Of a stretch of DNA of 37,419 nucleotides, positions 1-37,419 are shown in pieces (the first letter of the stretch is position 1; every line of letters starts with the position of its first letter). The DNA is from an uncultured Prevotellaceae bacterium (GTDB lineage: Bacteria; Bacteroidota; Bacteroidia; Bacteroidales; Bacteroidaceae). Below the pieces are notes generated by a model that saw only the letters and a list, made by a program, of their open reading frames with translations, searched no databases and was not told where the DNA came from. The position numbers and the translations under genes were made by a program. Location: assembly GCA_946406555.1 (NCBI GenBank), contig CAMJLB010000015.1, positions 1 through 37,419 on the forward strand, in the 5' to 3' direction.

Positions 1-2
1 GC

Positions 3-56
3 ATAGATGCTAGCTTGGCGGGGCAATTTGTTTTCAAGTTTATAGAGGAAAGGTAA
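3..56 (+). CDS. possible 3' end of an upstream gene (partial)
   Basis: The reading frame beginning at base 3 is open to a TAA at 54-56 and would end in the peptide GQFVFKFIEER. The other two plus-strand frames meet stops within the first 13 bases. This fits the tail of a gene entering from the left, but 17 residues are too few to identify it. A carbamoyl-phosphate synthase small subunit would be a natural neighbour of carB, but I cannot recognise one here. It may also be non-coding. Confidence 0.2.
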   Translation: MDASLAGQFVFKFIEER

Positions 57-87
57 GAAAATATTATGAAATATGGAAAATTTTGCC

Positions 88-95
88 TAAATTTG
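88..95 (+). promoter_or_regulatory. candidate Bacteroidetes -7 box upstream of the acidic-tail gene
   Basis: TAAATTTG matches the Bacteroidetes sigma-ABfr -7 consensus TAnnTTTG and lies 31 bases before the ATG at 127. I could not find a convincing -33 TTTG at the usual 19-20 base spacing, so this is a consensus match only. It would drive the 270-aa gene and probably carB behind it. Confidence 0.4.
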
Positions 96-126
96 CAGCC
101 ATAAACAACGATAAAGGAAATAAGTT

Positions 127-939
127 ATGAACCAAGAAACTGAGAAAAAAGCACTTACGCTGAAAACGCTTACCAAAAGCAGTGTGTGGGATGTTCAGGA
201 GAACGACATTTTCCGCATGTGGGAAGGTGCCGACAAAGATGCCGAGGTGAAGGACAATTTGCGCCACTTTGTCGACATTATACGCTCGGCCTTTATGATT
301 GAGGAGATAAACGGCGATTCTTCTATACTGAAGACGAAATACGAAAAGCAAGGATATAAGGTAGGTTACGTCAGGCTGGATGAAGACAAGAAAGTGACAT
401 GGGCTATAAAGAAACGCCCTATCATGCGCGTCACCGACTTGACCTATGAGAATATCCGCCATATTTCGGCTGCCAAGCTCATGGAGGTGCTTGATCGTAA
501 TTTCGGGGGAGGCTGGGATTCGCTCTCGCAGAGCATCAAGGACATTATCGAGAGCGGCTTCGACATATCGACCACGACCTTGCCGAAAGACCGTCTGCAC
601 AAGAAAGGCGGTATGTATGAGAAGAAAGTGGAAGATGGCTTCGACGTGCTTGAGGTACCCAAAGGAACGTGGGTGGAGGCCATTTTCGCCAAGGTGAAGC
701 CTGAGGCCGAAAAGCCACGAATGAAATTTGCAATGGAAAGCTTTGGCGATGATGAAGAAAACGAAGATGAGGATGTTGAGATTGAAGACACCTACAACAA
801 GCCGGATGAAGATGACATAGAGCTTGAAGGACCTAATGATGACGAAATTACCGAAGAAAACTATTCGACCATGATGGACCTAGGTGGCGACGATCCCGAT
901 GAGGAAGCTGCAAATTTGGCAGAATATGGCGATGACTAA
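127..939 (+). CDS. uncharacterised acidic-tailed protein, carB neighbour
   Basis: I do not recognise a characterised family. The 270-residue product has no signal peptide or membrane segment, so it should be cytoplasmic. Residues 1-200 look like a folded mixed alpha/beta domain with basic patches. From about residue 205 to the end the chain is extremely rich in Asp and Glu (runs such as DDEENEDEDVEIED), typical of a disordered acidic tail. The ATG is preceded by an A-rich, GGA-containing leader (aaaggaaataagtt), normal for Bacteroidetes. The stop is 36 bases before carB on the same strand with no terminator between, so the two are probably co-transcribed. A role linked to pyrimidine or arginine synthesis is inference from position only. 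The acidic tail could instead suggest a nucleic-acid mimic or protein-binding role. Confidence 0.75.
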   Translation: MNQETEKKALTLKTLTKSSVWDVQENDIFRMWEGADKDAEVKDNLRHFVDIIRSAFMIEEINGDSSILKTKYEKQGYKVGYVRLDEDKKVTWAIKKRPIMRVTDLTYENIRHISAAKLMEVLDRNFGGGWDSLSQSIKDIIESGFDISTTTLPKDRLHKKGGMYEKKVEDGFDVLEVPKGTWVEAIFAKVKPEAEKPRMKFAMESFGDDEENEDEDVEIEDTYNKPDEDDIELEGPNDDEITEENYSTMMDLGGDDPDEEAANLAEYGDD

Positions 940-975
940 TGCAAAAACACTAACAGCGTAAATAAAAAAAATAAG

Positions 976-3900
976 ATGACAAAGAAAAAACTTACAAAGG
1001 TGCTGGTGCTGGGCAGTGGTGCCTTGAAAATTGGACAAGCTGGCGAATTTGACTACTCTGGCTCGCAAGCTCTGAAAGCTTTGCGCGAAGAAGGCATCAA
1101 AAGCGTGCTCGTGAACCCCAACATTGCAACTATCCAGACTTCAGAGGGCATTGCTGACAAGGTGTACTTCCAGCCCGTGACGACCCATTTTGTCACCGAA
1201 ATCATTAAAAAGGAGCGTCCGGATGGCATTTTGCTTGCCTTCGGCGGGCAGACGGCCTTGAACTGTGGTACCGACCTTTACCAGAAGGGCATTCTGAAAG
1301 AGTACGGTGTAGAGGTGCTGGGAACCAGTGTGGAGGCTATCATGAACACCGAGGATCGCGACCTGTTCGTGAAGAAGCTCGACGAGATAGAACTGAAGAC
1401 CCCCGTGAGCCACGCTGTAGAAAATATGGACGATGCACTGAAGGCCGCCCACGAGATAGGCTTCCCCATCATGATTCGTTCGGCTTATGCTTTGGGCGGA
1501 CTTGGAAGTGGAATCTGTCCTGATGAAAAGGCTTTCACGGAGTTGGCCGAGAGCGCTTTCACCTTTGCACCACAGATTTTGGTGGAAGAGAGCCTGAAAG
1601 GGTGGAAGGAAATAGAATTCGAATGCATTCGCGATGCCAACGACCATTGTTTCACCGTAGCCTCAATGGAGAATTTCGACCCGCTTGGCATACATACGGG
1701 CGAGTCGATTGTGGTGGCTCCCACGTGCTCGCTGAAAGAGAGCCAGGTGAAGATGCTGCAAGACATTACCATTCGCTGCGTGCGCCATTTGGGCATTGTC
1801 GGCGAGTGCAACATTCAGTTTGCCTTCAATGCTACAACCAATGACTACCGTATCATAGAAATCAATGCACGCCTGTCGCGTTCCAGCGCTTTGGCATCGA
1901 AAGCCACCGGCTATCCTCTCGCCTTTGTGGCAGCCAAGATAGCCCTGGGTTATACGCTCGACCAGATAGGTGAGATGGGCACAACGTCGTCGGCATACGT
2001 AGCACCTTCGCTCGACTATATGATTTGCAAGATACCGCGTTGGGACCTGACAAAGTTTGCCGGCGTGAGCCGACAGATAGGGTCGTCGATGAAGTCGGTG
2101 GGCGAAATCATGTCCATCGGCCGTTCCTTCGAGGAGATGATTCAGAAAGGCCTGCGCATGATAGGGCAGGGCATGCATGGCTTCGTGGGCAACGATCATA
2201 CACGCTTCGAAGACCTCGACAAGGAACTGGCCAACCCCACCGACTTGCGCATCTTCGCCATTGCCCAGGCTCTGGAAGAGGGCTACACCGTGGAGCGCAT
2301 CGAGGAACTGACAAAGATTGACGTATGGTTCCTGGAGCGGCTGAAGCATATAGTAGACCTGAAGCACCTGCTACAGAAATTCGACAAATTGGAAGACCTG
2401 CCCGATGCCCTGCTATTGGAGGTGAAGCAGTGCGGATTCTCAGACTTCCAAATTGCACGCTTCGTGCTGAAACCACAGATTGGCAATATGGAGAAAGAAA
2501 ATCTGCAGGTGCGCCAGTACCGCAAAGAGCGTGGCATCATGCCCTCGGTGAAGCGCATTCCTACGGTGGCAAGCGAGCACCCGGAGCTGACCAACTACCT
2601 TTACTTCACCTATACCCATACGCCTGCCTTCCAGGACGAATTCTCGGCAGGTCTCTCTAAAGCCAAGCAGATTGTAGAGATGAGCCTGAACCTTTCGTCA
2701 AAGTACACGGCCAAACACGACATTTCTTATTATAAGAACGAGAAGTCGGTCATCGTACTGGGTTCGGGCGCCTACCGCATCGGCTCGAGCGTGGAGTTCG
2801 ACTGGTGCTCGGTCAACGCCATCAACACGGCACGAAAATTGGGCTATAAGTCAATCATGATCAACTATAACCCCGAGACGGTTTCGACCGATTACGATAT
2901 GTGCGACCGCCTCTACTTCGATGAGCTGTCATTGGAACGCGTGCTTGACGTGATTGACTTGGAGTCGCCACGCGGCGTGATTGTCTCAGTGGGCGGACAG
3001 ATACCAAATAATCTGGCCATGAAGCTGCATCGGCAGGGGGTGCCGGTATTAGGCACAAGTCCTGTAGACATCGACCGTGCCGAAAATCGTGACAAATTCT
3101 CAGCCATGCTCGACAAGTTGGGGATAGACCAGCCTGCCTGGCGCGCGCTGACAAGTTTCGAAGACGTGAAGGAGTTTGTGCGAGAGGTGGGCTATCCTGT
3201 ATTGGTACGTCCTTCCTATGTGCTCTCCGGAGCTGCTATGAATGTGTGCTATGACGACGAAGAGCTTCATCGCTTCTTGAATATGGCTACAGAGGTGTCG
3301 AAAGAATTCCCCGTGGTAATCTCGAAGTTTATGACAGAGACGAAGGAGATAGAGTTTGATGCAGTGGCCGATAAGGGAGAGGTTGTAGAGTATGCTATCT
3401 CGGAGCATGTAGAATATGCCGGCGTACACTCTGGTGACGCTACGATGGTATTCCCTGCCCAGCACATATATTTCTCTACTATTCGCCAGATTAAGAAGAT
3501 AGCCCATAAGATAGCCATGGAGCTGAACATCAGTGGTCCGTTCAACATACAATTCCTGGCCAAGAACCGTGAAGTAAAAGTGATTGAGTGCAATCTTCGT
3601 GCTTCGAGATCGTTCCCGTTTGTAAGCAAGATCTTGAAGCGCAACTTTATTGAGACAGCCACGAAGATCATGCTTGATGCGCCTTATTCCAAGCCCGATA
3701 AGAGTGAGTTCGACATCGACCGTATCGGCGTGAAGGCCAGCCAGTTCTCGTTTGCTCGCCTACAGAATGCCGACCCAGTGTTGGGTGTCGATATGAGCAG
3801 CACCGGCGAGGTGGGCTGTCTGGGCGACGACCTGAACGAGGCATTACTCAATGCTCTCATTGCTACGGGCTACAAACTGCCCAAGGCAGGAAGTGCCATC

Positions 3901-4296
3901 CTCATATCAAGTGGTGGCGCAAAAGGTAAGGTAAGCCTCTTGGAACCAGCTCAGCAGTTGGTGAAGAAAGGCTATCATGTGTATGCTACCGAAGGCACGG
4001 CACGCTTTTTCAATGAAAATGGCGTGAAGGCCACAGCCGTGAACTGGCCCGACGAAGCAGGCGATAACAATGTCATGGACATGATAGCCATGCACAGGTT
4101 CGACCTAATTGTGAACGTTCCAAAGAACCACTCAAAACGCGAACTGACCAACGGCTATCGCATTCGCCGTGCTGCAATAGACCATAACATACCCCTGATG
4201 ACTAATGTGCGTTTGGCAAAAGCGTTCATTGAGGCTTTCACTGTACTGAAGCAGGATGATATCAAAATAAAGAGTTGGCAGGAGTACAATTCTTAA
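976..4296 (+). CDS. carB: carbamoyl-phosphate synthase large subunit
   Basis: This is the large, synthetase subunit of carbamoyl-phosphate synthase. It makes carbamoyl phosphate from bicarbonate, ammonia delivered by the CarA glutaminase and two ATP, for pyrimidine and arginine synthesis. The 1106-residue product is close to the usual length of about 1070. It has the internal duplication of the family: an N-half starting with LVLGSGALKIGQAGEFDYS near residue 10, and a C-half starting with VLGSGAYRIGSSVEFDW near residue 593. The two ATP-grasp halves are separated by the oligomerisation region. A methylglyoxal-synthase-like allosteric domain follows from about residue 970 (ILISSGGAKGKVSLL). No frameshift is seen. 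carA is not in the window. The gene follows the acidic-tail gene and ends in a strong terminator. Confidence 0.97.
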   Translation: MTKKKLTKVLVLGSGALKIGQAGEFDYSGSQALKALREEGIKSVLVNPNIATIQTSEGIADKVYFQPVTTHFVTEIIKKERPDGILLAFGGQTALNCGTDLYQKGILKEYGVEVLGTSVEAIMNTEDRDLFVKKLDEIELKTPVSHAVENMDDALKAAHEIGFPIMIRSAYALGGLGSGICPDEKAFTELAESAFTFAPQILVEESLKGWKEIEFECIRDANDHCFTVASMENFDPLGIHTGESIVVAPTCSLKESQVKMLQDITIRCVRHLGIVGECNIQFAFNATTNDYRIIEINARLSRSSALASKATGYPLAFVAAKIALGYTLDQIGEMGTTSSAYVAPSLDYMICKIPRWDLTKFAGVSRQIGSSMKSVGEIMSIGRSFEEMIQKGLRMIGQGMHGFVGNDHTRFEDLDKELANPTDLRIFAIAQALEEGYTVERIEELTKIDVWFLERLKHIVDLKHLLQKFDKLEDLPDALLLEVKQCGFSDFQIARFVLKPQIGNMEKENLQVRQYRKERGIMPSVKRIPTVASEHPELTNYLYFTYTHTPAFQDEFSAGLSKAKQIVEMSLNLSSKYTAKHDISYYKNEKSVIVLGSGAYRIGSSVEFDWCSVNAINTARKLGYKSIMINYNPETVSTDYDMCDRLYFDELSLERVLDVIDLESPRGVIVSVGGQIPNNLAMKLHRQGVPVLGTSPVDIDRAENRDKFSAMLDKLGIDQPAWRALTSFEDVKEFVREVGYPVLVRPSYVLSGAAMNVCYDDEELHRFLNMATEVSKEFPVVISKFMTETKEIEFDAVADKGEVVEYAISEHVEYAGVHSGDATMVFPAQHIYFSTIRQIKKIAHKIAMELNISGPFNIQFLAKNREVKVIECNLRASRSFPFVSKILKRNFIETATKIMLDAPYSKPDKSEFDIDRIGVKASQFSFARLQNADPVLGVDMSSTGEVGCLGDDLNEALLNALIATGYKLPKAGSAILISSGGAKGKVSLLEPAQQLVKKGYHVYATEGTARFFNENGVKATAVNWPDEAGDNNVMDMIAMHRFDLIVNVPKNHSKRELTNGYRIRRAAIDHNIPLMTNVRLAKAFIEAFTVLKQDDIKIKSWQEYNS

Positions 4297-4310
4297 CACT
4301 GCAAAATAAG

Positions 4311-4347
4311 AGCCGGGGTTCAAGCGTGAATCCCGGCTTTAATTTTT
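4311..4347 (+). terminator. intrinsic terminator after carB
   Basis: A 12-base stem AGCCGGGGTTCA / TGAATCCCGGCT (one G-U pair) with a four-base AGCG loop is followed by TTAATTTTT. It lies 14 bases after the carB stop in the convergent gap with galE. On the minus strand the stem is followed by the moderately T-rich cttatttt, so it may also stop transcription coming out of galE. Confidence 0.85.
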
Positions 4348-4398
4348 GTAGCTTCTTCTCTTGCAAGAGGAAGCGTGGCACTTGACTCCCAAAAGGGT

Positions 4399-5439
4399 TT
4401 ACTGAATACCGTCTTCGCGGAGCTTTTGCTGCCAACGCCAAGCCGTCTTCAGCACTTCTTCTGTTGGGGTGTCGGCCTTCCATCCCAGCACCTTGTTGGC
4501 TTTGTCTACGTTGCCCCACACTTTCTCGATATCACCTTCGCGTCGAGGGGCGTAGCTCCAGGGAAGCTTCACGCCGGTAGCCCGTTCGAAGCCTTCGACA
4601 ACTTCAAGAGTAGAGAGACCGCGACCTGTGCCAATATTAAAAACTTCCACTGCGTCAGTGTCGGGGTTGTCGAGCACGCGCTCCATAGCCTTTACATGAG
4701 CCTTGGCCAAATCGACCACATAGATATAATCGCGAATGCAGGTGTGGTCGGGAGTGTTGTAGTCGTTGCCGAAAATCTTCAGCTCCTTACGAATGCCTAT
4801 GGCCGTTTGAGTGACAAAGGGAATGAGGTTCATGGGTACACCGTTTGGCAATTCGCCAATAAGTGCCGAGGGGTGTGCACCGATAGGATTGAAATAACGG
4901 AGGATTATGCTCTTGATGGGTGCGCCACTGTGAATGTAGTCCTGTATGATTTCTTCATTGATCTGCTTTGTGTTGCCGTAGGGCGAGAGGGCTTTCTGGA
5001 TAGGTGCGTTTTCGGTGACGGGCAGATTTTCTTCAGTAGGCTGGCCATATACGGTGCAGCTTGAAGAGAAGATGATGCCCTTGACCTGATACTTAGGCAT
5101 GAGCTCAAGTAAATTGATGAGCGAGGTGAGATTGTTGCGATAGTAGAGTAGAGGTTTCTGCACACTTTCGCCAACGGCCTTCGAGGCGGCAAAGTGAATG
5201 ATTCCCTGAATGTCGGGATATTTTTGAAACACGCCCTCTAATGCCTGCATGTCGCAGCAGTCAACTTTCTCAAAGGCAGGCCGTTTGCCAGTAATTTTCT
5301 CGATGCCGTCTACAACAGCGGCGTTAGAGTTCGACAGGTTGTCGACGATAACAACTTCGTAGCCTGCTTCTTGCAGCTCTACGGTGGTATGGCTACCGAT
5401 AAAACCAGTACCACCCGTTACAAGGATTGTTTGTTTCAT
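4399..5439 (-). CDS. galE: UDP-glucose 4-epimerase
   Basis: The enzyme interconverts UDP-glucose and UDP-galactose in the cytoplasm, for galactose catabolism (Leloir pathway) and for supplying UDP-galactose to surface polysaccharides. The 346-residue product is an extended short-chain dehydrogenase/reductase. It has an N-terminal NAD-binding TGGTGFIGSH motif, the SSSCTVYG segment and the catalytic YxxxK as Y154-x-x-x-K158 (SPYGNTKQ). The C-terminal NIGTGRGLSTLEVV segment is typical of GalE. Length is normal. It is the last gene of a minus-strand run, 39 bases behind the DUF5606-like gene, and faces carB. Confidence 0.96.
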   Translation of the reverse strand: MKQTILVTGGTGFIGSHTTVELQEAGYEVVIVDNLSNSNAAVVDGIEKITGKRPAFEKVDCCDMQALEGVFQKYPDIQGIIHFAASKAVGESVQKPLLYYRNNLTSLINLLELMPKYQVKGIIFSSSCTVYGQPTEENLPVTENAPIQKALSPYGNTKQINEEIIQDYIHSGAPIKSIILRYFNPIGAHPSALIGELPNGVPMNLIPFVTQTAIGIRKELKIFGNDYNTPDHTCIRDYIYVVDLAKAHVKAMERVLDNPDTDAVEVFNIGTGRGLSTLEVVEGFERATGVKLPWSYAPRREGDIEKVWGNVDKANKVLGWKADTPTEEVLKTAWRWQQKLREDGIQ

Positions 5440-5478
5440 AGCTATTATTGTTCTTTAGATAATAAAAAGGTTGTTTCG

Positions 5479-5916
5479 TTAAGCACGGTCATCGATATTA
5501 TCGCCCTGAGTGGGTTGCATCTCTTCTTTAAAGTCGGTGATGCCGTTGTCGATAAGAATATTGTACCACTGTATGAGCTTCTTGATGTCGCTGTTGTGCA
5601 CTCGGTCACGGTCGAAATTGGGTAGTACCTTGGCAAAATAGTCGCGAAGCTCTTCGCCCGAGGCTTTCTTCAAGTTGATGGTTGCTCGTTTTCCCTGCTC
5701 AATGGCCTTCAGACTTTCGAGTACGTCCATCAAAGGAATGTCATCTGTGTCGGTATACATGGCGATGTCGGCCAGCGATGTAATACGGTCGGTGGCAAAG
5801 GCTGGTCCGCGGCGATGTGTGGCATCGAGCGCTTCGACAATGAGATTGTTTGTGCCCCGCGACACAAGTTTGTAGAGGCCTGGGCGGCCAGAAATGGCTA
5901 AAATAGTCTGTTGCAT
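5479..5916 (-). CDS. DUF5606-like conserved protein
   Basis: This 145-residue cytoplasmic protein resembles the short Bacteroidetes family with an N-terminal DUF5606 domain. The start MQQTILAISGRPGLYKLVSRG and the segment MYTDTDDIPLMDVLESL fit that family from memory. Residues 1-50 look like a small SH3-like beta fold and the rest is mainly helical. The last 20 residues are polar and acidic. No catalytic motif is visible and I do not know a function. It lies 35 bases after coaE and 39 bases before galE in a probable operon. The family name comes from recall, not from a search. Confidence 0.8.
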   Translation of the reverse strand: MQQTILAISGRPGLYKLVSRGTNNLIVEALDATHRRGPAFATDRITSLADIAMYTDTDDIPLMDVLESLKAIEQGKRATINLKKASGEELRDYFAKVLPNFDRDRVHNSDIKKLIQWYNILIDNGITDFKEEMQPTQGDNIDDRA

Positions 5917-5951
5917 AATTGATTGTTATGTTCTGTTGTTGTATTATAATG

Positions 5952-6515
5952 TTATATATTCTCTATTTTGTTGAGCAGTTGCTCAATTTGCGGTGACAGT
6001 GGGGCGTTGCCATCGTTCACGATTTCGTAATGCGAAAGGAGTCGCACTTTGTCTTGTGGCCATTGGCGATTCATCCATTCACGAGCCTTAGTGGCTGTTA
6101 TGCCGTCGCGCTTGACGATACGGGCGATACGAACTTCCTCTGGAGCCGTTACTATCACTACACGGTCGACCAGTTGATTGATACCCGATTCGAACATGAT
6201 GGCACTCTCCATCCATTGCATTCCGCTTTCAGTGAAGTCGGCAAAGACAGCAGGGTGAATCACTGCGTCGAGTGCATCGGCATTGTTTTGTGAGGCCAGC
6301 AAGAAACGCGCAACAACAGCTTTGTCGAGCTGGCCTTCCTGTGTAAAGACATTGGCACCGATTAACTGCCGCAGTCTTTCTTGAAGGGCTGGCTGTGTAC
6401 GCATAAGCCTTTTTGCTGCAGCATCACAGTCGTAGACCTGAATGCCATATCGTTCTAACATTCGGCACACGTAGCTCTTGCCACTTCCTATGCCCCCGGT
6501 GATGCCAATCTTCAT
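5952..6515 (-). CDS. coaE: dephospho-CoA kinase
   Basis: CoaE phosphorylates the 3'-hydroxyl of dephospho-CoA with ATP, the last step of coenzyme A synthesis. The 187-residue product starts MKIGITGGIGSGKS, with the P-loop GGIGSGKS at residues 7-14. The substrate-site segment YDCDAAAK and the lid-region RIARIVKRDG follow, as expected for the family. Length is typical (about 195-205). The start is fixed by an ATGA overlap: the coaE ATG overlaps the TGA stop of the upstream ybbR-like gene, which suggests translational coupling. Confidence 0.95.
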   Translation of the reverse strand: MKIGITGGIGSGKSYVCRMLERYGIQVYDCDAAAKRLMRTQPALQERLRQLIGANVFTQEGQLDKAVVARFLLASQNNADALDAVIHPAVFADFTESGMQWMESAIMFESGINQLVDRVVIVTAPEEVRIARIVKRDGITATKAREWMNRQWPQDKVRLLSHYEIVNDGNAPLSPQIEQLLNKIENI

Positions 6516-7510
6516 CTGCTCTGCTCTTCTATTAAATAATCAACTTGCTTCACGTCAAGGACAGCCCGAGAAATACCATCGGGCACTTCTTGAAGGTATA
6601 TGTTGCATTTTGGCGCAGGATTTTGGCGCAGCTCGTTATAGTCGGCTACCACCATGAAGTCATTGGGTGAGAGCCTGCGATAGGTGTTCACGCCAGTTAC
6701 GAATTTTACGCCCACCCTGGCTGGGAAAGTGCGCAAGACCTTGCCTTCCGGCATATTGATTCCTACAATAGGTATTCCCTCAATGTTTTCTTCGGTAAGC
6801 ACGTCGGTGAGGAAAGTGATACGCACCACTTCGGGCACTATTTTCACTCCGGCCATCTTGCGTAATTGTGCATCAACCACAAGCGTGTCGTGTATTTCGT
6901 TGTAGTTGAGCGTCTCTGTGTAAATTACGTTGATGCTGTCAAGTTTTTCACGTGAAGCATAAATGGTAACGCTGTCTGGTTGGTACTGCACATCGGAAAT
7001 GAAATGCAGGTCTTCTGGTGTCACAGCGCCTCGCCAGTGAACGGGCACCATTTTTTTCTCACCATAGTTATAATAAAAAGAAAGATGGTCAGGCTTTACG
7101 CTTATGATCTTTGACGAGGCAGCCAAACGGCTTGATAGCATTTTGTATAAATCACTCGTTGGTACGATGCCCCTGTTTGATTTGCTTGCATATTTCTTGA
7201 AGTCAGCCTGTATTTCATGCAGTGCATCTCCATACAGGTAAGCTGTGAGTACATAGCCTTTGTCGCTCACTGTTACCCGGACAGTATCGGTCTCCTCTGA
7301 AGTGAGTACAGCCATCTTTGGTATGTTCACATAGCGCACAGGTATACGCAATTCCTGTTCATAGGTCTCATTAAGAGCCATGAGTAACCAGAACACCCCG
7401 GCAACGGCAAAGAAGAACAAAAAAATCAGAAATTCCCTGTTAGCCTTGCTAAACAGGAAATTACTGACTGTATGTATGATGTACTTAATGTTCACCTTGC
7501 TATAATACAA
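6512..7510 (-). CDS. YbbR/CdaR-like single-pass membrane protein
   Basis: The 332-residue product has one hydrophobic segment near residues 26-46 (FLIFLFFFAVAGVFWLLMAL), after a short N-terminal cytoplasmic stretch. A long beta-rich extracytoplasmic part with YbbR-type repeats follows. In Firmicutes the YbbR protein CdaR regulates a diadenylate cyclase; here no cyclase gene is adjacent. The start is unusual. The track start at 7510 is TTG, an in-frame stop lies eight codons upstream, and there is no in-frame ATG before the membrane segment. The only early alternative is GTG at 7495. The stop overlaps the coaE start. It sits 33 bases behind yajC. Confidence 0.85.
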   Translation of the reverse strand: MYYSKVNIKYIIHTVSNFLFSKANREFLIFLFFFAVAGVFWLLMALNETYEQELRIPVRYVNIPKMAVLTSEETDTVRVTVSDKGYVLTAYLYGDALHEIQADFKKYASKSNRGIVPTSDLYKMLSSRLAASSKIISVKPDHLSFYYNYGEKKMVPVHWRGAVTPEDLHFISDVQYQPDSVTIYASREKLDSINVIYTETLNYNEIHDTLVVDAQLRKMAGVKIVPEVVRITFLTDVLTEENIEGIPIVGINMPEGKVLRTFPARVGVKFVTGVNTYRRLSPNDFMVVADYNELRQNPAPKCNIYLQEVPDGISRAVLDVKQVDYLIEEQSR

Positions 7511-7543
7511 CCTTGTTCTTTCTTTTATATTCTAAAGAAAAGG

Positions 7544-7864
7544 CTACTTTTGTAGCGGCATGTTAGCCATATCTTTGAACACCGAGTTCTTGTCTACGGT
7601 AATCACTACATCACGGGCAATTTTCACTTCAACGGTGTTGCGTGTCAAATCGATGCTTTTCACTGTACCATAAATTCCGCCGCCCGTAACCACGGCAGTA
7701 CCCTCTGTTAACTCGTTTTGAAACTTCTGTATCTCCTTTTGCCGTTTCTGTTGTGGGCGAATCATAAAGAAATACATGATGGCAAAAATTGCAACCATCA
7801 TCAGCAGCATGCTCATGCCGCCACCTCCTTGTGCAGCCTGGGCTGCAAGAAAAATTCCATTCAT
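7544..7864 (-). CDS. yajC: preprotein translocase subunit YajC
   Basis: YajC is the small inner-membrane subunit associated with SecDF in the Sec translocon. The 106-residue product has a short N-terminus, a transmembrane helix near residues 17-37 (MSMLLMMVAIFAIMYFFMI) and the family hallmark FMIRPQQKRQKE directly after it. A cytoplasmic segment VVTGGGIYGTVKSID follows. Length is typical. The gene lies between nusB (45 bases upstream) and the ybbR-like gene (33 bases downstream). secD and secF are not in the window. Confidence 0.95.
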   Translation of the reverse strand: MNGIFLAAQAAQGGGGMSMLLMMVAIFAIMYFFMIRPQQKRQKEIQKFQNELTEGTAVVTGGGIYGTVKSIDLTRNTVEVKIARDVVITVDKNSVFKDMANMPLQK

Positions 7865-7909
7865 GCTATAAAATTATTTGATTTCTGTGTTAATTGTCTT
7901 TTTTCTTGC

Positions 7910-8869
7910 CTATTTTACACTCCCTTCACTCCCTTTACGCTCGTCGATGCTTTTCAGAAGTCGTCCTTGGCGTACCAAATAGCGGGCTATGGCATCGAGC
8001 ATGCCATTGATGTAGCTTCCACTGCGGGGGGTGGAATAGAACTTTGCAAGTTCCACGTACTCATTGATAGTCACGCTAATGGGAATCGATGGGAACGTAA
8101 GCATTTCGGCAATGGCTATCTGCATGATGACCACATCCATATAGGCAAGTCGCGAGAAATCCCAATTGCGAGATGCTTCGCTCATGTAGTGTTGGTACTC
8201 ATCGGCATTCATAATGGTAGCGCGGAACAATTTGCGGGCATAGTCTTTTTCTTCTTCAGAGTCGTATTCTGGTAATAGCTCCTGTTTTGCTCCCATCTTC
8301 TCGTCGAATCGCTTGATGGTCTTCAAAACAAAGGTGTCCACTACGTCTTTGTCATCGTTCCAGTACAAGCTATGCTCCTCAAGCAACTGTTCAAGATCTT
8401 CGTTTTCTTGTATGAGGGTGCGATAGATACGTCGCCATAACTCACGGTCGGTGGCGTAGTCATCGGAGCTGCTCTCTAAATATTCCTTGTAAATTTGACT
8501 TTGCGCAATCTGTTCGAAGAGCTTGCCAACAAACTCTGGGGCTTCGGCCCACATATCTCTTTGTGTGCTCTGGAATTCCAGCAGCTGACGATTGTTCTCT
8601 AACTGGAGAGCAAAGCGGTTGAGCACAAACTTCTGCGAAGGAGCTTCCAAACCTTCACGAAGAGCCTTGCCTTGGGCAATCTCAAGACGACGACGAGCCT
8701 CGCGTGTCACAGCTACAATTAAGACCAGCAAATGGTTATATAGATCATAGGCTTTGGAAAGACTGAAGAAGAGTTCTTTCTCTGCCGTATCTATGTTCTT
8801 GTTACCGTTTTGATAGTACGCGTAGGTTAACTGAACAGTCTTTATACGTATAAGCTCTCTATTAATCAT
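7910..8869 (-). CDS. nusB: NusB-like transcription antitermination factor, long form
   Basis: NusB, with NusE (S10), takes part in antitermination of rRNA operons. The family signature lies in the C-terminal part: VTINEYVELAKFYS followed by SGSYINGMLD, around residues 265-295. The product is 319 residues long, about twice the 140 residues of the E. coli protein. The N-terminal 190 residues are helical, charged and lack a motif I recognise; long forms like this are usual in Bacteroidetes. It is the first gene of the minus-strand operon leading to galE, with a good promoter match upstream. Confidence 0.9.
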   Translation of the reverse strand: MINRELIRIKTVQLTYAYYQNGNKNIDTAEKELFFSLSKAYDLYNHLLVLIVAVTREARRRLEIAQGKALREGLEAPSQKFVLNRFALQLENNRQLLEFQSTQRDMWAEAPEFVGKLFEQIAQSQIYKEYLESSSDDYATDRELWRRIYRTLIQENEDLEQLLEEHSLYWNDDKDVVDTFVLKTIKRFDEKMGAKQELLPEYDSEEEKDYARKLFRATIMNADEYQHYMSEASRNWDFSRLAYMDVVIMQIAIAEMLTFPSIPISVTINEYVELAKFYSTPRSGSYINGMLDAIARYLVRQGRLLKSIDERKGSEGSVK

Positions 8870-8900
8870 GTATCTCTTTACATTTAGTTCTTATTCGGTG

Positions 8901-8931
8901 CAAATTTAGTCATTTTTTCTCTACCAGGCAA
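8901..8931 (-). promoter_or_regulatory. candidate promoter of the nusB operon
   Basis: On the minus strand, TAAATTTG (8901-8908) matches the Bacteroidetes -7 box TAnnTTTG. A TTG (8929-8931 read on the minus strand) sits 20 bases upstream, the expected -33 spacing. The box ends 31 bases before the nusB ATG. Confidence 0.5.
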
Positions 8932-8985
8932 GCAAATTGATGCTTTTTTATAAAAAATTCGTAATTAGTTATTCATTATTCAGCA

Positions 8986-9001
8986 TAAATTTGTAACTTT
9001 G
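8986..9001 (+). promoter_or_regulatory. two overlapping candidate -7 boxes upstream of rplY
   Basis: Two adjacent matches to TAnnTTTG occur: TAAATTTG (8986-8993) and TAACTTTG (8994-9001). Neither has a clear -33 TTTG at the usual distance. Transcription from the second would begin near 9008, giving a 5' leader of about 100 bases before the rplY ATG at 9111. Confidence 0.45.
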
Positions 9002-9005
9002 CACC

Positions 9006-9047
9006 GCTTTTCGCGAAAGCACAACGAAAAATTACAAAAATCGTGTG
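9006..9047 (+). promoter_or_regulatory. possible structured 5' leader of rplY
   Basis: Two small hairpins are visible at the start of the inferred leader: GCTTT-TCGCG-AAAGC (9006-9020) and CACA(A)CGA / TCGTGTG (9020-9047) around an A-rich loop. A T-rich stretch follows around 9067-9076. Ribosomal protein leaders often carry autoregulatory structures, but I do not recognise a described motif. The stems are short and could be chance. Confidence 0.25.
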
Positions 9048-9110
9048 ATGGTGAATTAAGCAAAGTATTTTTTTATTTAACACAACTTAATTTAGAGTAA
9101 CACAACAGTT

Positions 9111-9704
9111 ATGAAAGAAATTGAAATCAAAGGTCAGAAGCGTGAGGCTACTGGAAAGAAAGCATCGAAACTCATTCGTAAGGAAGGTCTTGTTCCTTGT
9201 AATCTCTATGGTGAGAAAAAGGGCGAGAATGGGTTGCCCGTTGCCCTGTCGTTTGCAGCTTCGTTCTCCGAACTGCGCAAAGCCGTCTACACTCCCCATG
9301 TGTTTGTAGTTTGCCTCAACATCGATGGCGAGGAGCACAAGGCCATTATTAAGGAGCTGCAGTTCCACCCCACGACAGATGCACTCATTCATGCCGACTT
9401 CTTTGAAGTGAACGAGGAGAAGCCCATCACTGTGGGTATTCCCGTGAAGCTCAACGGTCTGGCACAAGGCGTGCGCGAGGGTGGTAAGCTGAATCTTTCT
9501 ATTCGCAAGATCGACGTTATTGCTCCCTACAAGCAGATACCAGAGATTCTGAACATCGACGTAACCAACCTGGGTCTGGGCAAGGCCATCAAGGTGGGCG
9601 AGCTTAGTTTCGAGGGTCTCGAACTGGCTACTCCTGCACAGGTGGTGGTTTGCTCGGTGAAGGAGACACGCGCCTCTAAGGCTGCTGCTGCCGCCGCTGA
9701 GTAA
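9111..9704 (+). CDS. rplY: 50S ribosomal protein L25 / general stress protein Ctc
   Basis: This is the 5S-rRNA-binding protein of the large subunit. The 197-residue product has the long (Ctc/TL5) architecture: an N-terminal L25 beta-barrel (EIKGQKREATGKKASKLIRKEG) to about residue 95, then a C-terminal TL5-type domain (PITVGIPVKLNGLAQGVREGG). An Ala-rich tail ends the chain (SKAAAAAAE). The ATG lies in an A-rich context. It is divergent from nusB and 12 bases upstream of pth, an arrangement common in bacteria. The two are probably co-transcribed with the S4-domain gene. Confidence 0.96.
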   Translation: MKEIEIKGQKREATGKKASKLIRKEGLVPCNLYGEKKGENGLPVALSFAASFSELRKAVYTPHVFVVCLNIDGEEHKAIIKELQFHPTTDALIHADFFEVNEEKPITVGIPVKLNGLAQGVREGGKLNLSIRKIDVIAPYKQIPEILNIDVTNLGLGKAIKVGELSFEGLELATPAQVVVCSVKETRASKAAAAAAE

Positions 9705-9716
9705 AAATCATAGGAA

Positions 9717-10289
9717 ATGGACAAGTACTTAATTGTTGGCTTGGGAAACATTGGCGACGAGTACGACCAAACCCGCCACAATACAGGATTTATGGTATTG
9801 GATGCTTTTGCGAAGGCATCCAATATCTGTTTTGAAGACAAACGCTATGGCTTCGTTGCCGAGACGTCGCTCAAAGGGCGCAAAGTGCTGTTGCTGAAAC
9901 CGTCGACATACATGAACCTGAGTGGGAACGCCGTGCGCTATTGGCTGAACAAGGAGAACATAGACCAGCAGCGGCTTCTGGTAGTGAGCGACGATGTTGC
10001 TCTGCCACTGGGGGCCTTCCGCCTGAAAGCCAATGGCTCTAATGGTGGGCACAATGGCTTGGGCCATATTCAGCAACTTATCGGTCAGCAATATGCTCGC
10101 CTGCGTATGGGTATTGGGAATGATTTCCCTCGTGGCATGCAGATAGACTGGGTGCTGGGACGCTATTCCCAAGAAGAGCTTCATACGCTGAAGCCATCTA
10201 TCGATACCGCTGTTGAAATAATCAAAAGCTTCGTTCTTGCCGGAATTGATGTTACTATGAACCAATTTAACAAAATGGGAAAGAAATGA
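9717..10289 (+). CDS. pth: peptidyl-tRNA hydrolase
   Basis: Pth cleaves peptidyl-tRNA released by aborted translation and recycles the tRNA. The 190-residue product is of normal length. Visible family features are [18 protein letters not shown] with N11 and catalytic H21, the [10 protein letters not shown] segment, DDVALPLG, and GSNGGHNGL. In the usual GLGNPG motif the Pro is Ile here. The stop overlaps the start of the next gene (ATGA). A near-perfect 30-base palindrome lies inside the coding sequence at 9796-9825 and is listed separately. Confidence 0.95.
9796..9825. repeat. 30-base imperfect palindrome inside pth
   Basis: TATTGGATGC and GCATCCAATA form perfect 10-base arms around a 10-base centre TTTTGCGAAG, which itself pairs partly. 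The arms make both strands encode LDAFAKASN in one frame. It could form a hairpin in the pth mRNA about 80 bases after the start codon. Confidence 0.7.
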
Positions 10290-10717
10290 ACACAGAAGCG
10301 CGCATAGATAAATGGCTATGGGCAGCACGCATCTTCAAAACACGTAGCATTGCTGCCGATGCTTGTAAGAATGGACGTGTTATGGTAAACAATGTGTTAG
10401 TAAAGCCATCGCGTACAGTAAAGGAAGGCGACGTGGTTAGCGTGAGAAAGCCTCCTGTCACCTATTCGTTTAAGATTCTAAAGACCATCGAGCAGCGCGT
10501 GGGGGCCAAACTGTTATCCGACATCTATGAGAACGTCACAACCCCTGACCAATACGACCTGTTGGAGATGAACCGAATAAGTGGATTTGTTGATCGTGCA
10601 CGAGGAACAGGCAGACCTACCAAGAAAGATCGCCGTGCCATGGATGCCTTTACTGCACCCGTATTTGAAGGGTTTAGCGACTTCGACTTCGATGAAGGGT
10701 GGGATGAGGAAGAGTGA
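10286..10717 (+). CDS. S4-domain RNA-binding protein, Hsp15/HslR-like
   Basis: The 143-residue product begins with an S4 RNA-binding domain ([25 protein letters not shown], then [18 protein letters not shown]) spanning roughly residues 5-70. This matches Hsp15/HslR-type proteins, which bind stalled 50S subunits carrying nascent-chain tRNA. The segment [16 protein letters not shown] follows, and the tail is acidic ([11 protein letters not shown]). Its ATG overlaps the pth stop by four bases. Coupling a 50S-rescue-like factor to peptidyl-tRNA hydrolase makes functional sense, but the link is inferred. Confidence 0.88.
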
Positions 10718-10771
10718 TATTACTTTAATAGCCACATTCTATATAAATTAAAAATCTTAAAAAAAACGGAC

Positions 10772-11875
10772 ATGAAAACAATCAAGACGCTTTTGTCGTT
10801 GGTGCTGGGTGCAAGTGCCATGATGGGCTGCCTAAACAATACGGATAACTATCAGGCAGGATTTCCACTGCTTGCGACAAAATATACATATCGCTATGCC
10901 AACAATACACGTGACACACTCTTAATCATGAGTTATGGCCGCTGGAGCCTGGAGCGCACCTCGTCTGGTGGCGAATGGTGTGTGCCCGCAATTATGCAGG
11001 GTAATGCTAACACAGATTATAGAGTATGCTTTAATTTTAGCCAGAACAGCACAGGTTACCAGCGCTCGGCATCGTTCCAAATTAAAGATGTGGAACATGC
11101 CAACGATGCATACGCAAACTTCAGTATAACGCAACTTGCCACGCGAGGCGACGGCTCGTTGGGCAATGCACCGTTGGTGAAGAAAATTGCCGGAACCGAC
11201 GGTAGCTTAATTGAAATCTCTTATGATGAAGTTTGTAGGCCTTTGACCTTTAAGCTTTCGAAAAACAACACAATATTGAACAATCTCGTGTTTGGCTATG
11301 ACGACACGCAAGACATTATGACCGTCACCATTAATGGCGGCAGACAACTGAAGGCCTCGTATGCCAATGACTATCAGCCAATAGAAAGCCTTGGAGATGA
11401 CGGAGAAAAAATTGCTTATCGGGAGCAAGACTATTTCAATCTGACCCATAGCCATTATGCCTTCAATATAGAGCATCGTTTAGGTAATGGAACTTACAGT
11501 GGCTATAGCTATCTTCTTGAGAGTGCGTCGCAGCTTCTGCCAGACAAACTCCACAATGCTGACAGCCTGCGCTATACAAGTGGCAAAGATAAAGAAGTAA
11601 CTGAAACCTTGGCAATGAAGCCTACCTATAGCCAAAACGACAATCGTTGTCAGTCAGTCGATGTCAACCAGCTACTTTTAGGCGTAGAACGTTGTAATCC
11701 CTATATGCTGTTGTCGCTTTTCCGTGCTGCACGCAATACAAGCATTTTTGATGTGGTAAAGGTGACGGGTAAGCCCGACATACGTTTTACAACCACGCTG
11801 AACGGCGACAAGAGTGTAAGCGAACTCACTGTGGCTCAAGACAACGAAAGCATAACCTATACCTTTACTTATTAG
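10772..11875 (+). CDS. exported lipoprotein, possibly DUF4595-like
   Basis: The 367-residue product begins MKTIKTLLSLVLGASAMMGC, a lipoprotein-type signal peptide with the lipidated Cys at residue 20 (imperfect lipobox MMGC). The mature part is rich in beta-strand-forming, Asn/Thr/Tyr-containing segments. It includes a repeat-like stretch (GSLIEISYDEVCRPLTFKL, then FGYDDTQDIMTVTINGGRQ) resembling the YD-type strands of Bacteroidetes DUF4595 lipoproteins. The family assignment is tentative and no function is known. It starts 54 bases after the S4 gene with no clear promoter between. The CaCA exchanger follows 13 bases after its stop. Confidence 0.75.
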   Translation: MKTIKTLLSLVLGASAMMGCLNNTDNYQAGFPLLATKYTYRYANNTRDTLLIMSYGRWSLERTSSGGEWCVPAIMQGNANTDYRVCFNFSQNSTGYQRSASFQIKDVEHANDAYANFSITQLATRGDGSLGNAPLVKKIAGTDGSLIEISYDEVCRPLTFKLSKNNTILNNLVFGYDDTQDIMTVTINGGRQLKASYANDYQPIESLGDDGEKIAYREQDYFNLTHSHYAFNIEHRLGNGTYSGYSYLLESASQLLPDKLHNADSLRYTSGKDKEVTETLAMKPTYSQNDNRCQSVDVNQLLLGVERCNPYMLLSLFRAARNTSIFDVVKVTGKPDIRFTTTLNGDKSVSELTVAQDNESITYTFTY

Positions 11876-11888
11876 CAGTTGTTGAAAA

Positions 11889-12848
11889 ATGCTTCTCAAT
11901 ATCTTATTTATAATAATAGGTGTGACATTGGTATTATGGGGTGCCGACCGGCTGACGGATGGTGCCTCGTCGATAGCTCGTCGCATGAACGTACCCGAAA
12001 TAGTGATAGGCTTAACCATAGTGGCTGCCGGCACGTCGGCCCCCGAACTGTTTGTGAGCCTCGTTTCCGCTTTGAAAGGAACACCCGATATGGCAGTAGG
12101 CAATGTGGTGGGCAGCAATATCTTCAATTGCCTGCTCATCGTGGGCTGCTCGGCGATGGTGGCACCCATGACTATAGCCCGATCAACTGTGACCAAGGAT
12201 ATCCCCTTCGCAGTGGCGGCTTCGCTATTACTCATTATTATTTGTATGGATGGCTGGCAGACAACAAGCCTGTCTGGAAAAGTGATTAGCCGTCTTGATG
12301 GTGTCTGGATGCTATTGGCTTTCGCCGCCTTTATGATTTATACTTTCCGTGTGGCCAAAGATTCTCCAGTAGCTGAGGTCGATGCTGCCAAAATGACTAC
12401 TCCCGTATGGCTGGGACTGCTTTGGGTGTTAATAGGGTTACTATGTCTTGTGGTGGGTTCAAACCTGTTCGTTGGTTCTGCATCGGCAGTCGCTGCCTCA
12501 TTGGGCGTGAGCGAAGGCGTGATAGGTCTCACCATAGTCGCCGGGGGAACATCGCTGCCTGAATTGGCAACCAGTGTGGTGGCAGCCCGTAAAGGCCAAT
12601 CGGCTATTGCCATCGGCAATGTGATTGGCTCTTCGGTGTTTAATATTCTGCTTATCTTGGGACTCACAGCCGTCATAAGTCCTATGCAGATAGGTGGCAT
12701 TACATTGGTCGACGTAGGCCTTATGCTCGTTTCTGTGGTCTTGGTTTGGTTCTTCTCGGCTACGAAACTCACCGTAGCTCGTTGGGAGGGAGCCCTTCTC
12801 ACGCTCATCTTCTTCGCCTACTTGGGGTGGTTGCTCTACAACCTGTAA
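11889..12848 (+). CDS. CaCA-family cation exchanger (YrbG-like, Na+/Ca2+ type)
   Basis: The 319-residue integral membrane protein has the inverted duplication of the Ca2+/cation antiporter family. The first alpha-repeat motif is AAGTSAPELFVSLVSA with GNVVGSNIFN. The second is AGGTSLPELATSVVAARKG with GNVIGSSVFNILLIL. About ten hydrophobic helices are visible. Such proteins exchange Na+ (or H+, K+) for Ca2+ across the inner membrane; the ion cannot be read from the sequence. The stop is 28 bases before the CbiH-CbiC gene on the same strand with no terminator between. It may be the first gene of the corrin operon, and a link to cobalt handling is conceivable but unsupported. Confidence 0.9.
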   Translation: MLLNILFIIIGVTLVLWGADRLTDGASSIARRMNVPEIVIGLTIVAAGTSAPELFVSLVSALKGTPDMAVGNVVGSNIFNCLLIVGCSAMVAPMTIARSTVTKDIPFAVAASLLLIIICMDGWQTTSLSGKVISRLDGVWMLLAFAAFMIYTFRVAKDSPVAEVDAAKMTTPVWLGLLWVLIGLLCLVVGSNLFVGSASAVAASLGVSEGVIGLTIVAGGTSLPELATSVVAARKGQSAIAIGNVIGSSVFNILLILGLTAVISPMQIGGITLVDVGLMLVSVVLVWFFSATKLTVARWEGALLTLIFFAYLGWLLYNL

Positions 12849-12876
12849 CCTACATTTTGTATATCATTTATATTAT

Positions 12877-14286
12877 ATGGGAAAAATAATCGTAGCTGGC
12901 ATAGGACCTGGTAGTCCTTCCGACATGACCCCCTCCGTACTTGATGCCGTAGGAAAAGCTGATGCAGTGATAGGCTATAAATACTATTTTCAGTTCATTC
13001 AAGACCATGTGAAGCTAGGTTGCAAATGTGTCGACACTGGCATGAAAAAGGAACGTGAGCGGGCTGAACAAGCTTTTTTGCTGGCAGAGGATGGTATGAC
13101 GGTGGTTGTTATTTCTTCAGGAGATGCCGGTCTTTATGGCATGGCTCCGCTTGTCTACGAGATGGCGATCGAACGGCGTTCGACTATTGAGATAGAAACG
13201 CTTCCAGGAATCTCTGCCTATCAAAAGGCTGCATCACTGCTTGGGGCACCCATCGGTCACGATGTATGCTTGATATCGCTTTCAGACCTTATGACCCCAT
13301 GGAATGTGATTGAGAAACGTATCAAGGCTGCTGCAATGGGCGATTTTGTAACGGCGATCTATAATCCGAAAAGCAACGGCCGCTACTGGCAGTTGTATCG
13401 GTTGCAGGAGCTTATGTTGCAAGAGAGAGTTGCATCGACCCCTGTCGGCTATGTACGTCAGGCAGGGCGGAGTAATGAACAGATCACTCTGACCACTTTG
13501 GGCGAAATGAATCCAGAGGAAGTTGATATGTTCACGGTTGTCATCATAGGCAACTCGCAGTCGTATATAGACAACAACCGAATGATAACACCCAGAGGAT
13601 ATTACAGAAACGATCAGAATAGGGTAGACAAAGAACAAAAGAAAGGTCAGGAAATCATGATTCAGTCGTTTCGTACAATAAGAGATGAATTGCAACGTAA
13701 AGACTGGCCTTTGGATCATCTGTGGGCACTTCTTCATGCCGTACATACTACAGCCGACTTCGACATGGAACATATTCTATATACAGATTCGCATGCCGTG
13801 GAACTTTTATTTAATAAAATAAAGGATGGGACGCTGAAGACTATTGTAACCGATGTGACAATGGTGACGAGTGGCATTCGAAAAGGAGCACTACAGCGAC
13901 TTGGCATCGAGGCAAAATGCTATCTTGGCGACCCACGTGTAGCAGAGCTATCGGCAATGCAAAACATTACCCGAACGCAAGCAGGCATACGCTTGGCGGT
14001 GGAAGAGCATCCTGACGCGTTGTATGTATTTGGCAATGCGCCTACAGCCTTGATGGAACTATGCGAACTTGTGCGTCGTGGTAAGGCGCGGCCTGCAGGT
14101 ATCATTGCTGCACCTGTTGGTTTCGTACATGTGTGCGAATCGAAGCACATGGTGAAGCCATTTAAGCATATTCCCAAAATCATTGTCGAAGGGCGTAAGG
14201 GGGGCAGCAATCTGGCGGCTACGCTCTGCAATGCTATCATGACCTTCGACGATGCCGAACAATTGCGTCCAGGCAGAGACTTGTAG
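12877..14286 (+). CDS. cbiHC: CbiH-CbiC fusion: precorrin-3B C17-methyltransferase / precorrin-8X methylmutase
   Basis: Residues 1 to about 245 are a SAM-dependent tetrapyrrole methyltransferase of CbiH/CobJ type (GIGPGSPSDMTPSV at the N-terminus, SSGDAGLYGMAPLVYE, GISAYQKAASLLGAPIGHD). This enzyme methylates C17 and contracts the corrin ring. From about residue 261 a CbiC/CobH mutase domain follows (HAVHTTADF, TDVTMVTSGI, VFGNAPTALMEL, APVGFVHVCESK), which moves the C11 methyl group to C12 to give cobyrinate. His in the HTTAD segment is the likely catalytic residue. The linker at 235-260 is polar. These two activities are the first and last steps of the segment encoded by this operon. The frame is uninterrupted. 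Confidence 0.93.
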   Translation: MGKIIVAGIGPGSPSDMTPSVLDAVGKADAVIGYKYYFQFIQDHVKLGCKCVDTGMKKERERAEQAFLLAEDGMTVVVISSGDAGLYGMAPLVYEMAIERRSTIEIETLPGISAYQKAASLLGAPIGHDVCLISLSDLMTPWNVIEKRIKAAAMGDFVTAIYNPKSNGRYWQLYRLQELMLQERVASTPVGYVRQAGRSNEQITLTTLGEMNPEEVDMFTVVIIGNSQSYIDNNRMITPRGYYRNDQNRVDKEQKKGQEIMIQSFRTIRDELQRKDWPLDHLWALLHAVHTTADFDMEHILYTDSHAVELLFNKIKDGTLKTIVTDVTMVTSGIRKGALQRLGIEAKCYLGDPRVAELSAMQNITRTQAGIRLAVEEHPDALYVFGNAPTALMELCELVRRGKARPAGIIAAPVGFVHVCESKHMVKPFKHIPKIIVEGRKGGSNLAATLCNAIMTFDDAEQLRPGRDL

Positions 14287-14310
14287 ACATGCTACTTTAT
14301 ATTTAGAGAG

Positions 14311-15564
14311 ATGAAATTCATTGTTATTGGCATTTCCGATCATCCGCAACCTTTCTTTTCACCTGACGTGGCTGAAATCATCAGACAAGGGAAGGTCTTT
14401 TCCGGTGGTCGCAGACATCATCACATCGTGGCAAAATTTTTGCCCATCGGTGCTGAATGGATAGACATTTCCGTACCACTTGATGCCGTATTTGAAAAAT
14501 ATGCATGTGCTTTTCCCAAAGATAGAGCAGAACAGGCGTCTTTGATAGTCTTTGCCTCGGGCGACCCATTATTCTTTGGTTTTGCCAATACGATAAAACG
14601 TAAAATGCCTCATGCCGAGATATTGCTTTATCCAACATTCAACTCTCTGCAGACATTAGCCCATCGACTACTCCTGCCCTATCATGACATGCGAGTAGTC
14701 TCGCTTACAGGCCGCCCTTGGTCAGAGTTCGACAGGGCCTTGATAGAAAGAGTATCAAAAATTGGCGTGCTGACCGACCGTGAGCATTCGCCGCAGGCGA
14801 TAGCAAGACGCATGTTAGCGTATGGCTATTCTCAATATATCATGTCAGTAGGCGAACACTTGGGCAATCCTGACCAGGAAAAGATTACCACCCTTTCCTT
14901 GCTAGAAGCAACTGAAGTGGAGTTCGCTCAGCCAAATTGTTTGATTCTTCATGCCAAGCCTGACGATATGAAACTGGCGAGAAATAGTCATTCTGCACGT
15001 TTTGGCATACCCGATGATCAGTTTGCTTTACTCCATGGAAGAGAGAAGATGATTACCAAGATGCCCATTCGACTGCTGACCCTACAAGCACTCGACTTGC
15101 CAAGACGGCAAGTGCTATGGGATATAGGGTTCTGTACAGGCAGCATTTCTATTGAAGCACGTCTGCAATTTCCACATCTGCACATTGAAGCATTTGAGAT
15201 ACGGCCAGAGGGTAGGGAACTAATGCATGTCAACAGTCAACGTTTTGGTGCGCCTGGCATAGGGGTGCATATTGGCGACTTCCTTGATGCCGATATTTCA
15301 GAGCTTCCTCGGCCAGATGCTGTGTTCATTGGCGGACATGGTGGGCGGTTGAAGGCTATCATCGGCCGGGTACTGACCATTCTGTCAGAAGGCGGGTGTA
15401 TTGTGATGAACAGCGTTTCGGCTCAGAGTCGGCAACTATGGCAGGTGGCGTGCGATGATTTTGGACTACAGCAAGAAGCACCAATGCGCATCGCATTGAA
15501 TGATTATAATCCAATAACAATTCTTAAAGTAGTAAAGCATGAAAATAGCCATCATACAGATTAG
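14311..15564 (+). CDS. cobL: CbiE-CbiT (CobL) precorrin-6B/-7 C5,15-methyltransferase and decarboxylase
   Basis: This 417-residue two-domain protein has CobL architecture. The N-terminal part, to about residue 205, is the CbiE tetrapyrrole methylase (VIGISDHPQPFFSPDVAEII, FASGDPLFFGFA, VSLTGRPW) that methylates C5. The C-terminal part, from about 225, is the CbiT class I methyltransferase that methylates C15 and decarboxylates the ring-C acetate. Its SAM site is D271-IGFCTGS-ISIEA, where GFCTGS replaces the more common GAGTGS. It starts 24 bases after the CbiH-CbiC gene. Its last 26 bases overlap the next gene. Confidence 0.94.
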   Translation: MKFIVIGISDHPQPFFSPDVAEIIRQGKVFSGGRRHHHIVAKFLPIGAEWIDISVPLDAVFEKYACAFPKDRAEQASLIVFASGDPLFFGFANTIKRKMPHAEILLYPTFNSLQTLAHRLLLPYHDMRVVSLTGRPWSEFDRALIERVSKIGVLTDREHSPQAIARRMLAYGYSQYIMSVGEHLGNPDQEKITTLSLLEATEVEFAQPNCLILHAKPDDMKLARNSHSARFGIPDDQFALLHGREKMITKMPIRLLTLQALDLPRRQVLWDIGFCTGSISIEARLQFPHLHIEAFEIRPEGRELMHVNSQRFGAPGIGVHIGDFLDADISELPRPDAVFIGGHGGRLKAIIGRVLTILSEGGCIVMNSVSAQSRQLWQVACDDFGLQQEAPMRIALNDYNPITILKVVKHENSHHTD

Positions 15565-17308
15565 TGAAGCAAGCAACAACTTGGCAAGTACGCTCCAAAA
15601 AGAAATGGGCTGTGTGCTCATTGCACGAAATTCTATAGCAGAAAATTGGAAAAAATATAACGCTTTCGTTTTCATTGGTGCTTTAGGTATATGTGTGCGT
15701 ACCATTGCTCCTTATATAGAAGACAAGTACAGTGATCCTGCCATCGTTTGCATCGATAGCATGGGGCGTCAGGTAATCAGCGTGCTTAGTGGGCATGTCG
15801 GGGGGGCCAACGAATTGACCCTTACTTTGGCAGGTGTGTTGGGAAGCAGCCCTGTCATTACCACACAGAGCGATCAGGTGGGACTATGGGCACTTGACAC
15901 GTTGCAGCAACGCTTTGGCTGGCAACTGGCTGAAGGTAGCAGCGACATGAACGATTGTATCTTTACCTTTGTCGGCCAAAAGCCAACAGCCTTGTTGATA
16001 GAAACTCGTGATGAAGGGACTGACTATCTTGAACGCACATTGCCAAAGCATGTCAGCATGATAAGCGACATCAATGATGTGGGGCAATGCCAGCTTCTCA
16101 TCGTTGTATCGCCCTTTTTGAAGCAATATCCTATAGGGGTGAAGATTCTGCATTTTATACCAAAGATAGGTGTCATTGGCTTTGGACTTGCCCATCGGCC
16201 TGATGACTATCTTGAAATAGAACAACAGATAAATGGGGCTTTAGCAAATCAGGGAGTCCTTCCCTGTGCTAAAAGATATTGTACTATTGATGTAAAAGCT
16301 GAGGAGCCTTTCGTAGAGCTAATTCGTAGTAAGGGATATGAAATGGAGTTTTTTACAGCCGAACAGTTAGCTGCCATAGAAGTCCCTAACCCAAGTCCTG
16401 TCGTACAAAAACATGTTGACACGCCCAGTGTCTGCGAAGCTGCCGCCATACTCGGGGCAGGAAATGGCCAACTTGTTGTGCAAAAGGTGAAAGGGAAAAA
16501 CTGGACAGCAGCAATGGCTATACCTTCCTCTCATTTGACTATGGCCAAACGACCGCACGTCGAAATTGTTGGGGCTGGCCCTGGGGCACCCGATCTAATT
16601 AGCGTGCGTGGCAAGCGGTTTCTGGAACAGGCCGATTTGATACTCTATGCTGGCAGTCTGGTGCCACGCGAACTCACCAATTATCATAAAGCAGGTGCTG
16701 TGGTTCGCTCGTCGGCAAGTATGACTCTTGAAGAGCAGTGTCAACTCATGAAGCAACATTACGATAAAGGGCATTTCATTGTCCGCCTGCATACTGGCGA
16801 CCCATGTATCTTTGGAGCCATACAGGAGCAAATGGCTTTTTTCGACCGTGAGAGAATGTCGTATCATATCACGCCTGGCATATCATCGTTTTTGGCTGCT
16901 GCCGCTGAGTTACAGAGCCAGTTTACAATACCAGAACGAACCCAAACCATTATTCTTACTCGTGGCGAAGGACGCACCCCAATGCCAGAGCGTGAACAAT
17001 TACATTTGCTGGCGCGTAGTCAAAGCACGATGTGTATTTTCCTTTCGGCCGCCATCGTCGATGATGTGCAACGCGAACTATTGATGGAATATCCTGCCGA
17101 TACCCCCGTGGCGGCCTGCTATCATCTGACGTGGCCCGACCAGCGCATTTTCCGTGGAGTACTGAAAGATCTGGCCAAGATGGTGCACGACAATCGCCTT
17201 ACACTTACTACCATGTTGGTAGTGGGCGAAGCCATCGATAATCGCAAAGGTCTTTCTGAACTATATAACAGGCATTTCACTCATCTTTTCAGAAAAGGCG
17301 AAGGTTAA
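15539..17308 (+). CDS. cbiGF: CbiG-CbiF fusion: cobalt-precorrin-5A hydrolase / C11-methyltransferase
   Basis: Residues 1 to about 335 are CbiG: FIGALGICVRTIAPYI and SVLSGHVGGANELT in the N-terminal and central parts, then a C-terminal CbiG domain with VCEAAAILGAGNGQLVV. CbiG opens the delta-lactone and releases acetaldehyde, so it marks the anaerobic, early-cobalt pathway. Residues from about 340 are CbiF/CobM, beginning VEIVGAGPGAPDLISVRG (GAGPG at 345-349) with LHTGDPCIFGAIQEQ and ITPGISSFLAAAA; it methylates C11. The two activities act consecutively, CbiF then CbiG. The start overlaps cobL by 26 bases, and the stop overlaps the next ATG by one base (TAATG). Confidence 0.94.
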   Translation: MKIAIIQISEASNNLASTLQKEMGCVLIARNSIAENWKKYNAFVFIGALGICVRTIAPYIEDKYSDPAIVCIDSMGRQVISVLSGHVGGANELTLTLAGVLGSSPVITTQSDQVGLWALDTLQQRFGWQLAEGSSDMNDCIFTFVGQKPTALLIETRDEGTDYLERTLPKHVSMISDINDVGQCQLLIVVSPFLKQYPIGVKILHFIPKIGVIGFGLAHRPDDYLEIEQQINGALANQGVLPCAKRYCTIDVKAEEPFVELIRSKGYEMEFFTAEQLAAIEVPNPSPVVQKHVDTPSVCEAAAILGAGNGQLVVQKVKGKNWTAAMAIPSSHLTMAKRPHVEIVGAGPGAPDLISVRGKRFLEQADLILYAGSLVPRELTNYHKAGAVVRSSASMTLEEQCQLMKQHYDKGHFIVRLHTGDPCIFGAIQEQMAFFDRERMSYHITPGISSFLAAAAELQSQFTIPERTQTIILTRGEGRTPMPEREQLHLLARSQSTMCIFLSAAIVDDVQRELLMEYPADTPVAACYHLTWPDQRIFRGVLKDLAKMVHDNRLTLTTMLVVGEAIDNRKGLSELYNRHFTHLFRKGEG

Positions 17309-19083
17309 TGATTCTCGTTTTTGGCGGTACTACAGAAGGACGTAAGACAGCGGAAGTGCTTGAAGAGGCAGGCAAGCCTTACTTTTACTCCACATGGAGT
17401 GAAGGACAGCATATAGAACTGGTTCATGGCAAACGACTGTCGGGGGCCATGGATGCTCCGGCGATTATACGTTTCTGCCGAGACAATGCCATACGGCTCA
17501 TTATAGACGCCGCTCACCCCTTTGCCGTGGAACTGCATGCCAACCTGCTTTGCGCTGCTCATCGTGTGGGGATTAACGTCGTGCGCTACGAACGCCAATA
17601 TCCGCCACGTACCGAAGACTGTATATGGTGCAAGGATTACCAGGATGCCATTTGCCGTTTGCAAGAACATGGTATCGAAAGACTGTTGGCTCTCACTGGG
17701 GTGAATACGATACGTTCGCTCCGCCCTTACTGGGAAACGCATAAATGCTGGTTCCGTATTTTGAATAGACAGGGCTCAAAAAAACTTGCTTTAGCCAATC
17801 AATTTCCCGAAAATTACTTGGTGTACTATGAGTCCGACAATACCGATAAGCTGATAGAGCAACTCCAGCCGCAGGCCATTCTGACGAAGGAAAGTGGAAA
17901 ATCTGGCGGTTTCTTAGGAAAAGTGGCCGATGCCAAGAACCGCCACGTGAAGGTTTTTGTAATAGAGCGTCCTGCCTATCCTCCCCATGAAACCTTTCCT
18001 TATAATGTTAAAATAGAAATCGTGGATGGCCCCTATGGGCTTAGGCGGATGGTAGAGCGTCTGTTGCCCGAGTTCTACACGCTACATAGCGGACTGACTA
18101 CCGGCACGTGTGCCACTGCTGCAGCAGTGGCAGCTACATGCAGATTGCTGAAAAACGAAATGCCAACCACTGTACCCGTGATACTGCCTAATGGAGAAAC
18201 CATACGTGTCGCAGTGGGCCATGGCGACAACTATTCTTATTGCATCAAAGAGGCAGGAGACGACCCCGACGTGACCAATGGCGTGGAAATACGCGCCATG
18301 GCAGGCTTTTCTGATTCTTTCGAGATAAAAGGTGGCGATGGAATTGGGCGTTTCACTCTTCCCGGTTTTGATTATGCTCCAGGCGAAGCCGCTATTAACC
18401 GTGTGCCTCGGCAAATGATTGAGGAAAACGTCGGTGCATTGACTCATGTCCCGGTTTCAGTGACCATCAGCGTGCCTGCTGGAGCAGAGATTGCCAAGCG
18501 TACTTTCAATCCAAGGCTGGGTATAGAGGGCGGCATATCGATTATAGGCGTGACGGGCATTGTGAAGCCTTTCAGTGAAGAAGCTTTTATTGACAGTATT
18601 CGCAAGTGTATGCAAGTGGCTAAGGCCAGTGGATCCGATTCTGTCGTCATCAATAGCGGTGGAAAGAGCGAAAGATTCGTAAGGCAGCGTTATCCATTTC
18701 TGCCAAAGCAGACCTTTGTAGAGTATGGCAACTATATTGGCAAAACGCTGGAAATGGCCCATGAACTTGCTTTCCAAAATGTAGTGTTGGGCGTAATGCT
18801 GGGAAAAGCTGTAAAATTGGCTGAAGGCCAACTCGACACACATAGCCGTAAAGGCACCATGAACAAGGATTTCATTAATACGATGCTTGCTGAAGCTGAT
18901 TGCTCGGTCACGACTAACTATACTCTTGCCCGTGAGCTATGGCAACTTATTCCATCAGAGCATATCGAAGATTTTTGCAAGGTAGTGCTTCGCCGCTGCA
19001 TGCGGCAGTGCCAACCGTTGGTGCCAAACCAAAAACTTACTCTTCTACTAATCGACGACGACGGAACAATACACTCGCTATGA
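17308..19083 (+). CDS. cbiJD: CbiJ-CbiD fusion: cobalt-precorrin-6A reductase / cobalt-precorrin-5B C1-methyltransferase
   Basis: The N-terminal part (about 1-250) is a CbiJ/CobK reductase: MILVFGGTTEGRKTAEVLEE, IIDAAHPFAVELHANL, LTGVNTIRSLRPY, ILTKESGKSGG. From about residue 258 a CbiD methyltransferase follows, starting LHSGLTTGTCATAAAVAA, with GIEGGISIIGVTGIVKPFSEEA and NYIGKTLEMAHELAFQNVVLGVMLGK. CbiD methylates C1 and CbiJ then reduces the product, so consecutive enzymes are joined. CbiD confirms the anaerobic route. The frame is continuous over 591 residues. The last 47 bases overlap the convergent permease gene on the other strand. Confidence 0.93.
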   Translation: MILVFGGTTEGRKTAEVLEEAGKPYFYSTWSEGQHIELVHGKRLSGAMDAPAIIRFCRDNAIRLIIDAAHPFAVELHANLLCAAHRVGINVVRYERQYPPRTEDCIWCKDYQDAICRLQEHGIERLLALTGVNTIRSLRPYWETHKCWFRILNRQGSKKLALANQFPENYLVYYESDNTDKLIEQLQPQAILTKESGKSGGFLGKVADAKNRHVKVFVIERPAYPPHETFPYNVKIEIVDGPYGLRRMVERLLPEFYTLHSGLTTGTCATAAAVAATCRLLKNEMPTTVPVILPNGETIRVAVGHGDNYSYCIKEAGDDPDVTNGVEIRAMAGFSDSFEIKGGDGIGRFTLPGFDYAPGEAAINRVPRQMIEENVGALTHVPVSVTISVPAGAEIAKRTFNPRLGIEGGISIIGVTGIVKPFSEEAFIDSIRKCMQVAKASGSDSVVINSGGKSERFVRQRYPFLPKQTFVEYGNYIGKTLEMAHELAFQNVVLGVMLGKAVKLAEGQLDTHSRKGTMNKDFINTMLAEADCSVTTNYTLARELWQLIPSEHIEDFCKVVLRRCMRQCQPLVPNQKLTLLLIDDDGTIHSL

Positions 19084-20068
19084 CCGGTGCACCCACGAGT
19101 GCCGTCACGGAGTTGACGGGTAGTGCACCTTCGAAACCTGGCATGCGGGCTATGAGGTTGCACACCAATGCCAATGCGGCACCACACAGGGCGGTGGCAG
19201 GCATCAGCACCCTGTGGTCTGAAGAACCGAAGACCGCTCTTGCCAGATGAGGGACAGCCAGACCTATGAACATGATGGGTCCACAATAGGCTGTGACGAT
19301 TGCCACCAGCACGCCCGAACTGACAATGACCAGCATGCGGGAGCGCTTTACGTTCAACCCAAGGTTAGCTGCATATCGGTCGCCTAAGAGCAGTAGGTTC
19401 ATGGACTTCACGAGCAAGAAACTTAATGGAATAAGTATGCACATCAGTACTACAAAAAGCAGCATCTCGTCGCCACTCACTCGCGAAAACGACCCCAACC
19501 CCCAGACGACAAATGCTTTAACGTCTTCTTCGGGGCTCAGGAACTTCAGCACGCCAATGATGGCGTTGGCTAAATAACCAATCATCACGCCAATGATTAA
19601 TAGCGTGACATTGCCTCGCACCTGCTGAGACATCCAAACAATAATCAGCATCACTGCCAGTGCCCCCACAATCGCTGCAACCGACATGGCGGCATCGCCC
19701 AGGTATCCCAGACGGCTCAGGGCCACGCCGCCCAGCCTGCCGGAAAGCAAAACGACGAAGGCCACTCCAAGTGCAGACCCGTTGCTGATTCCCAGGACAG
19801 AAGGCCCTGCAAGCGGATTGCGGAAGACGGTTTGCATCTGAAGTCCGCTTACGGCCAGCCCTGCACCCGCCATGATGGCAGTAAGTACCTGAGGCAGACG
19901 CGACTTCCAAACAATGTTTTGCCATACCTCTGGGCTTTCTGTGTCGCAGAGAAGAATACGACAAACATCGGTCACAGGTATCCTAACCGAACCCAAAAGC
20001 AGATTGACGATGGCCAATAAGGCTATTGCCACTATGAGCAAAACAATCATTGTCCAGGTTCGCTTCAT
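19037..20068 (-). CDS. FecCD/BtuC-type ABC importer permease
   Basis: The 343-residue inner-membrane protein has about ten helices and the hallmark of the FecCD family near residues 65-100 (GAGLAVSGLQMQTVFRNPLA, then GPSVLGISNGSALG). Such permeases import vitamin B12, haem or Fe-siderophores with a periplasmic binding protein and an ATPase. Its ATG overlaps the stop of the binding-protein gene (ATGA), so the two are coupled. No ATPase gene follows: the gene ends inside the convergent CbiJ-CbiD gene. The corrin neighbourhood suggests a cobamide or cobinamide substrate, but iron compounds are equally possible from the family alone. Confidence 0.93.
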   Translation of the reverse strand: MKRTWTMIVLLIVAIALLAIVNLLLGSVRIPVTDVCRILLCDTESPEVWQNIVWKSRLPQVLTAIMAGAGLAVSGLQMQTVFRNPLAGPSVLGISNGSALGVAFVVLLSGRLGGVALSRLGYLGDAAMSVAAIVGALAVMLIIVWMSQQVRGNVTLLIIGVMIGYLANAIIGVLKFLSPEEDVKAFVVWGLGSFSRVSGDEMLLFVVLMCILIPLSFLLVKSMNLLLLGDRYAANLGLNVKRSRMLVIVSSGVLVAIVTAYCGPIMFIGLAVPHLARAVFGSSDHRVLMPATALCGAALALVCNLIARMPGFEGALPVNSVTALVGAPVIASVLFRRRRLVEE

Positions 20069-21189
20069 TTCAGCAGTCTATAAAAGGTAAATTGATAGTC
20101 GGCTTCTACTATTTCGGGATGAAAGACGGCCACGAAGTCCTTTAGCAGCACATCGGGCAGCACTGGCGAGATTTCGTAATATGCCGTTTTCTTCATGTTG
20201 CAGTAGATCACCTTCCGTTCGCGGAAGGCTTTCAGCAGTTCATTGCGTGGCTCGCTGCTTTTAAGAGCTTCATAGCTAAAGTCCCCTGCATAGCTGTTTA
20301 AGATTCGCCAGTAGTCGGCATTGGCGGCCATCGCATACATTTTCTCAAATTCCAGATTTTCACCGCCGGTTTCTTCATCTTTGATAACGTAGTCTGCCCC
20401 GGCATCGCGGAATATTTGTGCCAGGTAGTTCTTCCCTCCTACGGCATGCCAAGTGCCGTAGTGCATTTCACCACTTATCACGGTAGGCCGCTGAAGCTTG
20501 TTTTCTGAGCAGAAACTGTCAACCCTTGCTTTCAGTGTGTTGTATCGTTTCTCTATGCCACTGAATATGTCGTTGGCCTCTCTTTCTTTTCCAATAAATA
20601 AGCCAATAAACTTTATCCATTCTGCTTGGCCTAAAGGATGTAGCTCTTTAAACCCCAAATGAGGCACAAGCGTGATGCCGGTCTCGGTGATTGCGTCATA
20701 CCCTCCACGTTTGAATGGTGATATGAATATGACGTCGGGGTTTGCCGCCAACACCATTTCGGTGTCGAAGTTGCCCTCCATGCCGATTTTTACTATGCGG
20801 CCATCGTTCACGCGCTGCAGGATATCCTTGTTAAAAAGATTTTTCGTGCCCGTGAGTCCTGCCACAATGTCGTGTGCCTGAAGAATGGTGAAGTTTGAGA
20901 GTTGCAGTGCTGTCATACAGATAGCCCGACTGATGGGTACCTGCACTTTGGTATAGCCTTCTGGCGCGGTTTGCTCTTGGTCGCTTACAAGTGCGAAATG
21001 GTCATTCTTGCCTACGTCGACTAATTTTACGCCTGCAGAGTCGCGCACGCTGAAGCCAGTGGCATATTTCACCGATATGGCTGCCGTTGTGTCGACAGCA
21101 AGCCCAGTGCTCGTTTCCTTGTTGCCTCCATTCTTTTCATTACAGGCACATATCAAGGCAACAAAAAGAATCCACTTGATTGTTTTCAC
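20065..21189 (-). CDS. lipoprotein solute-binding protein of the FecCD importer (BtuF/FepB-like)
   Basis: The 374-residue product starts MKTIKWILFVALICAC, a lipoprotein signal with the lipidated Cys at residue 16 (lipobox ICAC). A periplasmic-binding-protein type III fold follows. The segment MVLAANPDVIFISPF and the lobe-2 part LGFKELHPLGQAEWIKFIG fit the family that captures B12, haem or siderophores. The start is GTG at 21189. No in-frame ATG lies between the upstream TPR stop and this codon, and the GTG start gives a perfect signal peptide. It begins 14 bases after the TPR gene and overlaps the permease start. Confidence 0.9.
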   Translation of the reverse strand: MKTIKWILFVALICACNEKNGGNKETSTGLAVDTTAAISVKYATGFSVRDSAGVKLVDVGKNDHFALVSDQEQTAPEGYTKVQVPISRAICMTALQLSNFTILQAHDIVAGLTGTKNLFNKDILQRVNDGRIVKIGMEGNFDTEMVLAANPDVIFISPFKRGGYDAITETGITLVPHLGFKELHPLGQAEWIKFIGLFIGKEREANDIFSGIEKRYNTLKARVDSFCSENKLQRPTVISGEMHYGTWHAVGGKNYLAQIFRDAGADYVIKDEETGGENLEFEKMYAMAANADYWRILNSYAGDFSYEALKSSEPRNELLKAFRERKVIYCNMKKTAYYEISPVLPDVLLKDFVAVFHPEIVEADYQFTFYRLLK

Positions 21190-21203
21190 TTTTTTATGTA
21201 GTT

Positions 21204-22082
21204 TTAAATGCCGAATGGATTCATCATCGAGTATGCACGTTTCACCTGCTCCTCAATTCCTTCGGCCTTGTAGTCGCCGTTTATGCCTGCAAGTTCTTCC
21301 GGATTCAGCTCAAGCACCTTTTTCATGTCTTCTTCGGCTCCTTTCTTGTCGCCTTTGTCGAATCGTATCTTGCCACGCTCGCGGAAGGCATCTATACAGA
21401 AAGGATTAATCTGGGTGACGGCTTCGTAGAGCTTCAGTGCCATCTCGTCGTTTTTGCCAAGATGCATCACACGGGCAGCCAACAAATAGACGTCTTCTTG
21501 TGGTTGCACATGCTCCATAAGCCAGCGCACGTCTTCTACTGCGGCAGCTATGTCGCCCATACGATAGAGCGTCTGTCCGCGCAGCAGTCGTGCGTCGCCG
21601 TTGTTATCGTCGAGGGCGATGGCCTTGGTCAGTCTTGCTACCCCCCCAATCAGGTCGTGCTTGCCGATAAGAGCTTGGGCAAAGAGAAACTGAACGCGAG
21701 TGTTCTGTGGTTCTACACTTTCGGCTCGTCCGCAATATTCTTTCATTTTGTCGTATGATTCCTGCATGTAGGCCACATGTGCCATCTGCATGAGTATGTT
21801 CGCATTATCGGGTTGCGCTTGCGCCAGTATTTCCATTTGCTGTAGCGACTCATCCATGCGGTCAAGCCTGATATAGGTGTTCGAAAGATAGTCTCTCACC
21901 TCATAGTCTTCTTGCAGTTTCAATGCTTCGAGAAAGAAGCGCTCGGCAATGTCAAACTTGCCTAACCGCATAGCTTTCACACCATCATATTTCAGCATTT
22001 CGAACTTTTTCTTCTCGTCGGACTTCTTTTCTTCTGCCGGGTTCTCGTCAGAACCGCCAAACAGTGCTTTCAAAAAATTCAT
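21204..22082 (-). CDS. TPR-repeat protein
   Basis: The 292-residue product is made of tandem tetratricopeptide repeats from about residue 30 to 275, for example AMRLGKFDIAERFFLEALKL, AIALDDNNGDARLLRGQTLY and RGKIRFDKGDKKGAEEDMKK. The N-terminus is short, Lys/Glu rich and has no signal peptide, so it is probably a cytoplasmic scaffold for protein contacts. I know no specific partner. It lies 14 bases upstream of the binding-protein gene in the same direction, so it may share a transcript with the importer. It has its own good promoter match. Confidence 0.88.
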   Translation of the reverse strand: MNFLKALFGGSDENPAEEKKSDEKKKFEMLKYDGVKAMRLGKFDIAERFFLEALKLQEDYEVRDYLSNTYIRLDRMDESLQQMEILAQAQPDNANILMQMAHVAYMQESYDKMKEYCGRAESVEPQNTRVQFLFAQALIGKHDLIGGVARLTKAIALDDNNGDARLLRGQTLYRMGDIAAAVEDVRWLMEHVQPQEDVYLLAARVMHLGKNDEMALKLYEAVTQINPFCIDAFRERGKIRFDKGDKKGAEEDMKKVLELNPEELAGINGDYKAEGIEEQVKRAYSMMNPFGI

Positions 22083-22116
22083 GTCAATTATCGTTTGATT
22101 TTACATTTTAGGATTG

Positions 22117-22147
22117 CAAAATTAGTCAATTTCTGCCAAAACACAAA
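22117..22147 (-). promoter_or_regulatory. candidate promoter of the TPR-importer operon
   Basis: Read on the minus strand, TAATTTTG (22117-22124) matches the -7 box TAnnTTTG. TTTG (22144-22147) lies 19 bases upstream, a full match to the Bacteroidetes -33/-7 layout. It ends 34 bases before the TPR ATG. Confidence 0.55.
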
Positions 22148-22187
22148 GATTTTGTCAAGATATGTGCTGTCATTCAGTCTTTTTTTG

Positions 22188-22195
22188 TAACTTTG
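22188..22195 (+). promoter_or_regulatory. candidate -7 box of the LacI-family operon
   Basis: TAACTTTG matches TAnnTTTG and lies 20 bases before the ATG at 22216, giving a short leader of roughly 14 bases. No clear -33 TTTG is seen at the normal spacing. The divergent TPR promoter lies about 40 bases away. Confidence 0.45.
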
Positions 22196-22215
22196 CCCTA
22201 AAATATAAATGAAAC

Positions 22216-23283
22216 ATGGCTACAGATAAAATTAGAATAAAAGACATAGCCGAACGTGCCGGCGTGAGTGTTGGCACTGTCGACCGTGTCCTGCATGAAC
22301 GTCCAAATGTGTCGAAGGCTGCGAGGGAAAAAGTAGAGAAGGCTCTTGCAGAGATGGACTACCAACCCAATATGTATGCTTCGGCTTTGGCTTATAACAA
22401 GAGCTACGACTTCTACCTTATGATACCAAGTCATGAAAACGAAGCCTACTGGGACGAAGTAGAAGAGGGTGCCTCTCAAGCCATTCGGCGCCGTCGAGAC
22501 TTTGGCGTTTCTCTTCATATCATGTACTATGAGCGTTTCAATCCTGCAAGTTTCTCTAAGACTGCCCGTGAATGTCTGAAAGAGAATCCCGACGGTGTTA
22601 TTGTCATACCGTCAACGCTCGAAGCCACACGGCAATTCACGGACAAGCTACATGAACAGCAGATACCTTTTATACTTTTAGACTCATATATGCCAGACCT
22701 TAAACCTCTGGCTTTCTTTGGTCAAGACTCTTTCCAAAGTGGATATTTTGCTGCTCGCATGCTGATGCTCATTGCCCAAAAGGAAAAAGAAATCATGCTG
22801 ATGAAACTGCTGAAGAATGGGCAAGTGGGGTCTAAGCAGCAAATGAACCGTGAAACGGGTTTCCGTCACTACATGACCGATCATTTTCCGGAAGTGAAGA
22901 TAATTGATGTGGAACTCCCATGGGACAAGCCCGAAACCTATGACAAGACGCTTGAAGACTTCTTCTCTACCCACCCAAACGTTCATCACTGTATAACCTT
23001 CAATTCGAAGGCTCACATCGTTGGCGAGTTCTTGTTGCGCAGCAATCGGCGTGATGTTCAGATTATGGGCTATGACATGGTTCCAAAAAATGTCGATTGC
23101 GTTCATCGGGGTAGCATCTCCTTCCTTGTGGCGCAGCATGCATACATGCAAGGTCATGCTTGTGTGTGCACGCTTTTTGACGCCATCGTACTGAAAAAGG
23201 AGATAAATCCTGTAAACTATATGCCGATAGAGTTGCTCACTCGAGAGAATATCGACTTCTATCGCCGCGAGAACATTGGATAA
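22216..23283 (+). CDS. LacI-family transcriptional regulator
   Basis: The 355-residue product has an N-terminal LacI helix-turn-helix (RIKDIAERAGVSVGTVDRVL, with the hinge helix near NMYASALAYN at about residue 55). A sugar-binding-protein-like effector domain with a C-terminal MGYDMVPKNVDC segment follows. It should bind an operator as a dimer and respond to a sugar or sugar-acid. It is the first gene of a plus-strand run with altronate dehydratase 31 bases behind it, so an altronate-related effector is a reasonable inference. I did not find a convincing operator palindrome. Confidence 0.92.
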   Translation: MATDKIRIKDIAERAGVSVGTVDRVLHERPNVSKAAREKVEKALAEMDYQPNMYASALAYNKSYDFYLMIPSHENEAYWDEVEEGASQAIRRRRDFGVSLHIMYYERFNPASFSKTARECLKENPDGVIVIPSTLEATRQFTDKLHEQQIPFILLDSYMPDLKPLAFFGQDSFQSGYFAARMLMLIAQKEKEIMLMKLLKNGQVGSKQQMNRETGFRHYMTDHFPEVKIIDVELPWDKPETYDKTLEDFFSTHPNVHHCITFNSKAHIVGEFLLRSNRRDVQIMGYDMVPKNVDCVHRGSISFLVAQHAYMQGHACVCTLFDAIVLKKEINPVNYMPIELLTRENIDFYRRENIG

Positions 23284-23314
23284 TGACTAAAAACAAATAA
23301 CAACAAAATTATTT

Positions 23315-24808
23315 ATGCAAGCTACATTTCTTAAAATTAATCCTGCAGACACTGTCGTGGTCTGCTTAGTCGAGAAGAAAAAAGGTGATGTGATTGAAGC
23401 TGGTGGCGAGCGCGTAGTGCTGGCCGAAGATGTTCCTGCTGGTCATAAGGTGCTGCTGCGCGATGTGAAGGAAGGCGAGAACATCATCAAGTATGGTTAT
23501 CCCATAGGGCATGCTCGCCGCGACCTAAAGGCTGGAGAATGGGTAAACGAGAATAATCTGAAGACGAATCTTTCTGGAACGCTCGAATATACATATAACC
23601 CTGTAAACGAGCGGCTTAATATAAAGAAAGAAAATAGGACCTTTAAGGGCTATGTAAGGAAGAATGGCGATGTGGGCGTGCGCAATGAGATATGGATTGT
23701 GCCCACCGTAGGCTGTGTTAATGGCATCGCAGAGCGAGTGGCTCAGCTTTTGCGCAAAGAGACAGGGTGCGAGGGCATCGACAGCATCCATGCCTGGCAT
23801 CACAACTTTGGCTGCTCGCAGCTTTCTGGTGATCATGAGAATACCCGCAAGGTGTTGCGCGACATCGTTTTGCACCCCAATGCCGGTGCCGTATTGGTGC
23901 TGGGCCTGGGCTGCGAGAACAATCAGCCCGATCAGTTTATGGAGCTTTTAGGCGATTACGATAAAGAACGCATACGCCTGCTTGTTACTCAGAAAGTAGA
24001 AGGCGATGAGGTGGAAGCCGCCATGCAGGTGCTTCGCGAACTTTATCAGATAGCCAAGCAAGACAAACGCGAAGATGTTTCTGTGTCGAAATTGCGCGTT
24101 GGCCTGAAATGTGGTGGCAGCGATGGCTTCTCGGGCATTACCGCCAACCCGCTTGTTGGCGAGTTCAGCGACTGGTTGGTAGCCCAAGGTGGTACAAGTG
24201 TGCTCACCGAAGTGCCCGAAATGTTTGGTGCCGAAACCATTTTGATGAATCGTTGCGAGACTCGTGAACTGTTCGACCAGACCGTGTCGCTCATCAACAA
24301 TTTCAAGGAATACTTCCTCTCTCATGGTGAGCCTGTAGGCGAGAATCCTTCCCCAGGCAACAAGGCAGGAGGTATTTCGACGCTTGAAGATAAGGCTTTG
24401 GGGTGCACTCAGAAGTGCGGGCGCGCTCCTGTCAGCGGCGTCATGGAGTATGGCGACCGTCTTCAGCATCATGGCTTAAATCTACTCTCTGCTCCGGGCA
24501 ACGACCTTGTGGCTGCTACCGCCTTGGCCTCTTGCGGATGCCATCTGGTGCTCTTCACCACTGGTCGTGGCACTCCATTCGGCACATTTGTGCCTACCAT
24601 GAAGATAGCCACTAATCCCACGCTGGCTGCCCGTAAGCCTAATTGGGTGGACTTCTCTGCTGGGCAGTTGATCGAAGGGCGAACGATGGAAGAACTGGTG
24701 CCGGAATTCATCGACAAGGTGCTGGCTGTAGCCAGTGGACAGCATGCCCGTAACGAGGAAAATGGCTATCGCGAAATCTCGATTTTTAAGAATGGAGTAA
24801 CTTTGTAA
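23315..24808 (+). CDS. uxaA: altronate dehydratase
   Basis: UxaA removes water from D-altronate to give 2-keto-3-deoxygluconate in galacturonate catabolism. The 497-residue product has the family's two parts: an N-terminal SAF domain (about 1-95, with LAEDVPAGHKVLLRDVKEGE) and a large catalytic domain starting GYVRKNGDVGVRNEIWIVPT. Conserved segments HNFGCSQLSGDH, KCGGSDGFSGITANP and GCTQKCGRAPV are present; the family is Fe2+ dependent. Length matches E. coli UxaA (495). The companion enzymes UxaB, UxaC, KdgK and KdgA are not in the window. Confidence 0.95.
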   Translation: MQATFLKINPADTVVVCLVEKKKGDVIEAGGERVVLAEDVPAGHKVLLRDVKEGENIIKYGYPIGHARRDLKAGEWVNENNLKTNLSGTLEYTYNPVNERLNIKKENRTFKGYVRKNGDVGVRNEIWIVPTVGCVNGIAERVAQLLRKETGCEGIDSIHAWHHNFGCSQLSGDHENTRKVLRDIVLHPNAGAVLVLGLGCENNQPDQFMELLGDYDKERIRLLVTQKVEGDEVEAAMQVLRELYQIAKQDKREDVSVSKLRVGLKCGGSDGFSGITANPLVGEFSDWLVAQGGTSVLTEVPEMFGAETILMNRCETRELFDQTVSLINNFKEYFLSHGEPVGENPSPGNKAGGISTLEDKALGCTQKCGRAPVSGVMEYGDRLQHHGLNLLSAPGNDLVAATALASCGCHLVLFTTGRGTPFGTFVPTMKIATNPTLAARKPNWVDFSAGQLIEGRTMEELVPEFIDKVLAVASGQHARNEENGYREISIFKNGVTL

Positions 24809-24822
24809 TATCTTGATTTTCA

Positions 24823-26094
24823 ATGCAGAAAGGCTTATTGGCTTTGTCGCCACTTTTCGTGTTTGCCACTTTGTATTTAGTCACGAGCCTCGTTGCTCGT
24901 GACTTTTACAAGGTGCCAATAACCGTGGCCTTTATGGCCAGTAGCGTATATGCCATTGCCATTACCAAGGGAAAACTGCGTCGGCGCATTAATGTTTTTA
25001 GTCGAGGAGCTGGCTCTCCAGAGATGATGCTGATGATTTGGATTTTCGTGCTTGCCGGTGCCTTTGCGAATACGGCAAAGGTCATGGGCAGCATCGATGC
25101 TACAGTTCAGTTCACGCTGAGCTACCTCCCTTCCCAGATGCTTTTAGCCGGACTGTTTCTTGCCTCTTGTTTTATCTCTTTGAGCATTGGCACCAGTGTT
25201 GGCACCATTGTTGCCCTTACTCCTATTGCAGCAGGTATTGCTACCCAAACCGGAGCTACGGTGCCCATGATCACTGCTGTTGTCGTGGGTGGTTCGTTCT
25301 TTGGCGACAACCTTTCTTTTATTAGCGATACTACTATCATTGCTACTCAGACACAAGGTTGCAAGCTGAGCGACAAGTTTCGGGTAAACTCGTTCATTGT
25401 CCTTCCTGCTGCATTGTTGGTCTTGGGTGCCTACATTGTCATGGGGCAAGGCATGTCATCGCCCAGTGCCATTCCATCGGCAGATTTTCTGAAAGTCCTT
25501 CCTTATCTCGTGGTACTGGTCACGGCAATAGCAGGACTGAATGTCATAGTCGTCCTTGTCATAGGCATTGCGTTAAGCGGCATCATCGGCATTGCCAACG
25601 GTTCCTTTGGCGTTTTCGGCTGGTTCAAGGCCATGGGTGATGGCATCGTCGGTATGGGTGAACTGATTATCATCACCCTGATGGCAGGTGGATTGCTCGA
25701 AGTTATCAAGCATAATGGAGGCATCAAGTTCATCATCGAGAATCAGTTGCGCCATGTTCGCTCAAAACGGGGTGCCGAATTGTCTATTGCCGCACTGGTA
25801 AGCATAGTCAACGTATGCACAGCCAATAACACCGTTGCCATCATTACCGTGGGCGGCATAGCTAAGAAGATAGGCGATAAGTTTCTGCTCGATCCTCGCA
25901 AGTGTGCTTCGCTGCTCGACACATTCTCTTGTTTCACTCAGGGACTTATTCCCTATGGTGCCCAATTGCTCATGGCGGCAGGGCTGGCCTCTGTCAATCC
26001 TGTAAGCATTGTGCCTTACCTTTATTATCCCATGGCCATTGGCGTGGCAGCCCTGTTGGCAATATTCTTCCGCTATCCCAAACGCTATTCTTGA
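24823..26094 (+). CDS. NhaC-family Na+/H+ antiporter-like transporter
   Basis: The 423-residue integral membrane protein has about eleven hydrophobic helices. It shows the NhaC-type core: SIGTSVGTIVALTPIAAGIA, then VVGGSFFGDNLSFISDTTI in the first half, and SIVNVCTANNTVAIITVGG with PYGAQLLMAAGLA in the second. The GDNLSxISDTT segment is the most diagnostic. Family members exchange Na+ for H+ or co-transport organic acids. Placement between uxaA and a glycosidase gene might point to uptake of a sugar acid coupled to ions, but that is inference. It begins 14 bases after uxaA. Confidence 0.9.
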   Translation: MQKGLLALSPLFVFATLYLVTSLVARDFYKVPITVAFMASSVYAIAITKGKLRRRINVFSRGAGSPEMMLMIWIFVLAGAFANTAKVMGSIDATVQFTLSYLPSQMLLAGLFLASCFISLSIGTSVGTIVALTPIAAGIATQTGATVPMITAVVVGGSFFGDNLSFISDTTIIATQTQGCKLSDKFRVNSFIVLPAALLVLGAYIVMGQGMSSPSAIPSADFLKVLPYLVVLVTAIAGLNVIVVLVIGIALSGIIGIANGSFGVFGWFKAMGDGIVGMGELIIITLMAGGLLEVIKHNGGIKFIIENQLRHVRSKRGAELSIAALVSIVNVCTANNTVAIITVGGIAKKIGDKFLLDPRKCASLLDTFSCFTQGLIPYGAQLLMAAGLASVNPVSIVPYLYYPMAIGVAALLAIFFRYPKRYS

Positions 26095-26106
26095 TATTCT
26101 TCCACT

Positions 26107-27234
26107 ATGGCATTGCAGACAGATATCATCGTTCGAAATTTTTTCCGTTTAATACTTGCCGGCGCCTTTGGCCAAGAACGGCAGATAGAGCCTATGTCGG
26201 CATGGAAATGGAAGCGGCTTTATCATTATTCCGTAATAAATGGCGTGGCTGCCATTGTCGCCAATGGTCTTTCCTTGTGCCGAAATCAATTTTTTGCCCA
26301 GCAGACTGGCGAGATGGCAGAGACATGGCAAAAGGCCATTTCTCAGACTCAGGAAGCCAGTCGACGGCAAAATATGATTGCAGCCGAATTGCTTGGCCTT
26401 TATGCTCATCGCCAGTTGCGCCCCATCTTATTGCAGGGTCAGGCACTGGCCTGTCTCTATGTGCAGCCAGACTATCGTTCGCCCGACGAAGCCATTACCA
26501 TCTTTTTCCCCTTTGGCACACAGGGCGCCAAGGCCGATGACTGGGCCAAAGAGCATGGTTCCGATGTAGACGAGCAGACGAAGCATGTGCTTATGTTTCG
26601 CTATCAGGATATTGTAGTAAGACATAGGCATAATCTTTTGCAGATGGCCAATGCTCTTCACAATCGCGCGCTGCAAAACATTGTGCAAAAAGAAATGCGC
26701 GAGTCCGCTCCAACCTTCCTCCAGACATGCGACACACGTGTAGAGACTCTTTCGCCTACACTCACGCTGCTCCATTTGTTGCTCTCAATAGCCAGGAGTA
26801 TGCTCAATGCCGGTGTCGCTGCCAGCCAGCTTGTAGACCTCGGCTTGTATCTTCGCAAGCTGGGCGACAGAGTAGATTACGTGAAGCTTCAAGACTGGCT
26901 TTCGGCCATTGGCATGCAACGCATGGCATCGCTTGCAGGCACCATGCTCATACAGATGCTTGACTTCAGTGCCGACGAAATACCTTTTCTAACCACCCGT
27001 CCAGAAGCATCGGTCGTCATGGCTGTTACCGACGATTTGTTCTCTTTGCAGAAATCGCGGGGCGGACAGTGGTATTTTGAACAAGGCGATGGCATCTTTG
27101 TCGGAACGAAACATTCCTCTGCAATGCTTTGGCAGGTTCACCACTCGGCTCGCTATATCACTTATTGTCCAGCCGAGAGCATTAGCAATTTCTTCTCATC
27201 TTTCGTTCATTCCCTCTCCCATATAGAAGAATAA
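26107..27234 (+). CDS. nucleotidyltransferase-fold protein (NTP_transf_5-like) with degenerate active site
   Basis: The 375-residue cytoplasmic protein resembles the NTP_transf_5 family of uncharacterised nucleotidyltransferases. Its ILLQGQALACLYVQPDYRS segment (residues about 108-125) corresponds to the usual LKG..L...YP..xxR stretch. A helical C-terminal part has TLLHLLLSIARSML and SQLVDLGLYLRKLGD, as in family members. Where active members have a GDIDLLV-type motif, this one has D127-E128-A129 followed by ITIFF, so the second metal-binding Asp appears lost. It lies 12 bases after the NhaC-like gene and 27 bases before the GH97 gene. Family assignment is moderately sure; the substrate is unknown. 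Confidence 0.7.
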   Translation: MALQTDIIVRNFFRLILAGAFGQERQIEPMSAWKWKRLYHYSVINGVAAIVANGLSLCRNQFFAQQTGEMAETWQKAISQTQEASRRQNMIAAELLGLYAHRQLRPILLQGQALACLYVQPDYRSPDEAITIFFPFGTQGAKADDWAKEHGSDVDEQTKHVLMFRYQDIVVRHRHNLLQMANALHNRALQNIVQKEMRESAPTFLQTCDTRVETLSPTLTLLHLLLSIARSMLNAGVAASQLVDLGLYLRKLGDRVDYVKLQDWLSAIGMQRMASLAGTMLIQMLDFSADEIPFLTTRPEASVVMAVTDDLFSLQKSRGGQWYFEQGDGIFVGTKHSSAMLWQVHHSARYITYCPAESISNFFSSFVHSLSHIEE

Positions 27235-27261
27235 ACTATAAAACAACTAAAAACAATCATC

Positions 27262-29211
27262 ATGAGAAAAACCATTCTACCCTTATTGGCCGTGCTGCCA
27301 TTGGCTTTGGCCGCCCGTCAACTCACCTTTTCTTCGCCAAACGGAAAACTTGTTGTCGATGTAAACGACGATGCAGGCCATGCCATCTATGCATTGACCC
27401 TCGATGGACATTCCTTGCTTTTACCCTCGTCGCTGGGCTTCAAGGCCGATTTTGGCGACTTCACCCAGGGGCTTTCCATTGTCGACGTGCGGCAAGACCG
27501 GAAGAAGGCCACTTACGATATGCGGCAGGCTAAGCAGGCTCACATTAGCTATGAGGCAACAACGGCCCTCATCGACATTGAGAACCGGCAGAAGCAGCGC
27601 ATGCAGATAGAATTCTTCGTGAAAGACAACGATGTGGCTTTTCGCTACATTATTCCACGACAGAAAAACGACAATCCCAAGATGGCCGTCGTCTCAAGTG
27701 AACTCACGGCCTTCCGTCTGCCCGATGCAACGACAACCTTCCTCTGTCCACAGATAGACCCTATGAAAGGGTGGGAGCGCACCAAGCCCAGCTATGAAGA
27801 GGAATACACGGCAGATGCACCCATGGCTGCCCGTTCACAATATGGCCAAGGCTACACCTTCCCTTGTCTGTTCAAGGCAGGAAACCAGTGGCTGCTCATC
27901 AGCGAGACGGGAGTAGACAGCCGTTACTGCGGCTCTCATCTAAGCGACTATCAGCCAGGCGTTGGCTATAGCATCGCCTATCCGCAACCTGGCGAGAACA
28001 ATGCCTTTGGTTCTGCCACGGCAAGCATTCCTCTTCCTGGCTGTACGCCCTGGCGCACCATCACCATGGGCAGTTCGCTTGCACCTATCGTTGAGACCAC
28101 CATTCCCTATGATGTGGTAGAACCTCGTTATCAGCCTTCTACTGAGTATAAGGCCGGGCGATATACCTGGAGTTGGCTCATCTGGCAAGACGAGTCTATC
28201 AACTATGCTGATCAGGTGCAGTTCATCGATCTGGCTGCAAAGATGGGCTACGAGTATTGCCTCGTAGACAACTGGTGGGATAAGAACATTGGTCGAGAGC
28301 GCATGGCCCAGCTTTCAAGATATGCTCAAGAGAAAGGGGTTTCGCTGCTGCTTTGGTATAATAGCAATGGCCACTGGAACGATGCCCCGCAGACGCCCCG
28401 TGACTGCATGGACACCAGTTGGGCACGCGACCGCGAAATGGCTTGGCTCAAGCAGATAGGCGTGAAAGGCATCAAAGTCGACTTCTTTGCCGGTGACAAG
28501 CAGGAGACTATGAAACTTTACGAAGACATCCTTTTTGATGCCAATCGCTATGGTCTGCAGGTGGTATTCCATGGTTGCACCCTGCCACGTGGTTGGGAAC
28601 GCATGTATCCCAACTTCGTGTCGAGTGAGGCTGTGCTGGCCAGCGAAAACGTCTTTTTCTCTGACCATCATGCACAGCAAGAAGCTTTCGAGCTATGCAT
28701 GCATCCCTTCTGCCGCAATGCCTCGGCCTCGATGGACTGGGGTGGGGTGATTATGAACAAACAGCTCTCTCGCGACAACCGCAGCAGGCATCGTCGCCAG
28801 ACCACTGATGCCTTCGAGCTGGCCACTGCCTTCACCAATCAGACGGCCGTACAGTGCATCGCCATGCAGCCTAACAATCTGCAAGAGCTGCCTGAGGGCG
28901 AGCTTGATTTCCTCAGGCAGATACCCACTACCTGGGAAGAGACTCGCTACGTAGACGGGTACCCAGGCCGCTATGCCGTGCTGGCTCGTCGTCATGGCAC
29001 TCAATGGTATGTGGCCGGCATTAATGCGCAGAAGGAGCCACTCACGCTGTCGCTTGACCTTTCTGCCTATCCTGGGCTTCAAACGCTCCTCGCAGATAAG
29101 GTTGGCAAGAAGCAGGGACCGGTAGAACTAAGTATCAGTAAGCTGAAGACCGGAAAGAATGGCATGGTCAAGGTGACGATGTTGCCCAATGGTGGATTCG
29201 TGATTTACTGA
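27262..29211 (+). CDS. secreted glycoside hydrolase family 97 enzyme
   Basis: GH97 enzymes are alpha-glucosidases (SusB type, inverting) or alpha-galactosidases (retaining). The 649-residue product starts with a classical signal peptide (MRKTILPLLAVLPLALA-AR), so it should reach the periplasm. An N-terminal beta domain (about 20-275) is followed by a barrel with YTWSWLIWQDESINYADQV and YEYCLVDNWWD, and a C-terminal beta domain. In the barrel, KGIKVDFF places Asp at 407 and SSEAV places Glu at 456. This Asp/Glu pair resembles the nucleophile and acid/base of the retaining members, so an alpha-galactosidase-like activity is favoured over the SusB type. It is the last gene of the LacI run; no susC/susD pair is present. 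Confidence 0.92.
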   Translation: MRKTILPLLAVLPLALAARQLTFSSPNGKLVVDVNDDAGHAIYALTLDGHSLLLPSSLGFKADFGDFTQGLSIVDVRQDRKKATYDMRQAKQAHISYEATTALIDIENRQKQRMQIEFFVKDNDVAFRYIIPRQKNDNPKMAVVSSELTAFRLPDATTTFLCPQIDPMKGWERTKPSYEEEYTADAPMAARSQYGQGYTFPCLFKAGNQWLLISETGVDSRYCGSHLSDYQPGVGYSIAYPQPGENNAFGSATASIPLPGCTPWRTITMGSSLAPIVETTIPYDVVEPRYQPSTEYKAGRYTWSWLIWQDESINYADQVQFIDLAAKMGYEYCLVDNWWDKNIGRERMAQLSRYAQEKGVSLLLWYNSNGHWNDAPQTPRDCMDTSWARDREMAWLKQIGVKGIKVDFFAGDKQETMKLYEDILFDANRYGLQVVFHGCTLPRGWERMYPNFVSSEAVLASENVFFSDHHAQQEAFELCMHPFCRNASASMDWGGVIMNKQLSRDNRSRHRRQTTDAFELATAFTNQTAVQCIAMQPNNLQELPEGELDFLRQIPTTWEETRYVDGYPGRYAVLARRHGTQWYVAGINAQKEPLTLSLDLSAYPGLQTLLADKVGKKQGPVELSISKLKTGKNGMVKVTMLPNGGFVIY

Positions 29212-29231
29212 TTGAAAAAGTTTTTTAAAAC

Positions 29232-29305
29232 ATCTGCTCCATCTGTCAATCTGTAAGAGTTGTTGATTACCAATGGCTTACATTAGTGACAGATGGAGTA
29301 CAGAT
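29232..29305. repeat. long imperfect inverted repeat between GH97 and topB
   Basis: The arms CTCCATCTGTCA (29237-29248) and TGACAGATGGAG (29287-29298) are perfect 12-base complements. Five more outer pairs form after a 2-base bulge (ATCTG 29232-29236 with CAGAT 29301-29305). An inner stem TGTAAG / CTTACA (29252-29257, 29277-29282) closes most of the loop. The left arm also carries three direct ATCTG copies spaced 9 and 8 bases. There is no clean T-run on the plus strand; on the minus strand gtttt follows. It could be an RNA structure, a backup terminator or a small repeat element. Confidence 0.7.
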
Positions 29306-29310
29306 AGAAT

Positions 29311-29335
29311 AAAAAGGAATCACCGTTGTGATTCC
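29311..29335 (-). terminator. intrinsic terminator of topB
   Basis: GGAATCAC (29316-29323) and GTGATTCC (29328-29335) form a perfect 8-base stem with a 4-base loop. Read on the minus strand it is followed directly by TTTTT (29311-29315). It lies about 50 bases beyond the topB stop. On the plus strand no T-run follows, so it serves the minus-strand operon. Confidence 0.75.
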
Positions 29336-29383
29336 CATATTCATAAAACTCCTCAGCGAGCACTTCAAACAAACCTTGTGTCT

Positions 29384-31540
29384 CTATTCGAAAGATTTTC
29401 GGAAGGTACATCCTTGTTTCCATTCTGAGCATCCGTATGCCGTTTTTCCCTTTATAACGTGCCCTTTTCCGCAAAGCGGACAAGGCTGGCCTATCAGTGA
29501 GTCTTGATTTTCTACAGCAGTAGCAGAGGGTGGAGTGGTTTCGGTCTTGGCCTTCTTTGCAGTACGAGTTTTCTTGATGGGCATTTCTCCTTGTTTAGCC
29601 TCTGTTTTCTGAGCGTTTTTTCCCGTCGGGGCAGATTCTTTCTTTTTTTCCTCTTCGGTGACGGTTACGCGACGATTGCTTTGGTCGGCTATCACCTGCC
29701 TTACAATTTCGGCCACTTGGGTCTTCAGTTCGTCGATAAAGAGTGTGGCATCATATTTTTGCGACTCAATGTCGCGAAGTTTCTTTTCCCAGATGCCTGT
29801 CAGCTCGGCGCTCTTCAGCAGTTCTTCGTGAATGAGATCTATGAGTTCGATGCCTGTCGGTGTAGCCACGAGGTTCTTTCGCTCCTTCCTGATATAGTGG
29901 CGCTTAAATAGCGTCTCGATGATGGCGGCCCGTGTAGATGGGCGTCCTATTCCGTTCTCCTTGAGAGCGGCTCTAAGGGTCTCGTCATCGACCAGTTTCC
30001 CTGCGGTCTCCATGGCGCGGAGCAATGTAGCTTCGGTGTAGTGCTTGGGTGGTGTTGTTTGTTTCTCGGTCAGGGTGGGTGTGTGTGGTCCGCTTTCGCC
30101 CTTGTTAAATTCGGGCAGCGTGCGCTCTTCCTCATCGGGCTTGCGCTCATCAGCATCGTCGGCCTGGGAGTCTTTGGCGTAGACGGCACGCCAGCCAAGA
30201 GCAAGGATGGTGCGGCCGGTGACCTTGAAGGAGATTGCCGCGATGGAATCGCGGCCCACAGAGACGGCTTCGCTTTGAGGGGTGGCTTCGCCTTCTACCA
30301 CGCCCAGCACGGTGGTCTGTGCAAACAGACAGTCGGGGTAGAATGCAGCAATGAAACGGCGGGCCACGAGGTCGAAGACCCGTTGCTGCATATCAGTAAG
30401 CCCCTGTGGAGGCACGCCAGTGGGGATGATGGCATGGTGGTCGGTGACCTTCGATGAGTCGAACACTTTCTTCGATTTTGGCAGAGGCTTTCCTCCAAGG
30501 GGCTTCACCAGTTCAGCGTATGGAGCCTGTGCGGCGAAGCGTGTCTGAAAGAGTCCGTTCATGATCTGCGGGCATTTAGGATAGACATCGTCGCTGAGGA
30601 AGGTGGTGTCGACACGAGGATAGGTGGTGAGCTTCATCTCGTATAGCTGCTGTATGATGTTGAGCGTCGTCTCTGCCGAAAAGCCGTACTTCTTGTTGCA
30701 GTCTACCTGCAGCGAGGTGAGGTCGTAGAGCGATGGCGGCGTCTCGCGGCCCTTCTTCTTTTGTATGTCGGTCACGGTGAAAGGGCGCCCCTCAATGGTG
30801 GCAAATGCCTTCTCTCCCTCTTCCTTGCTGCCAAAGCGCCCTGAAGTGGCAGTGAAAAGCGTGTCGCGATAGATGGTGGAGAGCACCCAGTAAGGTTCGG
30901 GCTTGAAGTTGTCTATTTCTTTTTGTCGCTTCACGATGAGCGCAAGGGTAGGTGTCTGCACCCGGCCAATGCTGAGCACTTGCCGTGAGCGCATCTGTCC
31001 ATATTTAATCGTGTAGAGGCGCGTGCAGTTGATGCCTAAGAGCCAGTCGCCCACGGCACGGCTAAGTCCGGCAAGATAGAGCGACTGGTATTCCGACTGG
31101 TCTTTCAGGTTGGCAAATCCCTCGCGTATGGCCTCGTCGGTCATCGACGATATCCATAGTCGCTTCACTGGGCATTTTGCCTGTGCCTTCTGCATGACCC
31201 ATCGCTGAATGAGTTCTCCCTCCTGTCCGGCATCGCCGCAGTTGATGATGCCGTCGGCTTGCTGCATAAGCCGTTCGATGGTGGCAAACTGCTTTTTTAC
31301 ACCCACGTCTTCTTTCAGTCGTATGCCAAAGCGAGGTGGAATCATGGGTAGCGAAGAAAGGGCCCAGGCCTTCCAAAGGGGAGTATAGTCTTCGGGCATC
31401 TTCAGTTCGCACAAATGTCCAAATGTCCACGTCACCTGATAACCGTTTCCCTCCATATATCCATCGTGTGAGGCAGTCGCCCCTAATATGCGTGCTATGT
31501 CTTTGCCCACGCTGGGCTTTTCTGCTATACAAACAATCAT
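29384..31540 (-). CDS. topB: DNA topoisomerase III (type IA)
   Basis: Type IA topoisomerase that cuts and passes single strands, decatenating replication and recombination intermediates. The 718-residue product starts with a TOPRIM domain (MIVCIAEKPSVGKDIARIL). The barrel region carries SIGRVQTPTLALIVKRQ and the catalytic tyrosine Y307 in TTYPRVDTTFLSDD. The C-terminal half has the GIGRPSTRAAIIETLFKR signature. A Lys-rich linker then leads to a single zinc finger (CPLCGKGHVIKG to CSEWKQGC). It is longer than E. coli TopB (653) because of this tail. The TOPRIM DxD motif reads D103-A-G105, so the second Asp is missing. It ends the minus-strand run behind the MATE gene, 103 bases downstream of it. 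Confidence 0.96.
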   Translation of the reverse strand: MIVCIAEKPSVGKDIARILGATASHDGYMEGNGYQVTWTFGHLCELKMPEDYTPLWKAWALSSLPMIPPRFGIRLKEDVGVKKQFATIERLMQQADGIINCGDAGQEGELIQRWVMQKAQAKCPVKRLWISSMTDEAIREGFANLKDQSEYQSLYLAGLSRAVGDWLLGINCTRLYTIKYGQMRSRQVLSIGRVQTPTLALIVKRQKEIDNFKPEPYWVLSTIYRDTLFTATSGRFGSKEEGEKAFATIEGRPFTVTDIQKKKGRETPPSLYDLTSLQVDCNKKYGFSAETTLNIIQQLYEMKLTTYPRVDTTFLSDDVYPKCPQIMNGLFQTRFAAQAPYAELVKPLGGKPLPKSKKVFDSSKVTDHHAIIPTGVPPQGLTDMQQRVFDLVARRFIAAFYPDCLFAQTTVLGVVEGEATPQSEAVSVGRDSIAAISFKVTGRTILALGWRAVYAKDSQADDADERKPDEEERTLPEFNKGESGPHTPTLTEKQTTPPKHYTEATLLRAMETAGKLVDDETLRAALKENGIGRPSTRAAIIETLFKRHYIRKERKNLVATPTGIELIDLIHEELLKSAELTGIWEKKLRDIESQKYDATLFIDELKTQVAEIVRQVIADQSNRRVTVTEEEKKKESAPTGKNAQKTEAKQGEMPIKKTRTAKKAKTETTPPSATAVENQDSLIGQPCPLCGKGHVIKGKTAYGCSEWKQGCTFRKSFE

Positions 31541-31643
31541 TGCTTTTTTCTATTGATTTCTGTTTTGCGGGTGTGAAACTTTCCTTTAACAGTTCCTGAC
31601 TCCAAAATTCTATTCTTCATTTCAAGCTCCCAACTACAATCTT

Positions 31644-33020
31644 CTATCTATTCAGCCCTTTTTGCCAGTTGCCTCTGAACAGTCGTGCCAGGAAGAGGCA
31701 TCCTCGGCAACTCAGGTCGATGGCCATAGCCGTCCATACGCCGCGCAATCCATAAATGGGTGCCATCCATGCAGCCAGCGAAAGCCTTATTCCCCACATA
31801 CTTGTCAGACTGATGATGGCAGGCACGAGTGTGTCGCCGGCGCCTATGAGCACACCATTGGTTACTATCATGGCCGCAAACATCGGCTCGGCCCATGCCT
31901 CGATGCGCAGTGCGGCGGCTCCCTCGCTGATGATGGCGTCTACGGGTGTCATCACTGCCATCAGTTCTGGTGCAAAGGCATACATGAGTATGGCCATGCA
32001 GGTCATGATGGTCATGCCCATTGCCACCGACATGTATGCAAACGAGCGCGTGAGTTGTGGCTGCTTTGCGCCGATGCCCTGTCCTACCAGCGTGGTGGCG
32101 GCCTCGGCAATGCCGTATCCTGGCATATAGCAGAGGCTCTCTACGGTGATGGCCATCGAGTTGGCCGCTATGGCCACGGTGCCCAATGGTGCCACGATGA
32201 TGGTGCTCACGATTTGTGCCGATCCCATGAGCAGATGTTGAAGCCCCATGGGGGCTCCGATTTTAATGGCCGTTTGGATGGTGTCTTCGCGTGGACGGAA
32301 TGAGCCGGGATGCCCTACCAGACAAAGCATGTCGCTGCGTACCAGCAGAAAATAGAGCATGAGCATGGCCGTGACGAAGATGGCTACGCCCGTGCCCATG
32401 GCAGCACCGGCCACGCCATAGTCAAGGAGGTAGATGAACACATAGTTGAATGCTACATCCATGCAGCACATGGCGATGTTCAGCATCGAGGGAATCTTCA
32501 TGTTGCCTGAGCATTTCAGCATTGAGCCGGCCAGTCCTTCCAGTTGGAAGAACACACCACTCAATGCGATGATGAGGAAGTAGAGCGATGCATCGTGCGC
32601 TATATCGGGCGTTCCTCCCAGCCAGTAGGGTAGGAGGCGGTGAATGGCGATTCCCAGTGAGCAGAGGGCGAGACTCCATATTGTGCTGCAAATCAGACTC
32701 TGTCGCAGTACGCGGCGTGCCGCCTCGAAATCCTTCGCCCCAATGAAGTGGGCCACCTGTACCGAGAAACCCATGGAGACGGCAGATCCCAGACCACCCA
32801 TGAGCCATGTGGTGCTTTCTACCAACCCTACCGACGCGGTGGCTTTTTCGCCCAGATGTCCTACCATGGCATAGTCGATGAAGAACATCACGATGCTTGA
32901 TATCTGTGCGAGTATGCCGGGTATAGATAAGTTTATGATGAGGCGCAGCTTTTCGGCTTGCGTCATCTTGCGCCCTTCTCTTATATAAGACAGTAGGTCT
33001 TGATTCTCTTTCTTTGCCAT
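31644..33020 (-). CDS. MATE-family multidrug/organic-cation efflux transporter
   Basis: The 458-residue inner-membrane protein has about twelve helices in two homologous halves, as in MATE exporters that use Na+ or H+ gradients. Typical segments are LSIPGILAQISSIVMFFIDYAMVGHLGEKA at the first helix, MGFSVQVAHFIGAKDFEAARR, and in the second half the GQGIGAKQPQLTRSFAYMSV counterpart. Length is normal. Its start lies 8 bases after the stop of the AAA gene, so the two are probably co-transcribed. The substrate cannot be read from sequence. The gap to topB (31541-31643) holds no promoter or terminator I can defend. Confidence 0.94.
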   Translation of the reverse strand: MAKKENQDLLSYIREGRKMTQAEKLRLIINLSIPGILAQISSIVMFFIDYAMVGHLGEKATASVGLVESTTWLMGGLGSAVSMGFSVQVAHFIGAKDFEAARRVLRQSLICSTIWSLALCSLGIAIHRLLPYWLGGTPDIAHDASLYFLIIALSGVFFQLEGLAGSMLKCSGNMKIPSMLNIAMCCMDVAFNYVFIYLLDYGVAGAAMGTGVAIFVTAMLMLYFLLVRSDMLCLVGHPGSFRPREDTIQTAIKIGAPMGLQHLLMGSAQIVSTIIVAPLGTVAIAANSMAITVESLCYMPGYGIAEAATTLVGQGIGAKQPQLTRSFAYMSVAMGMTIMTCMAILMYAFAPELMAVMTPVDAIISEGAAALRIEAWAEPMFAAMIVTNGVLIGAGDTLVPAIISLTSMWGIRLSLAAWMAPIYGLRGVWTAMAIDLSCRGCLFLARLFRGNWQKGLNR

Positions 33021-33028
33021 TTCTCGTG

Positions 33029-36000
33029 TCAGAAACCTATTCGGCTTGTTTTCAAGCTGCGTTGCTGCTCAATTTCCTGCAAGTCGGCCAATGTCACTTC
33101 ATTGGTCTGTCCTGTTTGTCCGGCAATGCGCAGTCGTGCCGACTGTGCCATGGTCTGTGCGTGCATCTGTATTGTGCGTGCGTTGACGGGACTATTGCGG
33201 GTTGCCTGCCGGTGCAGGTTTTCTACGTAGTGCGTCAGGTACTCGTCGGCTTCTGCCGAGAGCGTCAGCCGGTAGTCGGAAGAAAGCATTTGCCGGAGCA
33301 GTTGCATGAGCTGTGGTGCCGTAAAGTCGTCGAAGATGACCGAGTGGTAGAGCGATGCAAAGCCGTTGAGTGCCAGCTGTCGCAGCACGTCATCGTTGCT
33401 TTCGCCTACTTCGGCAAAGACGATGGCCGTTTGTTGTTTGGTCTCCTTGATTTTGTTCACCAGCCAGGTACGTATGGAGTCGGTTGGTTGGTTGCGGTAG
33501 CGTGGCGAGTCCATATCCATGAATAGCAGGCCGTCGGTGGCACGCTTGAGTGCCTTCTCGAGTGTGTCGTACATGTCTCGCGAGTTCAGCTCCTCTATAT
33601 TCAGCGTCACGGTGTGGCCTCGTTTCAGCAGCCCCAGGCCCTGCATCAGCCTGCCCAACAGCTCTGCCACGGTGCTTTTGCCCGTGCCAGTGTTGCCGAT
33701 AAAGTTCCAGTAGAGCATTTTTGAACTGGCGGTAAGCGAGCCCGTCTGGCGTTCCATTCGCACGGTGGTGACATAGCCGTGCAATGCCTGCTTGGCCTGC
33801 TCTACACCCACCAGCTGGTCCAGGTCGTGCAGGGCACTCTTGAGAATGCTCTCGTCGATGGGCCCCAGTTTCCCTTGTAAGCCGTCGTGCCGGGGAATGT
33901 CGCAAAGCTCAATGGTCTTCAGCATCTCGTCGGTGAGCTGTTCTGCTGGCAGCTTGTTCAGCCGCTGGCTCATGGCAGGAATGATGTGCGACTTGAGCAG
34001 GCGCGTCACGAAGCGGCCATTGCCGAAATGCTCGTCTTTCTGGTTATATTCATCGATAATGTATTGCGAGAGTGCCCTTTCGGCCTCGTCGGTCAGGTGG
34101 TATTGTTCCTTATCGAGCACCAGCTTGCCTATGCGCAGCAGTTGGTCGGGCGAGTAGTCGTCGAAGTGGAAGAAGTAGGAGAAACGCGATTTCAGTCCAG
34201 GGTTCGATTCTATCATGCGTTTCATCTCGTTGGTATATCCTGCCAGGATCACGATCATGTCGGTTTCTTCCAGGCTTAGGTAGGTGAGCAACGTCTCGAT
34301 GACGCGCATGCCGAAGTCTCTGTTGTCGTCGCTTTTCACGAAGAGGTTGTAGGCCTCGTCGATGAAGAGCACGCCTCCCGATGCCCGCTGTATGGCATTG
34401 AGGGTGTTCTTCTCTGTATCGCCAATGTATTGGCCCACAAGTTTCGAACGGTCGGTCTGCACCAGATGGCCGCTCGATAATGCGCCTATTCCTCGATAGA
34501 TCTCGCCTAAATATTCGGCAATGGTGGTCTTGCCAGTGCCGGGGTTGCCGGTAAACACCATGTGCATGGGGGGCATACGGTTGTAGAAGCCACGGTCGGC
34601 ACGTATCTTATTGAGGCGTACCAGCGAAGTGTGATTGATGATGCTCTGCTTCACGTTGTCAAGCCCGATGAGGCTCTCCAGTTTCTTCAGTGGCACTGAA
34701 GGGTCTCTCTCCTCTGCCTGTGGAATGTCGTCGGCCACGATGAGGTTCATGTCGGCGAGTGGCGGGGGGGCAAAAGGCTGCAGCTGTTCGGTGCTGATGG
34801 TGCGGCGCACTAAGCGTGGCAGTATCTCGTCGTCGATGGTCTGGCGGGCCATGTACATATTGGCAAAGTTCATGCCACGCAGGCTATAGGCTCTTTCAAA
34901 GTAGTGGAAGAGCTTCTTCCGTGCCTCTTCCTCGAGTCGGAAGTTCATGTCTTTCAGCCATTTCACGCTTAGCCGTGTCATTACCTCTGGCTCCACGTCG
35001 TCGAAGTCGTAGAAAGTGTAGAACAGTTCGCGGGCAGGCTCACACATTTTGATGAGTTCTTCCATCCGGCCTTTTCCGCCAAGCAGCACTACCGTTATGT
35101 TTTTCATCTTCAGCAGTTTGTTGGCCAGTATCTCTATGCCGGTGAGCGACCCCACCGCTCCTTTCAGTGCCAGTGCCTCGGCATTGTTTATCACGAGCAG
35201 GTTGTCGGCATTACTGTCGAGTGTCTCTTCCACTTTTGGTGAATATCCATTGGTGGGGTCGAGCATGTCAATGGCATTCAGTTCTGCAATGTCTTGTGCA
35301 GTCCCGTCTTCCACGAGCTTCTTTCCCAACCGTTGCGCCGCTGTTCGCTTGCCAGTGCCTTTTTTGCCTGTCAGCACCAGATGCCGGCGCTTCCATTCAA
35401 TGGGACTGCCGGGCCGGTTGGTGTCGAATACGCGTCGGCGGTCCAGGTAGTCAAGCAAGTTTGCAAAGCCATTGGGCATGAGTATGGGACCGTCGCCCTC
35501 TTCCATTGGCTGCTCGTCGGCCACGATGAAGGGTTCCAGTTCTTTCTCGCTTGTCTGTGGGCGGATCTTGCTCAAAGGACATTTTAAAAAGGTTTTTCCT
35601 GCCACGGTAAAAACCAGGTAGGGCTCTTTGCCATAATACTTCCTGTCGGGGTCTGCTCCAAGATGGAAACTGATGGTGGCTGTATCGTCGTCGGCATAGA
35701 GGTTCAGTACCTGAAAATCGAAGGCCGGCATGATGTTGCCAGGTTTTTCAAACAGCTCCTCGTCTTCTGTCAGATAGGCATAGTAAGCACCCATCACGAT
35801 ATAGAAGTTATCTTTATTCAAGTGTCTGAAGGTTAGGCTGATAGGCATGCTTTCCTTCCCTTTTTTCTTGAAATACGGATCGTAGCTCAGTTGAATGGGC
35901 TTTACCACGCGGTTCACGTCGGTGGGCAGACAGGCTATCTGGAAGAGCCTTGTTTCCAATACCTTTCCGTCTATAGATAGTTCGGCAGTATACTCATCAA

Positions 36001-36325
36001 CGAAGTTTTCTTTTGCAGGTTTGGGCAGATGGTTGGCGGTATTTATCTGTGTATAGAAGAAGCCGGTGGAATTGGTGTTCACCTCGTTGTCGATTGAATC
36101 GATGATGAGATTCTTGTTGTTGGTGGCATTGCTGTAGTTTGTCCCTTCATACACGCGGAAGCGCATGTTAAGCGTGTCTTCGGCATTGGCTGTGCCCCTG
36201 ACTACAAACGAAAGCGTGTAGTCAGGGGACCAGGGAAAAAACATGTCGTCTTCACTATTGTACCAGTCTTTCAGTCGCTGGTCGAAGCAGACGCAGAAAA
36301 GCTCTAAATTGATATGTTGGTTCAT
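33029..36325 (-). CDS. triple-AAA module protein (CbxX/SpoVK-like) with novel N-terminal region
   Basis: A 1098-residue cytoplasmic protein with three AAA modules. Module 1 has Walker A GKKGTGKRT (320-328), but its Walker B reads LLVINNAEA with Asn in place of the DE pair. Module 2 is canonical and close to CbxX/CfqX/SpoVK ATPases: GNPGTGKTT (593-601), VLFIDEAYN with D656-E657, LAGYTNEMKRMIESNPGLKSRF. Module 3 has GNTGTGKST (877-885), but Walker B is LLFMD937-MD, with Met in place of the catalytic Glu. Residues 1 to about 290 are a beta-rich region I do not recognise (MNQHINLELFCVCFDQRLKD at the start). Its ATG lies 5 bases after the flotillin stop and its own stop is 8 bases before the MATE start. 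A remodelling motor working with the flotillin is inferred from this pairing. Confidence 0.88.
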   Translation of the reverse strand: MNQHINLELFCVCFDQRLKDWYNSEDDMFFPWSPDYTLSFVVRGTANAEDTLNMRFRVYEGTNYSNATNNKNLIIDSIDNEVNTNSTGFFYTQINTANHLPKPAKENFVDEYTAELSIDGKVLETRLFQIACLPTDVNRVVKPIQLSYDPYFKKKGKESMPISLTFRHLNKDNFYIVMGAYYAYLTEDEELFEKPGNIMPAFDFQVLNLYADDDTATISFHLGADPDRKYYGKEPYLVFTVAGKTFLKCPLSKIRPQTSEKELEPFIVADEQPMEEGDGPILMPNGFANLLDYLDRRRVFDTNRPGSPIEWKRRHLVLTGKKGTGKRTAAQRLGKKLVEDGTAQDIAELNAIDMLDPTNGYSPKVEETLDSNADNLLVINNAEALALKGAVGSLTGIEILANKLLKMKNITVVLLGGKGRMEELIKMCEPARELFYTFYDFDDVEPEVMTRLSVKWLKDMNFRLEEEARKKLFHYFERAYSLRGMNFANMYMARQTIDDEILPRLVRRTISTEQLQPFAPPPLADMNLIVADDIPQAEERDPSVPLKKLESLIGLDNVKQSIINHTSLVRLNKIRADRGFYNRMPPMHMVFTGNPGTGKTTIAEYLGEIYRGIGALSSGHLVQTDRSKLVGQYIGDTEKNTLNAIQRASGGVLFIDEAYNLFVKSDDNRDFGMRVIETLLTYLSLEETDMIVILAGYTNEMKRMIESNPGLKSRFSYFFHFDDYSPDQLLRIGKLVLDKEQYHLTDEAERALSQYIIDEYNQKDEHFGNGRFVTRLLKSHIIPAMSQRLNKLPAEQLTDEMLKTIELCDIPRHDGLQGKLGPIDESILKSALHDLDQLVGVEQAKQALHGYVTTVRMERQTGSLTASSKMLYWNFIGNTGTGKSTVAELLGRLMQGLGLLKRGHTVTLNIEELNSRDMYDTLEKALKRATDGLLFMDMDSPRYRNQPTDSIRTWLVNKIKETKQQTAIVFAEVGESNDDVLRQLALNGFASLYHSVIFDDFTAPQLMQLLRQMLSSDYRLTLSAEADEYLTHYVENLHRQATRNSPVNARTIQMHAQTMAQSARLRIAGQTGQTNEVTLADLQEIEQQRSLKTSRIGF

Positions 36326-36330
36326 CTATT

Positions 36331-37419
36331 TTATTTGTCGTTGCCGGTGATGTTGTCTATGGCTTCTCTTGCCTCATCGTTCAGGCTTATGTTTCGGTTC
36401 ACCTTGGCATCGATGGTTCCAGCGCGCATGATGTCGGCCATGTCTACGCCAGTGGCACTCTTTAGCACGTCGAAGGCCTGCTTGATGGCCACGGGCACAC
36501 CTCCGCTGATGGCGGTGATGCCTGTACCGTCGCCTGAGCCGCTGTAGATGCTCACGTCCTTAATCGATGCAATGGGCTTAGCCACGTTTTCTACCACCTG
36601 CGGCAGCACCTCGATCATCATCTGCATCACTGCGGCATTGTTATATTTTTTATAGGCTTCTGCCTTCTTGTCCATGGCCAGAGCCTCGGCTTCACCTTTC
36701 TTCTGTATGGCGTAGGCTTCGGCCTCTCCTTTGGCTTTTATGCCCGCAGCCTCCTGCTCCAAACGGTAGCGTGCGGCATCGCTCTCGGCGTTCTGGGCCA
36801 GGGCTCTTTGTTCGGCTTCATATCTTTGGGCCTCGGCCACGCGCTTGCGCTGTTCCAGGTCGGCGGCAGCGTCTATCTCTACCTTGTATTTGTCGGCATC
36901 GGCTTTCTTTTCCACCTCAGCAGCCAGTTGGTTCTGCTTGATTTCTATCTGTTCACGAGAGAGTATCTGCTCACGTTTGGTCTTCTCGATCTCGGCCTCA
37001 ACGGTCTTCACGTTAATCGTCTTCTGCTGTTCTTGCTGCTGTATGGCATAGGCCGCATCGGCATCGGCCTGGGCTGTGTCAGCTTCTTTCTTAAGGGCAG
37101 CTCGGCGCAGGGCCAGTTCGTTGTTTTTCACGGCTATGGCAGTGTCGGCATCTACACGGGCATCGTTGCTATCCTTGTCGGCCTTGCTCACTTCGATCTT
37201 CACGTCGCGTTCGGCAATGGCACGGTTGATGGCTGCGTCTTTCTTGATTTTTGCCGTGTTGTCGGCACCCAGGTCTTTTATCAGTCCTTCACGGTCGGTC
37301 ACGTTCTGAATGTTGCAAGAGATGATTTCTATGCCCAACTTAGCCATGTCGGGCTGAGCCTTGGTCATCACCTGGTCGGAGAAACCGTCGCGGTCGGTGT
37401 TCAGAGAGCGGAGGTCGAG
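36331..37419 (-). CDS. flotillin-like SPFH-domain protein (partial, N-terminus beyond window)
   Basis: The frame stays open to the last base of the window (LDLRSLNTDRDGFSDQV precedes the start given in the ORF track, which is an internal GTG). So 362 C-terminal residues are seen and the gene enters from the right. The visible part begins late in the SPFH/band-7 domain (MAKLGIEIISCNIQNVTDREG). A long Ala/Glu/Lys coiled coil follows with repeated EAEA-type segments (GEAEAYAIQKKGEAEALAMD), then the flotillin C-terminal helix region (VMQMMIEVLPQVVENVAKPI). Flotillins assemble membrane microdomain scaffolds. An N-terminal membrane anchor would lie outside the window. Confidence 0.9.
   Translation of the reverse strand, partial: LDLRSLNTDRDGFSDQVMTKAQPDMAKLGIEIISCNIQNVTDREGLIKDLGADNTAKIKKDAAINRAIAERDVKIEVSKADKDSNDARVDADTAIAVKNNELALRRAALKKEADTAQADADAAYAIQQQEQQKTINVKTVEAEIEKTKREQILSREQIEIKQNQLAAEVEKKADADKYKVEIDAAADLEQRKRVAEAQRYEAEQRALAQNAESDAARYRLEQEAAGIKAKGEAEAYAIQKKGEAEALAMDKKAEAYKKYNNAAVMQMMIEVLPQVVENVAKPIASIKDVSIYSGSGDGTGITAISGGVPVAIKQAFDVLKSATGVDMADIMRAGTIDAKVNRNISLNDEAREAIDNITGNDK

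What the first reader, a model, noticed from the sequence alone, without database searches (positions are those of the whole stretch)
33029..37419. Flotillin paired with a triple-AAA protein in a tight operon
The flotillin-like SPFH gene ends 5 bases before a 1098-residue protein with three AAA modules, and a MATE gene starts 8 bases after that. The spacing implies co-transcription. CbxX/SpoVK-type AAA proteins remodel protein complexes and flotillins build membrane scaffolds, so the pair may form a membrane-associated remodelling machine. I know of no described system with this exact pairing. Functional coupling is inferred from gene order alone.
Basis: partly seen in the sequence, partly recalled or inferred. 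Interest (0 to 1): 0.6.

Follow-up and report, generated by a model that had tools for sequence, protein, structure and literature searches.

The report
Flotillin gene beside triple-AAA protein
A gut Prevotella places a gene for a three-module, CbbX-like protein-remodelling motor between a membrane-scaffold (flotillin) gene and a transporter gene; the pairing is rare and rests on gene order, but it was put together separately in one other species, so the two proteins may work together.

Summary
A flotillin gene, a 1098-residue triple-AAA gene and a MATE gene lie on one strand with gaps of 5 and 8 bases. The window is a whole contig; the missing flotillin start is on contig C52 behind a divergent transpeptidase gene, with no NfeD gene.

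The pairing is not a conserved system. In 398 Prevotella genomes flotillin occurs in 80 and the AAA in 15. Both occur in 4 (3 expected), adjacent only here. Flotillin stands directly before MATE, without AAA, in at least 10 genomes, so the AAA looks inserted between them.

Two results keep coupling alive. The AAA's closest relative (L046, 70%) sits in an operon DUF1963–flotillin–TPR–AAA at another locus. The two AAAs are sisters but the two flotillins are not (p-AU 0.009), which suggests the pair formed twice.

The AAA belongs to a Bacteroidales family of 34 aligned proteins with one catalytic and two degenerate AAA modules. In other clades its partners are TPR, DUF1963 and DUF4062 genes; DUF4062 was recently reported as an antiphage NADase.

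Best reading: a CbbX-type remodeller recruited to a flotillin platform, resembling HflKC–FtsH in principle but not a member. A flotillin–AAA+ operon with a different AAA+ is already published.

The parts
36331..37419 (-). FloT-type flotillin (SPFH), C-terminal 362 residues; the first ~137 residues with the membrane anchor lie on contig G000:C52:2-454 (-)
33029..36325 (-). 1098-aa protein: two N-terminal beta-sandwich domains and three CbbX/SpoVK/EccA-type AAA modules
35516..36325 (-). N-terminal region, residues 1-270: two tandem beta-sandwich (Ig-like) domains, no Pfam match; a homologous region is present only in some family members
34781..35473 (-). AAA1 (residues ~285-515): P-loop kept, Walker B acidic pair lost (INNAE)
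33896..34699 (-). AAA2 (residues ~543-810): the one canonical module (GNPGTGKT, FIDEAY, SNPGLKSRF), essentially invariant across 34 relatives
33056..33862 (-). AAA3 (residues ~822-1090): P-loop kept (TGTGKS), catalytic Glu of Walker B replaced (DMD/DLD) in every relative in which the segment is present
31644..33020 (-). MATE-family efflux transporter; in at least 10 other Prevotella genomes its orthologue follows flotillin directly, without the AAA gene
29384..31540 (-). DNA topoisomerase III, 103 bases downstream of MATE on the same strand; possible end of the transcription unit (terminator-like hairpin at 29315-29336), membership not shown

Best explanation
The AAA gene is a member of a Bacteroidales-wide, patchily distributed family of triple-AAA CbbX-type remodellers. 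In this lineage it was placed between a resident flotillin gene and its MATE neighbour and is read with them. Proposed working: FloT forms a membrane cage or platform; the AAA protein assembles into a multi-ring ATPase in which only the middle ring hydrolyses ATP, while the outer two bind nucleotide or give structure; the two N-terminal beta-sandwich domains dock onto FloT or onto clients gathered there; and the motor remodels or extracts those clients. It would thus resemble HflKC-FtsH or prohibitin-m-AAA, but without a protease. Shown: gene order, domain make-up, conserved one-active-module pattern, a second occurrence of the operon, and flotillin/AAA tree conflict. Inferred: co-transcription, ring assembly, binding to FloT, remodelling activity, membrane clients.
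For: Gap of 5 bases. Second operon DUF1963-FloT-TPR-AAA in L046, the nearest AAA relative (70%), where that FloT is the only one in the genome. AAA tree: window+L046 sisters at 100% SH-aLRT. FloT tree: the same two genomes as a clade rejected, p-AU 0.0095. FloT kin of L046 keep FloT at another conserved locus (UvrD-FloT). So the pair appears to have been brought together twice; chance of lying within two genes is about 0.0015 for the one independent case. Catalytic asymmetry conserved across the 34-protein alignment. Best solved-structure match is CbbX, a known protein remodeller. SPFH-AAA and flotillin-AAA+ operon precedents (PMC11237479; PMC2636767).
Against: Across the genus the two genes co-occur at chance (4 vs 3.0, P = 0.35) and are adjacent only here. 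All more distant AAA relatives lack a neighbouring FloT, and the five other AAA genomes tested have no FloT at all. Most FloT genomes lack the AAA. Only two instances exist, so the case is thin. The FloT tree has weak inner support.
Confidence: 0.4

Rival explanations
1. Incidental neighbour: the AAA gene moves around Bacteroidales genomes and landed in a permissive spot between FloT and MATE, where it shares a transcript but no function with them.
For: AAA is patchy (15 of 398 genomes) and its neighbours change from clade to clade. FloT sites also change, and unrelated genes take the same downstream slot in other genomes: MATE, an epimerase-like gene, a CotH/lamin-tail protein. FloT/AAA co-occurrence is at chance.
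Against: The nearest relative shows the same association at an unrelated site with a different FloT lineage.
Confidence: 0.37
2. The AAA protein is chiefly part of a stress or anti-phage module. In sister clades its partners are TPR, DUF1963 and a DUF4062-NTPase; here FloT takes over the partner role as membrane anchor or sensor.
For: TPR-DUF1963-DUF4062-AAA order in 8 loci forming one clade, and DUF4062 with AAA in L047. L046 keeps DUF1963 and TPR and has FloT but no DUF4062 in the operon. DUF4062 proteins are TIR-like NADases giving phage defence (PMC13174449).
Against: DUF4062, DUF1963 and a significant TPR-protein match are absent from the window's own genome, itself about 85% complete. 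PADLOC gives only generic AAA or kinase matches.
Confidence: 0.15
3. The AAA protein works with the MATE transporter, and FloT is secondary.
For: AAA followed by MATE on the same strand in L049 as well (57% AAA), in a genome with no FloT detected.
Against: MATE is near-ubiquitous in the genus (305 of 398) and usually without AAA. L046's AAA has no MATE-family hit beside it in the locus examined.
Confidence: 0.08

Closest known systems
CbbX / SpoVK / EccA AAA+ group (TIGR02880, TIGR02881, TIGR03922)
   Same: All three AAA modules match these models; AAA2 has the full active site; best solved-structure matches by sequence and by fold are CbbX (3syk, 3zuh)
   Different: Three modules in one chain with two lacking catalytic residues, plus beta-sandwich N-domains; scores fall below the curated cut-offs of all three equivalog models (345/423, 329/459, 278/467 bits)
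Flotillin + AAA+ + YqiJ/YuaF operons of the PSP study (PMC11237479)
   Same: Flotillin beside an AAA+ ATPase gene in one operon, proposed for membrane-associated complex assembly
   Different: [quoted passage not shown] here CbbX-type modules, and no YuaF/NfeD gene adjacent
HflK/HflC-FtsH and prohibitin-m-AAA
   Same: SPFH scaffold working with an AAA+ motor
   Different: FtsH is a membrane-bound metalloprotease; this protein has no protease domain hit and the SPFH protein is flotillin-type
Flotillin-NfeD operons (YuaGF, YqiKJ; PMC2636767)
   Same: Flotillin of the FloT/YqiK type
   Different: No NfeD-like gene on either side; upstream gene is a divergent transpeptidase
Swarozyc DUF4062 defence (PMC13174449)
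   Same: DUF4062 genes are operon partners of this AAA family in other clades
   Different: No DUF4062 in the window's genome; AAA genes are not described as part of Swarozyc in the passages read

Membership tests
CbbX/SpoVK/EccA equivalogs | Whole-protein score above the curated cut-off | tested here: not met
   345.0, 328.5 and 278.3 bits against cut-offs 423.0, 459.3 and 466.7
CbbX-type AAA+ (superfamily level) | AAA domain with intact Walker A/B, C-terminal arginine region, AAA_lid_6 | tested here: met
   AAA2: PF00004 4.5e-24, PF17866 6.6e-15, FIDEAY and SNPGLKSRF (near-)invariant
FloT flotillin | Band_7/SPFH domain, flotillin C-terminal region, N-terminal membrane segment | tested here: met
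   Band_7 and Flot hits; FloT model 1.2e-63 on a truncated query, below the full-length cut-off; hydrophobic N-terminus read on C52
Flotillin-NfeD operon | Adjacent NfeD/YuaF gene | tested here: not met
   Downstream AAA; upstream divergent transpeptidase
HflKC-FtsH type complex | AAA partner carries an M41 protease domain and membrane segments | tested here: not met
   No peptidase family among the Pfam hits shown; modelled architecture is two beta-sandwiches and three AAA modules only
HflKC-FtsH type complex | Physical SPFH-AAA complex | not testable with these tools
   Needs biochemistry or a complex prediction
Ravi et al. [quoted passage not shown] YuaF gene present | tested here: not met
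   N-terminus is two beta-sandwiches, no propeller family hit; no YuaF gene adjacent
Swarozyc / DUF4062 module | DUF4062 gene in the genome | tested here: not met
   PF13271 absent from G000; genome ~85% complete

The most novel reading that the evidence does not exclude
The triple-AAA family is the shared motor of a modular Bacteroidales stress or conflict system whose partner differs by clade: a DUF4062 (TIR-like NADase) NTPase with TPR and DUF1963 proteins in one clade, a Sel1-repeat protein in another, and a flotillin in this one. In the flotillin version the motor would act at a membrane platform instead of on a soluble NADase.
Probability: 0.2. Interest if true: 0.6.

Novelty: new variant of a known kind. 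Interest (0 to 1): 0.36.

Why it matters
If the pair works together it would be an SPFH-AAA machine with a non-proteolytic CbbX-type motor, apart from HflKC-FtsH, and would give bacterial flotillins a candidate motor. The AAA family itself, with one live module between two conserved dead ones and clade-specific partners that include a recently reported NADase family, is an untested lead in the rumen and gut Bacteroidales where it is found.

Tried and rejected
NfeD upstream of flotillin: not there. General co-occurrence of FloT and AAA in the genus: at chance. DUF1963, DUF4062 or the TPR partner elsewhere in the own genome: none significant. AAA on viral contigs: none. Plasmids: only distant hits below 60% identity and none over 80% of the query. 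Phages: 11 distant hits; the best record (MT835894.1) is unannotated and I saw no obviously viral gene among its ORFs. MATE of window and L049 as one clade: neither shown nor rejected (p-AU 0.20). G376 has 3.5 kb between FloT and MATE, but the gene there is a CotH/lamin-tail protein, not an AAA. Foldseek on the N-domains gives only tandem Ig-like folds with low TM-scores.

Full report
What is there. On the minus strand the window holds a flotillin gene (36331-37419), an AAA gene (33029-36325) and a MATE gene (31644-33020), with gaps of 5 and 8 bases. Topoisomerase III follows 103 bases further, and a terminator-like hairpin lies after it. The window is the whole contig G000:C15 of a 2.97 Mb, 179-contig, about 85% complete genome; its relatives in named collections are rumen and gut Prevotella. 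The flotillin is cut by the contig end. Its N-terminus, with a hydrophobic segment, lies at the start of contig C52, overlapping the window end by 43 bases with 2 mismatches. Upstream of it is a divergent penicillin-binding-type transpeptidase. So flotillin is the first gene of the unit and no NfeD gene stands next to it.

The AAA protein. Sequence and structure prediction give two N-terminal beta-sandwich domains (residues 1-270; model pLDDT 78; tandem Ig-like folds with low TM-scores) followed by three AAA modules with lids. All three match CbbX/SpoVK/EccA models but below the curated cut-offs; the nearest solved structure is CbbX. A scan of 84,980 species genomes returned 33 relatives, nearly all Bacteroidales from rumen and gut. 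One of the peptide patterns used is the motif MPPMHMVF, which is invariant in the family, so the scan should be close to complete for members that keep it. In the 34-protein alignment the middle module is essentially invariant (GNPGTGKT, FIDEAY). The first keeps its P-loop in most members but lacks the Walker B acidic pair. The third keeps TGTGKS but has DMD or DLD where the catalytic glutamate should be. The family therefore has one hydrolysing module between two degenerate ones; the consequences for ring mechanics are inferred.

Is the pair conserved? In 398 genomes of the genus, flotillin (E<=1e-40) is in 80, the AAA (E<=1e-100) in 15 and both in 4, against 3.0 expected (P = 0.35); only the window genome has them adjacent. 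The closest flotillins (95%) are in G050, with no AAA, and G164, where flotillin is directly followed by MATE. Flotillin directly before MATE occurs in at least 10 genomes (G048, G126, G137, G145, G164, G189, G232, G261, G282, G322), in three of them followed by a cyclophilin gene. So the AAA gene most likely was inserted into a flotillin-MATE unit. Other genomes show other genes in the slot after flotillin.

The second instance. L046, whose AAA is the closest relative (70%), has DUF1963-flotillin-TPR-AAA on one strand inside what reads as an exopolysaccharide-type gene cluster, and that genome has a single flotillin. None of the tested flanking genes is shared with the window locus. In the AAA tree window and L046 are sisters with full support. 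In the flotillin tree L046 falls with G078, G066, G282 and G126 (100/99), and a window+L046 clade is rejected (p-AU 0.0095). Three of those relatives keep flotillin at another conserved locus behind a UvrD gene. The simplest reading is that AAA and flotillin came together twice, or that the flotillin copy was exchanged under a kept pairing. Either favours a functional link, but it is one independent case with a chance of about 0.0015. The third member of the clade, L049, has AAA followed by MATE and no flotillin in its genome.

What the rest of the family does. Context follows the AAA tree. One clade of eight loci has TPR-DUF1963-DUF4062/NTPase-AAA, in several cases continued by zinc-ribbon, kinase, zinc-ribbon-AAA and FHA/Sel1 genes. 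Another clade has a Sel1-repeat gene beside it. L047 has DUF4062 and a further conserved protein. DUF4062 was reported in a 2026 preprint as a TIR-like NADase with antiphage activity (PMC13174449). L046 keeps the DUF1963 and TPR genes of that cassette and adds flotillin. The window genome has none of these partners.

Known systems. Flotillins normally pair with NfeD/YuaF (PMC2636767). Flotillin + AAA+ (coiled coil, beta-propeller) + YuaF operons were described in PMC11237479. SPFH-AAA partnership is known for HflKC-FtsH (PMC2636767). No paper in the library joins CbbX and flotillin in an operon. This is therefore a rare new combination of a known kind of pairing, not a new conserved system.

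Verdict. Confidence is 0.40 for functional coupling and 0.37 for incidental insertion.

Noticed in passing
L050:3151-18965, L069:3561-19698, L070:556-14074, L051, L052, L073, L074, L076: Conserved multi-gene cassette TPR - DUF1963 - DUF4062/NTPase (~1357 aa) - triple AAA, often followed by zinc-ribbon, protein kinase, zinc-ribbon-AAA and FHA/Sel1 genes; a candidate uncharacterised stress or defence system, with only generic AAA/kinase PADLOC matches.
   Followed up: partly
L122:5842-14077 (G000:C18): The window's own genome carries a related module: FHA/zinc ribbon, quadruple CbbX-type AAA (1104 aa), kinase (1063 aa), double zinc ribbon (355 aa), beside a lon gene; similar ~1100-aa AAA proteins occur in several genus members.
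   Followed up: partly
L126:6166-9742, L140:6504-10074, L141:6445-10156: Flotillin - MATE - cyclophilin gene order in three Prevotella genomes, a more recurrent flotillin neighbourhood than the AAA pairing.
   Followed up: partly
L046:6638-7411, L050:3151-3855: The TPR partner protein ends in a strongly conserved tail (MGFCFxYWSAKRDLL...MNPRVxFD); it could be a docking or recognition tail for the AAA partner.
   Followed up: no
L047:7882-9930, L052:13507-15609, L053:5078-6985: A recurrent ~640-700 aa protein with hydrophobic N-terminus and no Pfam match next to DUF4062/AAA genes; by eye it resembles channel-like proteins with nucleotide-binding domains.
   Followed up: no
L157 (MT835894.1): A record labelled Bacteriophage sp. 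(human faeces) shows no obviously viral gene among its ORFs and encodes a distant member of the AAA family; probably a misassigned bacterial contig.
   Followed up: partly
window 37377-37419 and G000:C52:1-43: Contigs C15 and C52 overlap by 43 bases with two mismatches inside the flotillin gene, so the assembly break is probably strain variation.
   Followed up: yes
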